Below, piece by piece: positions 1 through 64,000 of a stretch of 64,000 bases of DNA; the stretch's first letter is position 1, and the number at the start of each line of letters is the position of its first letter. Below the pieces are notes generated by a model. It had not been told where the DNA came from. It worked only from the letters and a program-made list of their open reading frames with translations, and did not search any database. The stretch comes from Spiribacter curvatus (GTDB lineage Bacteria > Pseudomonadota > Gammaproteobacteria > Nitrococcales > Nitrococcaceae): positions 1,674,001 through 1,738,000 of the forward strand of contig NC_022664.1 in the NCBI RefSeq assembly GCF_000485905.1. The letters are read 5' to 3'. The translations under genes were made by a program, and so were the position numbers.

Positions 1-3019
<3,019 letters not shown>

Positions 3020-3221
3020 CGAGATTCCTCAACGAGGTCGGGGTCCGCCGTGTGCAAGGCTTCGAGGACTCGCCCAATGCAAGTACTCGCAGACTTGGAC
3101 ACAACGGCCGGCAGCGGATTCCTACCGCAACGGGTTGTACACAAGCACCGAGAGGCCGACAGCCGAATCGGCCGCCAGCCCCCCATCAACGCCCACTCGT
3201 GGCGTTCGCGTCGTCAAGCGC

Positions 3222-3599
3222 TTACTTGAGCTCGACAGCGGCGCCGGCCTCTTCGAGCTGACCCTTCAGCTCGTCGGCCTCGTCCTTGGACGCGGCCTCC
3301 TTGACCGGGGCGGGCACGCCCTCCACCAGCGTCTTGGCCTCCTTGAGACCCAGACCCGTGGCGGCGCGGACCGCCTTGATGACGCCGACCTTGTTCTCGC
3401 CGAAGCCCGTGAGGACGACGTCGAACTCGGTCTGCTCTTCGGCGGCCTCGGCCTCACCCCCACCGGCGGCGGGTGCGGCGGCGACGGCGGCGGCAGCGGT
3501 CACGCCAAACTTCTCTTCCATTGCCTCGATGAGCTCGACGACCTCCATGACGGTCATGTTCGAGATAGTCTCGAGGATGTCTTCCTTGGAAACGGCCAT
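3222..3599 (-). CDS. rplL: 50S ribosomal protein L7/L12
   Basis: The 125-residue acidic stalk protein of the large subunit, which recruits translation factors as dimers bound to L10. The N-terminal dimerisation domain (~1-35, with [17 protein letters not shown]) is followed by the flexible Ala-rich hinge (~36-55) and the C-terminal factor-binding domain containing [20 protein letters not shown]. The length is typical. It lies 69 bp downstream of rplJ on the same strand, the standard rplJ-rplL pair under L10 autoregulation. A good ribosome-binding site (AGGAGAAA) precedes the ATG. Confidence 0.98.
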
Positions 3600-3668
3600 T
3601 GTACTTTTCTCCTGGCTGATTCGATTGATAAATGCGTTAACGGCAGCGACAGGGAGCTGTCAGCCCGA

Positions 3669-4187
3669 CTACTTGGCGTCCTTGACGGCGGAAACGGTAC
3701 GCACCAGCTTGCCCGGCACCTCGTTGAAGGTGGTGGCAAGCTTTTGTACCGGCGCCCGCATGGTCGCCATGAGACGACTGATCGCCTCGTCGTAGGTCGG
3801 CAGTGTGGCCAGCCGGTCGATCTCGGATCCGGGGTATTTCTCCCCACCGACGGCGAGCATTTTCACCACCAGCTTATCGTGTTCCTTGGCAAAGCTCTTG
3901 AGAACACGGGCGGCGGAGCCGGGATCTTCCTGGGAGAACGCGAGGACGAGCGGACCTTGGAAGTCCTCACTCATGCACTCGAACTCAGTGCCCTCGACGG
4001 CGCGCTTGGCGAGGGTGTTCTTCACCACCCGCACATAGACGCCCGCGTCACGGGCCTGCACTCTCAGGCTGTCCATATCACCGGCGGACAGGCCCCGATA
4101 TTCCGCGGCAACCGCGGAATGAGCCTGACCAGCCACCTCAGCGACTTCCTGCACCATCCGCTTTTTCTGTTCCAGACTTACGCCCAT
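3669..4187 (-). CDS. rplJ: 50S ribosomal protein L10
   Basis: L10 (172 aa) anchors the L7/L12 dimers to 23S rRNA, and the L10-L12 complex represses its own mRNA in related bacteria. The N-terminus (MGVSLEQKKRMVQEVAEVA) and the segment YRGLSAGDMDSLRVQARDAG match the rRNA-binding domain; the C-terminal helix is the L12-binding spine. Its length equals the family norm. The start has an upstream AGGAGGCAT-type Shine-Dalgarno. It follows a 223-bp leader after rplA, as in E. coli. Confidence 0.97.
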   Translation of the reverse strand: MGVSLEQKKRMVQEVAEVAGQAHSAVAAEYRGLSAGDMDSLRVQARDAGVYVRVVKNTLAKRAVEGTEFECMSEDFQGPLVLAFSQEDPGSAARVLKSFAKEHDKLVVKMLAVGGEKYPGSEIDRLATLPTYDEAISRLMATMRAPVQKLATTFNEVPGKLVRTVSAVKDAK

Positions 4188-4410
4188 TCAAATGCCTCCT
4201 GGAACGGCGGTTGGTAATGGCATCCGGGCCCTCGGCCCGTCTGCCCCGTAACGGTGAACCCGTGCAGGAAACCTGTCCTGTCCGGCACACCGTCTACCGC
4301 TGGCGGTCTTCTGACCCTTATGTGGCGAACCACACCAGACGGTCTCTGACGGCTGTCTCGATGACAGCCAGCGACCATTCAACAATGGCCGCACCATCGG
4401 GGCCGCCGAC
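4188..4410 (-). promoter_or_regulatory. rplJ leader (probable L10 autoregulatory leader)
   Basis: A 223-bp non-coding stretch between rplA and rplJ, much longer than the other gaps in the cluster. In E. coli the same position carries the rplJ promoter and the L10(L12)4-binding mRNA leader that controls rplJ and rplL translation. The assignment rests on position and length. I did not fold the RNA, and short ORFs here look like shadows. Confidence 0.5.
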
Positions 4411-5103
4411 CTAGGTCAGCGCCCCCAAATCCACCGGCACCCCCGGTCCCATCGTCGTGGAGACCGTGGCCCGCTTGAGGTAAACACCCTTCGACGAGGC
4501 CGGTTTGATCTTCTGCAGATCGTTGATCAGCGCCTGCAGGTTCTGCGCCAGGGCCTGCGGCTCGAAGTCCGCCTTGCCCAGGCTGCAATGGATCAGGCCA
4601 CCACGGTCGGCGCGGTAGCGCACCTGACCGGCCTTGGCGTTCTGCACGGCCTCGGCCACGTCGGTGGCCACGGTGCCGACACGCGGGTTCGGCATCAGGC
4701 CGCGTGGACCGAGCAACCGGCCCAGCTTGCCCACGACACCCATCGCATCGGGGCTGGCGATCACCACGTCGTAGTTCAGCTCGCCGCCCTGCATGCGCTC
4801 GGCCAGCTCGTCCATCCCGACGGTATCCGCGCCGGCGGCCTCGGCGGCCTCGGCATTGGCACCCTGGGCGAACACCGCGACCCGCACCGTCTTGCCCGTG
4901 CCGTTCGGCAGCACCGTCGAGCCGCGCACCATCTGGTCACCCTTACGCGGGTCGATACCGAGATTGACGGCAACGTCGATGGACTCGGTGAACTGGGCGG
5001 TCGCGAGTTCCTTGAGCAGGCCAAAGGCCTCTTCAGCGGCATAAAGGCGGCTGCGATCGATTTTTTCCTCGAACACCCGCTGGCGTTTCGTCAGTTTCGC
5101 CAT
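4411..5103 (-). CDS. rplA: 50S ribosomal protein L1
   Basis: The 230-residue L1 stalk protein binds 23S rRNA, takes part in E-site tRNA release, and in relatives represses the rplK-rplA message. Recognisable segments are [40 protein letters not shown] and the C-terminal [18 protein letters not shown]. Full length for the family. It starts 4 bp after the stop of rplK, so translational coupling is likely. Confidence 0.98.
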
Positions 5104-5107
5104 GGTG

Positions 5108-5539
5108 CTACACCCCCTCCACGTTCAGGCCCATGCTGCGGGCGGAGCCAGCGATCGTCTTGACCGCCGCTTCCATACCAGCGGCATTGAGATCGGGCCA
5201 CTTGGTCTGCGCGATCTCCTCGAGCTGCTCACGATTCACCGTGCCCACCTTGGTGGTGTGCGGCGTGCCGCTGCCCGACTTGATGCCCGCGGCCTTTTTG
5301 AGGAGGACGGCGGCCGGGGGTGTCTTCGTGACGAACGTAAAGCTGCGGTCCGAATAGACGGTGATCACCACCGGGGTCGGCAGACCCTGCTCCATGTCCT
5401 GGGTCTGCGCGTTGAACGCCTTGCAGAACTCCATGATGTTCAGGCCATGCTGACCCAGCGCCGGGCCCACCGGCGGGCTCGGCTTGGCGGCCCCGGCGGG
5501 GACCTGCAGCTTGATGTAGGCTTCGACTTTTCTCGCCAT
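5108..5539 (-). CDS. rplK: 50S ribosomal protein L11
   Basis: L11 (143 aa) forms the GTPase-associated centre with L10/L12 and is needed for RelA activation in relatives. The proline-rich N-terminus ([20 protein letters not shown]) and the C-terminal rRNA-binding segment [13 protein letters not shown] are diagnostic. It starts 72 bp downstream of nusG and lies immediately upstream of rplA. A clear Shine-Dalgarno (AGGAG) precedes the ATG. Confidence 0.98.
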
Positions 5540-5611
5540 TGATTGGACTCCTGATGTGGGTGGTAGCGCCGGGGGCTTTCACCCCGGCTCCCCTGACGGC
5601 GGACCGTCTGA

Positions 5612-6145
5612 CTAGGTCTTTTCGACCTGACTGAAATCGAGCTCCACCGGTGTGGAGCGCCCGAAGATCAGAACCGCCACACGCAGACGGCTCTTGTCGT
5701 AATTCACTTCCTCGACCACGCCGTTGAAGTCGTTGAACGGGCCATCGGTCACGCGGACCACCTCGCCCACCTCGAACAGCACCTTGGGGCGCGGCTTATC
5801 AACGCCCTCGCGGACACGGTTGAGGATATTCTCGGCCTCGGTGTCGGAGATCGGCGACGGACGGCCGCGGGACGGACCGATGAAGCCCATCACCCGTGGC
5901 ACGTTTTTCACCAAATGCCAGCTGTCATCCCCCATTTCCATCTGGACGAGGACATAGCCCGGGAAGAACTTCCGCTCACTGCGGCGCTGCTGGCCCTCTT
6001 TCATCTCGACGACTTCCTCAGCAGGCACCAGCACCTCGCCGAACTCGTCTTCCATGCCGGCACGCGCAATATGCTCTTCAAGCGCCTTCTTCACCTGGTT
6101 CTCAAAACCGGAGTACGCGTGTACGACATACCAGCGTTTCGCCAT
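5612..6145 (-). CDS. nusG: Transcription termination/antitermination protein NusG
   Basis: NusG (177 aa) binds RNA polymerase through an N-terminal NGN domain and Rho or S10 through a C-terminal KOW domain. The sequence shows [20 protein letters not shown] at the N-terminus, [12 protein letters not shown] and VPRVMGFIG in the NGN core, and the KOW segment [18 protein letters not shown]. Length is typical. It sits 6 bp after secE, the universal secE-nusG pair preceding rplK. Confidence 0.98.
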
Positions 6146-6151
6146 GAGTGA

Positions 6152-6529
6152 TCAGCCTCCGGGGCGTACGAGGGCACCGACGCCCCACATGAAAAACATA
6201 TCCATCAGCCACAGCAGCACGGCGACGATGAAAACCATCACCAGCACAATCAGCGTGGTCTGGATCGATTCCTGTCGCGTCGGCCACACCACGCGGCGCA
6301 GTTCCTGGCGCGCCTCACGGGCGAACGCCCAGGCGTTGCGGCCCGGCTGACTGGTCATTGCAATGGCGATGGCAACGGCTGCCACGACCACCATGCCAAT
6401 CACACGGATCAGGTCGGACTGCCCTTCAAGGCCGTAAAAGCCAACAACACCCGCAAGGAAGGTTCCGACGGCCAGTGTCAGCTTGGCCTTGTCCGTCCCC
6501 GTGGTGGTGGTCTGATCGTTTGCGCTCAT
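6152..6529 (-). CDS. secE: Preprotein translocase subunit SecE
   Basis: The SecE subunit of the SecYEG inner-membrane channel. The ATG at 6527-6529 (MSANDQTTTTG) gives 125 aa; the longer frame upstream would run into tRNA-Trp and is not a credible start. Three hydrophobic segments are visible (about residues 20-36, 41-58 and 95-117), as in E. coli SecE, with the conserved amphipathic stretch ARQELRRVVWPTRQE before the last. It is followed closely by nusG. Confidence 0.95.
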   Translation of the reverse strand: MSANDQTTTTGTDKAKLTLAVGTFLAGVVGFYGLEGQSDLIRVIGMVVVAAVAIAIAMTSQPGRNAWAFAREARQELRRVVWPTRQESIQTTLIVLVMVFIVAVLLWLMDMFFMWGVGALVRPGG

Positions 6530-6562
6530 GGAACCCGCGACGCTGTTAGTGGCCGGATTGAA

Positions 6563-6638
6563 TGGCAGGCCAGGAGGGACTCGAACCCCCAACCTACGGT
6601 TTTGGAGACCGTTGCTCTGCCAATTGAGCTACTGGCCT
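6563..6638 (-). tRNA. tRNA-Trp (anticodon CCA)
   Basis: The reverse complement begins AGGCCAGTAGCTCAATTGG, carries an anticodon loop CTCCAAA (anticodon CCA), the T-arm GGGGGTTCGAGTCCCTC and an encoded 3' CCA. The acceptor stem AGGCCAG/CTGGCCT pairs fully. It lies between the broken tuf gene and secE, the position of the tRNA-Trp gene in many gammaproteobacteria. Confidence 0.97.
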
Positions 6639-6688
6639 AATCGCACGTCTGACCGGCCGTCAAACGCCGAACTCGATAGTGTACGCAA

Positions 6689-6717
6689 AGGCCCGGGGTT
6701 TTGAAACCCCAGGCCCT
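6689..6717 (-). terminator. Probable terminator after tuf
   Basis: A strong hairpin (arms built on GGCCTGGGGTTT and AAACCCCGGGCC when read on the minus strand), followed by a short TTTG run, lies just downstream of the tuf stop codon. The U-tract is short, so termination may be partial and allow read-through into tRNA-Trp. Confidence 0.5.
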
Positions 6718-6736
6718 TGACAAACACGTCAACCGA

Positions 6737-7158
<422 letters not shown>

Positions 7159-7355
7159 TACTCGAGGATCTTGGAGACGACGCCGGCGCCGACGGTGCGG
7201 CCACCTTCGCGCACGGCAAAGCGCAGGCCCTCTTCCATCGCGATCGGCGCGATCAGCGAGACGGTCATCTGCACGTTATCACCCGGCATCACCATCTCCG
7301 TGCCCGAGGGCAGGTCACAGGCACCGGTCACATCCGTGGTGCGGAAGTAGAACTG
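7159..7355 (-). pseudogene. Second, shorter copy of the tuf 3' end (repeat copy 2)
   Basis: This copy encodes the last ~65 residues of EF-Tu (from [18 protein letters not shown]), but its stop codon is lost at the junction with copy 1 and the frame runs on out of phase. Upstream, after 7355, the sequence stops resembling tuf and becomes AT-rich (7356-7451, with a T7 run), with no gene until tRNA-Thr. The abrupt edges on both sides mark a recombination or assembly junction. Confidence 0.93.
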
Positions 7356-7451
7356 TTATAAAATAACGAGTTATCTTTTTTTGTTGGTTTCAAGACCCCG
7401 GAAGATTCAATGATGTCGATCGCTTTAGAGTGCTCACCGGTTCACTGAATC

Positions 7452-7526
7452 TGGAGCCCATGGGCGGATTTGAACCGCCGGCCTCTCCCTTACCAAGGGA
7501 GTGCTCTACCCCTGAGCTACATGGGC
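7452..7526 (-). tRNA. tRNA-Thr (anticodon GGT)
   Basis: The reverse complement starts GCCCATGTAGCTCAGGGG, has the anticodon loop with GGT flanked by CTCCCTT/AAGGGAG arms, T-arm GGCGGTTCAAATCCGCC, discriminator T and an encoded CCA. The acceptor stem pairs completely. It is the third tRNA of the Tyr-Gly-Thr cluster upstream of tuf. Confidence 0.97.
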
Positions 7527-7535
7527 GTGCTGCAC

Positions 7536-7609
7536 TGGAGCGGGTGATGGGAATCGAACCCACATCATCAGCTTGGAAGGCTGAGGTTCTACCGTTGAAC
7601 TACACCCGC
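7536..7609 (-). tRNA. tRNA-Gly (anticodon TCC)
   Basis: The reverse complement starts GCGGGTGTAGTTCAACGG, has anticodon TCC in the loop of a CTCAGCC/GGCTGAG-type arm, T-arm TGGGTTCGATTCCCA and an encoded CCA. It is separated from tRNA-Thr by only 9 bp, so the two are co-transcribed. Confidence 0.97.
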
Positions 7610-7644
7610 GTGCCCGGGCCCGCGACGGCCGCGGGTCAGAAATC

Positions 7645-7729
7645 TGGTGGAGGGAGGAGGATTCGAACCCCCGAAGGCTGTGCCAGCAGATTTACAGTCT
7701 GCCCCCGTTGACCGCTTGGGTATCCCTCC
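7645..7729 (-). tRNA. tRNA-Tyr (anticodon GTA)
   Basis: The reverse complement starts GGAGGGATACCCAAGCGG and shows anticodon GTA (GACTGTAAATC), a long variable arm typical of bacterial tRNA-Tyr, T-arm GGGGTTCGAATCC and 3' ACCA. It is the first gene of the Tyr-Gly-Thr-tuf transcription unit, and the sequence to its right belongs to the accessory block. Confidence 0.97.
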
Positions 7730-7744
7730 AGAATCAAGCCCTGA

Positions 7745-7773
7745 ATGTTGGTGAATGCGGGGGCGGATGTCAA
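7745..7773 (-). promoter_or_regulatory. Candidate sigma-70 promoter of the tRNA-Tyr-Gly-Thr unit
   Basis: On the minus strand a perfect TTGACA (7768-7773) is followed 17 bp later by a weak -10 element (CAACAT, 7745-7750). Transcription would start a few bases before tRNA-Tyr at 7729. The -10 match is poor, so this is tentative. Confidence 0.45.
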
Positions 7774-7847
7774 GGGTGCCTCATCTCCGTCCCGAGGGAC
7801 CCGGCTTGAGCCTTAACTCATATGGCGTGGGCTATCTGAGTCGACCT

Positions 7848-9503
7848 TCACGCCCACTCAAGATACATCACCCCCTCGTCAATGATGCCCGCCACATTCT
7901 CAACATTCTCGGTCGATTCGGCGAATTCGACCAAAAGACTCTCCTCAGAGACAGCCGGGTTATTCTCGATCGCGTTGAGCCAAAACTCGAACCCGTCATC
8001 ATCGGGCGACCGACCGAGCACGTTGTTGTAAAGGGCATCAACATAGGCTCTATCAGTCAGTGAGGCGCCGTACTTTTCGGCCATCTCATCGGACGCAACG
8101 AACTCCGCAGCGACCTCATCCACCTCAACACCTGACTCGAGGGCGTTGACCCAAAAGCCAAGCCCTTCCAGATCCGGCAACCGATCAAATGCAGCCTTAT
8201 AGATTCTGTACGCCTGGGCTTCGAGAGAGTCGCCGGAGGGCCCTATTACGAGTCGATCGTCGGAGAACGCAACCTCGCTGAACCCCGAAAAATCCACCGT
8301 ACTGCCATTAGATGTGAGCGTTAACCCACTCTCGCTTTGACGTGCCTCACTGTCTTGGTAACTGATGCCTGGGCGCCAGACGTCTTCACCCAACCCTGCG
8401 TCCAGGTCGACACCGCCCGCGAAGCCGCTGACGCGGTCGTCGCCGCCCCGCAACTCGATCGTGGAGGCAAGGTCTCCGAGGCTTACACTGTCGGTGTGTT
8501 CGGTGAACACGACATGTTCAACCCCGTGGGCGGCCTCGTTCGTATCCGGTGCGAGCCGAATGTTCCCGACCTCGCCGAACGGCGCCGAGTTCTTCGTCCC
8601 CGATGCCCAATCGTAGACGCTGCCGAGGGTCTCGGTCTCGCCGATCGAGATTCGACCGGATTCAAGATCTGCGTCGACACGGCCGCCAACTTCTCCGAGG
8701 TAGAGCTTATCCTGCCCCGTGGTGCCGAAAAGCCACATAAAGTCCGAGCCCTCGGCGCCAGAGAGATCAAGATCAAAGCTCACCGTCGAAAAATCGCTGA
8801 CGACCGAATCGCCCGCTACAGACGAATCATCAACTCGGTAGGTGATACCCGAGCCATCATCTGCACGCCCGTACATCTGCTGGAGCGCATGAATATCGAG
8901 GGGCCCAAACGATAGCGCGTTCACAGGTGAGTAATATGATGGCGACGTATCGATCGCATTGTAGGTCATGACCGACATTAATGGCGTATCAAGTGCATCG
9001 GGAAGCACTGCCGATTCATATCCACCATTGTAGGGCTGCGGATGCTTAAGCCCCAGCGAGTGACCGATCTCGTGGATCAGGGTCTCCGCGAAGTCACGCC
9101 CTACGAGATCCGTACTGACGAAGTTATTCCCATATTCATAGTAATCACTCGGGTAGTTCGCATACCCTCCCATGGTCATGTTGTGCGTCCCGAAGCGAAC
9201 ATCCCCTTCGCCGGGGGCTACTTCCTCAAAGCTGAGCCCGGTAAACGCTGCCACCTGGTCAAAAACCGCCTGGGTTAGATCCTTTTCCCTCTGGCTGAAG
9301 GCCTCGAATTGCGCAGACTCTCCAGTCGGTATGTAGCTGTAGTCCGAATACGGAGGCCGCTCACTCTCGGTATAGAAGGAATACGTAACCGTGTTACTAC
9401 TCATTGTCTGTCTCGATGCGAGCGCATCCTCATGGGTTGCCATGAGAGCCTTGAATGCGTCCGTACCCGACCCAAGCCAGTCCGTATTGTAGTCATAGGC
9501 CAT
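7848..9503 (-). CDS. M10 (serralysin-like) zinc metalloprotease with C-terminal DUF4214-like region
   Basis: A 551-aa predicted secreted protease. The zinc motif HEIGHSLGLKHP lies at about residues 144-155 (His144, His148, His154 as ligands, Glu145 catalytic) and is followed by a Met-turn (SVMTY, Met179), placing it in peptidase family M10. RTX-like glycine/aspartate stretches follow (GGDDRVSGFAGG, around residue 365). The last ~125 residues hold two repeats of the type YxAxFDRLPDxEGLGFWVNAL / LYNNVLGRSPDDDGFEFWLNA, as in DUF4214 proteins. There is no Sec signal, which fits type I secretion, and an ABC-HlyD-TolC system lies at 35-40 kb. The ATG at 9501-9503 has an AAGGAGA site 8 bases upstream; the longer upstream frame lacks one. 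The protein is very acidic, as expected for a halophile. Calcium-dependent folding outside the cell is inferred. Confidence 0.85.
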   Translation of the reverse strand: MAYDYNTDWLGSGTDAFKALMATHEDALASRQTMSSNTVTYSFYTESERPPYSDYSYIPTGESAQFEAFSQREKDLTQAVFDQVAAFTGLSFEEVAPGEGDVRFGTHNMTMGGYANYPSDYYEYGNNFVSTDLVGRDFAETLIHEIGHSLGLKHPQPYNGGYESAVLPDALDTPLMSVMTYNAIDTSPSYYSPVNALSFGPLDIHALQQMYGRADDGSGITYRVDDSSVAGDSVVSDFSTVSFDLDLSGAEGSDFMWLFGTTGQDKLYLGEVGGRVDADLESGRISIGETETLGSVYDWASGTKNSAPFGEVGNIRLAPDTNEAAHGVEHVVFTEHTDSVSLGDLASTIELRGGDDRVSGFAGGVDLDAGLGEDVWRPGISYQDSEARQSESGLTLTSNGSTVDFSGFSEVAFSDDRLVIGPSGDSLEAQAYRIYKAAFDRLPDLEGLGFWVNALESGVEVDEVAAEFVASDEMAEKYGASLTDRAYVDALYNNVLGRSPDDDGFEFWLNAIENNPAVSEESLLVEFAESTENVENVAGIIDEGVMYLEWA

Positions 9504-9651
9504 CGTTCGATCTCCTTTGCCTTCAGCGTCGGCCGCTGCCTCCATGCGACGACACCGGTACCCCGGCGGGAAGCCGCGGCACTTGAGCATCAAGCTGTAT
9601 CGTGCTGCTGTATGACCCTCGCCACGACATACCCCAACACCCAGGAGCGGA

Positions 9652-10617
9652 ATGACGCAACCAATGACTGCACACCCTCCCTCCAATCAGTGGACGCTGT
9701 CACTGATCGTGCCGGTTCTGAACGAGGCCCACTCACTCAGGCGATTTCTGGATGAAACGCTCGAGGTACTGCTGCCGGTGGTACCCGCCCTGGAAGTCAT
9801 CTTCATTGACGATGGCTCAACTGACGGAACCCTAGAGATCCTGCGTGAGCTGTCGAGCACTTATCCGGGCGCTCGATATGTATCCTTTTCGAGGAATTTC
9901 GGCAAAGAGGCTGCCTTGAGCGCCGGCCTCCAGCATGCGACGGGGGATGCGGTCGTCCCCATGGATGCGGATCTGCAGCACCCCCCGGAAGCGGTGATCG
10001 ATTTCATCGACGTCTGGCGTCACCGAGGCGTCGAGGTGGTGTACGGCATCCCCGCATCCAAACAAGCAGAGACGGCTAGCAAGACCGCCACTTCCTCCTG
10101 GTTCTATCGGTTGTTCAATAAAATATCCGAGGTTGATATCCCTGCTTCCGCCGGTGACTTCCGCCTGCTTGACCGTGTGGTGGTGGATACGATCAATCGG
10201 CTGCCCGAGCGTAACCGTTTTATGAAAGGCATCTATGCCTGGGCCGGTTTCCGATCTGAAGCAGTTATCTATCAACAACGTGGACGTCTGACGGGAACGA
10301 GCCGATTCAATTACTGGAAACTATGGAACTTTGCGCTCGACGGTTTCATTGGCTTTTCAACCTGGCCGTTAAGAATCTGGACCTACATCGGCGGTATCAT
10401 CGCTTTATCAGCCTTCGTGTATATGGCCATCATTATCACCAAGACACTGATATGGGGTATCGATACGCCCGGATATGCTTCGCTGATGTCTGCGGTTCTC
10501 TTTTTCGGGGGCATGCAATTGCTGTCGATCGGCATACTCGGTGAGTACGTCGCGAGGATGTTTTCTGAGACCAAACGTCGACCGCTATACGTCGTCATGG
10601 AGACCGATTCCACATGA
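9652..10617 (+). CDS. Family 2 glycosyltransferase, GtrB/DPM1-like, membrane-anchored
   Basis: A 321-aa polyprenyl-phosphate glycosyltransferase type. The GT-A domain (residues ~12-240) shows SLIVPVLNEAHSLRRFL, the nucleotide-binding FIDDGSTDGT and the metal-binding MDADLQHPPEAV; two C-terminal membrane helices (~245-270 and ~280-305) are typical of GtrB and ArnC relatives, which load a sugar onto undecaprenyl phosphate at the cytoplasmic face. The start has an AGGAG site. It overlaps the next gene by 4 bp and is divergent from the protease gene. Together with the next two genes it forms a GtrB-GtrC-GtrA-type module that would decorate a surface glycan. The sugar is unknown. Confidence 0.85.
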   Translation: MTQPMTAHPPSNQWTLSLIVPVLNEAHSLRRFLDETLEVLLPVVPALEVIFIDDGSTDGTLEILRELSSTYPGARYVSFSRNFGKEAALSAGLQHATGDAVVPMDADLQHPPEAVIDFIDVWRHRGVEVVYGIPASKQAETASKTATSSWFYRLFNKISEVDIPASAGDFRLLDRVVVDTINRLPERNRFMKGIYAWAGFRSEAVIYQQRGRLTGTSRFNYWKLWNFALDGFIGFSTWPLRIWTYIGGIIALSAFVYMAIIITKTLIWGIDTPGYASLMSAVLFFGGMQLLSIGILGEYVARMFSETKRRPLYVVMETDST

Positions 10618-12269
10618 GTGGTCTAGAAACGTCTTCCATACGATACATGATTTCAGGGGCGAGATCGCTGAGGGATCCAACTGGTCCCGTTGGCCTATTG
10701 ATTGCTGTAGCGATTGCCGGGACGTACATTACGCTACTTTTTCCTGCTGGGTTCGTGACCGGCGATGCCCCGTGGTGGCACGCTCAGCGAGAAGACATCT
10801 CGCAGTACCTTGCGGGGCTTAACGCCTTCCTCGCTGAGCCGTGGAACTTTCCGCTCCTATCTGTTCAATCAATTGTCTACCCGCAAGGCACGAATGCGAT
10901 TTTCCTGGATGTAATCCCCGCGCTCGCCCTTATTCTGAAACTCTTTGTTCCGGACACTGCGCTACCCATCAACCCTTACGGTGCCTGGCTGGCCGCATCC
11001 ATTACTCTGCAAGCCGTCTTCGGGTGGCTGATCCTCCGCACACTGCAGGTCCGTCAGTGGGGGGCGCTCATCGCGCTTTCCTTTTTTCTGGTCAGCTTTC
11101 CCGCCCTCACACATCGCCTTGGTCATGTCAGCCTCACCTCCCATTGGCTACTTCTTGCAGGCTTGCTGCTCTACCTAAGGGGCTGGCAAGAGACCCGACT
11201 CCCCCTCATCAGCTGGTCCGCGCTGCTACTGATCGCCTTTTATATCAACCTCTACCTAACGGCGATGCTCATTCCGCTCTATGCCGTATCAGTTCTGGCT
11301 GTAACTCCCTGTCGCGGCCAGCTCCGCTTTGCATCAAAGGCCGCCCTCGCTTTTGTTCCAGTCGCCGCATCAACATTGGTCACCATCCTTCCGCTACCCG
11401 GTTCGAGCGGCGCCGAGAGCTGGGGTTTTGGCTACTACTCGATGAACCTGCTCGCGCCATTGACCGGCGGGTATCTGTTGGAAATCCCGGGGAACCCCAT
11501 CGCCCATGGCGGCCAGGGCGAAGGCTTCAACTATCTGGGTTTTGGAGTGATTCTGCTTTTCTTATTGGCCGTCTGGCGTACATGCGGCAGCCGATGGCGG
11601 ATCATCAATCAACATCGGTATCTCTTCATTCTCTGTATTTTGCTCACTCTCTACGCATTATCGTCACAAATCTACTTCGGTGAGACTCATATACTCACGA
11701 ATCGTATCTTCAAGCCATTTGAACCTATCACTGACATTTTCCGGTCATCCGGCCGGTTCTTTTGGTTACCAGGATATACGATCGCTCTTTTTGCGGTTCT
11801 TGCCTACGCAAAAAGGCCAGACGCACACTGGGTAACCCCTGTTTTCATCGGCCTAGCGTTGATTCAATTGGTTGATCTTCAAAATCATCATGAAAATGTC
11901 TCCAGTTATCTCCATCGACCGGCGGAAGCCAGGGGCGAGATAGAGATCTGGGATGAGCACGTGCCTTACGATGCTGAGCATCTTGTCTTTAGCCCCCTCT
12001 TCGGCTGTCAGGACGGGCCGCCGACTGATTTGCTAGCCGCCATGCGGTTCGCCATCGATGAGGGGATGACCATTAATACAGGCTATGTCGCCCGACACGC
12101 CCCAGCCTGCAACGAGGGCGCCGCGTCCAATATCGATCAGCTAGGTGATAACGTCGTTGTCTTTTTCGACAAAGATGACTATCCAAAGCGTTCGACCGCG
12201 CTCACACGATTCAATCACCGCGATGGCACATGCGATGATGGACAATCAGTGTGGATCTGCACGCCATGA
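10614..12269 (+). CDS. Polytopic membrane protein, DUF6311-like, probable periplasmic-side glycosyltransferase
   Basis: A 551-aa protein with about ten hydrophobic segments in the first ~430 residues and a soluble C-terminal domain with several cysteines (for example FGCQDGP and CDDGQSVWIC). An early acidic loop (VTGDAPWWHAQREDISQYLAG) fits the first extracytoplasmic loop of GT-C enzymes. This type is commonly encoded beside GtrB and GtrA proteins, where the third member transfers the lipid-linked sugar onto the glycan. It overlaps the GtrB-like gene by 4 bp (ATGA). The family name is from memory of the pattern. The enzymatic role is inferred from context. Confidence 0.65.
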   Translation: MSGLETSSIRYMISGARSLRDPTGPVGLLIAVAIAGTYITLLFPAGFVTGDAPWWHAQREDISQYLAGLNAFLAEPWNFPLLSVQSIVYPQGTNAIFLDVIPALALILKLFVPDTALPINPYGAWLAASITLQAVFGWLILRTLQVRQWGALIALSFFLVSFPALTHRLGHVSLTSHWLLLAGLLLYLRGWQETRLPLISWSALLLIAFYINLYLTAMLIPLYAVSVLAVTPCRGQLRFASKAALAFVPVAASTLVTILPLPGSSGAESWGFGYYSMNLLAPLTGGYLLEIPGNPIAHGGQGEGFNYLGFGVILLFLLAVWRTCGSRWRIINQHRYLFILCILLTLYALSSQIYFGETHILTNRIFKPFEPITDIFRSSGRFFWLPGYTIALFAVLAYAKRPDAHWVTPVFIGLALIQLVDLQNHHENVSSYLHRPAEARGEIEIWDEHVPYDAEHLVFSPLFGCQDGPPTDLLAAMRFAIDEGMTINTGYVARHAPACNEGAASNIDQLGDNVVVFFDKDDYPKRSTALTRFNHRDGTCDDGQSVWICTP

Positions 12270-12332
12270 GCGGCCAATTGATCGCATCCTATCTCAAGCG
12301 TGACGACCCAAGGCAGCTAAGGAGCAGTCGTC

Positions 12333-12704
12333 ATGTTGATTGCTGAAGTTGGCCGGCTTTTCAAATTTGGGATCGTCGGGGGTGCTGCGACCGCTGTCCA
12401 TCTGGCAACGGCATCTGCATTGCTCTTGATTTATCCGGGATTCTCCGTCTTTCTCACGAACTTTCTGGCATTCTGCAGCGCAGTGCCGGTTTCTTTTTAC
12501 GGCCATCAAAACTTTACCTTTCAACGTCAAGGCAACTCAAAAAAGTTTTTCTTGGTTGCATTCGGCGGGTTTCTAATCAATAACTTTTTCCTCGGCATCG
12601 TGGTGACGACGACACACATGAATGGCATCGCTTCCATCACAATCTCGACACTGGCCGTGCCCGTGCTCATTTACACCATCTCTCGCCTCTGGGTATTTCG
12701 TTGA
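12333..12704 (+). CDS. GtrA-family membrane protein (candidate lipid-linked sugar flippase)
   Basis: A 123-aa protein with four hydrophobic segments, starting FKFGIVGGAATAVHLATASALL and containing FYGHQNFTFQ and a C-terminal YTISRLWVFR, all hallmarks of GtrA. GtrA proteins are thought to flip undecaprenyl-phosphate-glucose across the inner membrane. The AGGAG-like site ~8 bases before the ATG at 12333 supports the start. It completes the three-gene module begun at 9652. The DNA immediately downstream is IS21 debris, so the module may end at a recombination point. Confidence 0.88.
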   Translation: MLIAEVGRLFKFGIVGGAATAVHLATASALLLIYPGFSVFLTNFLAFCSAVPVSFYGHQNFTFQRQGNSKKFFLVAFGGFLINNFFLGIVVTTTHMNGIASITISTLAVPVLIYTISRLWVFR

Positions 12705-12813
12705 CCCGAGCAGAATCGGCGTGCGGAGCCCGGATTCCACGTGATGAGGGACCCGAGTGTGGCTGCTGGGAGATACTCGGGCTCTTTCCCCGACCAAAGA
12801 GGAGAGAGCCACG

Positions 12814-13586
12814 ATGCCGACCAGGAGACTACCGATGCGGCGTGTCCGCGCGGCGGGTCTGAGCTAGCCGCTTCCTGAGGGTCTGGACGACGCACAGCTC
12901 GAGGCGATGCTCTACGCTAAACCCAAGCCCACACCAAGGGCGAGGCGCCCGGTACCGAACTGGTCAGCGGTTGAGCGTGAGCTCCAGCACCGCGGCATGA
13001 CCCGACGACAGGTCTGGCTGGAGTACCGCGAAGTTCATCCCGACGGGTACAACTACGTGTGGTTCTGCGAGCAACTGCGCATGACTGGCAGGGCTCGCAT
13101 ATCCGGGCGTTCGAGTACTTCGGCGGTGTCCCGGAGACGGTGGTGCCGGATAACCTCAGGAGCGGTGTAAACAAGGCCCACCGCTACGACCCGGATCTGA
13201 ACATCGCCTACACGCGGCTTGCCGAGCACTACGGCGTTCGCGTGGTCCCGGCACGGGTGCGTGGCCCGCGGGATAAGAGCCTCGTCGACAACGCAGTGTT
13301 GATCATCGAGCGCGAGGCCATCAGCCAGATGCCTTTCATGGACCGCCTCGCCCTGCTGCTCGATCGTGAGGTCATGGCCCGGGAGGACCGCCAGCTCGTG
13401 AGCCCGCAATGGATAAGCAAGGAGCGTAACGTCCTCATCAACGGCTCCACCAGCGTCGGCAAGTCCTACTTCGCCTGCGCGCTTGCCCAGAAAGCCTGCC
13501 GGGATGGCTACGTGATCAGCCGGGCGGGTCAAAACTGTTGGCCAAAGAAGCGGGGCCCATCACTTGGAAGCAAGGTCCCTTTGTAG
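12814..13586 (+). pseudogene. IS21-family remnant: fused pieces of istA and istB
   Basis: From the ATG at 12814 the frame reads MPTRRLPMRRVRAAGLS, then a TAG where a Trp is expected, then PLPEGLDDAQLEAMLYAKPK and PNWSAVERELQHRGMTRRQ, the IstA N-terminus with its helix-turn-helix part deleted. After ~13080 it jumps to the IstA DDE domain (FEYFGGVPETVVPDNLRSGV, GVRVVPARVRGPRDKSLVDN) and at ~13315 to IstB pieces (MPFMDRLALLLDRE; Walker A region NGSTSVGKSYFACALAQKA). Several in-frame deletions have therefore stitched both genes together, and it is not functional. Flanks up to 13759 hold no recognisable gene. Confidence 0.85.
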
Positions 13587-13773
13587 GCTCCCCCTTGACT
13601 GGAATACACGGCTTGCCTGGCCAGAAGTTTCGTCCGGACCGGCGTCTCAAGCTAATTTTTGAGCATGACAGCCGCCGATCAGGACTGCGGTAACTCCGCT
13701 TGCAGCGCCCGGGCGTAGGCTTGCCGCGCCGTCTGCGCAATGGTGATCTTGCCCAGTAACAGTGGACACTCGA

Positions 13774-14580
13774 TTACGCCACTATCCGGGCCTCGAATGC
13801 ATCAGGGCTGATGTATCCGAGGGCAGAATGGCGACGGGTTCGGTTGTACTCCACTTCGATGTACTCGAAAAGGACCTGGCGCAGGGCGTCGCGGTGCATC
13901 AGCGGCACACCATGGATGCTCTTGACCTTCAGGCTGTGGAAGAAGCTCTCCACTACCGCATTATCGAAGCAGTTGCCTCGGCCACTCATGCTGGCGACCA
14001 GTCCGTAGCGACGGATCAGGTTCCGGTGATCCCAGCCACAGTAAACGCTGCCGCGATCCGTGTGCATGATCACGCCGCTCGGCTCGCCACGCCGGGCAAG
14101 CGCCGATCGCAGCGCCGTGCAGGCGAGCTCAGCGTCGATGCGCGTGCTGGTTGCCCAGCCGGTCACCTTGCGCGTGCACAGATCCAGGATCACCGCGAGG
14201 TAGAGCCAGCCCTGTATGGTCCGCAGGTAGGTGATATCACCCGCCCACTTCTCGTCTGGCCGTGTCGCACTGAAGTCCTGAGCCAAGAGATTGGGCGCGA
14301 CACCGAGCGAGTGACCCGAGTCGGTGGTATGCCGAAAGGGTTTGGCCGCGCGGGCCCGCAGCCCTTGCCGGCGCATACTCTCAGCCACGGTCTTGCGGTT
14401 CATGGCCATGCCTTCAGCCTCCAGCTCCTCGCGAAGGCGAGGCGAGCCGTAGCGGCGCTTGTTCGCCTCAAACAGCTCGATCACTTTCGCGTCCCGCTTG
14501 GCCCGCTCGGCCAAGCGTTGCGGAACGCTGTCCCGACGGCGCAGCCATGCGTAGTAGCCACTGCGCGAGACGCCGAGCAC
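13774..14580 (-). CDS. IS3-family transposase, OrfB (DDE domain)
   Basis: 268 aa from the ATG, containing the HTH-like N-terminal SRSGYYAWLRR and rve integrase core: DEKWAGDITYLRT (first Asp), VIMHTDRGSVYCG (second Asp) and FDNAVVESFFHSLK (Glu), ending with the usual YNRTRRHSALGYISPDAFE. The frame is open upstream to about 14638, in the -1 frame relative to OrfA (encoding LKYAAIHQHRSAHSIAHQC). As in other IS3 elements, the active transposase is therefore presumably an OrfAB fusion made by programmed frameshifting. No classical A-rich slippery run is obvious at the junction. The element appears intact. Confidence 0.92.
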   Translation of the reverse strand: MLGVSRSGYYAWLRRRDSVPQRLAERAKRDAKVIELFEANKRRYGSPRLREELEAEGMAMNRKTVAESMRRQGLRARAAKPFRHTTDSGHSLGVAPNLLAQDFSATRPDEKWAGDITYLRTIQGWLYLAVILDLCTRKVTGWATSTRIDAELACTALRSALARRGEPSGVIMHTDRGSVYCGWDHRNLIRRYGLVASMSGRGNCFDNAVVESFFHSLKVKSIHGVPLMHRDALRQVLFEYIEVEYNRTRRHSALGYISPDAFEARIVA

Positions 14581-14636
14581 CGCGCACTGGTGCGCGATGC
14601 TGTGGGCCGATCGATGCTGGTGAATGGCGGCGTACT

Positions 14637-14939
14637 TCAGTCCAGCTTCTTCGCGAAGTACGCCGCGGTTTTTTCCAGGATCGTGACCTCTTCGGTCTTG
14701 TCGGCGAGCTGGCGCTTAAGCCGGGCATTCTCCTCACGGAGCTGGCGTTCTCGGTCACTGACGGACTTCTCGTGCGCCGCCTTCGCTCGCCACTGATAGA
14801 TCTGCGTGGCGTGCAGGCCGAGCTCACTGGCTGCGGCTGAAACACCGATGCGCTCGGCGAGCGCCAGCGCCTCGGCATGATATTCCGCGCTGTAGCGGAC
14901 CCTTTTGCGCTTCGGCATGTCGTTGGCTGCTGTTGCCAT
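14637..14939 (-). CDS. IS3-family transposase, OrfA
   Basis: A 100-aa protein with an N-terminal helix-turn-helix (ISAAASELGLHATQIYQW type, here GVSAAASELGLHATQIYQW) that binds the IS ends, followed by a leucine-zipper region (LREENARLKRQLADKTEEV) and the terminal TILEKTAAYFAKK. It is encoded upstream of OrfB, with its stop codon overlapping the OrfB frame. Confidence 0.9.
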   Translation of the reverse strand: MATAANDMPKRKRVRYSAEYHAEALALAERIGVSAAASELGLHATQIYQWRAKAAHEKSVSDRERQLREENARLKRQLADKTEEVTILEKTAAYFAKKLD

Positions 14940-14942
14940 GGT

Positions 14943-15053
14943 TCACCTCCAGTCTACTAACTTACTGAGGTGTCCACTGCCGGTGGGAAGGATCATACCG
15001 CTGCAGCCGGATAGGAGGACGATCGTTAGGGTGCAGATTGTTGCTTTGGTCAT
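14943..15053 (-). pseudogene. Small lipoprotein reading frame truncated by the IS3 element
   Basis: Starting at the ATG 15051-15053 the frame encodes MTKATICTLTIVLLSGCSGM, a short signal with a lipobox (LSGC). It then runs into the IS right end (GSGHLSKLVDWR) and stops at 14943. The homologous intact frame is at 16881-16961. Its ATG overlaps the stop of the unshifted sulfotransferase frame (ATGA), as in the other copy. Confidence 0.6.
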
Positions 15054-15236
15054 GTCTTAGGCTCCTCAACCGTATACCCGAAGAACTCCACCCAAGGGTC
15101 TAGCTTACTACGGCATAATCGTCGAAGAGAAAAAGGTAGTTTTGATAAGAGGACTGGACGCCTAGAGATAGCCCTTTACGAACGTTGGCATACGAGGGTG
15201 TCCTCACAGCACGTTTCTTCGAGTGCTCGGCGAAGT
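14995..15236 (-). repeat. Inverted repeat A (sulfotransferase tail plus lipoprotein start)
   Basis: 242 bp that recur in inverted orientation at 16697-16939 (243 bp). The match is nearly perfect over the sulfotransferase tail and weaker over the lipoprotein part. One base is deleted in this copy near 15107, and this shifts the reading frame. Confidence 0.93.
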
Positions 15237-15969
15237 CTAGTACAGCGTCGTCCCATTCAACGCCGAGGAAATCAATAACACGCCGTATCGTTGGCTCGAA
15301 ATTTGTCACTAGCTCGTCGTAGTAAACGTAGCAGACACGATCAGTTTCTCCGGGGAAAACTTCAAACCAGTTTTTCATCACGTAGTCATAAAAGTCGCAG
15401 GAACTCCAGAACTCATTGAACGCTGCCATTGCCGCATTCTGATGGTATCGTTGTTTAAAATTTGACAGGACGACATCGTATGGGTGCCGCACCGAGAAAA
15501 TATACCGTTTGGCTGGAAACAGCTTCTCCATGTAGTGGATGTCAGCAGATAATATGGGGGTTTTGTCGATAAGAATCGTTGAGGATTTTTGTCGGCGCTG
15601 CTCGAGCGCATCGTAATACAACTCTCTATGTCGAAGCGCGGAATTCTTGGAAGTTTTATCTTCTTCTGATACCTGCTCCGCCGCACGGAATGTGGAAATC
15701 AGCGCTCCGGATTCTTCGATGGTCTCTATCCCTTCATGACTATTCAGAGCATTTTCTAAAAGGGTGGTCCCGGTTCTCGGAAATCCTGTTTGAACAAAAC
15801 AGTCTGCCCTATCGTCCGCCGGCAAGTCTGCAACCTGTTTGTGTGCGTTGGTCTCAAGGTGGTTTATATACGACGTATACTGGAATCTATCATCCCGATT
15901 TTTATCATTTTGCTTCTGGAAATTTTCGAAAGCTTTGCGGAATGAGCCAATATTTTCATAAGATATTGA
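15100..15969 (-). pseudogene. Sulfotransferase domain of a TPR-sulfotransferase; N-terminus missing, C-terminus frameshifted
   Basis: The open frame begins abruptly just after an in-frame TAA near 15970 with SISYENIGSFRKAFENFQKQ, resembling a last TPR helix pair. It then contains the PAPS 5'-phosphosulfate loop FVQTGFPRTGTTLLENALNS, the catalytic-type segment SADIHYMEKLFPAKRYIF, and the PAPS 3'-phosphate segment FSVRHPYDVVLSNF. It has no ATG at the 5' end. A TTG at 15825 (LPADDRADC) could start a shorter 241-aa product. At the 3' end a one-base deletion changes DDYCRSKLDPWVEFFG to DDYAVVS-stop; the out-of-frame DNA still encodes the original ending. The missing N-terminus is probably the TPR fragment at 22402-23045 on the same strand. 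Enzymes of this type sulfate glycans or proteins. Confidence 0.75.
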
Positions 15970-16092
15970 TTAAGGTTCTATGTCTATGACTTCGATGGAA
16001 TGTTTTTTCTTGACCACATGAGGTACAAAGAACAAGACCTGAATGTCATTGACGGTGACAGTAACCGAAAGGACTGGACCTTCTGGTGCGAC

Positions 16093-16296
16093 CTAGACTT
16101 CCCAGACTAACTGATCTTCCAACGCAACCCGTGCACAATGAACGTAATCACGGTCTTCGTCAGACATGTATTTGTAGTAGAGGGACAGGGAGGAGAGTTG
16201 AGACGCAAAGTCGGTTGGGTTGGTGAGGTGTTTACCGTCGATCAGGGATCGTTGCAAAAGGTCGAGTTTCTCTTTGATCTTATCTTGAATACTCAT
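16093..16296 (-). CDS. Small hypothetical protein, phage-type
   Basis: A 67-aa protein starting MSIQDKIKEKLDLLQRSLI and continuing with LSLYYKYMSDEDRDYVHCAR. It looks like small accessory proteins of T4- and T7-like phages, but no function is recognised. A GGAGATCG Shine-Dalgarno precedes the ATG. The frame stops at a TAG after LVWEV and then stays open for 42 more codons (VAPEGPVLSVTVTVNDIQVL and on to IEVIDIEP, TAA near 15970), which read like a genuine beta-rich tail. Either the TAG is a nonsense mutation in a ~110-aa gene or there is a separate ORF without a clear start. Confidence 0.5.
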   Translation of the reverse strand: MSIQDKIKEKLDLLQRSLIDGKHLTNPTDFASQLSSLSLYYKYMSDEDRDYVHCARVALEDQLVWEV

Positions 16297-16330
16297 CGAT
16301 CTCCTTTTCTAAGTGTATTCTCGTTATCGC

Positions 16331-16693
16331 CTAATCCTCATCTTCCAATCTCAATCTTCTTTCAGACAGTGTTTCATTTTCAAACACCCAATAACGAGGA
16401 CCTGTTACTGATGAAGAGTTCCACCCATACTCTCGGTTAAGTAGGACCAAAGATGATTGGGTTAGAGATGTCACTTCGCCTTCGAACTCTACATTTCGGT
16501 CATCCACAACCTCGACGGTGATATTCTCATCACGCACAAAATGAAGTATCGAACCCACCGGAATTCCGACTGAAGAGAATGTAAAGTTGGACCTTCTGCC
16601 CCTCTCCTTATTCAACGATTGTTGCTCTTCCTGGTCTTCGACAAAGTCACTGTTTGGGGTGATATTCTGAAGTTCAACCAACTTCAGTATTGA
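16331..16693 (-). pseudogene. RAMA/DUF4357-like domain protein, 5' end displaced by inverted repeat A'
   Basis: About 120 codons encoding an acidic linker (TPNSDFVEDQEEQQSLNKER) and then FSSVGIPVGSILHFVRDENI, VEFEGEVTSLTQSSLVLLNR and GPRYWVFENETLSERR. This pattern (GIPVGS...VEFxGExxSLSxA...GxxYWxxxGxxL) matches small modules found with restriction-modification and nuclease proteins. The frame runs further upstream to 16897, but that part is antisense to the inverted repeat at 16697-16939, so the true 5' end has been lost or replaced; a TTG near 16680 could serve as a start. The domain assignment is from pattern memory. Confidence 0.45.
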
Positions 16694-16696
16694 TAA

Positions 16697-16884
16697 ACTT
16701 CGCCGAGCACTCGAAGAAACGTGCTGTGAGGACACCCTCGTATGCCAACGTTCGTAAAGGGCTATCTCTAGGCGTCCAGTCCTCTTATCAAAACTACCTT
16801 TTTCTCTTCGACGATTATTGCCGAAGCAAGCTAGACCCTTGGGTGGAGTTTTTTGGGTATACGGTTGAGGAGCCTGAGCAATGA
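16697..16884 (+). pseudogene. Duplicated C-terminal tail of the sulfotransferase, inverted copy A'
   Basis: This + strand fragment encodes FAEHSKKRAVRTPSYANVRK, QSSYQNYLFLFDDYCRSKLD and PWVEFFGYTVEEPEQ-stop. It matches the end of the minus-strand sulfotransferase at 15100-15236 but keeps the original, unshifted C-terminus. It starts without a promoter or start codon at the repeat edge. The 243-bp repeat (16697-16939) also includes the start of the lipoprotein gene that follows with an ATGA overlap. Confidence 0.88.
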
Positions 16885-16961
16885 CCAAAACAATCATCTT
16901 TACCCTAGTAATCCTCCTCCTATCCGGCTGCAGCGGTATTCCCTTAGTACCGGGTATCTAA
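16881..16961 (+). CDS. Very small lipoprotein (26 aa)
   Basis: The ATG at 16881 overlaps the stop of the sulfotransferase tail (ATGA) and gives a 26-residue product: a basic start (MTK), a hydrophobic stretch (TIIFTLVILLL) and a lipobox SGC with the Cys at position 17, followed by only nine residues (SGIPLVPGI). The size resembles entericidin- or Rz1-like lipoproteins. The same start exists at 15053, where the IS cuts it. Conservation in both repeat copies argues that it is a real coding sequence. Function unknown. Confidence 0.5.
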   Translation: MTKTIIFTLVILLLSGCSGIPLVPGI

Positions 16962-16970
16962 CCGGAGCAT

Positions 16971-17525
16971 ATGAAAGACCTCGACATCGCTATCGTCCTG
17001 CTGAGTCGGCAACAAGAACGTCTCTCTAGGCAGATAAAGGCGCTTTATGACGAGGACTTCGACTATCCCACCCTGAAGCGATGGCGAGATGGTTGGGCCT
17101 CTGAATTACCTCTGCTGAAGTATCACCCAGATTTACTCCCAGCCGTTGATGCGCTCCTCGAGGAGATGGAGGAAGGTCGATGCCCCTTCTCTGTAATGGA
17201 CAAGGCGCGTCTGGAGGTCTGGAAGTACCACAAAGCTTGTTGGCCCCTTCTCAAAGACATGGGGATTGATCTAGGCGCCTACATGGATGACTTCGGGGCC
17301 ATTGAATCTGACCTGAAGGCAACATTTCGGCAGGAGTATGAACAAAAGAAAAGGCTGACTAATCAGGAACAAGCTGATTGGGTAAAATCTATCCTAGTGC
17401 CTCAGATTGATGATTGGTTAGCTAAAAGGGCGAGAAAAGCATCTATTTTGATGGCCACTGCTGAAGCTCACAGCAAAGCGAATAAGGTAGTGGATGCGGC
17501 TAAGCGATTTATGAAGAAGATCTAA
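16971..17525 (+). CDS. Hypothetical protein (184 aa), helical, element-encoded
   Basis: The sequence starts MKDLDIAIVLLSRQQERLSR after an ACCGGAGC ribosome-binding site. It is strongly helical and charged, with tryptophan-rich segments (YPTLKRWRDGWASELPLL, LEVWKYHKACWPLLKDMG) and a basic C-terminus (AAKRFMKKI). No conserved motif or family is recognised. It lies 9 bp after the small lipoprotein frame and is followed by another small ORF on the same strand. Codon use is AT-richer than the core genes, as for the rest of the element. Confidence 0.65.
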   Translation: MKDLDIAIVLLSRQQERLSRQIKALYDEDFDYPTLKRWRDGWASELPLLKYHPDLLPAVDALLEEMEEGRCPFSVMDKARLEVWKYHKACWPLLKDMGIDLGAYMDDFGAIESDLKATFRQEYEQKKRLTNQEQADWVKSILVPQIDDWLAKRARKASILMATAEAHSKANKVVDAAKRFMKKI

Positions 17526-17719
17526 TTATAGGCTCTCTTAGAAGACTTTACCTTTTAGCAGTAGGGTTGCCTCATATAAAAAGAGAAAAACGCTCACAGA
17601 GCTTCTGCGGGAGTCTCAGGTGCATTCACTGTTTCTATCCTAGCTTCTTATCTACTAATTAGCCTGAAACGTGATCTGGTTCACAGAATTATCGGGTAAT
17701 GGGGTCTAACCTCTGCCCT

Positions 17720-17989
17720 ATGAATTTAACGAGACCTAATCGACAGACAAAGATGCTGTATCGGTGGCTAACCGAGAGCGAGGAATCTGCTCGCTATTGG
17801 CGCCAGCAGGCTGAGGAAAATAGTCCCTCTGATCTGTCCCTGATGCTGACCTTGTGGGCGGTGGAGGAAGTTTCAAAACTACCACCTTCTATGGTGAGAG
17901 ATTCAGCGATGCTGACCTTGCAGGTTGTGGAATGGGACATCCTTGCGAAGGCCATTAGAGAAGGATATGACCATGCTTCAAACTATTGA
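17720..17989 (+). CDS. Small hypothetical protein, element-encoded
   Basis: About 89 aa from the ATG at 17720 (alternative starts at 17699 and 17753; none has a strong ribosome-binding site). The sequence contains MLYRWLTESEESARYWRQQA and LMLTLWAVEEVSKLPPSM, is helical and ends IREGYDHASNY. No family is recognised. It is separated from the upstream 184-aa gene by ~195 bp of AT-rich DNA and is followed by a hairpin at 18031. Confidence 0.5.
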   Translation: MNLTRPNRQTKMLYRWLTESEESARYWRQQAEENSPSDLSLMLTLWAVEEVSKLPPSMVRDSAMLTLQVVEWDILAKAIREGYDHASNY

Positions 17990-18030
17990 TTCGCATAGGG
18001 TTATTTTTGACTGGGAGATGGTTGTTGGGG

Positions 18031-18060
18031 AGCGCGCGTTAGTGGTAAGCGCGCTTTGTT
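18031..18060 (+). terminator. Probable rho-independent terminator
   Basis: Arms AGCGCGC (18031-18037) and GCGCGCT (18049-18055) enclose an 11-base loop and are followed by TTGTT. It would end the + strand genes of the element before the convergent gene at 18150. Confidence 0.45.
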
Positions 18061-18149
18061 AGGTTTAACTAATACTGTAACCAATTGTTATTAATATTCA
18101 CTTAGTCGGATAGGCAGAAGTGATATTATTGGGATGATCGAATAGAACG

Positions 18150-19634
18150 TTAAGATCCATTCATCTTCCATTGTTGAAACTCCTCTAGTCGTGTCCTATA
18201 TCCATCTGTGATTTCACTCTCATTTGTTTTTTCTTGCTTTATGGGAGGGTTCGGTACACCTGTTACCTTCTCAAAGGCTTTTACCATTTGTTCCTTGAGT
18301 TGTTGCTTGTATTGGCTCTGAATGATCACAGAGTCATGTACGGAGAGGACTGGAATGTTGTTTTCGGTGAAGTGATTGATGATATGACTCATGATACGGC
18401 TGTCGATATTCATGAAGCCAATCCCAGCATCTGTCCCAATATAATGTCTGATAGGTTCATTGAGTAATAGGAATTCTTTGAGTAGCCACTGACAACTGCT
18501 TTTATTCAAACCAATATCAGGACGGTCTCCATCTTTTACCTCTTGTTCATAACTCTCAAGAAACTTGTGGGTTCCTATCTCTGGGGTATTTGCATTAAGA
18601 CAGATCAGCACGATTTGCTTAACATCACTGCGCTGCTGTACTGAGTCGCCATCGTAATCCGGTAGCGTATAGGGCAACCAATAGGGATCTTCAGGCGCTT
18701 CCAATCCCTCGCTGGCATATGCAATGCGAATGTGCAGACCTGAGTAGTCCAACTCGACAGTCGGCTGGTCATCGATTCGGATGTCTGCTCGAAGGTGTTT
18801 ACCGATATGCTGCCAGAATCCGCCGTAAAACCTGCCATCGCACTCAAAGCTCGATCGACCAAAGATGCGCCGTACGAATTTACTATGTTGACTGATGCGC
18901 TGGTAGCGCGCTTGAGGAGTTCTTTTGTTCGGATCCCTTTGTCTGATCCCGATAGCAGGAACCTCGAGACTTCCAATATCGACAAACGTAGCCGCAAGCA
19001 AGCGATTATAGGCAATAAGGCGTTCGCGCAGCGTGCTCACTGCATAAGGGGCTCGGACTATATCGTCGTTAGTTCTTGGTTCTGGTTCATCGGCATCGAG
19101 GTATTCAATGTCAATCTGTCTCTTTGACTTGTCGCCAACAGGTTGTCGGAGCACCACACACTCCCTGCCGGCCATTTGGCCGATTACATTGAGGTTAAAG
19201 GCGACGCTGTCAAACCATGCCTCGAGTCTTTGAGTTGGCCAGATTCGAGTTGTCCACTTCAACTGAGGAGTGATGTCGCCTTTGAGCTCCCCTAGTAAGC
19301 CCTGTGCGATCAGATGTTTCACAATGTCTCTAATCTTTCGTGTGATTGGCAGTGTATTGTATCGGCTGGCTGGTTTGTAGGACGTTGTGTCGTGAGAAAC
19401 CGTCAAACACTGTTGTGGATCTTCACCCCAACATACTAAGAGATCCAACAAGAGCACCTTAAACTGGTCTCTAGGCGTGCTTACTGGGGGACGTCCCCGC
19501 CCATCATTTGGTTTATCAAACGTTGCCGATAGATATTCGCTCCACAGCGCATTCACCCATGCATCGACCTCTAGGTCATCACTCCATCGATGGATATTAA
19601 AAGGACGAGAGTTCTGCCAGTCACGTTCAGTCAT
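18150..19634 (-). CDS. Protein with winged-helix-like N-terminal part and family-A polymerase-like motifs; candidate replication protein
   Basis: 494 aa, start supported by a GAGGTG site upstream of the ATG. Residues ~290-440 carry the order of motifs seen in family-A DNA polymerases and single-subunit RNA polymerases: motif A-like VELDYSGLHIRIAYA (Asp296), motif B-like RSDVKQIVLICLNA (Arg335, Lys339; the usual Tyr-Gly at +8/+9 is Asn347-Ala348) and motif C-like VLSVHDSVII (His433-Asp434). The A-to-C distance (~138 residues) is shorter than in PolI. There is no 3'-5' exonuclease domain. Residues ~75-125 (NTLPITRKIRDIVKHLIAQG) look like a winged helix. It sits downstream of the integrase in a small mobile element, so a role in initiating or carrying out element replication is the best guess. 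Polymerase activity is unproven and the motif B change is a warning. Confidence 0.6.
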   Translation of the reverse strand: MTERDWQNSRPFNIHRWSDDLEVDAWVNALWSEYLSATFDKPNDGRGRPPVSTPRDQFKVLLLDLLVCWGEDPQQCLTVSHDTTSYKPASRYNTLPITRKIRDIVKHLIAQGLLGELKGDITPQLKWTTRIWPTQRLEAWFDSVAFNLNVIGQMAGRECVVLRQPVGDKSKRQIDIEYLDADEPEPRTNDDIVRAPYAVSTLRERLIAYNRLLAATFVDIGSLEVPAIGIRQRDPNKRTPQARYQRISQHSKFVRRIFGRSSFECDGRFYGGFWQHIGKHLRADIRIDDQPTVELDYSGLHIRIAYASEGLEAPEDPYWLPYTLPDYDGDSVQQRSDVKQIVLICLNANTPEIGTHKFLESYEQEVKDGDRPDIGLNKSSCQWLLKEFLLLNEPIRHYIGTDAGIGFMNIDSRIMSHIINHFTENNIPVLSVHDSVIIQSQYKQQLKEQMVKAFEKVTGVPNPPIKQEKTNESEITDGYRTRLEEFQQWKMNGS

Positions 19635-20062
19635 AGCAACACCTCGAATCGTTAATTACTGTTAAAGGAAGGAACGCCAAATTCTTAAGTTTTCCGACGT
19701 ATTAGAAAAGTGCATTAAAAAGAGTGGGTTGGGGGCCTACAGATTTCTTACCCGGTAAAAAACTATCTGCCCTGTGTCTCATTAGATCGCTCCTAGGGCC
19801 AAAGTGTGTGTGTGGTCTATGAATATCGGATATGGGACCCAAACAAATCTAGGGGGGGGGCCTAGCCCGGAGAGGGCCCCATCAAAAGCCCCGTGTTCCT
19901 TTATATTTATTCCCTAATAAGCTAGCGAAGAAAGCAAGCCCTCTGAAGAGGGCAGTAAAATCTAATAAATAGTGTATAAACAGTAGTTTAGGAATTCAAA
20001 GCAGGACGTGAAAGAGCTGTTAAATCCTAGCCTCAGCCCACCACCAGCCTCTCTAAAAAAAG
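19635..20062. other. 428-bp non-coding region upstream of the polymerase-motif gene
   Basis: No convincing gene. The region has a G9 tract flanked by CTAG/CCTAG (around 19850-19864), a TG-dinucleotide run, AT-rich blocks and a hairpin GCCCTC-TTCA-GAGGGC (19938-19953, read on the minus strand, followed by TTGCTTTCTT) that could be a terminator for the integrase transcript. The long leader between two same-strand genes could hold an origin or regulatory RNA of the element. No iteron series was seen by eye. Confidence 0.4.
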
Positions 20063-21244
20063 CTAAGCGGCCTCTATCACGGGCTGGGTGAAGGCTTTCT
20101 CCAGACTTGCCCCAACGCTACCTGTTGCCTCATGGAGGGTCTCTTGAGACAGGTGTGCATAACGCTGGGTTGTAACGGGTCGAGCATGACCGAGGAGATT
20201 TTGTACCTCGTACAGGCTTCTGCCGCTATTCACGAGGAAGGAAGCAAAACTGTGGCGGAGGTCATGAATGCGCAGATCCTCTAGGCCCGCTCTCTTCCGG
20301 GCTGTATCCCATGAGTTGAAGAGCTGCATATAAGGTTTGCCTGTGTCCGGGTTGGGGAAAGCATAGGGGCAGTCATCCAACCTCGGGATTGTCTCCAGCA
20401 GCCGGATAGCGGCATCACTGAGGGGTATGTACCGCGTCCTTGCAGACTTGTTCTTCGGCAGCAGCCACTGACGACTTGAGAAATCAAAGTCTTCCCACTT
20501 TGCGTGCAGGACCTCGTTACGCCGAGCGCCTGTCAGTAGCAGCATCGCCACAATGTACTTGAGCATCTTGGAGTTTGACTCCTCCACGGCCCGCATCAAC
20601 CGCTGAGCCTCTTCAACACTGAGGAATCGCTGGCGCTGGCCTTCGTCCGCCATCTTGGGGATATCCTTTGACGGGTTCTTGGTAACCCCGGGGACTTCCC
20701 ACTTGATCGCTGTATTAAACAGGTGCCGCACAAGCACAATCACACGATTAGTAGACCCGGGCTTGTGGTCTATCTGATGCTGGGTGAACAAATCCACGAG
20801 GTGCTGTCGGCGCACTTCATCCATATAAAGGTCACCGATGGCTGGAAGGATATGGTTCCTCAGCAGAGATTCATCACTGACACGATCCCGCTTGTAACTG
20901 AGCAGGTACGGGAGAAAGCTCCCTGAGACGAACTGTGCAACTGTTGGAGTGGCTCTGTGCTCGGCTTTCTCTTCCCTTGGGTCTTCACCCCTAGCAACTT
21001 GCCCGTTGACCTTTTGAGCTGCTTTACGGGCATCAGCCAACGTCAGTCCACCAACACGGCCAAGCCGATAGTGGCGCCGCTTGTCCCGGCTATCCATATA
21101 GCGCAGGTAGAATGTTCCAGTCCCGTTTGAACGGATCTCTGCTACGAGACCATGGACCTCGGTGTCGATCAGGTTGGTCGTTCGCTTACCGGCTGCGCAG
21201 TTGGTCTGCTCAAGGAGTTTCTCGGTTATCTTAACTTTCGGCAT
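20063..21244 (-). CDS. Tyrosine site-specific integrase (P4-type, DUF4102 N-terminus)
   Basis: 393 aa from the ATG at 21242-21244 (MPKVKITEKLLEQ), which has an AGGAGA site 6 bases upstream; the longer frame does not. The N-terminal arm-binding part (FYLRYMDSRDKRRHYRLGRV, LTLADARKAAQKV) is of the DUF4102 type, followed by a SAM-like core-binding domain and the catalytic domain: TGARRNEVLHAKW (Arg), HDLRHSFASFL (His-x-x-Arg), LLGHARPVTTQRYAHLS (His and nucleophile Tyr). All catalytic residues are present, so it should be active. It would integrate or excise the element. Such integrases usually target tRNA genes, but none is adjacent here. It is divergent from the XRE gene with 48 bp between. 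Confidence 0.95.
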   Translation of the reverse strand: MPKVKITEKLLEQTNCAAGKRTTNLIDTEVHGLVAEIRSNGTGTFYLRYMDSRDKRRHYRLGRVGGLTLADARKAAQKVNGQVARGEDPREEKAEHRATPTVAQFVSGSFLPYLLSYKRDRVSDESLLRNHILPAIGDLYMDEVRRQHLVDLFTQHQIDHKPGSTNRVIVLVRHLFNTAIKWEVPGVTKNPSKDIPKMADEGQRQRFLSVEEAQRLMRAVEESNSKMLKYIVAMLLLTGARRNEVLHAKWEDFDFSSRQWLLPKNKSARTRYIPLSDAAIRLLETIPRLDDCPYAFPNPDTGKPYMQLFNSWDTARKRAGLEDLRIHDLRHSFASFLVNSGRSLYEVQNLLGHARPVTTQRYAHLSQETLHEATGSVGASLEKAFTQPVIEAA

Positions 21245-21292
21245 AGAGGGTCTCCTGCTACTGTAGAAAATCTCACTACACACCTAGTATAA

Positions 21293-21703
21293 ATGATGTC
21301 TGAGAAATCTTCAAGTACTCTTGAGCTATCCCATAGGATGATTGCGTTAATCTTGTGCCTAAGAGCAGCGCGGTCTGTTCTGGGCTGGAGTCAGACGGAG
21401 CTAGCTAGTCGAGCTGGTATATCTAAACCTGCCCTGAATCGCCTAGAGCGCTTTGAGAGTGAGCCCCGCCTTGAGACTGTCCTAAAGATTGAAGAGGCCC
21501 TCTCTGCCGCCGGTGTGGTGCTCGAGCGGCAAAGCGACGGTAAGTCCTCGATCATTCTTCAGCCAGAGGTCATTGAGGAAATGAGCGAGCGCATTAAAGC
21601 TGGCGAGAGTGTCACCTCACGAGGAAAGGTGGGGGGCGTGAAGGAGGAGAGGACCCGTTTCTTCAGCCGTGAGCAAATGGACAAGCTCAATAAAAAGCAG
21701 TGA
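21293..21703 (+). CDS. XRE-family helix-turn-helix regulator
   Basis: A 136-aa protein whose residues ~30-65 form an XRE HTH (LGWSQTELASRAGISKPALN followed by RLERFESEPRLETVLKIEEAL). The C-terminal half is charged and ends SREQMDKLNKKQ. It is transcribed divergently from the integrase across a 48-bp gap, which suggests it controls integrase expression like a phage repressor. A 65-codon frame from the GTG at 21700 overlaps its end but has no supporting features. Confidence 0.85.
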   Translation: MMSEKSSSTLELSHRMIALILCLRAARSVLGWSQTELASRAGISKPALNRLERFESEPRLETVLKIEEALSAAGVVLERQSDGKSSIILQPEVIEEMSERIKAGESVTSRGKVGGVKEERTRFFSREQMDKLNKKQ

Positions 21704-21949
21704 CGAGGCGATCGCCGAAGGCTACTGACAGTCCGTGGTCAGACATGCGTAAGCACTATCAGACGCCAAAATTCCCTATAAAGCCAATTAAATCAACTGG
21801 TTATATCAATATAGTGCCCTTACAGGGGGCTGTCGCGTCAGTTTTTGGTAAGTCTGATCGTCAGATATTGGCAAGTAACAGCAGAGGCAAGCCTTGAAAC
21901 CCGCCTGTATCCCTTAGATATCGCCAATGATGCCTGAGAAGTATTTGTT

Positions 21950-22401
21950 CGCTCACTACAAGCATTGATGACTTCACCGGTACCGCGGACGACGATACGT
22001 TTGAGCAGACTGCCGACGGACAGCTGTCCATCGACGACACGCTGGATGGTGGTGCTGGCGATGACGTCCTGTACATCCGTGATCAGGACGGCGCTACTGG
22101 TACGTTCGCTGCTACGAACATCGAGACGATCGATGTGCGGGCGAGTGAGGACAACGCTGACATTGAACTCGATAATGTTACGGGTTACACAGCGCTCGTC
22201 GCGAATGCCCTGACTACTGATGGAACGGACGCAGATGACCTCGAGTTTACCGAGATTGAAAATTCTGCGGACCTCACCCTTGAGGTGAAAAATATTGCGG
22301 CGGCTGACGATCCGAACGCTGTCTTCACGTTCGCTGACGATGAGTTTGACGGCGATGATGACACCGTTAGCGTGCGGCTAGCTAACAATACCAACGCATA
22401 T
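21950..22401 (+). pseudogene. Inverted internal fragment of the DUF4214/RTX surface-protein gene (repeat B)
   Basis: 452 bp on the + strand match 24743-25194 of the minus-strand surface-protein gene, with no length difference. The first ~150 bp have diverged (for example DDTFEQTADGQLSIDDTLDG against DDKFEQTKDGQLSIDDTLDG; VLYIRDQDGATG against TLFVRDQDGGTG), while the rest is almost identical. The fragment has no start. It reads into unrelated sequence (LHIAIRAAA-stop) at its right edge, which abuts the truncated TPR gene. It is a partial duplicate or silent cassette. Confidence 0.93.
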
Positions 22402-23045
22402 CTCCACATAGCTATACGTGCTGCTGCATAAATTAATGGTCCGTCAAACCCACCCAATTGGCGAGCGGCCGACGTTACTTGTTTAAACTCTTCTCGGGCG
22501 TCCTCCCTGTCAAGAAGGTGCAGAAGGGAAAACAAATGCAGAGCGTAGTTGGAATTGTCGATTAACGTTAGGCGGAAATAGTAGCCCCATGCACGACGCC
22601 ACCCTAAGTTATCCCTTGCCTCCTCCGCTGCTTCTTGCAAATATGTTATGTCACCAGTTTCTACGTACAGGGTTTCGCAGGCACGGACAACGTCAGCAGC
22701 TCTGTGCTGGGCGTGTGCCAATAGGTACTGCTGTTCGGCGAGATGAAAACTCAGTTTGTCCTGCGCAAAGCCCTCGAGGGCGCGAACCTGTTCAAATTCT
22801 CCGCAAGCCCTTAGCGGCTTTATGAGGTTTCGTCTGACATAGGCACTCTTCGGGGCAAGGACCATCGCATACCGCATGAGCGCCGGAGGAATCGCTTTTT
22901 CGTGCGGTATTATCTTTGGCAATAAGGCGATCGAGAGCATTGGATCTTTAGTCGCCAAACAGCCATGAAGGCTTCTGTAATCCGACTTACCAGCATAGCT
23001 GCGAATTAGCTCGATAGCTTCGGTAAAGCTTATTTCTTTACTCAT
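22402..23045 (-). pseudogene. TPR-like N-terminal part of a probable TPR-sulfotransferase, 3' end cut off by repeat B
   Basis: About 214 codons from the ATG at 23045 (MSKEISFTEAIELIRSYAGK). The helical repeats resemble TPRs (VRRNLIKPLRACGEFEQVRA, RAADVVRACETLYVETGD, NLGWRRAWGYYFRLTLIDNS). At 22402 the coding sequence (LIYAAARIAMW) stops matching anything sensible and continues as the antisense of the inverted surface-protein fragment, giving an artificial tail to 22185. The missing C-terminal half fits the sulfotransferase fragment at 15100-15969, which is on the same strand and begins with a TPR-like helix pair. It is directly downstream of the surface-protein gene, after a terminator. Confidence 0.7.
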
Positions 23046-23119
23046 TTACCCACTCTGCCAATTATCAATTAGTTGATTGCTCAAGCTTAAAAGTGCCTAT
23101 AGGGATTTTCGCTTAAGCA

Positions 23120-23148
23120 CAAAAAAGCCCCGGTGGGCCGGGGCTTTT
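23120..23148 (-). terminator. Rho-independent terminator of the surface-protein gene
   Basis: Read on the minus strand: AGCCCCGG, loop CCCA, CCGGGGCT followed by TTTTTTG. A perfect 8-bp GC-rich stem with a U-tract lies ~22 bp after the stop codon, as expected for a very highly expressed gene. Confidence 0.88.
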
Positions 23149-23170
23149 ACTCTATCAACGCTGTAAGGTA

Positions 23171-25789
23171 TTAGGCGTCTATTAAGTCAAAGTTCGCCGA
23201 ATTTAAGGCGTCCTCTGCACTAAGCCCAGTCAAAGTAACGACATCCCCAACGCCATCGATATCGTCAGAATTGTCAGAATTAGCGTTCATTTGAGCCACT
23301 GCGACACGGAAGTCACCATCAGTGGTCTCATACCCGATTAGGATACCGTCGTTATCCGCCGGAGCAGTGTCAAATTGAAACTCATGCGATTTGCCGCTTG
23401 CGAGTGCAGCCTCAACCGCAGATGAGTCGGCAAATGTTTCCTCGGTGAGCACGATCATCTGGTCTCCAGCAGCTAACGTCGGATTATCTCCGTCTCCATC
23501 GACCTCTACGGTCGTGAGATCCGTAGCCGCGGTGATGGTGTTCGCATTGCCATCAACCAAGTCTACGTCGTCCGCACTAGCGCCGGGCTGCAAGTTCTCT
23601 AGTGTCGTTAACTCAAGATCCAAGTCGTCATCATCGATTGAGAAATCAGTGATGGTCGCCGCATTGACAGAATCAGAGTTCGCAGTCCCCTGCACGAAGG
23701 TGTCGTCTCCATCTCCGCCGGTCAATGTGTCAGTAGAGGAGCTACTTGGCTGGAACGTCAGGCTGTCATCACCAGCACCACCACTTAGAACATCACTTCC
23801 AGAACCGCCGACGATTTCATCGTTTCCGTCACCACCAGTAATATCCGTTGAGGTTCCACTGGCCAGCACGTCTAAGTCACCGGTCAGCTCGGAGGCGTCA
23901 ACCGTAGTCGTAGCCGAGGAGATGGCGTGATCGGCGTTACTCGCTTGCTCAGCGCTGAGGTTGATGTCTTGGTCGCCAGAAATTGTCAACTTGTTGACGT
24001 CAAAGGATCCAAGGTTCTCTAGGAAAGATGCAGCCTCGGCAGTCTCGAGGTTGGCTTCGTCAAGGAATCCATTACTCGTTGACAGCGTGTTGCCGTTAAG
24101 GACGTCGGCACCATTCAGCACAAAGTTAACGGTCTGGGTGCCTGTATTCTCCGCCATTCCGATGGAGATGTCGTCAAAATCATTCGCTGCATCACCAAGG
24201 GTAATCGTTGCGTTATTTGTGACGTTGGTAAGCGTCAGCCCTTCGTTATCACCTGCACCCTGTGTGTAACCAGTCATGCCGTCGAGCTCAGAGAAATCGA
24301 CCGTAATGGTTCCAGTAAGGGCTGTTTCTGTATTTTCAACAACCTCTACATTAGAAACATTTTCGAACGCAGCGTCCTCCGAGCTATCGACCACAGCACC
24401 AGTAGCGACGTCTAACTGCAAAGTATCTTCGCCTTCACCAGTGTCGATCGTGTCAGCGCTGCTCAGGCGGCCCTGCATATCGATAACATCATCGCCAGAC
24501 CCAGTCGTAATGGTCTGCTCAGCATCGCCAAGCACAAGGCTGACGTCTCCGGTTGCGTCCGAGGCGTCAATCGTCTCACCGGTGAGACCACCCGCGAGGC
24601 TGACGTCGCTATCACCCGTCACATTGACGGTTGTCGCGGACAGTGCCTCGTTGGCTAATGTAGCAGCAGCGGTATTATCGTCAGTACTTTCAATATTGAG
24701 GGTTTCGATAGCCCCGGCGTTGCTCGAGTCAATATCTACAACATATGCGTTGGTATTGTTAGCTAGCCGCACGCTAACGGTGTCATCATCGCCGTCAAAC
24801 TCATCGTCAGCGAACGTGAAGACAGCGTTCGGATCGTCAGCCGCCGCAATATTTTTCACCTCAAGCGTGAGGTCCGCAGAATTTTCAATCTCGGTAAACT
24901 CGAGGTCATCTGCGTTCGTTCCATCAGTAGTCAGGGCATTCGCGACGAGCGCTGTGTAACCCGTAACATTATCGAGTTCAATGTCAGCGTTGTCCTCACT
25001 CGCCCGCACATCGATCGTCTCGATGTTCGTAGCAGTAAACTTACCAGTACCGCCGTCCTGATCCCGAACGAACAGCGTGTCGTCCCCAGCACCGCCGTCG
25101 AGCGTGTCGTCGATGGACAGCTGACCGTCCTTCGTCTGCTCGAACTTGTCGTCGTCTGCAGTACCCGTGAAGTCATTGATGCTTGTAGTGAGCGTGAAAG
25201 TCTCGCCGCTATCTGCTTCGACTTCTGCATCGACGAATGACTTAACCGCCTCGGGTGTCGAAGTGTCGGTATCTGCCGTTACTGAATCGATGAGGGCTTC
25301 CGAGACATTGACATCTTCCTGACTCGGTTCGCCCGGCTCACTGACGTCGGTGCCATAATAGTTCGCGACGGCAACCTTGTTCTGCAAGAGGTCCCGACTC
25401 TGCTGCGTCAGCTCGCTGCCGCCCTCTGAGTCGAGCAAGCTACTGATCATGTCAACAATGACATCACCCGGCTCGCGACTGTCCATGGCGCTCGTCCAGA
25501 AGTCGATGCCTTCCTGGTCCTGCTCGCCCTCTCCACGTCCGAGAACGTTCTCGTAAAAACTTCGAACGATCTGTTCATTCGTCTGGAAACCAGGATAGTA
25601 CCCGTTCGAGCTCGCGCTCTCGAACATATCCTGCGCGACTGACTTAAGGGCTGCCGGCTCGTCCAGCTCCGCCCGTCGTGCGTCAAGCGCCTGCACCCAG
25701 AAACTGAGGCCGTCATTATCCGGGGCCCGTCCAATCAGGCCCACGTAGAGCTCTGAAATTTGCTCTTGCATCTCTTCGGTAATCGCCAT
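23171..25789 (-). CDS. Large acidic DUF4214/RTX surface (S-layer-like) protein, type I secretion substrate
   Basis: 872 aa from the ATG at 25787-25789, with a GGAGGA site 9 bases upstream. Residues ~1-165 hold DUF4214-type repeats (ELYVGLIGRAPDNDGLSFWV, FYENVLGRGEGEQDQEGIDF). The rest is a long Asp/Thr/Ser-rich beta-repeat region with almost no basic residues and no cysteine, with RTX calcium-binding nonapeptides (DDTLDGGAGDDTLF; GGDGNDEIVGGSGSDVLSGG). The C-terminus (LSAEDALNSANFDLIDA) has the small-hydrophobic ending of type I signals, and there is no Sec signal. The architecture and neighbours (type I exporter, glycan export, methyl- and sulfotransferases) resemble Caulobacter RsaA, hence an S-layer or matrix protein. 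Residues encoded by 24743-25194 are duplicated in inverted orientation at 21950-22401. The S-layer role is inferred. Confidence 0.8.
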   Translation of the reverse strand: MAITEEMQEQISELYVGLIGRAPDNDGLSFWVQALDARRAELDEPAALKSVAQDMFESASSNGYYPGFQTNEQIVRSFYENVLGRGEGEQDQEGIDFWTSAMDSREPGDVIVDMISSLLDSEGGSELTQQSRDLLQNKVAVANYYGTDVSEPGEPSQEDVNVSEALIDSVTADTDTSTPEAVKSFVDAEVEADSGETFTLTTSINDFTGTADDDKFEQTKDGQLSIDDTLDGGAGDDTLFVRDQDGGTGKFTATNIETIDVRASEDNADIELDNVTGYTALVANALTTDGTNADDLEFTEIENSADLTLEVKNIAAADDPNAVFTFADDEFDGDDDTVSVRLANNTNAYVVDIDSSNAGAIETLNIESTDDNTAAATLANEALSATTVNVTGDSDVSLAGGLTGETIDASDATGDVSLVLGDAEQTITTGSGDDVIDMQGRLSSADTIDTGEGEDTLQLDVATGAVVDSSEDAAFENVSNVEVVENTETALTGTITVDFSELDGMTGYTQGAGDNEGLTLTNVTNNATITLGDAANDFDDISIGMAENTGTQTVNFVLNGADVLNGNTLSTSNGFLDEANLETAEAASFLENLGSFDVNKLTISGDQDINLSAEQASNADHAISSATTTVDASELTGDLDVLASGTSTDITGGDGNDEIVGGSGSDVLSGGAGDDSLTFQPSSSSTDTLTGGDGDDTFVQGTANSDSVNAATITDFSIDDDDLDLELTTLENLQPGASADDVDLVDGNANTITAATDLTTVEVDGDGDNPTLAAGDQMIVLTEETFADSSAVEAALASGKSHEFQFDTAPADNDGILIGYETTDGDFRVAVAQMNANSDNSDDIDGVGDVVTLTGLSAEDALNSANFDLIDA

Positions 25790-25985
25790 CTCGGTTGTCC
25801 TCCGACAAAACCAAAATTGAGTTGGACCCCAAACCTTCCTATCTGTTTTCGCTTTGGGAGCCACGTTCTCCACTGCCTCCAGTGGATCTGGGTTGATCAT
25901 GCCTCATGAAACCGATCGGTTCAACACCCCCGGCAGCAGTGTCACCGCAGTGTCACGGTATTACCCACAGCCACATCATCACCCG

Positions 25986-26672
25986 TTACAGCTGGTAGGC
26001 CACTGTCCGAACGGCTGCGTCCCGACCGTCATCGGGAGCGTGCACCTCACATAGCATCTGACTGTCACGGTACGCTAAGCCAAATGGCGGCGCGTCTAAT
26101 TCCACCCCACTATTCACCCGCAACCGAGTCGAACCACCCGCCGGCATATCCTCGTTTGGTGACCAGCACTCGCCAGTAGGCACATGCTCTGTCACGATCA
26201 GCCAGCGATAGGGCCGCGCCTCGTTGATGCGCCTCACGATACTCGCGATGTCATCGTTCGGCAGATGTTGGAGCACTTGCCGCAGGAAACCGACATCCCC
26301 AGCGGGTAAGGAGCACGCGGCGATGTCCCGCTGCTCAAAGCGAACGGGTAAAGCACGGTAGCGACTACGATTTTGGCGAATTATCAGGCCAGAGACATCG
26401 CAGGCGAGGAATGTACGCGCCGGGTCGGTGAAGTGCCGACCGACGTTGAAATCGCCACAGCCAAGATCGACAAGGCGATCAACGCTCGTAAGGCTCGCCA
26501 GAAATTCGTTCACGGCGGCGACGTATTGGTCCACGAAGACGGGCTCGTGCGAGCCACGCCCCGACTCACGCTCGCCGTTGGGTGCTTGCCCCCACTGGCC
26601 CCGCCGGTAGATTCCCTCGAATACCCGACGGCGATGCATCGCGGCACGACGATTGGTCAGCCAGCCGATCAT
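25986..26672 (-). CDS. Class I SAM-dependent methyltransferase
   Basis: 228 aa with SAM-binding motif I RLVDLGCGDFNVGRHF (~66-81), motif II-like FLACDVSGLII, and the motif IV/post-IV region GDVGFLRQVLQHLPNDDIAS. The N-terminus carries FEGIYRRGQWGQAP, seen in small methyltransferases of polysaccharide clusters. Its start overlaps the end of the triple glycosyltransferase by 4 bp (ATGA), so it is co-translated and probably methylates a sugar of the glycan. It is the last gene of the minus-strand glycan operon. The 196 bp between it and the surface-protein start hold no gene. Confidence 0.8.
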   Translation of the reverse strand: MIGWLTNRRAAMHRRRVFEGIYRRGQWGQAPNGERESGRGSHEPVFVDQYVAAVNEFLASLTSVDRLVDLGCGDFNVGRHFTDPARTFLACDVSGLIIRQNRSRYRALPVRFEQRDIAACSLPAGDVGFLRQVLQHLPNDDIASIVRRINEARPYRWLIVTEHVPTGECWSPNEDMPAGGSTRLRVNSGVELDAPPFGLAYRDSQMLCEVHAPDDGRDAAVRTVAYQL

Positions 26673-29600
26673 GAACGGATCTGCGCCCAGAGCTGCTTCG
26701 CACTCTCGCGCCAGGACACAGAAGCTTCACTCTGACCCGGACATTCGTCACGCTCGCGCTGTGGGGCCCAGTCATCAAGCGCCGTCGCGAGCGCGGCGCC
26801 GGTGAGGCCCTGGAAAAAACAGGTCTGGGCAGGAGCCACTTCGCGGAAGACCGGAATATCGCGCGCAAGAATAGGAACACTCCGCGCTCCCGCCTCGACC
26901 AGGGGCAGGCCGTAGCCCTCGTCCTCCGAGGCGGCGATCAGGCCATCGGCCTGATGGTATAGCGCGTCCAGCTCGGAATCGTTCAGTCCATCCAGCCAGA
27001 ACAGGCGCTGGCCGCGTTCAGGGTGGCCGCTCAGCCGCTTGACCGTCTCCGGGATATCCCGTCGGTGGCGATCCGGCAGTTCCTGCCAGCCCTCTTTGCC
27101 CACAATCACCAGGCAATCCGTCGAACCGGCCGCCCAGCGATGTTCGAAGGCGTCCAGCACCTGTTGATGGCGTTTGCGCGGCTCGATGGTGCCCACGGTG
27201 ATAAAAAGGCGGCGGTCGGTGGGCAGATCAAGATTGGGTGGCGGTTCGTCCCCCATCTCACTCGTCGCGATATGATCCGTTCCCAGCGCAAAGTGGCCGG
27301 TCTTGATGACCTCAACGCGCTCCGGCTGGTTTTCCACCAGCCATCCGCGGACAGTATCGCGGACCGCTTTTGAGGTGCCGAAGATCGCATCAAAGGTGGA
27401 AACCGCTTCCATCCAACGCTGATGGGTCTTATCGGCACCCGGCGGGAAGCAATGGGGATGCGTGACCGGCAGTATGTCGTGGACGACAGCAAACACCAGA
27501 CATCCATTGGCCCGCAGCTGCTGATGAAGTCCGCTATCCACCGCCGCCACCAGTTGCTGGCCACTGATATCGACAATGCCGAGGATATCGCCCGGCCCAG
27601 GGTCCACCACCTCGTCCCTCAGCCCGGCAAGATCACCGCCGTTAATGCGCCGCATCCAATCCATCGCAGTCATGTAGCACCAGTCGCCCTCGCTTTCCAC
27701 CAATCGCACCGGCTCGATGCGAAAGCCCTCCGGTGAGTCGATAAGCCAGGACTCCACGAGGCGCTGGGCCACCCGCTCGACGCCGGTCACTCGATCGCTT
27801 GCCGCCGTGGCCGTTACATCAATGAACAGACGCTGCCTCGGATTCCCCATTGGCAGGGTCGTCGCAATAGCGGTGGCGAGGTGCTCTTGATCTGCCGCGC
27901 CAAGGCGCTGGATGGCCTCGGCATCCAGCGCATCGACCAGACCATTCGCCGAGACCCGGTCTCGGGCATAGGCCCGCTCAAGCGCCTCGGCATACTCCGC
28001 CGCGCAGGCGATTGGGGCATGGGCTGTGGCGATCAGCGCCCTCGCCGCTGCACCCAGGCGCTCGCGAGGCTCAGCGTCGTCGTGTAGGGCCTCCAGCGCC
28101 CGTATCAGCGCATCCGACTCAATCGGATCATCGATCTTATAGACCGCGTCGTCAGGCAGTTCCGCCATCGACCCGTGCGTATTCACCAGCACGGGGAGTC
28201 CATGGGCCATAGCGTGGGTAACGGCACCGGAGGTCTCGCCCCGAGACTCGCCGCGCAACTGCACCGCGACATCCGCCGCCGCCAACCAGTCGGCGAAGGC
28301 CTCGTCGGTGAGGCGATCGGTGAAGCGTATGTTGCCGGCCCCAGGCGATGACGCCATCGCCGTCAGTGCGGCGCCGTATTCGCCCAGATCCAGGGGCCCA
28401 GCGAAAATAAGCTGGCAACGGTGATCTCCGGCGAGCCTGCTGTCCATCCAAGCCTCAAGGAGGGTCTTGCAGCGTTTGGTCGGCGCAACCATTCCAAAGC
28501 TTGCAATGATGAACGCATCCGGCGCTAGTCCGAGCCGCTCTCTGGCTGCATCGCAGTCGGCCTCCTGTGGCAGGGCCCGCAAATGCGGAATCACCGCCCA
28601 GTGCTTTGTAGCGTCTGAAGTGTAATGACGCTCGACGAGTTCACGGGCGTGGCGGGAATGGACGATCACGCCACGAGCCCGCTCGATGATCGGCCAGCTG
28701 GCAGGATATTGATCGATGAACGCGGATCGGGGCATCCCGAGGGCTTCCGCCACCGCGCCTATGCCGTGCGACACACGCACCGCCTGCGCCCAAGGCGGAC
28801 CCTTCCCTGCGCCATCAATCGGGGCCTGGAACTGCGCCGGCTCACCAAACCAGAGCCCCCCGATGTAAGCATCATGCATCACGACCACACCGGGCACCGC
28901 GTCCATCAGATCGGCCATGAAGCTATGAAACGGAGAATTCCCAACCTGGTAGAGAACACGGTCGAATGCTGATGCCGCCTCGCGCAGGCCATCCGGCTCC
29001 AGCGGTGGACCGAATGCTTCGATCAGCGCGTCACTGACCAGCGGCTCATCCGTGACCAGGGTTATGTCGTAGTGCTCAGCAAGCGCCGGGAGGAGCTCCT
29101 CGCTGTAGTTCGCGATCCCGGTATGAGCGGGCGGCAGAGGCGAAACGAATGCAAGCCGTGGCTTACCGCCGGTGTTGGACACCATGGCAGGGTCCGCGCG
29201 CCGTGGATTGTCCTCGGCCGATACGAGATGCTCGAACACACTCATGGTCAGGGCGGCCGCACGATCCCAGGAAAAGCGCTTGGCCTGCTCCTGCGCCGCG
29301 GCCAGCCGTTCTGCCCGCCACGCCGCATCCGTCAGGACACGCTCAAGCTTCTCGGCGAGTGCCTGGGGATCATCCGGATCGAACCGCGCCGCTTCGTCAC
29401 CCACCACTTCGACCAGGCTCGTGGCGTTGGCCGCGAGGACGGGCGCACCGCAGCGCATGGCCTCCAATGCCGGCAGCCCGAAGCCTTCATGACGGGAGGG
29501 GAAAACAAACGCCGAACAACCGTTGTAGAGGGCAACGAGTAGCTCATCACTGACATGGCCCAACACGATGAGCGCATCGGCGGGCACTCCGTGTCGCCTT

Positions 29601-30427
29601 GCGGAGGCGGCAAGGGCATCACGCTCAGCGCCCGAGATGGGACCGGCGAGCACCAGCCGCTGGGTCGCCTGGACCGCAGCGGGCAGACGCCCGAAGGCCC
29701 GGATGAGCAGATCCACGTTCTTGCGCGGGTCCACCGCGCCGGTATGGAGCACGAAAGGCCCCTCAACGCCGTGCGCCCTCAGCAGCGCTTTGGATTGCGT
29801 CTCGCTATCTCCATCGGGCCGAAAGCGCGCCTCCGCATCCGCCCAGATCGGTGTAGTGCGTGAATCCTCGATTCCCAACCATTGGATAGCCTCCCTGGCG
29901 GTAAAGGCCGAGTTACAGACGAGATGATCCGCTTTCTTCACCTCTTCAACACGACGGAGATAGTCGGCCTTCGTCTCGGGGTAAGCGTCGAGATATTCGC
30001 GCTGTTCGATCAGCGGAATGAGATCGTGCATTAACACCACGCGCGGGATGGCGGGGTCCAGATGCGAGAGATTGACCACCGCCTCCGACTCGAAGAAAGA
30101 CGGGATAAGGATGATATCCGGCGCCGCTCGCTCAATCGCGGCCGCATACAGGCGCTGCCCGATCTCCCGCCATCGATCATGGTGGAAGATGTGGCGGTCA
30201 ACGCCGTGCGGCATGGACCAACGGGAGATTTCGACATTAGGTAAGGCGGCCAGCGCACTCTCTTGCCATCGACATACCGCAGCCGGCATCGAAGTGTCGA
30301 AATGGAGAATGAAGCGATGCTCGGGATATTGGGGGGGCAGCGCCCTCACGAGCTCTCTGACAAACCGCCCAATGCCACGGTAGTGGCTATCCGTCTGATC
30401 TCCTTGCATGTCAATCAGAATGCGCAT
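26669..30427 (-). CDS. Giant glycosyltransferase with three GT4-type modules
   Basis: About 1252 aa. Module 1 (~1-390) begins MRILIDMQGDQTDSHYRGIG and has the GT4 EX7E region VFPSRHEGFGLPALEAMRCG. Module 2 (~405-800) begins LAFVSPLPPAHTGIANYSEE and has a degenerate donor-site region (VAVQLRGESRGETSGAVTHA). Module 3 (~855-1252) has LFITVGTIEPRKRHQQVLDA and LIAASEDEGYGLPLVEAGAR. Modules 1 and 3 keep both Glu of EX7E; module 2 is altered. Such multi-domain enzymes can add several residues of a repeating O-polysaccharide. The ATG at 30427 matches the conserved MRILID start. A TTG at 30442, overlapping the upstream methyltransferase, is the alternative and sits nearer to an AAGGAA site. It is cytoplasmic, next to the Wzm/Wzt exporter. 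Confidence 0.88.
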   Translation of the reverse strand: MRILIDMQGDQTDSHYRGIGRFVRELVRALPPQYPEHRFILHFDTSMPAAVCRWQESALAALPNVEISRWSMPHGVDRHIFHHDRWREIGQRLYAAAIERAAPDIILIPSFFESEAVVNLSHLDPAIPRVVLMHDLIPLIEQREYLDAYPETKADYLRRVEEVKKADHLVCNSAFTAREAIQWLGIEDSRTTPIWADAEARFRPDGDSETQSKALLRAHGVEGPFVLHTGAVDPRKNVDLLIRAFGRLPAAVQATQRLVLAGPISGAERDALAASARRHGVPADALIVLGHVSDELLVALYNGCSAFVFPSRHEGFGLPALEAMRCGAPVLAANATSLVEVVGDEAARFDPDDPQALAEKLERVLTDAAWRAERLAAAQEQAKRFSWDRAAALTMSVFEHLVSAEDNPRRADPAMVSNTGGKPRLAFVSPLPPAHTGIANYSEELLPALAEHYDITLVTDEPLVSDALIEAFGPPLEPDGLREAASAFDRVLYQVGNSPFHSFMADLMDAVPGVVVMHDAYIGGLWFGEPAQFQAPIDGAGKGPPWAQAVRVSHGIGAVAEALGMPRSAFIDQYPASWPIIERARGVIVHSRHARELVERHYTSDATKHWAVIPHLRALPQEADCDAARERLGLAPDAFIIASFGMVAPTKRCKTLLEAWMDSRLAGDHRCQLIFAGPLDLGEYGAALTAMASSPGAGNIRFTDRLTDEAFADWLAAADVAVQLRGESRGETSGAVTHAMAHGLPVLVNTHGSMAELPDDAVYKIDDPIESDALIRALEALHDDAEPRERLGAAARALIATAHAPIACAAEYAEALERAYARDRVSANGLVDALDAEAIQRLGAADQEHLATAIATTLPMGNPRQRLFIDVTATAASDRVTGVERVAQRLVESWLIDSPEGFRIEPVRLVESEGDWCYMTAMDWMRRINGGDLAGLRDEVVDPGPGDILGIVDISGQQLVAAVDSGLHQQLRANGCLVFAVVHDILPVTHPHCFPPGADKTHQRWMEAVSTFDAIFGTSKAVRDTVRGWLVENQPERVEVIKTGHFALGTDHIATSEMGDEPPPNLDLPTDRRLFITVGTIEPRKRHQQVLDAFEHRWAAGSTDCLVIVGKEGWQELPDRHRRDIPETVKRLSGHPERGQRLFWLDGLNDSELDALYHQADGLIAASEDEGYGLPLVEAGARSVPILARDIPVFREVAPAQTCFFQGLTGAALATALDDWAPQRERDECPGQSEASVSWRESAKQLWAQIRS

Positions 30428-30434
30428 TGGTCTG

Positions 30435-31673
30435 CTACTCAAATTTCCTTTTCAAGCGTCTGGAGACATACTGCGCATGACGCGCTATCCCGGCGTTGTT
30501 ATTAGTCATTGCATGGCAAGACCGTTCAGCGATCGCATCGCGAAGGCGCTGCTCAATGCCGAGCGCCCGTATGACTCGGCGCACCCGTCGCTCAACCCGA
30601 TCATGCCTGTACAGAAATGATCGAAGCCGCCCGGAGCGGGCCAGCTGACTTATGATTCTGAGAATTACCCCTTTGATCTTGGATCGACCTACCCTGAGCC
30701 GCTGGCTAGTGGCACGCAGTGGTGCGGTGATCTTCCATGAACGGCTGTCGTAGAGCGCGTTCAATCGGTCACTGAGGCCTGCGAGCTCTTCCGAGAGCTG
30801 CTCCTGCTTCTGAAGCTCGATCTTGAGTGAACTGAACTGTTGCTGAGCAGCCAGTCGATCAGCTTCCACCTGGCACGCCAGCCCGTCTATGCGCTGATCA
30901 ACCTGCTGCCGCTGGCTACGCTGCGCGGCGTCGCGCCGACGCATTAACAACTCGGCGGTGATGCCGGCATGTTGATCTGCGGCCGCTCCGATCCGCTCCC
31001 GCATCGTCACGGACCACCCTTTACCTGCCAAGACGGCAAAATCTGGGCTTGCGCAGTTGTAGATCTCGGAGGCCGACGGAAAGGGGGCGTCATGGGCAAT
31101 GCTAGGCTCCTGTAGTCGCAGGATATGGCATGGATCAAAGCCATAGAATTCCACAGCAAAGGCAAGCAGCCGCGGCGGCAGTGGATTTTGGTGGGTGGGG
31201 TCCATGTAGAAATCCACCGCCGTTACCCGAAGGTTCTCGGGGTTCGGCGTCTCCAAGATCAGCATGCCGCCCCTCGCGAGCGCCCGGTAGGCCTCGGCGA
31301 TCAGCTCCCGAAGGACATCAAACTCAAGATGCTCGGCAATATGAAACCCCGAAACCAGCGCGAGCGAGCCCTCTTCACAGGACCGCAGTGCGGCGATCGC
31401 GTCGCCGTATTCGGCGTTGAAGCCCCTTTCCTCGCAGGCGGAGAGCATACCGGCATCAAGATCGACACCGCGCCCCTCTAACCCAACCTCGCCAAGCACT
31501 TCCAGCCACTCGCCACGGCCACACCCCAGATCCAGGGCCTGAGCGGCCTTCCCATGTCGGCGCTTGAGGACCTTCAGGTAAGGGGTATAACCGCGAAGCC
31601 GCTCAAGGATCAGTTCCCGCGACCCGCGGTATCGGTCCTCGAACCGGCGATAGAAAAGCGATGCATCAGTCAT
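30435..31673 (-). CDS. SAM-dependent methyltransferase with coiled-coil C-terminus, possible O-chain terminator
   Basis: 412 aa. An N-terminal methyltransferase domain (~1-230) has motif I ALDLGCGRGEWLEVLGEVG, GRGVDLDAGM and FHIAEHLEFDVLRELI. A coiled-coil stretch (~255-300: QVEADRLAAQQQFSSLKIEL) and a basic C-terminal tail follow. This arrangement recalls WbdD-like chain-terminating enzymes, whose coiled coil acts as a molecular ruler in Wzm/Wzt-dependent O-antigens, though no kinase domain is visible. It overlaps wzt by 8 bp and precedes the giant glycosyltransferase. The chain-terminator role is inferred from context. Confidence 0.75.
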   Translation of the reverse strand: MTDASLFYRRFEDRYRGSRELILERLRGYTPYLKVLKRRHGKAAQALDLGCGRGEWLEVLGEVGLEGRGVDLDAGMLSACEERGFNAEYGDAIAALRSCEEGSLALVSGFHIAEHLEFDVLRELIAEAYRALARGGMLILETPNPENLRVTAVDFYMDPTHQNPLPPRLLAFAVEFYGFDPCHILRLQEPSIAHDAPFPSASEIYNCASPDFAVLAGKGWSVTMRERIGAAADQHAGITAELLMRRRDAAQRSQRQQVDQRIDGLACQVEADRLAAQQQFSSLKIELQKQEQLSEELAGLSDRLNALYDSRSWKITAPLRATSQRLRVGRSKIKGVILRIISQLARSGRLRSFLYRHDRVERRVRRVIRALGIEQRLRDAIAERSCHAMTNNNAGIARHAQYVSRRLKRKFE

Positions 31674-32895
31674 CGACCATCACCGTGATGTCTGTCGGGA
31701 GCCAGGCCGAGCCAGAGAACTTCGGCAAGGCCGAATTCACCACCTCAAAACTGACCGCGCCATCCCACCAGTCATAGCAGCGCTGCGTGTGATCGAAACC
31801 AGCATGCAGAGCAATACTCACCACATACCCGCCCTCGCCCAGATTGGCCGAGAATGCGAAATCCGCCGCCACCGTCGCCCCCGCGCGGAGCCCCTCGATC
31901 ACCTTTTCATTGTAGGCGCTGTTCGTTCCGAAGACCGGCTGCCCAAGCCGGTCGCGGATCTCGAACCCGATCACCATCTCGGGGATGTCCTGGACCGCTC
32001 GGGCGGTGATGCACAGCCTGGCTCGCTGTTCGACCTGGAGCAGATCCACTTCCACGTCGTTATCGTTGACCAGGCGCACAGACTCGATCCGCGCCGATGC
32101 ATCGCCGGAGCGGGTCACCAACTCGCCGGATTCATCGGGTTGCTGCTCGATGACGGTGGCTACCCCATCGCGCTCGCTCAGTGTGGCGTTGTAGTACTCG
32201 AAAACGGCCTTGGGGTCGCCATGAGTGCGAATCTGTCCGTCCTCCAGCAGATAAGCGACACTGCATAGCGCCTGCACGGCGGCCCGGTCATGGGAGACCA
32301 GCAGCAACGTGGTTCCTTCGGCGAGAAACGCGCGGATACGGTCAAAGCTTTTCGCCTGGAAGTAGGTATCGCCGACCGACAGGGCTTCGTCAACGATCAG
32401 CACATCCGGCCGCCAGGCCGTGGCCACGGCAAACGCGACGCGAACCTGCATACCGCTCGAGTAGGTGCGCACCGGGGCATCAAAGTAGGTGCCGATCTCG
32501 GCGAACGCCTCAATGGCATCGATACGCTCATCGATCTGGCCGCGATCGAAGCCCTGCAGGCTGGAGGCATGATAGACGTTCTCCCGGCCGGTGAGCTCCG
32601 GATCAAACCCCATGCCGAGCTCCAGAAGAGCGCTGACGCGACCACCGATCTGGATCTCGCCTGTGCTAGGGGTCATGGTGCCGGTAAGGAGTTTCAGAAG
32701 CGTGCTTTTACCCGCGCCATTGCGGCCAATAATGCCGACCGCCTCGCCCGGCGACACATCGATGAAAATATCCTGTACGGCCCAGAATGTCTTTGCCGGT
32801 GCGCGGTTAATATAGAGCCAGTTGGCGATCCGGTGCCACTCGGACTTGTACTGCCGGAAGCCTTTGCTGAGGTTTCTAACCCGGATCTCGCTCAT
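31666..32895 (-). CDS. wzt: Polysaccharide ABC exporter, ATP-binding subunit with C-terminal carbohydrate-binding domain
   Basis: 409 aa. The nucleotide-binding domain (~1-235) contains Walker A GIIGRNGAGKSTLLKLL, signature YSSGMQVRVAFAVA and Walker B DVLIVDEALSVGD with the switch His in LLVSHDRAAVQAL. The remaining ~170 residues form a Wzt-type beta-sandwich that recognises the modified non-reducing end of the glycan. It overlaps wzm by 4 bp. With Wzm it exports a completed lipid-linked glycan from the cytoplasm. The extended C-terminus fits an export system coupled to chain termination, as with the neighbouring methyltransferase. Confidence 0.93.
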   Translation of the reverse strand: MSEIRVRNLSKGFRQYKSEWHRIANWLYINRAPAKTFWAVQDIFIDVSPGEAVGIIGRNGAGKSTLLKLLTGTMTPSTGEIQIGGRVSALLELGMGFDPELTGRENVYHASSLQGFDRGQIDERIDAIEAFAEIGTYFDAPVRTYSSGMQVRVAFAVATAWRPDVLIVDEALSVGDTYFQAKSFDRIRAFLAEGTTLLLVSHDRAAVQALCSVAYLLEDGQIRTHGDPKAVFEYYNATLSERDGVATVIEQQPDESGELVTRSGDASARIESVRLVNDNDVEVDLLQVEQRARLCITARAVQDIPEMVIGFEIRDRLGQPVFGTNSAYNEKVIEGLRAGATVAADFAFSANLGEGGYVVSIALHAGFDHTQRCYDWWDGAVSFEVVNSALPKFSGSAWLPTDITVMVDD

Positions 32896-33713
32896 AGCAT
32901 ATCGACCATCTCGGGGGAGGCGCGACGGAAGAGAAAGCCCGCCACCAGCACAGCTACCAGACAGGCCACGGCCATCACCAGAAAATGAGTTACATCCGGG
33001 ACTCTGCCGTAGACGATAGTGTCGTGATAGGCCGAGACGAACCAGTACATGATATTCAGGTCATATAACCCCTGATAGGACTCCGGGATGATTTTGATTG
33101 GATAGACAATGGGCGTGAACCAGAAGGCGAACTGAAGCAGGATCGGAATCAACTGGCCGACATCACGGATGAAGACGTTGAGTGCCCCACAGACCAGCCC
33201 GATCCCGGCTCCGAACCCTCCGAACAGAATCATCAGCACCGGCACCCAGAGCATGGCAAAGCTGAAGGAATGCCCAAGCAGCAAGAACACCCCAAGGGCC
33301 ACCAGCAGGAACAGGAAGTTCTGAACGATCATGGTCCCCAACATGACGGCCGGCAGCGCCACCCGCGGGAAACTCAGCTTCTTCATGAGATCAGCGCTGT
33401 CTATGAATAGCGCTGTCCCCCGACTGACGCCGTCGCTGAACAGCGTCCAGGCAAAAATCCCCGATGTAAGGTAAATGGCATAGGCGTACTGCCCTTCGAC
33501 ACCCGGCAGCTTGGCCGAGAGGACATTGGAGAGGATCAGCGTGTAGATGATCACCAGGCTCAGCGGCTGCGCAAAGAGCCAGAAGATACCCAGGCGGCTA
33601 CGTGTCAGCGACGAGACCAGTTCGTTTCGGACCGAGCTTGCCACGAAGTACCGATAAGCCCAGAGATTCCTCACTCTGGCCGTGAGCGGTTCTAGGGCAT
33701 GGAGTGCGGTCAT
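32892..33713 (-). CDS. wzm: Polysaccharide ABC exporter, permease subunit
   Basis: 273 aa, ABC-2 type. The N-terminal amphipathic region (RVRNLWAYRYFVASSVRNEL) and SRLGIFWLFAQPLSLVIIY are typical of Wzm/KpsM/TagG permeases. Six hydrophobic segments are visible, and the family segment FRDVGQLIPILLQFAFWFTP appears as FIRDVGQLIPILLQFAFWF. It starts at the ATG 33711-33713. Gene order wzm-wzt-methyltransferase-glycosyltransferase is on the minus strand with overlapping starts, so it is one transcription unit. Confidence 0.93.
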   Translation of the reverse strand: MTALHALEPLTARVRNLWAYRYFVASSVRNELVSSLTRSRLGIFWLFAQPLSLVIIYTLILSNVLSAKLPGVEGQYAYAIYLTSGIFAWTLFSDGVSRGTALFIDSADLMKKLSFPRVALPAVMLGTMIVQNFLFLLVALGVFLLLGHSFSFAMLWVPVLMILFGGFGAGIGLVCGALNVFIRDVGQLIPILLQFAFWFTPIVYPIKIIPESYQGLYDLNIMYWFVSAYHDTIVYGRVPDVTHFLVMAVACLVAVLVAGFLFRRASPEMVDML

Positions 33714-33758
33714 TCCGTCACCCGCTGATTGGCGCTGGCTACGTCGGCCCGATCAGAA

Positions 33759-34895
33759 TCAGTCACTGCGTTGTTCATCCCCTGAATTGTACGCAGCGCT
33801 GACCCCTTTGCCAGTCTCCGGCGCCATTCCAAGCGATCGCAGGAAATCTACCAGTTGTTGCTCAAGACGGTCGGGCTGGAGCGCCTCGAGTCTAGGTTTC
33901 TGGGCCTCGATCAACTGCCCCTGTAGCTCGGCGTCGTCCAGCAAGACCGCCGCCGTAGCCGCGACGATGGCGGGATCGGCGCGATCAAGAAGCAAGCCTC
34001 CGCCGTCGACGGTATCGACAATGCTGCTCTCGGGCGCGGCATAGGCGACGATCGGGACTTCATGGATCATCGCCTCGACAAGCGGCATGCCGAATCCCTC
34101 ATGCTCGCTCATGCTCACATAGAGATCGGCCCCAGCGTAGAGCGTTGAGAGGTGTTCATCACTCACCTTGCCGGTGATCTCGACCCGATTTGATACGCCG
34201 AGCCGTGCTGCCAGATCATGCAGCGCCGCGATCGCGGTACGACTCCCCTCTCCCACGAGCGTGAGGCGCACCGACTGATCCGCTATATGGGTCAGCTCCG
34301 CCAGCATGGCAACAAGGCCCTGTGGGTTTTTATGCGGCACCAAACGGCCGACAAACAGTATTTGCCGAGCGTTTTTTTGCGGCTGCAGCCTCTCCGGTGA
34401 GGGTGTTCTCCTAAACCGCTCGAGGTCGACCAGGAGCGGTATGGTGGCAGTTTTCTCCGGTGGATAACCCGCCTTCATGAGTTCGGCGTGGTTCCGGGGA
34501 GACACGGCAATCGCCCCGTTGACCGCGTGCTTCCAATCGACCAGCTGCTCACGGCCATAGGCGAGGGTCTGCCGCAGGGGGTCATCGGCCGGGAAGAAGC
34601 GCTCAGGCGTAATGTTGTGGTAAACCAATACCCTGGCGCAGGAGAGCCGGTGCAGCCAGCGCGCCGCGGGGTTGCCGCCACCGTGGTGGATGAGCAGCAG
34701 ATCGGTTTGGGTCGGCTCGAGGGTTTCATAGAGCTTGACCGCATCACGCATCGACTCAGGGCGGTCCATGACATAGATCTCGGATGCGAGGCCCCACCCG
34801 CGCAGCAGTCGCTGGATGAACAACATACTGTTGCTGATGCCATCGCCCGGCGAACAGGAGACGGAGAACTGGTGGATGGCGGTGATGCTTTTCAC
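33759..34895 (-). CDS. GT4 family glycosyltransferase
   Basis: 378 aa with the two Rossmann halves of GT-B enzymes. The donor-binding half contains ILFVGRLVPHKNPQGLVAML, RLTLVGEGSRTAIAALHDLA and the EX7E motif SMSEHEGFGMPLVEAMIHEV. The N-terminal half has HQFSVSCSPGDGISNSM and LLLIHHGGGNPAARWLHRL. It overlaps the upstream 104-aa ORF by 4 bp and precedes wzm by 45 bp. It probably adds one residue of the exported glycan. Substrate unknown. Confidence 0.88.
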   Translation of the reverse strand: MKSITAIHQFSVSCSPGDGISNSMLFIQRLLRGWGLASEIYVMDRPESMRDAVKLYETLEPTQTDLLLIHHGGGNPAARWLHRLSCARVLVYHNITPERFFPADDPLRQTLAYGREQLVDWKHAVNGAIAVSPRNHAELMKAGYPPEKTATIPLLVDLERFRRTPSPERLQPQKNARQILFVGRLVPHKNPQGLVAMLAELTHIADQSVRLTLVGEGSRTAIAALHDLAARLGVSNRVEITGKVSDEHLSTLYAGADLYVSMSEHEGFGMPLVEAMIHEVPIVAYAAPESSIVDTVDGGGLLLDRADPAIVAATAAVLLDDAELQGQLIEAQKPRLEALQPDRLEQQLVDFLRSLGMAPETGKGVSAAYNSGDEQRSD

Positions 34896-35206
34896 TGGGA
34901 CTTTCGCACCGCGTGATAGAGCCGTCGAACTCCTCGGTAGAGCCGCGGATAAGCCGCGAGCTCCTCTCGCATGAAGCGAGTGGCCACCAGGCGCGAGACG
35001 ACCCCGCGCAGGAGTGACGGTTTTGCGGCTGACTGCGTGATGCTGGGTGGGCCGGCATCCGGTTGCCCGACGCCGATCGACCGGTTTAAGCGGCGGTCGA
35101 TCTCGCGCTCAAGCGCGTCATAATCCAACTCGGGATGGGTTCTAAGGAGCCTGACACCGCTCGGCACGGATCTGGAATGGGGCGCCGTTCTATCGCCGTT
35201 ATTCAT
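34892..35206 (-). CDS. Hypothetical protein (104 aa) between TolC and GT4 genes
   Basis: A basic 104-aa product with no signal peptide or membrane segment (LDYDALEREIDRRLNRSIGV, LVATRFMREELAAYPRLYRG). It overlaps the tolC-like gene by 8 bp and the GT4 gene by 4 bp, so it is embedded in the operon and is very likely expressed. The DYDALEREI stretch resembles short linker or leader segments in other polysaccharide-cluster proteins. No family is recognised. Confidence 0.6.
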   Translation of the reverse strand: MNNGDRTAPHSRSVPSGVRLLRTHPELDYDALEREIDRRLNRSIGVGQPDAGPPSITQSAAKPSLLRGVVSRLVATRFMREELAAYPRLYRGVRRLYHAVRKSQ

Positions 35207-36617
35207 CGCCGATCTGGAGCGTCACCACCTCATCCAGATACCGCTGATCGAGTTCCCGCAGGTCGGTCGGCTGGAATTCGCCGGTGGTGGTCTTCAGCCG
35301 CACCTGGGCGATGAGGTAGTCATACCCCGCTTCCGCCAGATCGCGGCGGATGCTGAATAACTGCGCGCGGGCATCAAGCACCTCGACCAGGTCGCGAACC
35401 CCCACTTCAAGGCCCTCCTCACTGGCCTCGACCTGCGCCTTGGCGGTGTCAAGCGCCTGACGCGAGACCTGGATGCGGCGCTGGGCATTGCGCAGCTCGT
35501 TGACGGCCGCCCGGGTGTCGATCACCGCCTGACGGCGGGCATCCTCCAGCGCCGCCGACTGGGCCATGCGCCGGGCCCGGGCCTCGTCCACCCCGGCGGT
35601 CAGGCCACCACCGCTGAAAAGCGGCACCTGCAACCGCAACAGTACTCGGGCGTCCGTGCCCTGGATCAGCTGATCGGTGGCGTTGGTGTCGCTGTAGCGT
35701 GCCTCCAGTGAGACCCGCGGGAAACGCTCGGCCTGGCGGACATCAATGGTCTCGCGCGCCTGGTTGAGACGCTCGCGCTCCACCGCCACGGTGGGGTTCG
35801 CGCGTCCGGCCTGCTCCATCCAGTCGCGGACACGGCCATCGGTCGGGGACTCAGACAGTGCCATCGACTGGGGCTCGGCGGCGCGCAGCGCATCGGGGTT
35901 CAGGCCGGTGAGGCGCTCCAGCCCCAGTCGGGCGGCATCCAGCTCATTGCTGGCCTGGGCGATATCGCTCAGCGCCGTCTCGAACCGGACCCGCGCGTCG
36001 AGGACATCCACCCGGCTGGCCAGGTTACGATCGAGGCGGCTTTCCATCTGGTCCCAGCGGGCGCGATAGGCATCGGCCTCGGCCTCGGCCAGTGAGCGGG
36101 TGGCCCGGGCCCGCAGGACCCGCAGATAGGCCTCCGCCACCTGCGCGGCCAGTGACTGGCGGGTCGCCTCGAATTCGGCATCCGCCACCGATAGACGCGC
36201 CCGCGACTCGGCGAGGTTGGTGGACACGCTGCGGTCATAGATCGGCTGGGTCAGATTGAGCCCATAGTTATAGCTGTCCTCCCGCGTGGTGGCGATCACC
36301 TGCTCGCGGGCGCCGGTCTCGGGGTTGAGACGGACATCACTGGTTTCATAGCGCGAGTCGGTATAGCGGGCATCGAGTGAGAGGTTGGGGAGTCGCTGCG
36401 CCTTGGCCTGATCGACCACCTCTTCCCCCGCCTCGCGCAGCGCCTCGCGCTCATCAATCACCGGCGCATACTCGAGCGCCTCCTGATAGGCCCGGAACAG
36501 GCCCACCGAGGGGGACGACCCATCGTCGTTGCCGGACTGGGCCAGGGCCGCAGCGGGGCTTCCCAACGCCAGCAGGCCGATCAGCGCGGTGCGGGATGCG
36601 ATTGGCTTAGCTCTCAC
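35199..36617 (-). CDS. TolC-family outer-membrane channel of a type I secretion system
   Basis: 472 aa with a signal peptide (LIGLLALGSPAAALA, cleavage before QSGNDD). Two outer-membrane efflux repeats are present: FRAYQEALEYAPVIDEREAL ... SYNYGLNLTQPIYDRSVS in the first half, and RANPTVAVERERLNQARETI ... LRLQVPLFSGGGLTAGVDEA in the second. Long alpha-helical stretches between them form the periplasmic tunnel. Length is typical. It overlaps the HlyD gene by 11 bp and completes the ABC-HlyD-TolC set encoded by three consecutive minus-strand genes. Confidence 0.93.
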   Translation of the reverse strand: MRAKPIASRTALIGLLALGSPAAALAQSGNDDGSSPSVGLFRAYQEALEYAPVIDEREALREAGEEVVDQAKAQRLPNLSLDARYTDSRYETSDVRLNPETGAREQVIATTREDSYNYGLNLTQPIYDRSVSTNLAESRARLSVADAEFEATRQSLAAQVAEAYLRVLRARATRSLAEAEADAYRARWDQMESRLDRNLASRVDVLDARVRFETALSDIAQASNELDAARLGLERLTGLNPDALRAAEPQSMALSESPTDGRVRDWMEQAGRANPTVAVERERLNQARETIDVRQAERFPRVSLEARYSDTNATDQLIQGTDARVLLRLQVPLFSGGGLTAGVDEARARRMAQSAALEDARRQAVIDTRAAVNELRNAQRRIQVSRQALDTAKAQVEASEEGLEVGVRDLVEVLDARAQLFSIRRDLAEAGYDYLIAQVRLKTTTGEFQPTDLRELDQRYLDEVVTLQIGDE

Positions 36618-38007
36618 GGAATGCCCTCGAGGCCATTTCGGTGAACGGTTTGATCAGGTAGCCAAGGAAGCTGCGCGAGCCCGTTTTAATGAACGCCTGC
36701 ACGGGCATGCCCGGCTCGAGCTGGAAATCCTCGGCGCGCAGCGTCTCGACCCCCGCCTCGTTGACGCGGATGCGGACCAGATAGTAGCTCTCGTTATTCT
36801 GCTCGTCGGTCAGCGCATCGGCGGACACCGAGACGACATCACCCTGGATGTTATTGATAAAGAGCGTGTTCAGGGCCGGGAAGCTCAGATCCGTCGCCTG
36901 TCCGACCTGGACATCGTCGATGTCATCGGGCTGCACCCGGGCGTCCACCAGGAGCGTGCGCTGCCGCGGGACGATGTCCATCAGCGGATTGCCGGGACTC
37001 ACCACTCCGCCATCGCTGTGTACCTGCAGCCCCACCACCGCGCCATCAACCGGCGCGGTCACGGTGGTCCGCCGAAGCTTGTCCCGCAGGGCGATCACCC
37101 GGGCACGGGCATCAAGAATCTCGGCCTGCACCTCACCCAGACGGGTCGCCACCGTCTGGTCATACTCCTCCTGACGGAGGCTGCGCTCCATCCGGGTGCT
37201 GGCGATCTGCGCGCGGATGCCGGCGATGTCGGAGACAAGCCGGCCGCGCTCGCCGCGGTATTCATAGAGCCGCCGACGCGCCTCGCGCAGCGACTGTTTG
37301 TCGGAGAGCTGATCCTCGACCAGCCCGGACCACTCGTCCACCTCTTCATTGAACGAGGCGATCTGGGAATCCACCGCATCAAGCCGGGCGTTGAGCCCGC
37401 GGATCTGCTCCTCGAACTCCTCGATCCGCTGCGCGCGCAGGCTCAGATCCGTCTCCAGCGCCTGCCGGCGGGCGGCGAACAGCGAGCGCTGGTTGGCCAT
37501 GATCTCCTCGGCCTTGCCGGGATCGTCGGCATCGGTCAGCGCCGCCGGAAAGTCGATGGCCTCATCGCCATCGCGCTCGGCGCGCAGCCGTGCCCGGCGC
37601 CCCAGCGCTGTCATCAGCCGCGACTCCACGACCGCCAGATCCGAGCGGGCCTGGGTGTCGTCGAGCTCCAGCAACAGCTCGCCCTGCTCCACCTGATCGC
37701 CCTCTTCGACGTTCAGCGACTCGACGATGCCGCCCTCAAGATGCTGGAGCGTTGTGCGATAGCCCTCGATGACCACCTGACCATTGGAGATCACCGCGCC
37801 GGCGAGCGGGGCCGTCCCCGCCCATAGCAGAAAACCGCCGAATCCGAGCACCAGCACGAGGATGCCGATCAGGGTGTAGCGGCGGAAATTGCCCGAGGCG
37901 ATCGGCGTACCATCCGCCTGTGCCGCGCGCTGGCGGGGATCCGGCTGCGCGGTAATCAGCTCACCCTCAGCGCTCGGCCGCCGAAAGCGTTCCATGAGCG
38001 ACTTCAC
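36607..38007 (-). CDS. HlyD-family periplasmic adaptor of type I secretion
   Basis: 466 aa. A short cytoplasmic N-terminus is followed by one membrane helix (~48-68, YTLIGILVLVLGFGGFLLW), a biotinyl-lipoyl half (LEGGIVESLNVEEGDQVEQG), a long coiled-coil hairpin (~130-310) and the second lipoyl half with VTAPVDGAVVGLQVHSDGGV. The C-terminus (YYLVRIRVNEAGVETL, QAFIKTGSRSFLGYLIKP) is of the PrtE/LapC type. It overlaps the ABC gene by 4 bp and the tolC-like gene by 11 bp. Confidence 0.94.
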   Translation of the reverse strand: MKSLMERFRRPSAEGELITAQPDPRQRAAQADGTPIASGNFRRYTLIGILVLVLGFGGFLLWAGTAPLAGAVISNGQVVIEGYRTTLQHLEGGIVESLNVEEGDQVEQGELLLELDDTQARSDLAVVESRLMTALGRRARLRAERDGDEAIDFPAALTDADDPGKAEEIMANQRSLFAARRQALETDLSLRAQRIEEFEEQIRGLNARLDAVDSQIASFNEEVDEWSGLVEDQLSDKQSLREARRRLYEYRGERGRLVSDIAGIRAQIASTRMERSLRQEEYDQTVATRLGEVQAEILDARARVIALRDKLRRTTVTAPVDGAVVGLQVHSDGGVVSPGNPLMDIVPRQRTLLVDARVQPDDIDDVQVGQATDLSFPALNTLFINNIQGDVVSVSADALTDEQNNESYYLVRIRVNEAGVETLRAEDFQLEPGMPVQAFIKTGSRSFLGYLIKPFTEMASRAFRES

Positions 38008-39737
38008 TGCGCCCCCTTATTCTGGTTGCCCGCCACCCGCAGGGGCTGGGCCGTGTTGGACTGCAGACGCGAGAGCACGTCATCGCGCTCGCCAAAGGCC
38101 GCCACCTGGCCCTGCTGGAGCACGAGGAGCTTATCCATCTGGGCCAGGATGCTGCGCTTGTGGGTGACGACCACCACAGTGGCGCCCTCGGCCTTGAGCC
38201 GCTGCACCGCGCCGGTCAGCGCCTGCTCACCCGCGTCGTCGAGGTTGGAGTTGGGCTCGTCGAGGATCACCAGCCGCGGGTGGCCGAACAGCGCCCGGGC
38301 CAAGCCCACACGCTGACGCTGCCCGGCAGAGAGGGTGTTGCCGCCCACGCCGACAAAGGTGTCATAGCCATCCGGCAGCTGCAGGATCATCTCATGGGCG
38401 CCGGCCAGCTGAGCCGCGCCCACGACCGCCTCGTCCTCGGCACGGCCGAATCGCGCGATATTCTGCGACACCGTGCCCTCGAAAAGCTCGATGTCCTGCG
38501 GCAGATAACCGATGTAGGGGCCGAGCTCGTCACGGTTGTATTGACCGATATCGGCCCCGTTCAGCCGGACCGAGCCGTTGAGCAGCGGCCAGACACCCAG
38601 GATCACCCGCACCAGTGATGACTTGCCGGCCGCACTCGGCCCGATGACGCCGAGCCCCTCGCCCGGCTCGATATTAAAGCCCACGCCCCGTAGCACCGGC
38701 GTGCGGATCCCCGGCGGCGCGGCGAGGACGTTGGCCAGCTGGAGCCGACCCTCGGGCGCCGGGAGCGAGGTCTGGCGGGGCTGTTCGGGATAACCATCGA
38801 GGAGCTGGCTGAGGCGGTCATACCCCTCGCGGGCCTGCTGGATCTGCCGCCAGGCGCCGGTGATCTGGTCAAGCGGCGCCAGCGCCCGGCCAATCAGGAT
38901 CGCACAGGCGATGATCATGCCGCCGCTGATACTGCCCTGCAGCACCAGCAGCGCACCCAGGCCATAGGCGAACGCCTGGGCCATGAAGCGGAACACGCGA
39001 CTGGCATTACTGAATACACCCGCCCGGTCACTCGCGAAGGCCTGGCCGTTGATCGTCCTCGCATGACGGGTCTGCCAGCGCTCGCGGATCGATGACTCCA
39101 TGCCCATCGCATGGATCACCTCGGCATTGCGCAGGTTATCCCCCGCGAACCGCCGGGCGTTGCGGTTGGCCTCGTTCGCACTGGCGAGCGGTGCCTTGGT
39201 GAATGCCTCGTTGGCCCAGGTCAGGCCGCCGATGATCAGCGTACAGACCACGCCGTAGATGCCGAGCCAGGGGTGGAACAGGAACATGACGCCCAGATAG
39301 ACCGGCGTCCACGGCGCATCGAAGAGCGCCAGAATGCCCGGCCCGGTGAGGAACTGGCGCACGCTCGAGAGGTCATCCATCGCCTGGGGACTGCCACTGC
39401 CGCGCTGGCGGAGCGAGTTGCGGAACATGACATCGAATAGCCGCCCACCGATGCGCTCATCCATGGCGACGCCCACGCGCACCAGAATGCGCGAGCGGAT
39501 GAACTGGAGGATGCCCATGAGGATGAAAAGCCCCAGCACCACCAGACTCAGGAAGAGCAGCGTCTCGGTGCTGCGCGAGCGCAGGACCCGGTCGAAGACC
39601 TGGAGCATGTAGAACGGCTGGACCAGCATGAGCAGGTTGATGAACAGACTGAACACACCCACCGCCACGAATCCCGACTTGCCGGTTCGCAGGATGCGTT
39701 TTATTTCCGGCTCATCCTGCCGGGAGGCGTCCTTCAT
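38004..39737 (-). CDS. Type I secretion ABC transporter (PrtD-like permease/ATPase)
   Basis: 577 aa, without an N-terminal peptidase domain, as in PrtD/RsaD/AprD exporters. Membrane domain (~20-310) starts FVAVGVFSLFINLLMLVQPF. Nucleotide-binding domain: Walker A GVIGPSAAGKSSLVRVIL, Q-loop GYLPQDIELFEGTV, signature LSAGQRQRVGLARALFG, Walker B LVILDEPNSNLD, switch VVVVTHKRSIL. PrtD-type systems export RTX proteases and S-layer proteins with C-terminal signals. Likely substrates are the DUF4214 surface protein at 23171 and the M10 protease at 7848. It starts 4 bp inside the upstream glycosyltransferase. Confidence 0.94.
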   Translation of the reverse strand: MKDASRQDEPEIKRILRTGKSGFVAVGVFSLFINLLMLVQPFYMLQVFDRVLRSRSTETLLFLSLVVLGLFILMGILQFIRSRILVRVGVAMDERIGGRLFDVMFRNSLRQRGSGSPQAMDDLSSVRQFLTGPGILALFDAPWTPVYLGVMFLFHPWLGIYGVVCTLIIGGLTWANEAFTKAPLASANEANRNARRFAGDNLRNAEVIHAMGMESSIRERWQTRHARTINGQAFASDRAGVFSNASRVFRFMAQAFAYGLGALLVLQGSISGGMIIACAILIGRALAPLDQITGAWRQIQQAREGYDRLSQLLDGYPEQPRQTSLPAPEGRLQLANVLAAPPGIRTPVLRGVGFNIEPGEGLGVIGPSAAGKSSLVRVILGVWPLLNGSVRLNGADIGQYNRDELGPYIGYLPQDIELFEGTVSQNIARFGRAEDEAVVGAAQLAGAHEMILQLPDGYDTFVGVGGNTLSAGQRQRVGLARALFGHPRLVILDEPNSNLDDAGEQALTGAVQRLKAEGATVVVVTHKRSILAQMDKLLVLQQGQVAAFGERDDVLSRLQSNTAQPLRVAGNQNKGAQ

Positions 39738-40939
39738 GAGTGAACCTCTTCACGCTGATCGGTCCCGTCGTCATCGGACGACGAATTAACCGAATATGAT
39801 GCCGGTGCCCGCCCGCGCTGTCCAATGACCTGATCATAGATTCGCCGCATACGCCCGGCATAGGCCGCGGCGGTGAAATGCTGGCGATAGCGCTCATGAC
39901 CGCCGCGACCCAACGCCGCCGCCAATGCCGGATCGGTATGCAGCTGTTCCATCGCCGCGCCCAGCGCACGGGCATCGTTCGGCGGCACCACCCGCCCGGT
40001 CTCGCCATCGCGCACGACATAACTGGTCCCCGTACCGATCTCACAGGTGATGGCCGGCCGGCGGGCGACCCCCGCCTCGACCAGCGCCAGGCCAAAGGCC
40101 TCCGAGCGCAGGGTCGAGGGCATGACCATCGCCCGGCAGAGATCGAGCAGCGCCCATTTCTCCACCTCGGTCACGCGATCGAGGAAGACCACCCGATCAG
40201 CAACGCCAGACGCGCGGGCACGGGCTTCAAGCGCATCACGGTCCACGCACTCTCCGGCCATGACCAGGGTGGCCGTGGTGTGCCTGAGCGCCTCAATGGC
40301 CACCGGTCCGCCCTTGTAGCGACGCGTGGCGCCAAGGAACAGCATGAACCCCTCGCCCAGCCGGGCGCTGAGCTCGGCACGCGCCTGTTCGACGTCGACA
40401 CCCCGGTCATCACGGACCTCGACCCCCAGCGGCGCGACCTGGACAAGCGCTTCGGGCAGACGCTGCAGGACGGGGCTTGTCCGGGCATAGACCGGTGAGG
40501 TCGCGATCACCGCATCAAGCCGACGCAGAAAGCGCTCCATCATCGGTTCGTAGACGCGCTTTAGCAGCGGATTGCGGCAGATATCCGCATGATAGGTCGC
40601 CACGCGCGGAACCCCCGGCGGCACCTGGCGATCAAGCAGATGCACGAACGGCCAGGGCAAGTGGTAGTGCACGATGTCCGCATCGCTGGCGAGCGCCCGG
40701 AAGGGTCGGCGGGCATGCAGGGAGAAGTCGGTGGCGCAGCAGGTGGCGGTGCGTCGGACGGCGTGCACACTGAGATTGGGATCCGCTGGCTGGAGTGTCC
40801 ATGGCCCGTCGTTCGCGAGTGTGAAGAAGATGTGCCCGACATCTCCCTCGGGCATGCCAGCCGCCAACGCGGTGATGGCCCGCTGCACCCCGCCCTCGCG
40901 CTCGAGACTGTAGACCTTGAATGTGTGGAGGACTCGCAT
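39734..40939 (-). CDS. GT4 family glycosyltransferase, first gene of the secretion/glycan unit
   Basis: 401 aa from the ATG at 40937-40939 (MRVLHTFKVYSLEREGGVQR); the upstream extension has atypical composition. Donor-domain motifs: FMLFLGATRRYKGGPVAIEA and the EX7E-type MPSTLRSEAFGLALVEAGVA. The GGVQR segment near the N-terminus is typical of GT4 acceptor domains. Its last codons overlap the type I ABC gene by 4 bp, so a glycosyltransferase and the secretion system are translationally coupled, as one would expect if the secreted protein works with the glycan. The upstream 197 bp to 41136 form a divergent promoter region with the REC-EAL gene. Confidence 0.85.
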   Translation of the reverse strand: MRVLHTFKVYSLEREGGVQRAITALAAGMPEGDVGHIFFTLANDGPWTLQPADPNLSVHAVRRTATCCATDFSLHARRPFRALASDADIVHYHLPWPFVHLLDRQVPPGVPRVATYHADICRNPLLKRVYEPMMERFLRRLDAVIATSPVYARTSPVLQRLPEALVQVAPLGVEVRDDRGVDVEQARAELSARLGEGFMLFLGATRRYKGGPVAIEALRHTTATLVMAGECVDRDALEARARASGVADRVVFLDRVTEVEKWALLDLCRAMVMPSTLRSEAFGLALVEAGVARRPAITCEIGTGTSYVVRDGETGRVVPPNDARALGAAMEQLHTDPALAAALGRGGHERYRQHFTAAAYAGRMRRIYDQVIGQRGRAPASYSVNSSSDDDGTDQREEVHS

Positions 40940-41169
40940 ATTCCGCGTCGGCGTCCGATCGTTAATGGCTGACAAGGCTATCACTTTCCGACGACCGCTC
41001 GCCGATCCGCACCCACACAGTCGTAGCAATCCTGCGCCAATAGCGTTATTTTGCACATGTTTGGCATGCTAGCGTCAGGCCTTCGCGAGATGGCTCGGCA
41101 ACAGGCCAACGCTGATGACCCGCCTGCTTTATAACCGTGACCGACTGCTGCCCGAACCCGAGAACACCT

Positions 41170-43242
41170 ATGCACGCCACGATGGCAACCGGCACAGCCT
41201 CCGCCCCGGCTCCGGCGCTGGTCGTTGAGGACGATCCCGTCACCCGCATGCTGCTTGTCAAACTCCTCGAAACCGAGGGGTTCCAGGTTCATGAGGCGGC
41301 CGATGGGGAGAGCGCACTGGAGCGATTCGCGGAGCACCCGGCGCTCATCGTGCTCCTCGACGTACTGATGCCGGGCATCAATGGCTTCGAGACCTGTGCA
41401 GCGATCCGGCAGAAGGCTGGTTTTGGCGAGGCGGGCGTGCTGATGCTGACCGCGCTCGATGATACCGACTCCATCGACCGCGCCTTCGAGGCCGGCGCAA
41501 CCGACTTCAACATCAAGCCGATCAACTGGCCGCTACTGCGCCGGCGCGTGCGCTACGCACTGCGGATGCAGCGCCTATACGCCGAGTCTGAGCTCAACCA
41601 GGCGCGTCTGGCTCAAGCCCAGCGCGTCGCTCGGGTGGCGCACTGGGAATACGATCCGGAGATGGCCGTCTTCCACTGGTCGGTGGAGATGCGCACACTT
41701 CTGGGTCTCGGTGAGACGAACGCGGATAACTGGCTCGCAGACCGCATCCCCGCCGATGACCGCACCGCGATCCGTGACCGCTTCAAGCTGGCGCTTCGCG
41801 ACGGCACACCGTTTACCGTGGAGCATCGCGTGCTCACCGACGCCGATGGCGAGCGGGTCGTGCTCGTGCGCGGCGAGCCCACGGGCAGTGAGGGTTACTG
41901 GATCGGCACGATTCAGGACATCACTGACATCCGTCAGGCTGAGGCCCAGGTGCAGTATGTCACCCGCTTTGATCCCGTCACCGGTCTACCCAACCGTGAT
42001 GCCCTGCTCGAGCGCCTGACCGAGGCCATCCTTGAGGCCGACGTCCATCAGCAGCGCGTGGGCCTGCTGGTATTCAAGCTCACGCGCTACAAGGCCATTC
42101 AAGAGAGCATGGGCAGCCCCTATGCCGACCGATTCCTGGGCGCTGCCGCCGAACGGCTGACCAGCCACCTCGGCAGCGACATCACGGTTGCCCGCCTGGG
42201 CGATGACGAATTCGCGCTCATCGTCACTGACCTGCGGCGGGATGGGGATGCAGTCCAGACCGCACTGACGGTGCGGGAGAGGCTGGTCGCGCCCATCTGG
42301 GTCGACGCTCAGGCGATCTATACCGAGCCGGTCCCGGGGATTGCGGTCTATCCCACCGACGCCGCCGATGCCGCGACGCTGCTCACCAACGCGAATGTCG
42401 CGATGCGCAATGGCGACGAGCAGAACCATCAGAGCTACTGCTTCTACACCGCCGACATGAATGCCCGCGTGATCCAGGAAATCGCCCTGGAGCAGGATTT
42501 GAGACGCGCTCTGGCCGAGGATCAGTTCACGCTCTACTATCAACCGCAGCTGGATGCAGCGGGCGAGGAAACGGTGGGCTTCGAGGCACTGCTGCGATGG
42601 AACCACCCCGAGCATGGCATCATGAGCCCAGCGACGTTCATACCGGTGCTTGAGTCCACAGGGCTCATCACTCAGGCTGACTGCTGGGTGCTTGAAACCG
42701 CCGAGCGCCAGTGCCGGGCCTGGAACGCGCGCAGTGACCGGCCCGTGCGGATGGCGGTCAATCTCTCCGCCGAACAGCTCACTGACCCCGGCCTGCTCCC
42801 CTACATCGAGCAGGCGGTGCGCGACGACAACCTGCACCCGGTCCACATCGAGCTCGAGATCACCGAGACGGTCGCCATGCATGATCTGCAGGCATCGCAA
42901 TCCGTCCTCCAGGCACTGCGGGCGCTTGGCTTTAGCATTGCCATTGATGACTTTGGCACTGGCAACTCATCGCTGATGCGCCTCCGACAGCTGCCCGTCG
43001 ACAAGCTCAAGATCGACAGCTCATTTGTATTCAACATGCACACCAGCGAGCAGGACGCCAGCATCGTGCGCTCCTGCATCCACCTTGCCCACGAGCTCGG
43101 CCTGTCGGTCGTCGCTGAGGGCGTGGAGGAAGCCATCCACGTCGAGATGCTGCGTGAGATGGGATGCGACATCCTCCAGGGCTTCTACTTCGGTCGGCCG
43201 CTGCCGGTGAGCGATGCCGAGGCGTTCATCCACCCGGCCTGA
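41170..43242 (+). CDS. Response regulator with PAS, degenerate GGDEF and EAL domains
   Basis: About 690 aa (GTG at 41137 or ATG at 41182 are alternative starts). REC domain (~10-130) with phospho-acceptor in IVLLDVLMPGINGFE and the Lys in FNIKPINW; PAS fold (~150-260, HWEYDPEMAVFHWSVEMRTL); GGDEF domain (~270-430) whose signature reads RLGDDEFALIV, a change of the second Gly to Asp; EAL domain (~435-690) with FEALLRWNHPEHG, NLSAEQL, DDFGTGNSSLMRLRQLPVDK and KIDSSFV. The EAL residues for c-di-GMP hydrolysis look complete, so it is probably a phosphodiesterase with a weak or regulatory GGDEF. It likely controls surface or biofilm behaviour. The stop lies directly against the stop of nrdA (0 bp). 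Confidence 0.9.
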   Translation: MHATMATGTASAPAPALVVEDDPVTRMLLVKLLETEGFQVHEAADGESALERFAEHPALIVLLDVLMPGINGFETCAAIRQKAGFGEAGVLMLTALDDTDSIDRAFEAGATDFNIKPINWPLLRRRVRYALRMQRLYAESELNQARLAQAQRVARVAHWEYDPEMAVFHWSVEMRTLLGLGETNADNWLADRIPADDRTAIRDRFKLALRDGTPFTVEHRVLTDADGERVVLVRGEPTGSEGYWIGTIQDITDIRQAEAQVQYVTRFDPVTGLPNRDALLERLTEAILEADVHQQRVGLLVFKLTRYKAIQESMGSPYADRFLGAAAERLTSHLGSDITVARLGDDEFALIVTDLRRDGDAVQTALTVRERLVAPIWVDAQAIYTEPVPGIAVYPTDAADAATLLTNANVAMRNGDEQNHQSYCFYTADMNARVIQEIALEQDLRRALAEDQFTLYYQPQLDAAGEETVGFEALLRWNHPEHGIMSPATFIPVLESTGLITQADCWVLETAERQCRAWNARSDRPVRMAVNLSAEQLTDPGLLPYIEQAVRDDNLHPVHIELEITETVAMHDLQASQSVLQALRALGFSIAIDDFGTGNSSLMRLRQLPVDKLKIDSSFVFNMHTSEQDASIVRSCIHLAHELGLSVVAEGVEEAIHVEMLREMGCDILQGFYFGRPLPVSDAEAFIHPA

Positions 43243-44922
43243 TTACGCCTCGCAGGCACCACAACTCATGATATCGCGCACCAGTTCCTGGGACGGATTC
43301 GAGGAGCGCTGATAGTAGAGCGTCTTCACGCCCAGCCGCCAGGCCTCGATGATCAGCTGGTTGACCTCCTTCGCCTCGGCACTCGGCGGGATCAGCAGGT
43401 TGAGCGACTGCGACTGGTCGATGTGCGTCTGACGGGCGGCGGCCTGCTGGATGATCGTCAGTGGACTGATTTCATCGAAGGTCTTGAAGACCGCCTTTTC
43501 GGCCTGGCTGAGGCAGTCCAGGTGCTGCACCGACCCACCGCTTTGCAGAATGCCCAACCAGGTCGTCTGATCATTGCACCCGTAAGACTCAAGGACCGAC
43601 TCGAGATGCGGGTTCTTGTAGGTGAACTGCCCCTTGGCAAGATCCTTGACGAAGTAATTGCTCCGCAGCGGCTCAATGGAAGGGGATACCTGGCCGAGGA
43701 TGAAGCTCGACGAGGTGGTCGGAGCGATCGCGGTCCGTGTCAGGTTACGGACGCCATAACCGCTCAGCCCCTCCGGCTCGCCATAGTGGCGAGCCATTTC
43801 CTGACTCGCCTCCAGCGACGCCGCATCGATGTGCTGACTGATCTCCGAGGCCAGGCGGGCCGCCTCAAACGACTCGAACGGGACACGCTTGCGCTGCAGG
43901 AAGGTGTGCCAGCCCAGCTGGCCGATGCCAATGGCGCGCCAGCGTCTGGCGAAATGATGCGGCGATGCCATGTGCGCCAGGTGCCCGGTCTTGCGGATGT
44001 AATCGGACATCACCGCATCGAGGAACAGGGTCATCACCCGCACCGCGTCGGTGTGCCGCCACGCGTCATAGGTATCGAGATTCATTGAGGCGAGATTGCA
44101 TACGAAGGACTCGTCGCTGGCCGATGGCAGGCAGATCTCACTGCAGAGATTGCTCGCATGGATCTTCCGGTCCTGATCCTTCAGGGCCCTGGGGCGGGCG
44201 CGGTTCACGGTGTCGGTGAAAAAGATGTAGGGATAGCCCGACTCCTTGCGCTTACGCATCACTTTCGCCCAGATCCTGAGCTTGCCCGCATCCGCCGCGG
44301 CCATGTCGCCGCGCTTGACGGCCTCACCCTGCTCGATCAACCCCTCCATGAAGGCATCCGATACGCAGATGCCGATGGACATGTTCTGGATGGAGTGGCC
44401 CACCTCACGAATCTCGAGGAACTCCTCGATATCCGGGTGCTCGATGTCGAGATACGCCGCAAAGGACCCACGCCGCACATTGCCCTGCGAGACGACATCG
44501 GTGATCTGCTCGAAGATATTCATGAAGTGCACGGGCCCATCGGCCTTGCCACCGGTGTTGATCGCCGATCCGCGGCCACGGATGTCGCCAAAGTAGCCAC
44601 TGGTGCCCGCGCCGTGCTTGGTCTGCATCCCGATCTCGGCGGACTTCTCGAGAATCGACGCGATCTCGTCGCCGATGTAGGAGCCGTTGCAAGAGATCGG
44701 CAGCCCGCGATCGTTGCCGAAGTTCGCCCAGATCGGCGAGGACAGGCTATAGAACCCCCGCCCCATATAGTCGTAGAACGTCTCCGAGAAGCCATCGATA
44801 TCAAGGATCGCCTCGGCCTTGTCACCGATTTCCCGAATCCGCTCCTCCGCCGACATCCCCTCGGGAATGTACCCGCGCGAGAGGAATGTGCGGGCGTCTT
44901 TGTTCAACCATTCGAATGCCAT
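43243..44922 (-). CDS. nrdA: Class I ribonucleotide reductase, catalytic alpha subunit (compact form)
   Basis: 559 aa, against ~760 for E. coli NrdA. It lacks the N-terminal ATP-cone that mediates dATP inhibition. Active-site residues are visible: the first redox Cys in LPISCNGSYIG, the finger-loop HASNLCSEICLPS with radical Cys and Glu, the second redox Cys in FVCNLASMNLD, the radical-transfer tyrosines in VKTLYYQRSS and the C-terminal shuttle SCGACEA. It therefore should reduce ribonucleoside diphosphates with the beta subunit encoded 23 bp upstream. Without an ATP-cone, overall activity control must come from elsewhere. Compact NrdA proteins of this kind occur in several bacterial and phage lineages. 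Confidence 0.93.
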   Translation of the reverse strand: MAFEWLNKDARTFLSRGYIPEGMSAEERIREIGDKAEAILDIDGFSETFYDYMGRGFYSLSSPIWANFGNDRGLPISCNGSYIGDEIASILEKSAEIGMQTKHGAGTSGYFGDIRGRGSAINTGGKADGPVHFMNIFEQITDVVSQGNVRRGSFAAYLDIEHPDIEEFLEIREVGHSIQNMSIGICVSDAFMEGLIEQGEAVKRGDMAAADAGKLRIWAKVMRKRKESGYPYIFFTDTVNRARPRALKDQDRKIHASNLCSEICLPSASDESFVCNLASMNLDTYDAWRHTDAVRVMTLFLDAVMSDYIRKTGHLAHMASPHHFARRWRAIGIGQLGWHTFLQRKRVPFESFEAARLASEISQHIDAASLEASQEMARHYGEPEGLSGYGVRNLTRTAIAPTTSSSFILGQVSPSIEPLRSNYFVKDLAKGQFTYKNPHLESVLESYGCNDQTTWLGILQSGGSVQHLDCLSQAEKAVFKTFDEISPLTIIQQAAARQTHIDQSQSLNLLIPPSAEAKEVNQLIIEAWRLGVKTLYYQRSSNPSQELVRDIMSCGACEA

Positions 44923-44945
44923 TATTCCGTTATCGTCCCTGATGC

Positions 44946-45917
44946 CTAGAAAAGGTCTTCCGCGTCGACGCCCTGGCCCTTGCTGTATTCCACCGGCGTT
45001 TTCTGGAAGAAGTCCGTCATCTTGTAGCCGAGCAGCGTCTCGTCGAACCAGAACGTCTGGTCAACCCGTGCCTGGTCGATGTGGATCGCGCTGCTGTCGA
45101 GACCGATCTGATCGATCGACTCCTTCATGCGCTTGCGGATGAACGCCTTCAGGATATCGGCATCGAGCCCCTCGACTGCGTAGTCGCCCATGATCCAGTC
45201 GATCACACCATCCTCGGCTTTCAGCGACTCCAGGCATTCATGCTCGATGCGCGCCCGCATGCCCGCGTCAAAGAGCTCGGGGTACTCGGCCCGAAGCTCC
45301 TGAATCAGCCGAATGCCGACCTTCGAGTGCACCGATTCCTCGTTCATCGTGTACTGGACCTGCTGGGAGACGTCCTTGAGGACCGCCTTGTTACGGTTCA
45401 GGTGCAGGATGATGTAGAACTGGCTGAACAGGCTGACGTTCTCGACGAACAGCGTGAACAGGGTGATCGCGTAGATGAACTGCTTACGCTGATCGGCGTA
45501 GACCTTCTCGTTGTACTTCTTGAGATAGTCGATCCGGCCCCGGATGACCGGCTCGTTGAGGTTCTCCTCGAAGACGTGGGTCATATTCAGCACGTCGAGG
45601 AGCTTTTCGTAGGCCATGTTGTGGATGACCTCGCTATTGGCCATCGCATACCCCAGGTCGTTGATGCTCGGATGGGGCAGCGTCTTGCCCAGATCGGCCC
45701 AGAAGGTTTTGACCGCCACTTCAATCTGCCCGATGGCGGACAATGCCCGGACCACGACCTCCTGCTCCTGCCGGGTCAGGTCGGTCTTGAACTGGCTGTA
45801 ATCGCTGCGGAAGTTGAATTCATCCGGCGTCCAGAACCCCGCCCAGATCGTATCGATGAACTCCTTTGTCCACGGATAGAGGTCAGGCTTGCGGCTGATC
45901 TGTTCTTCGAAAAGCAT
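44946..45917 (-). CDS. nrdB: Class I ribonucleotide reductase, beta (radical-generating) subunit
   Basis: 323 aa from the ATG at 45915-45917, which has AAGGAG 6 bases upstream. Metal ligands are visible in NSEVIHNMAYEKLL (Glu, His and, at +7 from Glu, the radical Tyr), LFVENVSLFSQF (Glu) and NEESVHSKVG (Glu, His). The first ligand appears to be the Glu of GQIEVAVKTF rather than the Asp of E. coli. The C-terminus (GQGVDAEDLF) is the alpha-binding tail. It precedes nrdA by 23 bp, so the order is nrdB-nrdA. Confidence 0.93.
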   Translation of the reverse strand: MLFEEQISRKPDLYPWTKEFIDTIWAGFWTPDEFNFRSDYSQFKTDLTRQEQEVVVRALSAIGQIEVAVKTFWADLGKTLPHPSINDLGYAMANSEVIHNMAYEKLLDVLNMTHVFEENLNEPVIRGRIDYLKKYNEKVYADQRKQFIYAITLFTLFVENVSLFSQFYIILHLNRNKAVLKDVSQQVQYTMNEESVHSKVGIRLIQELRAEYPELFDAGMRARIEHECLESLKAEDGVIDWIMGDYAVEGLDADILKAFIRKRMKESIDQIGLDSSAIHIDQARVDQTFWFDETLLGYKMTDFFQKTPVEYSKGQGVDAEDLF

Positions 45918-46009
45918 TGCGACTCCTTTGCTGCGCGCTTCAATGGCCAAGCCGGCCACTGGATGCCGGGAAATGGCGACCCATGCCTCTTCGACAGGAA
46001 AAAGCTGAA

Positions 46010-46025
46010 GCACTACATATTGGGT
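46010..46025. promoter_or_regulatory. NrdR-box-like sequence upstream of nrdBA
   Basis: GCACTACATATTGGGT matches the NrdR consensus (ACACWATATMTWGTGT) at 13 of 16 positions by my count and lies ~93 bp upstream of the nrdB start. NrdR normally needs two boxes about 31 bp apart, and the expected second site (around 46041-46056) is poor. Treat as a weak candidate. Confidence 0.3.
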
Positions 46026-46142
46026 ATTACCGGCTAAGGAAGTACAACATAGCACAAGGAAGCGCGATCATGAACAGCATGCGCACAGGCATGGATCCGC
46101 ACGAAAGGGAGAGACGGGGGCGGGTTAAGGGGTTGGAGTGAT

Positions 46143-46168
46143 TGGAGGTGGCGAGAGGATTCGAACCC
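46143..46168 (-). repeat. Orphan 3' end of a tRNA-Thr-like gene (possible att remnant)
   Basis: The 26 bp here (TGGAGGTGGCGAGAGGATTC, then GAACCC) equal the 3' end of tRNA-Thr(TGT) at 62772-62797 except for one base, in the same orientation. It contains the T-loop TTCGAATCC and the CCA end, but the rest of a tRNA is absent. Such partial tRNA tails typically mark the far end of a tRNA-integrated island. Confidence 0.7.
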
Positions 46169-46224
46169 ACAAGTCGGTCGATAGACCTGCGGAAATCAAT
46201 CCTTACGTAGTCTTCGACCAGCGG

Positions 46225-48291
46225 TCATTGATCGCACGGATATGCTGGGAGTTGCAGACCAAACCCGGCACAGGGATGGTCAAGCAGCTCAAGCAGTTCG
46301 TCGTCTAGCTTCATTAACGTTACCGACGCACCGACCATATCCAGTGACGTGCAGTAATAACCGATGAAATTTCTCCAGGCGACCGCGTTGCGCGCCTCGA
46401 TGCGCTCGTGGAGCCGACGGGCGATGATGAAGAGCTCCATCATTGGCGTCGCTCCTAAGGAATTCACGAGCATTGCAACCCGATCTCCAGAAACAAGATC
46501 CATTTCCGAAAACAAACGATCACAGATTCGATCTACCGCCAGGTCCGCAGTGGTTATCTCCTCGCGGGCAGCGCCGGGTTCACCATGGATACCGACCCCG
46601 ACCTCCATATCTCCTGGAGCAATGTGAAAGGTTGGTCGGCTAGTCTCCGGCAGAGAGGCGGCCTCCAGCCCGATACCCATGGTGAAGGTCGCGTCGTTTG
46701 CCTTGCGCGCCAGACGCTCGCAGTCATCCAAGCCGTAAAGCCGGTCGCATGCCGCACCGGCAATCTTGAAAACAAATACGCTACCGGCGGTTCCTCGCCG
46801 CGATTCGCGGTCCTCTGCCGCCGAGAAGGCGGCATCGTCGGTTGTCAGGATCGTGCGCACGTCGATACCTTCAGCATTTGCCCGCTCTGCGGCCATATCA
46901 AAGTTCATGGTGTCGCCGGTGTAGTTGCCATAGATGTACAAAACGCCGGCCCCCTGACAGGCAGCTCGCGTGCAGTTGACGATGCGATCCGGCGGTGGCG
47001 ATGCAAACACATTGCCGACGGCCGCAGCATCAGCCAAGCCACGTCCCACATACCCTAAAAAGGCGGGGTCGTGACCAGAACCGCCTCCGATCACCAGACC
47101 GACCTTGCCCTTAGGCGGCGTAGCCGATGCCTGTACAGCGCGCTTTGAATGCCCGGTGGCCTGAATGAAGTGGGGATAGGTGCGCAGGGCACCCTCAAGG
47201 GATTCCGATACTGCGTCGCGTGGTGAATTTAGAAATTTCTTAACGCCAGTACGCTCGGGGAGTGCCGACTTATCCGGTCTCGGCCAGCGATTGGAAGAAC
47301 GCAGCCTTTGCGTTTCTACGCCATCCGCATGCAGTATTGCCTCACCGGTTGCAGCATCAGTAATCAGCACGTTGATCAGCTGCCCACGCAGTGCGGCAAG
47401 AATCGCCGGCACTTTGTCATACCCGCCCGCGATCGCGATTCGCGTTTCGATTGTCCGAAGGGATTCTAGGTCGATAGCCACTGTTCGATCGCTGAGCGGG
47501 CCATCCACTGGGATTCCATTGGCATCGAAGAACCAGCCGGCGATAGATCCTACCGCGCTGCGGTAGTGGTCATACTGCTTGAGACTACTATCAAAGAACC
47601 CACTTTCATGGATTGTAGAATCTCCCCGTAGCGACGAAATGCCTAAGACGATTCGATTAGCAGCCGCCAATGAAGCAAACTGCTCAGCAATGACGGGCTC
47701 CGATAGAAGCAGGGATCTTGCTTCGTGACTAGACAGGATCGCAGGTGCGGAAATGGGAATGCAACGGGCTCCAAGGCTTTCGGCAAGTTGCGAAGCGCAA
47801 GCTTCTGGAGTGTAACGAATATTAGCCGTTGTTCCACCGGTGGCTTGAATGACGCGCACGTCCGTGCGAGTTGGCACGTGCGTTGCGGCAGCCTTCGCCA
47901 CCGACAACATCGTCCGTCCCCAGGTGACTGCTACGTTGTCTCCCGACTGTATCAGAGTAGACAATGCCTGCCCGCCAGCGGAACCTAATCGCTCTATTAG
48001 CGATCGAGCGCCCTCTTCACCAGGAATCGCAAGGCACTCTTGCAGGCCGAAATGCGCCTGAAGTTGCTGTGCGATAGACAACGATTTAAGACGTTCGCCC
48101 GAGATCGAGATGTTAACGATGCCATTAGCACGCGCCTCAGCAAGGTAGCTGTTCACGGTAGGCCGCGAAACATTCATCGCCTTAGCGATGCCCCCCTGGG
48201 TAAGGCCCTCTTCGTAGTACAACCAAGCCGCCCAAAGCAGCGCGTCGTCCTGGAACTTCAAAGGTGTATGCCCTGTGGAGGCCGATCCCAT
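46225..48291 (-). CDS. SorC-family transcriptional regulator fused to a DhaK-type kinase domain
   Basis: 688 aa in one frame. An N-terminal HTH (~15-70, EEGLTQGGIAKAMNVSRPTV) and SorC sugar-binding domain (~75-335, VAVTWGRTMLSVAKAAATHV, RIVLGISSLRG) are followed by a complete DhaK domain (~355-688) with GLVIGGGSGHDPAFLGYVGR, YIYGNYTGDTMNFDMA and the substrate-binding His in VGVGIHGEPGAA (~569). DhaK binds short ketoses covalently through that His, so the fusion could sense and process the same substrate. Fusions of this type are, to my knowledge, annotated in other proteobacteria. It starts 2 bp after the stop of the adjacent dhaL, ending a four-gene operon. It probably controls the divergent transporter. 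Confidence 0.88.
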   Translation of the reverse strand: MGSASTGHTPLKFQDDALLWAAWLYYEEGLTQGGIAKAMNVSRPTVNSYLAEARANGIVNISISGERLKSLSIAQQLQAHFGLQECLAIPGEEGARSLIERLGSAGGQALSTLIQSGDNVAVTWGRTMLSVAKAAATHVPTRTDVRVIQATGGTTANIRYTPEACASQLAESLGARCIPISAPAILSSHEARSLLLSEPVIAEQFASLAAANRIVLGISSLRGDSTIHESGFFDSSLKQYDHYRSAVGSIAGWFFDANGIPVDGPLSDRTVAIDLESLRTIETRIAIAGGYDKVPAILAALRGQLINVLITDAATGEAILHADGVETQRLRSSNRWPRPDKSALPERTGVKKFLNSPRDAVSESLEGALRTYPHFIQATGHSKRAVQASATPPKGKVGLVIGGGSGHDPAFLGYVGRGLADAAAVGNVFASPPPDRIVNCTRAACQGAGVLYIYGNYTGDTMNFDMAAERANAEGIDVRTILTTDDAAFSAAEDRESRRGTAGSVFVFKIAGAACDRLYGLDDCERLARKANDATFTMGIGLEAASLPETSRPTFHIAPGDMEVGVGIHGEPGAAREEITTADLAVDRICDRLFSEMDLVSGDRVAMLVNSLGATPMMELFIIARRLHERIEARNAVAWRNFIGYYCTSLDMVGASVTLMKLDDELLELLDHPCAGFGLQLPAYPCDQ

Positions 48292-48293
48292 GT

Positions 48294-48950
48294 TTAGCGC
48301 GCCTCCGGCGTCGCCTCGATTGTCTCTACAAGGGCTTCGATGACAATCGATGCGGAGACTGCCCCAGGATCTTGATAACCAATGCTCCGCTCTTTCAACC
48401 GCGCTGCGCGTCCTCGCGAGGCGATCATGCTCGCGGTGGCCCGCGCCCCCTCAGCGGCCGCTTCCCTGGCGCAAAGTGCCGCCTCGGCAGCAGAGGCACC
48501 ACGAGCAAGGCTGGCCTCAGCAGCAGGGGTTGCGGGTAGCCATGCGTCGAGCATGGTTTTATCACCTTCTGCCGCCTTTCCGCGTCGCGCGATACCCTGG
48601 GTGAGGCAAGCCATGAGGCGCGGGAACTCGTTCAGCTCCCACGGTGCTCCCTCTCCCATGGCTTCGGACGTATCCAGCAGCCCAGTCGCATAAAGTGGTC
48701 CAACTGTAGCGCCCACGTGACTCAGAAACTCGTCCGCTGCCTCGCGCAATAGAGCGCCGGGGATTTTTGTATGGCTGGAACCGCCACGCACAAGTGCCGC
48801 CAGAGCGGCGAATCCATTGGCCATTGACGTGCCATGATCCCCATCACCAACAAGCCCGTCGAGCTGACAGAGCTCATCACGCTGCTCCTCGAGCCGCGCC
48901 GCTGCCTCGCAGAAAAATCGTGCGATGAAGTCAGAGTCTAGTTCGGCCAT
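48294..48950 (-). CDS. DhaL-type ADP/ATP-binding kinase subunit (first copy)
   Basis: 218 aa. The DhaL nucleotide/Mg site is in LDGLVGDGDHGTSMANGF (Asp residues) with the partner segments GATVGPLYATGLLDTSEAMG and GDKTMLDAWLPA, and the C-terminal AARLKERSIGYQDPGAVSAS. DhaL transfers phosphate to the ketose held by DhaK; the lack of a DhaM gene suggests direct use of ATP. It lies between the second dhaL and the SorC-DhaK fusion and could be the partner of the latter. Confidence 0.9.
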   Translation of the reverse strand: MAELDSDFIARFFCEAAARLEEQRDELCQLDGLVGDGDHGTSMANGFAALAALVRGGSSHTKIPGALLREAADEFLSHVGATVGPLYATGLLDTSEAMGEGAPWELNEFPRLMACLTQGIARRGKAAEGDKTMLDAWLPATPAAEASLARGASAAEAALCAREAAAEGARATASMIASRGRAARLKERSIGYQDPGAVSASIVIEALVETIEATPEAR

Positions 48951-48996
48951 ACGTTCACCACCCGATAGTTCGGCAGTAGACGCCCACGCGAGCCAG

Positions 48997-49626
48997 TCAG
49001 GCCAAGCGGCGACTGACGTTGTCCACCAAGATGCATAAGATCATACAGCATGAGGTGGCACCGGCATCCAGCACTCCCCTTGAACGCTCACCCAATCGGC
49101 TTGAGCGGCCGATCCGCGCAATCATGTCCTGCGTGCTATCGCGACCCGCCATCGCAGCAGCTTTCGCCGCTGCCAGTCGTTCCTCAAAAGTACCCGGGGT
49201 ATTGGCGAATACTTCTGTTGCTGGAGAGAGCGTATCGAGCAGTGTCTTGTCCCCGATCTGCGCTGATCCGACGTTAACAACCGCCTGCTGGCCAGCCTCG
49301 AGCATGCGCTGAAAAACCACTTCGTCTATGATCGACTCGCCACGGACAGCTTCTGCCATGTCTTCGAACATCATACCGTATAGCGGCCCCATCGACCCGC
49401 CGATTTCGGTCATGAGCACGTCGGAGAGCACTGAAAGCCCGTCGGCGAGAGAGTCTTCAGCGGCAATGCGATCGGCCGCCATTGAAAAACCCTTTGCCAT
49501 ATTGTTGCCGTGATCCCCGTCACCGATTTGCCCATCGATCTCCGAAAGGTATGCCTTGTTGGCGACAATACACGTAGCTACCTCCAGAATAATACCGGCA
49601 TTTTTCGTGTTACTGATACCAGTCAT
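48997..49626 (-). CDS. DhaL-type kinase subunit (second copy)
   Basis: 209 aa from the ATG at 49624-49626, which overlaps the dhaK stop (ATGA). Active-site segments: EIDGQIGDGDHGNNMAKGFS, GGSMGPLYGMMFEDMAEAV, GDKTLLDTLSPATEV and SRLGERSRGVLDAGATSCCM. It is clearly a paralogue, not a duplicate, of the neighbouring dhaL. The coupled start with dhaK makes these two the likely working kinase pair. A start 12 bases further upstream is possible but lacks support. Confidence 0.9.
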   Translation of the reverse strand: MTGISNTKNAGIILEVATCIVANKAYLSEIDGQIGDGDHGNNMAKGFSMAADRIAAEDSLADGLSVLSDVLMTEIGGSMGPLYGMMFEDMAEAVRGESIIDEVVFQRMLEAGQQAVVNVGSAQIGDKTLLDTLSPATEVFANTPGTFEERLAAAKAAAMAGRDSTQDMIARIGRSSRLGERSRGVLDAGATSCCMILCILVDNVSRRLA

Positions 49627-50627
49627 GCAGACACCCACAGCCCCGGACTGATCGCTTCGGATGCCATCAGCTCGCGGAGCTCATGATCCAGTCTCATGAC
49701 GGTCAGAGTGACACCCATCATATCCAGCGAGGTGAAGTAGTTACCCACCAATGGCTGCACGATCTCGACGTCCATGGACTGAATTCGAGACGCCACTCGA
49801 TCGTAAAGAACATAGAGCTCGTTGATTGGCGTCGCCCCTAGTCCAGAGACCAGTATGCATAGCGCATCTTCGGCGGCGAGATCCTGCTCGGCCAGTACGA
49901 TATCTAGCATATCGTCGGCAACATCATTCACAGGCTTGAGGTCGACGACCTCCATACCAGGTTCACCATGGTGCCCAATCCCTACTTCCATCGTGCCGGG
50001 GGCGATCTCGAAATTCGGTTTGCCGTTGGCGGGCAAGGTGCAGGGAGCGAGCCCCACGCCCACCGAGCGGGTAGAATCCACCGCCTTTTGCGCGGTGGCC
50101 CGTACCGCCTCTAGTGATGCGCCGGTGGCGGCCTTCGCGCCACCGACTTTCCACATCAGGATCTCGCCGGCGACGCCGCGGCGTTTCCTGCGCTCTGCAG
50201 CCGGTGCCGAGCAGACATCGTCGTTGGCGACAACCGTAGTCACCTCGATGCCGTCCTTGGCCGCCATGCGCGCAGCCATCTTCACATTCATGTTGTCGCC
50301 GGCATAGTTGCCGTAAAGCACGCAGACGCCGCTGCCGCTGTCGGCGGCCTTAATGGCGTCGTAAAAGCTCTTGGCCGTCGGCGAGGAGAAAAGCTCCCCA
50401 ACCGCCACCGCATCAACCATGTTGTGGCCGACGTATCCCATAAACGCGGGTTCATGCCCGGATCCACCGCCAGTAACAACTCCAACGCGGCCGGATGCGG
50501 GGCCACGCCGTGAGATAACCACCCTCTGATTCTCAGGATGAAGTGTCACGAGATCGCTATGTGCTCTCGCAAAGCCTCTCACTGCCTCATCGACCAAGTC
50601 ATTGGGATCGTTAATCAGCCTCTGCAT
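49623..50627 (-). CDS. DhaK-type ketose kinase, substrate-binding subunit
   Basis: 334 aa from the ATG at 50625-50627 (MQRLINDPNDLVDEAVRGFA, a typical DhaK start) with GGGGAG upstream; the longer frame to 50771 is not DhaK-like. Key parts: VVTGGGSGHEPAFMGYVGHN, VLYGNYAGDNMNVKMAARMA, and the covalent substrate His in IGHHGEPGMEV (~220, like His218 in E. coli DhaK). Members of this family phosphorylate dihydroxyacetone or C4 ketoses such as erythrulose. Together with the coupled dhaL and the ABC importer, a small ketose or polyol pathway is likely. The substrate is not determinable from sequence. Confidence 0.9.
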   Translation of the reverse strand: MQRLINDPNDLVDEAVRGFARAHSDLVTLHPENQRVVISRRGPASGRVGVVTGGGSGHEPAFMGYVGHNMVDAVAVGELFSSPTAKSFYDAIKAADSGSGVCVLYGNYAGDNMNVKMAARMAAKDGIEVTTVVANDDVCSAPAAERRKRRGVAGEILMWKVGGAKAATGASLEAVRATAQKAVDSTRSVGVGLAPCTLPANGKPNFEIAPGTMEVGIGHHGEPGMEVVDLKPVNDVADDMLDIVLAEQDLAAEDALCILVSGLGATPINELYVLYDRVASRIQSMDVEIVQPLVGNYFTSLDMMGVTLTVMRLDHELRELMASEAISPGLWVSA

Positions 50628-50720
50628 AAAACCGCTCCCCGGTTTGTGTTTTCCGCCGGCCACCGTTAAGTCATGTCCGGGCCCCACTGCTCCAAACTTT
50701 ACATAGTATTGCGGCTGTTT

Positions 50721-50730
50721 GACAAATGTC
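50721..50730. promoter_or_regulatory. Candidate operator in the divergent dhaK/transporter region
   Basis: GACAAATGTC is a short palindrome (GACA-AA-TGTC) inside the 174-bp divergent gap, where a SorC-type regulator would be expected to bind. It is the best symmetrical site I see by eye, but it is short and unproven. Confidence 0.25.
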
Positions 50731-50801
50731 GGCGCCCTCTGGTTTGCTCTAGGTGAACGTTCGCGGCTCATCCACAGGCCATGGACATAACCGGAGGAAC
50801 A

Positions 50802-51809
50802 ATGCAGCCAGGTACATTCGACGGCCAGTTCATTTTTCTCTGTGGCATCAATGCTCTAGTGATTGTGTCCGCGCTCCTGTTTGTCGATGGTACCTTCATG
50901 AGCCTGTATAACTTCCAGTCGATGGGTGCGCAGGTTCCTGAGCTAGGATTACTGGGACTCGGAGTCATGCTAGCCATGATTTCAGGGCGTGGCGGAATCG
51001 ATCTTTCAGGTATAGCGCTCGCGAATCTGGCGGGTGTCGTCGCTTACATGAGCGCTCCGCTAGTGTTCAGCGCCGAGGCCGAACCCCTTCAGTTCTTTGC
51101 GGCTTTTTGCTTCGTGGCTATCACTGTTGGTGTGATCGGGGGCACGCTGAACGGCTTACTAGTAGGTTATGCGGGGATCACACCCATTATCGCCACTCTA
51201 GCGACCCAGCTTCTTTTCACTGGCGTTGCAGTCGGACTCACAGGCGGGTCAGCACTTCGGCTCGGCTACATCCCCGTGTTCGATAAGTTCGGCAATATGC
51301 CTATCGCGGGCATCCCGAGAACCTTTGCCCTCCTGCTTTTAATAGCTATTGGACTCGCGGCCCTATTGCGCTTCACACGCTTCGGTATCCATCTCTTTTT
51401 GTTGGGCTCAAACTCCAAGGCAGCCCGTTTCGCCGGCATAAGGACTCGGTCGATACTTTTTCGTGCCTATTTTCTATCCAGCGTGCTCGCGTCGATCGCT
51501 GGTATCGTCATCGCAGCTCGGAGTTCCAGCGTTAAGTGGGACTACGGCAGCTCCTATGTGCTGATCGCGATCCTGATAGCAGTTATGGCTGGAGTTCGGC
51601 CTGAGGGCGGATACGGGCGGGTGAGCTGCGTCATCCTTTCAGCAACAGCGCTGCAACTCCTCACCAGCATGCTCAACTTTATGCAGATATCCAACTTCTT
51701 TCGTGACTTTGCGTGGGGTGTCTTATTACTCGTTTTTCTCGCGAACGCGCGTGCTCAGTGGTCGAGCTATTTGCCGCACTTCCTTAGAAAGAAGTCAACT
51801 ATCACGTAA
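50802..51809 (+). CDS. Sugar ABC transporter permease (RbsC/LsrC-type), first copy
   Basis: 335 aa from the ATG at 50802 (MQPGTFDGQFIFLCGINALV), which has GGAGG 5 bases upstream; the ATG at 50781 has none. About eight to ten membrane segments. The family stretch LGVMLAMISGRGGIDLSGIA and the coupling-loop region LLGSNSKAARFAGIRTRSIL are typical of branched RbsC-type permeases. It begins a + strand operon (permease, binding protein, ATPase, second permease) divergent from the kinase operon. Two different permeases suggest a heterodimeric channel as in Lsr importers. Confidence 0.88.
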   Translation: MQPGTFDGQFIFLCGINALVIVSALLFVDGTFMSLYNFQSMGAQVPELGLLGLGVMLAMISGRGGIDLSGIALANLAGVVAYMSAPLVFSAEAEPLQFFAAFCFVAITVGVIGGTLNGLLVGYAGITPIIATLATQLLFTGVAVGLTGGSALRLGYIPVFDKFGNMPIAGIPRTFALLLLIAIGLAALLRFTRFGIHLFLLGSNSKAARFAGIRTRSILFRAYFLSSVLASIAGIVIAARSSSVKWDYGSSYVLIAILIAVMAGVRPEGGYGRVSCVILSATALQLLTSMLNFMQISNFFRDFAWGVLLLVFLANARAQWSSYLPHFLRKKSTIT

Positions 51810-51902
51810 TGATTAATTGTCTAGACTCCCCCGCGCGGTCCTCGACGCGCGATTAGTGGGGCATACGAGGACTGGCTTATGTACCAGGAGGAGAGGAAGA
51901 AA

Positions 51903-52916
51903 ATGACTAGAAACAAGCGTTCCGTATCAGCCCTTGCGTTGGCTGGCGTGCTCACTAGCATGGCGGGCTTGGCGACAACTTCGGCCATGGCTGAAGAACA
52001 GGAGATCGCCACCGTCGTCAAAGTAACGGGTGAAAACTGGTTCATCCGAATGGAGGAGGGAGTCAAGAAGTTTGGTGCCGATCACCCTGATATCTCAACG
52101 AGTCAGGTAGGACCGGGACGTGCCGATGCTGCTCAGCAAACCGCTATCGTAGAGGATCTAGTCGCACAAGAGGTCGACGCACTCGCTATTGTCCCGATGG
52201 ATCCATCGACACTGGAGGGTGTTCTGCGGAGAGCGATGAACCGCGGTATTACTGTAATTACCCATGAAGCCGACAGCATGGTCAACACGCAGGTCGATAT
52301 GGAAGCGTTCGACAATGCGGAGTTCGGTGCGCATTTCGCTCAGCAAATCGCGGAATGCATGGGCGAACAAGGCAAGTGGACCTCATTCGTCGGGTCGGTC
52401 GGCAGTCTTACTCATGTCCAGTGGGCTGACGGTGGAGCGGCTTATATGGACCAGTTCCCAAATATGGAACTGGTGTCTCCAAAAAATGAAAGCTTCAACG
52501 ACGCTAACCAGGCTTACGAGGCAGCTCGGGAGATTTTGCGCACTTATCCAGATATCAAAGGTTTCCAAGGAGGATCCGCTATCGATGTCATTGGCATCGG
52601 GCGAGCCGTTGAGGAAGCTGGATTAGAGGATGAAACATGCGTCTATGGTCTGGGCCTTCCGCAAGACACCTCAGCATATTTAGAAAGTGGTGCCGTTGAC
52701 GGCATTTCCTTCTGGGATCCTAAGGATGCCGGCTACGTAATGAACATCCTTGCTGGAATGGCGTTGAACGGCGAGGAGATCAAAAACGGGATGGACCTTG
52801 GCGTGCCAGGTTACGAGAACGTCACTGTCACGGAGGGTCCTGGCGATGGCGTTATCGTCAGAGGACAAGCCTGGGTTGATGTAGACGCCTCCAATTGGAA
52901 AGATTACCCCTTCTAA
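51903..52916 (+). CDS. Periplasmic sugar-binding protein of the ABC importer
   Basis: 337 aa from the ATG at 51903, after a strong GGAGAGGAAG ribosome-binding site. The signal peptide (SVSALALAGVLTSMAGLATT, then SAMA) is cleaved before EEQEIA. The mature part is a type I periplasmic binding protein with VVKVTGENWFIRMEEGVKKF, ALAIVPMDPSTLEGVLRRAM and VITHEADSM, of the RbsB/RhaS/LsrB class. It determines the specificity of the importer. A strong hairpin follows the gene and would protect the upstream mRNA, giving more binding protein than membrane components. Confidence 0.9.
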   Translation: MTRNKRSVSALALAGVLTSMAGLATTSAMAEEQEIATVVKVTGENWFIRMEEGVKKFGADHPDISTSQVGPGRADAAQQTAIVEDLVAQEVDALAIVPMDPSTLEGVLRRAMNRGITVITHEADSMVNTQVDMEAFDNAEFGAHFAQQIAECMGEQGKWTSFVGSVGSLTHVQWADGGAAYMDQFPNMELVSPKNESFNDANQAYEAAREILRTYPDIKGFQGGSAIDVIGIGRAVEEAGLEDETCVYGLGLPQDTSAYLESGAVDGISFWDPKDAGYVMNILAGMALNGEEIKNGMDLGVPGYENVTVTEGPGDGVIVRGQAWVDVDASNWKDYPF

Positions 52917-52927
52917 AGGCATGTGGA

Positions 52928-52951
52928 GCGGGCCACTGACCAGTGGCCCGC
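52928..52951 (+). terminator. Intercistronic hairpin after the binding-protein gene
   Basis: GCGGGCCACT, loop GACC, AGTGGCCCGC: a perfect 10-bp stem with no U-tract. It sits 11 bp after the binding-protein stop and ~40 bp before the ATPase gene. This is the usual place of mRNA-stabilising or attenuating hairpins in binding-protein-dependent importers, so it is more likely a processing/stability element than a full terminator. Confidence 0.65.
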
Positions 52952-52990
52952 CACTTCGATAATTCCCTTCGCCGAGTATAGGTTTATTCG

Positions 52991-54529
52991 ATGGACAACG
53001 CCTTCCTACAGGTTTGCTCTGCTCACAAGCGTTACGGTGGCGTTCACGCCCTCAAGGGTGTCAGTCTGAGCATTCGAGCCGGTGAGCTCTATCACTTGCT
53101 TGGCGAAAACGGTTGTGGGAAGTCAACACTTATCAAGATCATTGCAGGAGCAGAAGCTCCGACTGAAGGTCAAATCCTGTTAAATGGTCACGAAGTCACA
53201 GCTCTCGATCCTATTCATGCACTTTCAGCTGGAATAGAGACCGTTTATCAGGATTTGTCTCTGCTACCCAATCTAACTGTCGCCGAAAACATCGCTTTGC
53301 CACAACAGCTCGTCAAGGCAAAAGGCCGATTGCTTCGCCCCATTATGCCAACAAAGCTCGATGCAACAGCAGCCAAGGCCCTCGAGGTTGTTGGCTTGCC
53401 CTCCGGGCGAGCCTTCCTCAGAAGGCAAATTGACACGCTTCCACTATCTACACGTCAATTAGTAGCAATCTCCCGCACCGTTGCCATAGATGCCAAATTG
53501 GTGATCATGGATGAGCCGACGACATCCCTTACTCGAAACGAGGTCAACCACCTTATTCGCGTTATTAGACGGCTACAAGAAAATGGTGCCGCCGTGCTTT
53601 TTGTCACCCATAAATTGGACGAGGCGCGCGAGATTGGCGGAACGGGCTTCGTCATGCGGGACGGTGAATTAATTCGCGAGTGCGATCTATCGGCGTCAAC
53701 CAATGTGGATCTAGCATACTGGATGACAGGGCGCGAGCTCGAGCAGGGGCGTTTCCGTGAGGCAATGCCACAGTCAGATGTCCCACTGCTTGAGGTGATG
53801 GGATTGAGCCACTTCCAACATTATAACGGAATCAATTTAACCGTAGGCCATGGTGAAATCCTCGGTATTACTGGGCTGTCCGATTCCGGCCGTAATGAGA
53901 TTGGACTGGCGCTGGCCGGCATGATGAAGCCCCAAGCTGGTTGTATCAAGCTTGGGGGTGTTCGGTTGGATGTCTCTCGACCTTTCCGGGTGATCGAAGC
54001 TGGGGTGGCGTATGTCCCCGAGGAAAGGCTAGATGAAGGTCTGTTCCTCGACAAGCCAATTTTCATCAATATCGCGATGTCAGTCACGAGTCGCCTCAAG
54101 GGAGCCTTAGGACTGGTGAGCATTGCTAGAATGCGGTCATTAGCGGACCGTCTTGTACGGAGTCTTGAGATCATGATTTCGCACTTAGACGCGCCGGTGT
54201 CATCGCTATCAGGTGGCAATCAGCAGCGCGTCCTCATTGGACGATGGCTGGCAACATCTCCGCGTCTACTTGTTCTGCACGGCCCAACCATGGGGGTAGA
54301 CGTAGGTTCCAAAGATACCATATATCGAATTATTCACGCGGAGGCTCAAGCCGGAACTGGGATCATTATGATTTCAGATGATCTACCTGAACTGATACAG
54401 AACTGTGACCGTATTCTTGTGATGAGCCGCGGGCGTCTGCGTAGAGATATCAAGGCAGATACAGTCGATGAGAAAACGCTCTATGACGCCGTGGTGGGTT
54501 CTGATGAGAGGTTGCCAAACGATGAATAG
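52991..54529 (+). CDS. Sugar ABC transporter ATPase, two nucleotide-binding domains (RbsA/LsrA-type)
   Basis: 512 aa. NBD1: Walker A HLLGENGCGKSTLIKIIAG, signature LSTRQLVAISRTVA, Walker B LVIMDEPTTSL, switch LFVTHKLDEARE. NBD2: Walker A degenerate as usual in this family (GLSDSGRNEIG), signature intact (LSGGNQQRVLIGRWLA), but the Walker B, normally LLILDEPTRGIDVGAK, reads LLVLHGPTMGVDVGSKD: the Asp-Glu pair is His-Gly. The second site is therefore more degenerate than in RbsA, and ATP hydrolysis must rest on NBD1. The frame is otherwise intact. It overlaps the second permease gene by 8 bp. Confidence 0.9.
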   Translation: MDNAFLQVCSAHKRYGGVHALKGVSLSIRAGELYHLLGENGCGKSTLIKIIAGAEAPTEGQILLNGHEVTALDPIHALSAGIETVYQDLSLLPNLTVAENIALPQQLVKAKGRLLRPIMPTKLDATAAKALEVVGLPSGRAFLRRQIDTLPLSTRQLVAISRTVAIDAKLVIMDEPTTSLTRNEVNHLIRVIRRLQENGAAVLFVTHKLDEAREIGGTGFVMRDGELIRECDLSASTNVDLAYWMTGRELEQGRFREAMPQSDVPLLEVMGLSHFQHYNGINLTVGHGEILGITGLSDSGRNEIGLALAGMMKPQAGCIKLGGVRLDVSRPFRVIEAGVAYVPEERLDEGLFLDKPIFINIAMSVTSRLKGALGLVSIARMRSLADRLVRSLEIMISHLDAPVSSLSGGNQQRVLIGRWLATSPRLLVLHGPTMGVDVGSKDTIYRIIHAEAQAGTGIIMISDDLPELIQNCDRILVMSRGRLRRDIKADTVDEKTLYDAVVGSDERLPNDE

Positions 54530-55556
54530 GATAAGCCCTGTCGGGAAAGATAATCAGGCGCAGCGACGCCGAGCAATATTCGTGTGGGCGGCGCACAACC
54601 CTGCCATCTTCCCTTTCCTGCTGATCGTGATCACCTCTTTCGTTGTCGGACTGATTAACCCGGATTTCTGGCAACTAACGACGCTTTTTGACGTCTTGCG
54701 TGCCTCGGTTGTCACCGGGCTATTCGCGCTGGGCGTACTGCTGATTCTTGCCGCAGGCGGGCTGGACGTCTCGTTTACAGCCATCGCTGCATTGGTGATG
54801 TATTCGGTGACTCTGTTAGTTGTGGAATTTTTTCCCGACCTAGGTATTGTATCGATATTTCTGGCTGGCGCCGTCGGTGGCGCAGCTCTTGGCGGAGTCA
54901 ATGGATTCCTAGTGCACTCACTGCAGGCGCCGGCGTTGATTGTTACGATCGGCACCCAGTACGCACTGAGGGGGTTTTTGCTGACATTTATCGGTACTCA
55001 ATTATTCATGAATATTCCCGATTCGATGACAGCATTTGGCAAATCAAACTTGGTTTCAGTGACATCCAAGAATGGTTTGTCTGTGGATCTTCCAGCTTAT
55101 TTCCTGCTGCTGGTAGTGGCAGCTCTCGCCACCGCCGCGATACTCCGCTATACGATCTTCGGCAGAGCGATTTATGCCGTTGGGGGTAATCCGGATATTG
55201 CTGCTCGGCTCGGCTATAGAATAGTATGGATAAGAGTTCTGGTATTTGCATACGCAGGACTCCTGGCTGGACTGGCAGGAATTACGCATGTAATGGCAAA
55301 TCGCCTCGCCAATCCATTCGATCTGGTCGGCTCAGAACTTGCCGTTATTGCCGCTGTTATACTTGGTGGTGCGAGAATCACGGGTGGCTCTGGCAATGTA
55401 GTCGGAACAATGCTCGGCGTGCTGCTAATAACTCTCATCAACAATGTTCTGATTTTGGTCGGCATACCGAGTGAATGGCAGACGGCTATACTCGGGGGCT
55501 TCATTCTGATCGGCGGTATGTTTTTCTCTCTGCTAGATCGATTTAAAACCGATTGA
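54522..55556 (+). CDS. Sugar ABC transporter permease (RbsC/LsrD-type), second copy
   Basis: 344 aa from the ATG at 54522 (MNRISPVGKDNQAQ), which lies inside the end of the ATPase gene. It has about ten hydrophobic segments, the family stretch LLILAAGGLDVSFTAIAALV and the cytoplasmic-loop region AVGGNPDIAARLGYRIVWIR, and ends GGMFFSLLDRFKTD. It pairs with the permease at 50802. The transporter operon ends here, with ~36 bp to the convergent copper ATPase gene and no obvious hairpin. Confidence 0.88.
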   Translation: MNRISPVGKDNQAQRRRAIFVWAAHNPAIFPFLLIVITSFVVGLINPDFWQLTTLFDVLRASVVTGLFALGVLLILAAGGLDVSFTAIAALVMYSVTLLVVEFFPDLGIVSIFLAGAVGGAALGGVNGFLVHSLQAPALIVTIGTQYALRGFLLTFIGTQLFMNIPDSMTAFGKSNLVSVTSKNGLSVDLPAYFLLLVVAALATAAILRYTIFGRAIYAVGGNPDIAARLGYRIVWIRVLVFAYAGLLAGLAGITHVMANRLANPFDLVGSELAVIAAVILGGARITGGSGNVVGTMLGVLLITLINNVLILVGIPSEWQTAILGGFILIGGMFFSLLDRFKTD

Positions 55557-55592
55557 AGCGTATCTAACCGGAGCCGGCTTAATTAGGTGAAA

Positions 55593-57839
55593 TTATGGGG
55601 CCCTTGTGCTGTCCTGATCGGGGCGCAGCGTCGACCGCTTCCTCCGCCGTGCCGCGTTGGCCATGACGCTGAGCGAACTGGCGAGCATGGCGAGCGCGGC
55701 CGCCGACGGCGGGATCACTCCCGCGACCGCCAACGGGATGGCGGCGCCGTTATACACCACCGCCAGGGCCAGGTTCTGCCGCATGCGCCGACGTGCCGAG
55801 CGGGCCAGCCCCAGCGCATCGGCCAGGGCCGGCAGCCCGCCCCGGGCCACCACCAGGCCGGCGCTGCTGGTCGCCGCGTGGCTGGCGCCATCGATCGCCA
55901 CCCCCACATCGGCAGCCGCCATGGCGACGCTGTCATTGATGCCGTCACCGATAAAGGCAGTCGGTGCCCGGGCCTGGGCGGCGAGCACATGATCGGCCTT
56001 CTCCTCGGGCCGACAGCCCGCTTCCACGGCGTCCTCGGCCAGCCCCACCGCAGCGGCCACCCGCCGGGCGGGCGCGGCACTATCGCCGGTCACCATCCGC
56101 AACCTGAATCCTCGGGCCTGCAACGACTCGACCGTCGTGGCCGCCGCCGGACGAAGCGGATCACCCAGCGCGAAACAGCCCAGCCAGTCGCCATCGCGGG
56201 TGACATGGATCCGCGTGGCGCCACTGGCCGCCTGGCTCGACGGCGTTGCCAGCACGGGCACCTCGACGCCGGCCTCATGCAGCCAGCGCCGTGATCCCAC
56301 CCGGACCTCGCTGCCATCGGGACGGGTCATGATGACGCCACGCCCCTCCCGACGCCGATGGATGCCATGCTCCGGCCCCTGCGCCGGATCCTGCAGCGCC
56401 CGGGCCACTGGATGGTCGATGCCCGCCTCGGCCTCAGCGGCGAGTGCGCGCAGCTCGGATTCGGCGACACCCTCGGCGGTGACCGCCTCGATAACCGCCG
56501 GCTCACCGCGGGTCAGGGTGCCGGTCTTGTCAATCAGCAGATCGTGGAGCTGTCCGGCCTGCTCCATGGTCGCCGGGCTGCGGAACAGGACCCCACGGCC
56601 CATGGCGCGTTCAGCAAAGCTGAGAAAGGTCACCGGTACCGCAACACTGAGCGCGCAGGGACAGGCGATGACCACCACCGACAGGGCCCGCAGCAGGGAC
56701 GCCTCGGGGCCCAGCCCGAGCGCCGTTCCCATCACCGCGACCGCCGCCGCCAGTGCCAGCGCGCCGGGGACCAGGACCCGCGCCAGCCCATCGGCGAGGC
56801 GGGTGATCTCGCTGCGGTTGCCCTGCATCTCGACCATCCGGCCGAGGATGCGATCGATCTGCCGATCGCCCACAGCGGCGGTCACGCGGACGGTCACCGG
56901 GGCATCCAGGTTGATGGTGCCGGCGTGCACGGCGCCGCCGGGGGCGATGCTTACAGGGGTCGACTCGCCGGTCAGCAGACTGGCATCGACACGCGTCGCG
57001 CCCTCCGACAACTCACCGTCCAGGGGCACGCGGGCACCGGCGGGCACCTGAATATGAGTCCCAACCGCCACTTCGCCCGCATCCACCGGCCCGTCCCCCG
57101 CCACGGGAAAGGCCCGCTCGGGGACCTCGCGCTCGAGCGCACCGATGGCCGTGGCGGCCCGGCGCACCGTGCGCATTTCCACCATCCTGCCAATGGACAG
57201 CAGCACGATGAGCATCACCATGGTATCGGCGTAGACATGCGCCCCGCCCTGGGCCAGCTCGATCACTGACAGCACGCCGGCGCCGATCACGCCGATGCTG
57301 ACCAGCGCATCCATACCCGGGATACCCGCCCGCAGGGTCCGCCAGCCGGCGACAAAAAACGGCGCCGCCGAGAACCCGACCACGGGTGTCACCAGCCCCA
57401 TGGCAATAATCGACAGGGTGTGCCCGACGGGGGTATGCCCCAGCGCCGCCGGCTCGAGATAGCGCATGATGGCGAGCACCATCACCCACATGCCAAAGAA
57501 CGCGGCCACCGCCAGTCGCAGCCCAAGGCGATTGATTTCCTCGTCGATGGCGGCGACGGTTTCCTCGGGGGCGCGCGGCGGACCGATGGCATAGCCCAGC
57601 CGCTCCACGGCCCGCAGCAGACCCGAGAGGTCGACCTGATCCGGGTCCCAGTCCACCAGCGCCGAGCCGGTGGCAAAGCTGACCCGTGCGCGCGTTACGC
57701 CCGGCACCCGGGCGATGACCCGCTCAGTGGCGGCCGCGCAACTCGGGCACCACATCCCCTCGATCGAGAAAAGGCCGCGCCCGGCCGGTGCCAGCGCCGC
57801 CATTTCGCTCCGGGACAGCGTCGCCGTCGCGGTACTCAT
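55593..57839 (-). CDS. ccoI: Copper-translocating P-type ATPase, CcoI-like
   Basis: 748 aa. An N-terminal heavy-metal domain has a Cys pair in EGMWCPSCAAATERV (~28-42). Eight membrane helices include the metal-site CPC in VIACPCALSVAVP. The cytoplasmic catalytic parts are LLTGESTPV, LLIDKTGTLTRGEP (phosphorylated Asp), the HP dipeptide in GIDHPVARAL, and AFIGDGINDSVAMAAADVG. CcoI proteins supply copper for assembly of cbb3 oxidases, and this gene closes the ccoNO operon, 9 bp after the TsdA-like cytochrome gene. A general CopA-type exporter is less likely given the context. Confidence 0.88.
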   Translation of the reverse strand: MSTATATLSRSEMAALAPAGRGLFSIEGMWCPSCAAATERVIARVPGVTRARVSFATGSALVDWDPDQVDLSGLLRAVERLGYAIGPPRAPEETVAAIDEEINRLGLRLAVAAFFGMWVMVLAIMRYLEPAALGHTPVGHTLSIIAMGLVTPVVGFSAAPFFVAGWRTLRAGIPGMDALVSIGVIGAGVLSVIELAQGGAHVYADTMVMLIVLLSIGRMVEMRTVRRAATAIGALEREVPERAFPVAGDGPVDAGEVAVGTHIQVPAGARVPLDGELSEGATRVDASLLTGESTPVSIAPGGAVHAGTINLDAPVTVRVTAAVGDRQIDRILGRMVEMQGNRSEITRLADGLARVLVPGALALAAAVAVMGTALGLGPEASLLRALSVVVIACPCALSVAVPVTFLSFAERAMGRGVLFRSPATMEQAGQLHDLLIDKTGTLTRGEPAVIEAVTAEGVAESELRALAAEAEAGIDHPVARALQDPAQGPEHGIHRRREGRGVIMTRPDGSEVRVGSRRWLHEAGVEVPVLATPSSQAASGATRIHVTRDGDWLGCFALGDPLRPAAATTVESLQARGFRLRMVTGDSAAPARRVAAAVGLAEDAVEAGCRPEEKADHVLAAQARAPTAFIGDGINDSVAMAAADVGVAIDGASHAATSSAGLVVARGGLPALADALGLARSARRRMRQNLALAVVYNGAAIPLAVAGVIPPSAAALAMLASSLSVMANAARRRKRSTLRPDQDSTRAP

Positions 57840-57848
57840 GCGCGGGCG

Positions 57849-59024
57849 CTAGCGGCTTGCCTGATCGCGGTGCCGCGGGGCGCCCGCCGACGGCGGCTGC
57901 TCAGTGGGCTCGCCGGGCACGCCATCGCCCAACAGATCCCCGCGGATCACATCGCCGTACCAGTTGGGCGTGTGCTCGTGGAACTGCTCGTCGGTCTCAG
58001 CCACACTGAGGTTGTCGCGGAACTGCCGCGGATCCGCCGGCCGCTCCCAGCTATTGATGTAGGCGGCCACATCCCAGGCCTGCTGATCGGTGAGCGACCC
58101 ACCCTGACCCAGCGGCATGTTGTGCTTGATGAAGCCGGCGGCGGTGTTGATGCGGTGCATGCCCGCCCCCCAGTTGAAGGCGTCATCGCCCCAGAGCGCC
58201 GGGAAGATCCAGCGACCGTTGGGGTCCTGGCGGCCACCGCCATCGGTGCCATGGCAGACCGCGCAGTTGTTCTCGAACACAGTCTCACCCCGACTGATGC
58301 TGTAGCCCTGCTCAGGCTTGGGCGGGGTGGAGTAGCCACGGCCCGGCAGGTTGCCCTCCAGCGGTGCGCCCTCGGCCATGTAGTAGAAAAAGCTCTGCAG
58401 GTCCTTGTAGATGTCCCCATCCCGGGGCGGTGGACTGCCACTGGGCGAACCCTGGGCGTTCATCGAATAGGTGAAACAGCCATTGATGCGATCTTCCATG
58501 GTGTTGATCATCTTGTTCTTGCCACGGAATGCCGGGTACTCCACAGCCGCCGCCCACATCGGCGCCGACCCGGGCACCGTCCCGCCGCCGAGGTGGCAGT
58601 TGGCGCAGTTCATGCCGTTGCCGACGTGCTCGGAGGCATTGGTCTGGGTGTTGGTGAACACCTCGTAGCCACGGCGTACCGAATCCCCGAACGCGTTGTC
58701 CGGGGCGTCGGCCACATCGTTGGGGATGAAGTAGCCTTCCTCGCTGACCGGCAGCGCGGGCGGATTGGCATCGGCATTGTTGGTGTACTCCTGGCGCTCG
58801 GCCAGCCACGCCTCACGGCGCTCCGCCGCCGCTTCAGCCAGCTCGCGCCCCTCGTCGGGCTCGCGGTCCGGTGACTGGGCGATCGGCGCGTAAATGCCGC
58901 TGGCGTAGAGGCCGGCGCCAATGGCCACCAGCCCCGCCGCGATGGCGACGGCGATCAGCGCCCGGCGGAGCGTGGTCCGCCCCGGATCCTCGCGGGGCCG
59001 ATCATTGTTGTTGTGGTCACTCAT
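57849..59024 (-). CDS. Membrane-anchored diheme cytochrome c, thiosulfate dehydrogenase (TsdA)-like
   Basis: 391 aa from the ATG at 59022-59024 (GGAGGACTCC upstream). An N-terminal helix (~22-43, ALIAVAIAAGLVAIGAGLYA) anchors or exports it. Two heme c sites: NCANCHLGGG (~140) and NCAVCHGTDGG (~262). Between them, MEDRINGCFTYSMNA matches the conserved INGCFxRSMNG-type block of TsdA-like enzymes, including a Cys that can act as an axial ligand. It could oxidise thiosulfate or simply carry electrons to the oxidase. It overlaps the upstream cytochrome gene by 8 bp. Confidence 0.75.
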   Translation of the reverse strand: MSDHNNNDRPREDPGRTTLRRALIAVAIAAGLVAIGAGLYASGIYAPIAQSPDREPDEGRELAEAAAERREAWLAERQEYTNNADANPPALPVSEEGYFIPNDVADAPDNAFGDSVRRGYEVFTNTQTNASEHVGNGMNCANCHLGGGTVPGSAPMWAAAVEYPAFRGKNKMINTMEDRINGCFTYSMNAQGSPSGSPPPRDGDIYKDLQSFFYYMAEGAPLEGNLPGRGYSTPPKPEQGYSISRGETVFENNCAVCHGTDGGGRQDPNGRWIFPALWGDDAFNWGAGMHRINTAAGFIKHNMPLGQGGSLTDQQAWDVAAYINSWERPADPRQFRDNLSVAETDEQFHEHTPNWYGDVIRGDLLGDGVPGEPTEQPPSAGAPRHRDQASR

Positions 59025-59748
59025 TGATGGAGTCCTCCGCCGGCGGGGCCGGCAGTGTCGCGAGGTAGTCGGCCACCGCCCGCTTATCCGCATCGGACAG
59101 GGCATGGGCGATGCCCTGCATCAGCATCAGCGGCGAGTTTTTCCGACGGCCATCGGTCCATGCCGCCAGCTGGGCATAGGTATAAGCGGGCTGCTGCGCG
59201 GCCAGGCTGGGGAAGGCCTGTTCAACCCCCCAGGCCGATGAACCATGACAGCTGTAGCAGGCCGGCACCTCGATATCCCAGTCGCCGTGATTGGCCAGCT
59301 CGCGGCCACGCTGGAGATCGCCGCCCAGTTCGGCCTCGGCGGCGCTGGGCGCTTCCATTTCGGCGTAGTAACGGGCCAGACCGAGCATTTCCTTCTGGGT
59401 GAGCTTATCGGCCACATACTGCATGTTGTGATTGATGCGCACGCCCTCGGCATAGGCATTGAGCTGCTTGGCGATGTACCCACTCGACAGCCCCGCCAGC
59501 CGGGGGATGTTGCCATTGCCCTCGCCCTTGGCGCCGTGGCAGCTCGCGCACGACCAGACATCGCCCTGACCCTCGCGGGCCAGTGTCGCGTATTCAGCCG
59601 GATCCACCGCCGCCGCCTCGGCGGCGTAGATCTCCGCGGCGTAGCTTTCATCGGGGAGATCCTCGTCAACGGTCTGTGCCCCCGCCGGCTGGGCCAGCGT
59701 GAGCAGCAGGGCTGACGAGAGCCACGCACTCAGACGTTTCATGTTCAT
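59017..59748 (-). CDS. Diheme cytochrome c, c4-like
   Basis: 243 aa with a Sec signal (LSSALLLTLAQPAGAQ). Two c-type heme sites, WSCASCHGAKGEGNGNIPRL (~66) and PACYSCHGSSAWGVEQ (~162), sit in two similar cytochrome folds, each with a methionine-containing segment downstream (HNMQYVADKLTQKEM; LMLMQGIAHALSDADKR), the layout of cytochrome c4. Cytochromes c4 donate electrons to cbb3 oxidases in related bacteria. Its start overlaps the preceding cytochrome gene (ATGA). Confidence 0.82.
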   Translation of the reverse strand: MNMKRLSAWLSSALLLTLAQPAGAQTVDEDLPDESYAAEIYAAEAAAVDPAEYATLAREGQGDVWSCASCHGAKGEGNGNIPRLAGLSSGYIAKQLNAYAEGVRINHNMQYVADKLTQKEMLGLARYYAEMEAPSAAEAELGGDLQRGRELANHGDWDIEVPACYSCHGSSAWGVEQAFPSLAAQQPAYTYAQLAAWTDGRRKNSPLMLMQGIAHALSDADKRAVADYLATLPAPPAEDSINE

Positions 59749-60419
59749 TGGGATGCCTCCGTTGCCGCCGTGCGGGTCAACCGGGCCGCTATCCCGGTCA
59801 CCGCTTCAAGCTCGGCGCCGCCATTCCAGGGGCTGCGATCCGCCGCAAAGCGGCCGCGCTGTTCGCTGACGAACGCCGGGGTCACCGCTCCGGCGTCGTG
59901 ACCCCACTGCTGGCGGATGTAGCTCACCACCGCGGCAATCTGACGATCACTCAGCGTCTCGCCAAATCGCGGCATACGGCCGTCGTACTGATTGCCGGCC
60001 ACCGCGATCACGCCGCTGATGCCGTGCAGCAGGATCTGGACCGGCGCTTCCGCCGGCCCGGTGACGTAACGCGAGCCTGCCAGCGGCGGCACGGCGCCAC
60101 TGATCCCCGACCCGTTCGCCTGATGACAGGTCACGCAGTTCGACTCGAACAGCGAGGCGCCAACGCTCATGAGTGATCCCTGCCCATCCGCGACGTCCCT
60201 GTCGCCGGTCGTTCCCACCGTGGGCGCATCCTCGCTGGCGGCAGTCTCGGTGGAAGGCCCCGAGTCGGACCAGAGCGTGTAGACGCCCCAGGCAATCAGG
60301 GCCACCGCGACTGCCAATACGAAAATCGGGATCGGTCGGTTGACCTCGTAGGGCTCGAACCGGCTTTCCTCGAGGGGTGTGCGTTGTGGCTCGGGGCGCT
60401 GGTCGTTGTGATCACTCAT
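59745..60419 (-). CDS. Membrane-anchored monoheme cytochrome c of the oxidase operon
   Basis: 224 aa. One membrane helix (~31-50, IFVLAVAVALIAWGVYTLW) is followed by a periplasmic domain with a single heme site ESNCVTCHQANGSGISG (~96) and a PRFGETLSDRQIAAVVSYIR ending. It occupies the position of ccoP after ccoO but has only one heme and ~224 residues, where CcoP has two hemes and ~300. It may be a CcoP substitute or a separate donor. Its start overlaps the ccoO stop (TGATG). Confidence 0.8.
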   Translation of the reverse strand: MSDHNDQRPEPQRTPLEESRFEPYEVNRPIPIFVLAVAVALIAWGVYTLWSDSGPSTETAASEDAPTVGTTGDRDVADGQGSLMSVGASLFESNCVTCHQANGSGISGAVPPLAGSRYVTGPAEAPVQILLHGISGVIAVAGNQYDGRMPRFGETLSDRQIAAVVSYIRQQWGHDAGAVTPAFVSEQRGRFAADRSPWNGGAELEAVTGIAARLTRTAATEASQ

Positions 60420-61039
60420 CAGCGTGCCTCCGCGCCGTCAAAACCCAGGTCACGCAGCTCCCGATCCTTGGCGGGATAGGTCCGGTCAAGGGAGAGCAGG
60501 TATGCGGTCAGATCCAGTGCGCTCTGGCGCGCCACCACCCTGGCACCGTCCGCCGGGGCATATTCGGCCGGCACCGGGACGACGACATCATCCTCGTCCG
60601 GGTTCTGCTTGATCTCGAAAAGGAATGGATAGGCCGGCATGATGCTGCTCTCCTCGATGGCTCGAGGCTGGTAGAGATGGGTCAGGTGCCAGCCCTGGCT
60701 GGGCATCCGTGCGCCGATGTTCATCAGATCCGGGCCAGTGCGCATGGTACCCAGCACATGCGGGTCGTCGTAGACATAATCGGCGGGCGTGGTCGGCCGC
60801 CCCCAGCCGCGCTGCAGATCCGGGGCCTGCTCGGGGCTGCGCGGCTGCTGCGAGTGGCAGTAGTAGCAGCCGAGCTCGACGTACTGCTGCCGACCCCGCT
60901 CCTCGACCGCCGTGTAGGGCTCAAGCCCCTGGGCGGGCTCGACGGTGCGGATCTGCGCGGCGGGCAGTATCACCAGCAACAGGGTCGCGAAGGCGAGGAT
61001 GGCGAACGCCAGAACAGCCAGCGGAAAGACTTTATTCAT
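60419..61039 (-). CDS. ccoO: cbb3-type cytochrome c oxidase subunit II
   Basis: 206 aa from the ATG at 61037-61039. One N-terminal helix (~5-27, PLAVLAFAILAFATLLLVIL) anchors a periplasmic monoheme cytochrome domain with the CcoO signature VELGCYYCHSQQPRSP and RPTTPADYVYDDPHVLGTMR. A further conserved stretch is TGPDLMNIGARMPSQGWHLT. It starts 10 bp after the ccoN stop. It is a good match to CcoO/FixO in order and motifs. Confidence 0.92.
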   Translation of the reverse strand: MNKVFPLAVLAFAILAFATLLLVILPAAQIRTVEPAQGLEPYTAVEERGRQQYVELGCYYCHSQQPRSPEQAPDLQRGWGRPTTPADYVYDDPHVLGTMRTGPDLMNIGARMPSQGWHLTHLYQPRAIEESSIMPAYPFLFEIKQNPDEDDVVVPVPAEYAPADGARVVARQSALDLTAYLLSLDRTYPAKDRELRDLGFDGAEAR

Positions 61040-61049
61040 GGTTGGCTCC

Positions 61050-62633
61050 TCAGCTGGCGCTTGTGACCGGTGTCGCCGTGTCCACGGCATCGGTGGACCG
61101 GCGCGTGGCGAACACCAGCGACAGCAGATTGATCGCAAACAGCAGATGGCCCAGCGTCATCAGCGTGCCGCCCACGGAGCGTCCCTCCAGATAGGGCTCC
61201 ATCAGCTGCATCGACTCCAGCCAGTCGCGGCTCGCATCCAGCATGGCAAGCCCCTGCAGCCAGCCCCCGATGCTGAGCGAGAAAAAGTAGACGCCGAAGC
61301 CGATGGCCACCAGCCAGAAATGCAGCGCGATCAGCCGCGGCGCCGGCCAGAGCCGGCCGGTGAGAATGGGCATCAGGTAGTAGACCGTGCCGAACAGCAC
61401 CAGCGAGACAAAGGCATAGGCCCCGAGGTGGGCATGCGCCACGGTGTAATGGGTGAAATGCGTGACGGTATTGATGGCGCGCACTGCCTCCATCGAGCCC
61501 TGGAAGGAGGCGAGCGTGTACATCACCGCCCCGAAGGCGACGAACCGTAGCGGCAGCGACTGCTTGAACGCCCAGAGGTTGCTGCCCCAGAGCACATGCT
61601 GGTTGACCGCCACGGCAATGACGGGAACGAACATCATCACCGACTGCACCACCGAGAGCGTCACCACCCAGGTGGGCACCGGCCCGCCGATCAGGTGATG
61701 CATGCCCACCTGGCTGTAGAACAGCGCCAGCGCCCAGAACCCCAACAGCGAGAGGCGGTACGAATAGATCGGCTTGCCGATGATCTTAGGGAGGACGTAA
61801 TAAGCGGCACCGACCCCGATCGGGGTCAGCCACAGACCGAGCACGTTGTGCGCAAACCACCAGTTGACGGTGGCCCCCTGCACGCCGGAATGAATCGGCA
61901 GATTGCCGATCACGAAAAGCACCGGAAACCACACCAGCGCCCCCAGGTAATACCAGGCGGTCACGTAAATGTGATGGACGTTGCGATTCACTGCGGTCAG
62001 GACCAGTGGAAGGGCAAAACAGGCACCGCCGGCGGCCAGCAGAATATCGACCTGCCAGGGGATCTCGAGCCACTCCATCCCGTCGGTCCAGCCGGTGGCG
62101 ATGGCATAGACACCGACCGCAACGCCGATATTCCACAGCACGAGCCCGCCCCAGGCCAGATTGACGCCACGCAGTGAGGTCTTGAACAGCCGCGGCACGA
62201 GGAACATCGCGACCCCGATGCCTGCCAGTGACAGCCAGCCGTAAATCACCGAATTGAGGTGCATCGTGCGCATCCGCCCGAAGCTGAGCGGTGCCGAACC
62301 GGTCAGCCAGTCCGGCAGATGCAGCTTGAGCGAGGCGATTACCCCAAAGATCGAGCCCAGCACCAGCCAGAAGGTCCCGAAGCCGATCAGGGCAAAGATC
62401 AGCTTGCGATGGCGGGTATCCGTGCCCTCCCCGGGCTCGGCGTCTTCCTGGAAACCAAAGCTGGTGGGATCGTCGGGCGCATGGTCCGCGCCCTCGGCGC
62501 CCGGGAAAATGACCTCGGCATCCGCCTGCTCGACGCGGAACTGCTTCGAGGCGACCGCCCAGATCAGAAAGGCGAGGGCAATGAGGGACACCACAAACGA
62601 GAGTGCCATCATTGTGCCAATAGTGAGCGACAT
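61050..62633 (-). CDS. ccoN: cbb3-type cytochrome c oxidase subunit I
   Basis: 527 aa with about 13-14 hydrophobic segments. Heme/copper ligands in family positions: RTMHLNSVIYGW (low-spin heme His), VNWWFAHNVLG (CuB His), the catalytic-Tyr segment LFYSQVGMHHLIGGPVP with the CuB His-His pair, and HFTHYTVAHAHLGAY (heme His). An N-terminal extra segment with a charged loop (residues ~30-75) precedes the standard core. It is the first gene of the operon. The 138 bp upstream to tRNA-Thr must hold the promoter, but no clear FNR box is seen. It reduces oxygen with high affinity and pumps protons. Confidence 0.93.
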   Translation of the reverse strand: MSLTIGTMMALSFVVSLIALAFLIWAVASKQFRVEQADAEVIFPGAEGADHAPDDPTSFGFQEDAEPGEGTDTRHRKLIFALIGFGTFWLVLGSIFGVIASLKLHLPDWLTGSAPLSFGRMRTMHLNSVIYGWLSLAGIGVAMFLVPRLFKTSLRGVNLAWGGLVLWNIGVAVGVYAIATGWTDGMEWLEIPWQVDILLAAGGACFALPLVLTAVNRNVHHIYVTAWYYLGALVWFPVLFVIGNLPIHSGVQGATVNWWFAHNVLGLWLTPIGVGAAYYVLPKIIGKPIYSYRLSLLGFWALALFYSQVGMHHLIGGPVPTWVVTLSVVQSVMMFVPVIAVAVNQHVLWGSNLWAFKQSLPLRFVAFGAVMYTLASFQGSMEAVRAINTVTHFTHYTVAHAHLGAYAFVSLVLFGTVYYLMPILTGRLWPAPRLIALHFWLVAIGFGVYFFSLSIGGWLQGLAMLDASRDWLESMQLMEPYLEGRSVGGTLMTLGHLLFAINLLSLVFATRRSTDAVDTATPVTSAS

Positions 62634-62771
62634 CTTTCCTCCACCGCGTAATACCTACTCACGCAATGGTACGAAGGGCATGGCAGCTGAGAAATTGTGG
62701 TTTTCCACACGCCTGCGGCGCCCGGCGAGTGGTGGGGGCTGTTCTGGCGACAAAGGGAGTACTGAGGGGAC

Positions 62772-62847
62772 TGGAGCTGGCGAGAGGATTCGAACCCCCG
62801 ACCGGCTGATTACAAATCAGCTGCTCTACCGACTGAGCTACGCCAGC
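62772..62847 (-). tRNA. tRNA-Thr (anticodon TGT)
   Basis: The reverse complement starts GCTGGCGTAGCTCAGTCGG, has an anticodon arm AGCTGATTTGTAATCAGC type with TGT, T-arm GGGGGTTCGAATCCTC, discriminator T and an encoded CCA. The acceptor stem GCTGGCG/CGCCAGC is perfect. It corresponds to E. coli thrU beside birA-coaA. Its 3' end faces the accessory block and is repeated at 46143. Confidence 0.97.
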
Positions 62848-62902
62848 ATCTAAGCGAGGAGTAAAGGGTACCCAACCATCCCTGTTGGGGCAATCCATCC
62901 CC

Positions 62903-63637
62903 TCAGGGCAGGCTCGCCAGCCCCTCCAGCACCAGATCCGGGCGCAATCGCGCGTCCAGATCGAGATAGCGGGCGATGATCGGTGCATCGCCACCGGTGA
63001 GCACCGGCGTCAGCCGCTCTGACGAGCCGGCAAGGCAACGCCGGATGACACCCTGAACCGCCGCTGCTGTGCCAAAGATGTGACCACTGGCGAGGGCATC
63101 GGCGGTATTGGTTGCGAGGAATGGCGGCCGGGTGGGGAGGTCGATGCTGGGCAACTGCGGCGCCAGTCGTGCCAGCCCCGCCTTCTGCGCGGGGAGTCCG
63201 GAGAGGATCAGGCCGCCCTGGTGGCGGGCGTCCCCGGTCACCACATCCACGGTGATGGCGGTGCCGCAGTCGACGACGCAGACGGGCAGATAACCCGCGG
63301 CCTTCGCCCCCAGCATGGCAAGCCAGCGATCGGTCCCGAGTTCGGTGGGATGCGTATAAGCGGAGTGGATCGCGTCGCCGGCCGCCGGCGTCTGAATAAA
63401 CTCCGGTGCCCGCTCCCAGTGAACCTGCAGCCAGGCGGTGATGCGGTTGACCACGGATGCCCTGGCGACATTCACCACCCGGACCCGCGCCGGTCGCTCG
63501 GCGAGTTGCCGCCATTCGGCGAATAGACGCTCGAGCGAGTCATGGGTCGCCGCCCGGGCCGCGCCGATCAGCTCGCCATCGGCCGCGAGGGCCCATTTAA
63601 TGCGGCTGTTGCCAATGTCGATCAGCAGATCGGTCAT
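62903..63637 (-). CDS. coaX: Type III pantothenate kinase
   Basis: 244 aa from the ATG at 63635-63637, which overlaps the birA stop (ATGA). CoaX phosphorylates pantothenate in the first step of coenzyme A synthesis. ASKHA-fold motifs: the N-terminal phosphate loop LLIDIGNSRIKWAL, THPTELGTDRWLAMLGAKA, the catalytic-type VVDCGTAITVDVV and VLTGGDAPIIARYL. Length is normal. It is part of the conserved birA-coaX pair next to the tRNA-tuf region. Confidence 0.94.
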   Translation of the reverse strand: MTDLLIDIGNSRIKWALAADGELIGAARAATHDSLERLFAEWRQLAERPARVRVVNVARASVVNRITAWLQVHWERAPEFIQTPAAGDAIHSAYTHPTELGTDRWLAMLGAKAAGYLPVCVVDCGTAITVDVVTGDARHQGGLILSGLPAQKAGLARLAPQLPSIDLPTRPPFLATNTADALASGHIFGTAAAVQGVIRRCLAGSSERLTPVLTGGDAPIIARYLDLDARLRPDLVLEGLASLP

Positions 63638-64000
63638 GATGGCGTTGCCCACCCCCCTTGTATCCGGCACTCGCCGGCCTGCAGATACCGCTCACCGGTA
63701 TCGGTGATCAATCGCAGCTCGCCCGTCGGTGTAATGCCCGCGACGCGGCCCTCGAGCGCCACGCCACCCGCCTGATCGACGACGATGTTCCGTCCGGCGA
63801 GGATATCAAACGCGGGCCAGCGCTCGGCGAGCAACCACTCGGCCTGGGTCGCCGACCAGGCCGTCGCATCGAGCACCCCGCCACCCAGGGCACCGAGCAA
63901 CGCGTCATCAACGACCCCATCAGCGAGCTGATGGAGACCCATGGCCCGCCGGTCGGCGGGCAGCCTGCCGACATGACCCGCCATCGTGTTGATCCCGACG
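63634..64000 (-). CDS. birA: Biotin-protein ligase BirA, C-terminal part (start outside window)
   Basis: The frame is open to the right edge and gives the last ~121 residues. VGINTMAGHVGRLPADRRAM, EWLLAERWPAFDILAGRNIV and the C-terminal SH3-like part VALEGRVAGITPTGELRLIT (ligand- and biotin-domain-binding) are typical of BirA. The stop overlaps the coaX start. Biotinylates carboxylases and may repress biotin genes if the N-terminal HTH, not visible here, is present. Confidence 0.92.
   Translation of the reverse strand, partial: VGINTMAGHVGRLPADRRAMGLHQLADGVVDDALLGALGGGVLDATAWSATQAEWLLAERWPAFDILAGRNIVVDQAGGVALEGRVAGITPTGELRLITDTGERYLQAGECRIQGGWATPS

Follow-up and report, generated by a model that had tools for sequence, protein, structure and literature searches.

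The locus and its genes

The window analyzed here is a 64,000-nucleotide stretch of the Spiribacter curvatus chromosome (NC_022664.1, positions 1,674,001 to 1,738,000). Its minus strand encodes, at 18150..19634, a 494-aa protein (P0001, hereafter POL) that the ORF and the fold evidence given below describe as a winged-helix-like protein with a predicted family-A polymerase fold. The initial annotation named no strand; the plus strand of this interval contained many stop codons, and a Shine-Dalgarno-like GAGGTG was located just 5' of the POL start codon ATG (19640..19645, minus strand). The GC content of the gene was 47.1% compared to 59.7% for the window, and POL was the sole match in the 1.93-Mb host genome. 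The dN/dS ratio ranged from 0.09 to 0.35 in seven out of eight close pairs, a sign of selection, and dS was saturated in the eighth pair. The ORF and the motif residues named below represent more than chance, and the initial observation is confirmed.

Searches of Pfam, NCBIfam, PADLOC and PDB sequences yielded no useful name for POL, with no match at all in PADLOC, and Rfam at gathering scores gave 0 matches in the 10-30 kb part of the window. No exonuclease family was matched in Pfam, in agreement with the initial annotation, which had described the protein as lacking an exonuclease domain. The remark "matches nothing I know", made there of the N-terminal half, calls for correction, since PHROG 4756, a family whose function is not known, matched POL residues 253-460 at 5.8e-45.

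The companions previously listed for POL (an integrase, an XRE regulator and small ORFs) were all present. A 406-aa tyrosine integrase with Phage_integrase (PF00589, 2.4e-29) and Arm-DNA-bind_3 domains is encoded upstream of POL at 20063..21283 on the minus strand; a 136-aa XRE/Cro-C1 type regulator (HTH_3, 3.9e-11) is divergent from it at 21293..21703 on the plus strand; and a 96-aa ORF at 17699..17989, also on the plus strand, had no family match. The integrase adjoins the POL gene, as in an integrative element, and the window POL is encoded in a bacterial chromosome and not by a tailed phage. The approximate stretch carrying POL, the integrase and the XRE gene, from a sulfotransferase gene to a truncated TPR-like ORF (15826..22433, no strand assigned), had a GC content of 48.6%, compared to the 59.7% of the window. 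Another genome of the same genus (G011) had DNA of 98% and 95% identity on the two sides and no POL match; its hits to the sulfotransferase (65% protein identity) and the TPR-like ORF (28%) were separated by about 270 bp, compared to about 6.6 kb in the window, where POL, the integrase and the XRE gene lie in between. No att-like direct repeat was found around the POL stretch, the exact ends of the window element were not found, and a search of the genus for an empty site gave no clean junction. ORFs resembling an IS3-type transposase pair, named by eye, were seen beside the sulfotransferase gene at 13774-14939.

Two inverted repeats were present in the window, 14995-15239/16694-16939 and 21950-22401/24743-25194. 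These inverted duplications were 93% identical and consisted of pieces of the sulfotransferase region and of an S-layer-like gene. They flank the POL stretch, one on each side, and each has a nearly identical part and a diverged rest. A diversity-generating (template-copying) origin was considered for these repeats and rejected, as the mismatches lay mostly in one half and were of many substitution types.

Motifs and predicted fold of POL

The motif residues D296, R335, K339 and H433-D434 were all in place as first annotated, and the distance from Asp296 to Asp434 was indeed 138 residues. Asp296 (18747..18749) is held in the motif A-like VELDYSGLHIRI, Arg335 and Lys339 (18618..18632) in the motif B-like RSDVKQIVLICLNA, and His433-Asp434 (18333..18338) in the motif C-like VLSVHDSVII, all on the minus strand. 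Residues 267-271 (18822..18836, minus strand) form a GRFYG block, in which R268 was invariant in the alignments and which we take, by eye, to resemble the TGR block of Pol I.

Conservation was determined in two alignments, A2 (33 rows, the other rows being 16-34% identical to POL) and A5 (60 rows). In A2, D296, K339, H433 and D434 were present in 33/33 rows and R335 in 32/33, the remaining row having a gap. In A5, D296 and K339 were present in 60/60 rows and R335, H433 and D434 in 59/60, the sole exception being L148, a copy without any of these three. Of the 60 rows in A5, 55 had been collected by scanning with the patterns GRFYG[GP][WF]W and [LT]DL[YL][VL][AC]W[GQL]E, and four more by a similar scan; the conservation of the GRFYG and DL..W blocks is therefore partly built in, whereas the five motif residues lie outside these patterns. 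Loss of Asp296 and Asp434 among homologues had been set beforehand as grounds for rejecting a polymerase, and both aspartates proved to be conserved.

The predicted structure makes it near certain that POL has a polymerase fold. A fold search with this model matched the palm and fingers of family A, so the polymerase palm, on which the first reading depended, is present in the prediction. Among the 50 fold matches listed, the top 48 VIA rows were DNA polymerases, a mitochondrial RNA polymerase was included, and there was no primase. A winged-helix-like N-terminal part had also been suggested earlier; it was located at about residues 52-150 (19185..19481, minus strand) and was supported by a separate N-terminal model, the matches of which were mostly of winged-helix type. 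The same rows served as the check for a canonical thumb domain, in which residue superposition was not possible.

Profile comparisons were less informative. Neither DNA_pol_A (PF00476) nor RNA_pol, the HMMs proposed as a check, was listed by Pfam for POL at an E limit of 10 under which HMMER filters discard most hits above 0.1. Local hhalign comparison gave E values of 0.007 and 0.009 against phage RNA polymerases in the motif C region, 0.011-0.069 against Pol A together with phage DNA polymerases, 0.024-0.24 against phage DNA polymerases and 0.11-0.75 against cellular Pol A alone, compared to 0.21-0.75 for two unrelated controls; in global mode, the controls equaled the polymerases. These matches are weak and would be unconvincing alone.

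POL shares with family-A DNA polymerases (Pol I, T7 gp5 and apicoplast Pol) the palm and fingers, the A-B-C motif order and the key residues. It differs from them in having no exonuclease match, only 138 residues from motif A to motif C, and no DNA_pol_A family listed by Pfam. In Pol I, motif B is followed by Tyr-Gly; POL instead has N347-A348, confirming the Asn-Ala first noted there, and N347 was Asn in 59/60 A5 rows and mixed in A2. Family-A polymerases are textbook enzymes, and POL represents a branch of them that occurs in many bacterial genomes and has a DNA-binding-like front, no proofreading domain and no family name.

Relatives in phages and bacteria

With tblastn, matches were found in 275 of 50,697 phage records, including 133 from Vibrio and 115 from Rheinheimera, and in 4 of 72,556 plasmid records. 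Profile A1 detected the family in 24 of 398 Pseudomonadota genomes and 20 of 213 genera, and in 2 of 54 genomes of the order; the single POL protein detected it in 4 of 369 genomes of the class and 1 of 23 of the family, the window's own genome being included in each count. Scans of the genome and viral collections with POL alone returned no relative, whereas alignment A3 found relatives in both. In one genome-collection scan, 245 stretches encoded POL relatives; the best 80 of these were mostly from Rhodobacterales and SAR116, and also included Porticoccaceae, Comamonadaceae and MAGs labelled Opitutales and Neomarinimicrobiota. Some genomes had several matches, partial ones included (seven in G809 and six in G810). 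In a quick, midpoint-rooted tree of 94 rows with many long branches, POL clustered with Opitutales and Porticoccaceae proteins (SH-aLRT 97), within a 56-row bacterial group (SH-aLRT 100) apart from seven cultured-phage proteins.

POL is not unlike anything known, as its phage relatives were named divPolA2 in 2024. That paper describes a phage protein with an active palm and without an exonuclease, with an N-terminal globular domain of no detectable similarity, which is not the main polymerase of the phage (barbaviruses) and is perhaps a repair enzyme or an RNA polymerase (PMC11348598). The model protein of the paper, AUR84708, was matched by POL in BLASTP at 3e-7, and a 56-row profile, built from POL and 55 relatives from the genome collection, found it at 2e-23 when this protein alone was searched. 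Judged by sequence, POL is a member of a bacterial branch of the divPolA2/PHROG 4756 family. The two have in common this homology, a palm with catalytic residues, the lack of an exonuclease, an N-terminal globular domain and a variable gene neighborhood. They differ in that the POL relatives are in bacterial integrative elements with an integrase, and in that the N-terminal part of POL resembles a winged helix, whereas the paper found no detectable similarity for that part of divPolA2; its sections 13-14 make no mention of a bacterial integrative branch (PMC11348598). In listings of open-licence PMC papers, the name divPolA2 occurred in two, and none turned up on this branch or on the inverted-att plan described below.

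A separate PF00476 match was present elsewhere in six out of six phage records with a POL relative (three of them over the cut-off), and the relative is therefore not the main polymerase of the tested phages. In the record of Vibrio phage 166E36-1, which has three matching places, a gene annotated as a homing endonuclease comes directly after the POL relative (L068, 6662-7609).

The linkage to integrase and XRE genes proposed at the outset was borne out in part. Integrase linkage was frequent and not constant: under a strict profile, 46 of 114 loci had an integrase within 5 kb, and under looser BLAST clustering 68 loci had one within 6 kb, in a set where many loci end at contig ends. An XRE-type neighbor cluster was seen in six loci only. 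Serine-recombinase-type genes were the second commonest neighbor cluster (18 loci within 6 kb; the one member checked was a Resolvase; for example, L061, 11917-12480). A protein of 233-258 aa was encoded on the POL strand within about 0.7 kb in all seven loci having it (for example, L049, 8471-9202, and L057, 11049-11804), and two of these proteins, when scanned, had no Pfam match.

Mobile islands at tRNA genes

Of 61 loci, 27 had a tRNA 3' end facing POL at a distance of 5 kb or less, compared to 2 of 40 random regions (p 1e-5) and 6 of 39 integrase-centered regions (p 0.004). All 61 extended 5 kb or more to either side of POL, and the duplicates L041 and L099 and the window were left out; the random controls came from 17 and the integrase controls from 11 POL-bearing genomes, the latter hand-picked among the integrases listed, leaving out Xer-like ones and those near POL. 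A tRNA-Gln(TTG) gene occurred in 16 of the 60 loci scanned. Four simple elements (L085, L087, L111 and L002), 6.4-9.8 kb in length, were bounded by direct copies of the core at the 3' end of this tRNA, which departed from the pattern at one or two positions. An integrase was detected by profile in three of them, and in all four the 3' end of POL was toward the tRNA. One of them contains a type ISP restriction-modification gene that ends about 37 bp before POL (L111, 7157-9901). Rhodobacterales strains such as Paracoccus kondratievae carry simple elements, and the three-core elements described below are also carried by Rhodobacterales.

Altogether, 22 elements were delimited at 4.6-15.1 kb (median 8.9 kb), with bounds that we chose from cores and direct repeats and that are least sure for L108 and L112. 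An integrase was present in 21 of the 22, found by profile in 20 and by Pfam in L070. In the listed part of the families of their 132 proteins (25 of 70), integrase was the commonest (21), and no phage structural family was seen; the varied cargo included restriction enzymes, TerB, RTX and Sel1 proteins (25 of 70 and 25 of 65 families listed). No primase-helicase was detected by phmmer in the 244 ORFs of these elements with one D5-type and one T7 query, and since 25 of 70 Pfam families were listed, an unlisted replication gene is possible. In L141, a neighboring POL-less unit with the same att core holds a D5_N/DUF5906/Pox_D5 protein, and from this one case we infer that POL fills the slot of the D5-type protein. 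These data bear out the small integrative element of the initial annotation, in that relatives of POL are carried by such elements, and they define a new, element-borne bacterial branch of the POL family that is often tRNA-associated.

Inverted att cores in relatives

Inverted repeats of at least 100 bp and at least 90% identity were found in 13 of 56 POL loci and in none of 40 random regions (p 0.0005); repeats of at least 100 bp were found in 3 of 40 integrase regions without POL, compared to the 13 of 56 with POL (p 0.053). The 56 loci were at least 19.9 kb long, again without L041, L099 and the window. Because POL-less integrase islands also show such repeats, we do not claim that POL causes them; one of the three, L245, has inverted att-like cores. 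An arm was within 500 bp of POL or overlapped it in 10 of the 13 loci. The tRNA-Gln core formed the tip of the arm in nine of them, including L127 with an incomplete second core, and such core-tipped repeats were present in 9/56 POL loci compared to 1/40 integrase regions (p 0.042).

Six loci (L080, L107, L130, L094, L102 and L070) share a three-core plan: a tRNA with the core, the POL half, an inverted core, the integrase half, and a core in the first orientation. The integrase of L070 was assigned by Pfam, and L094 contains a run of 100 N. The three cores were identical within each locus, and the repeats across the core were 245-492 bp with 92-100% identity on the POL side and 24-335 bp with 83-100% identity on the integrase side. 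Going by these sequences, an element excised at its outer cores would form a 7.3-13.3 kb circle in which two cores, inverted to each other, are embedded in repeats. In two other loci (L086 and L073), POL was the sole long ORF between inverted cores, and L074 had inverted cores with more genes and an integrase not found by profile. The orientation of POL to the tRNA varied among the inverted-core loci; since the six three-core loci are draft assemblies, in which a segment flanked by near-identical repeats may be oriented arbitrarily, this is weak evidence of inversion. The window copy had no third or inverted att core and none of the three-core plan, and because its own repeats are copies of gene pieces and not att-type, the arrangement is not claimed for it.

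The yeast 2-micron plasmid is a circle with two inverted recombinase cores in inverted repeats. By analogy, the islands might be its bacterial counterparts, a proposal that we regard as doubtful. The excised circle, with long near-identical repeats, would consist of an integrase half and a POL half, the latter supplying a one-protein initiator-polymerase; the integrase would flip the POL half during POL-driven replication, so that one round would give many copies, and the window element, which has no extra inverted core, would be one of the simple members. The likeness lies in the predicted circle of the six relatives, with inverted cores inside inverted repeats (about 370-750 bp), and in the division of the circle into a recombinase half and a half with a replication-like gene. 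The difference is that the POL islands are bacterial and integrate at a tRNA gene, and their excision, inversion and amplification are only predicted. The plan offers a clear-cut way to test whether a bacterial integrase can amplify copy number.

Two POL-less units (L141, 13554-21219, and L245, 8591-15079) have inverted copies of a different core (CCGTGTGGGGGCACCA). Their integrases have a DUF6538 part, and the L141 unit has a D5-type protein in its second half.

Proposed role of POL

We put at about even the chances that POL is the replication protein of a small integrative element. As such, it would be a template-dependent polymerase whose palm and fingers are of family A, with a winged-helix-like front and no proofreading domain. 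The integrase would excise the element, the window copy included, at a tRNA-type att core, as the anatomy of the relatives suggests; the winged helix may then bind an origin-like site on the element, where POL would start or extend copying. P4-type integrative elements carry an integrase and a D5 primase-helicase in a tRNA-associated island. The POL elements resemble them in combining an integrase with one replication-like gene in such an island, and differ in that this gene encodes a family-A-fold polymerase and that no D5- or T7-type helicase was found; one 494-residue protein would do the work of the primase-helicase. Should POL replicate its island, the replication system would consist of a single protein, and the enzyme would be a compact one to study. 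What speaks most against this role is the presence of another polymerase in the phages that have a relative. In addition, Pol I is already encoded by the host, no att site was found for the window element, neither an origin nor a conserved non-coding site was identified, AUR84708 is without the motif-C His, and L148 is without R335, H433 and D434.

It is unlikely, though worth weighing, that POL is a single-subunit RNA polymerase whose winged helix reads an element promoter and whose palm transcribes the element genes. Motif C of Pol I is HDE, whereas POL has HDS, as do the single-subunit RNA polymerases (T7 gp1, mitochondrial), with which it also shares the superfamily fold. The mitochondrial enzyme among the fold matches and the weak local similarity that hhalign gave between the motif C region and phage RNA polymerases point the same way. 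Against this, DNA polymerases occupied the top 48 of the 50 fold matches listed, Pfam listed no RNA-polymerase family, POL has 494 residues compared to 779-883 in four phage enzymes, and the residue that by eye corresponds to the sugar gate of Pol I was a bulky His in 58/60 close relatives, although it was Gly in 4/33 A2 rows. The same option was raised for divPolA2 by the 2024 authors (PMC11348598).

A role as an accessory cargo gene of islands and phages, in repair, translesion synthesis or anti-phage defense, appears rather improbable. The relative is an extra polymerase in phages that already have one, the islands also bear restriction genes such as the type ISP enzyme, and the neighborhoods of POL are variable, all of which would suit cargo. 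However, PADLOC gave no match, POL can be the sole long ORF between inverted cores, POL and integrase occur together in 21/22 delimited elements, and tRNA proximity was higher in POL loci than in the sampled integrase islands. It is very improbable that POL acts as a primase or primase-polymerase whose sole task is to start chains for the host replisome: the D5-type protein of the neighboring POL-less unit and the lack of any D5- or T7-type primase-helicase seen in POL elements would agree with it, but no primase was among the 50 fold matches listed, and the fold matched was that of family A.
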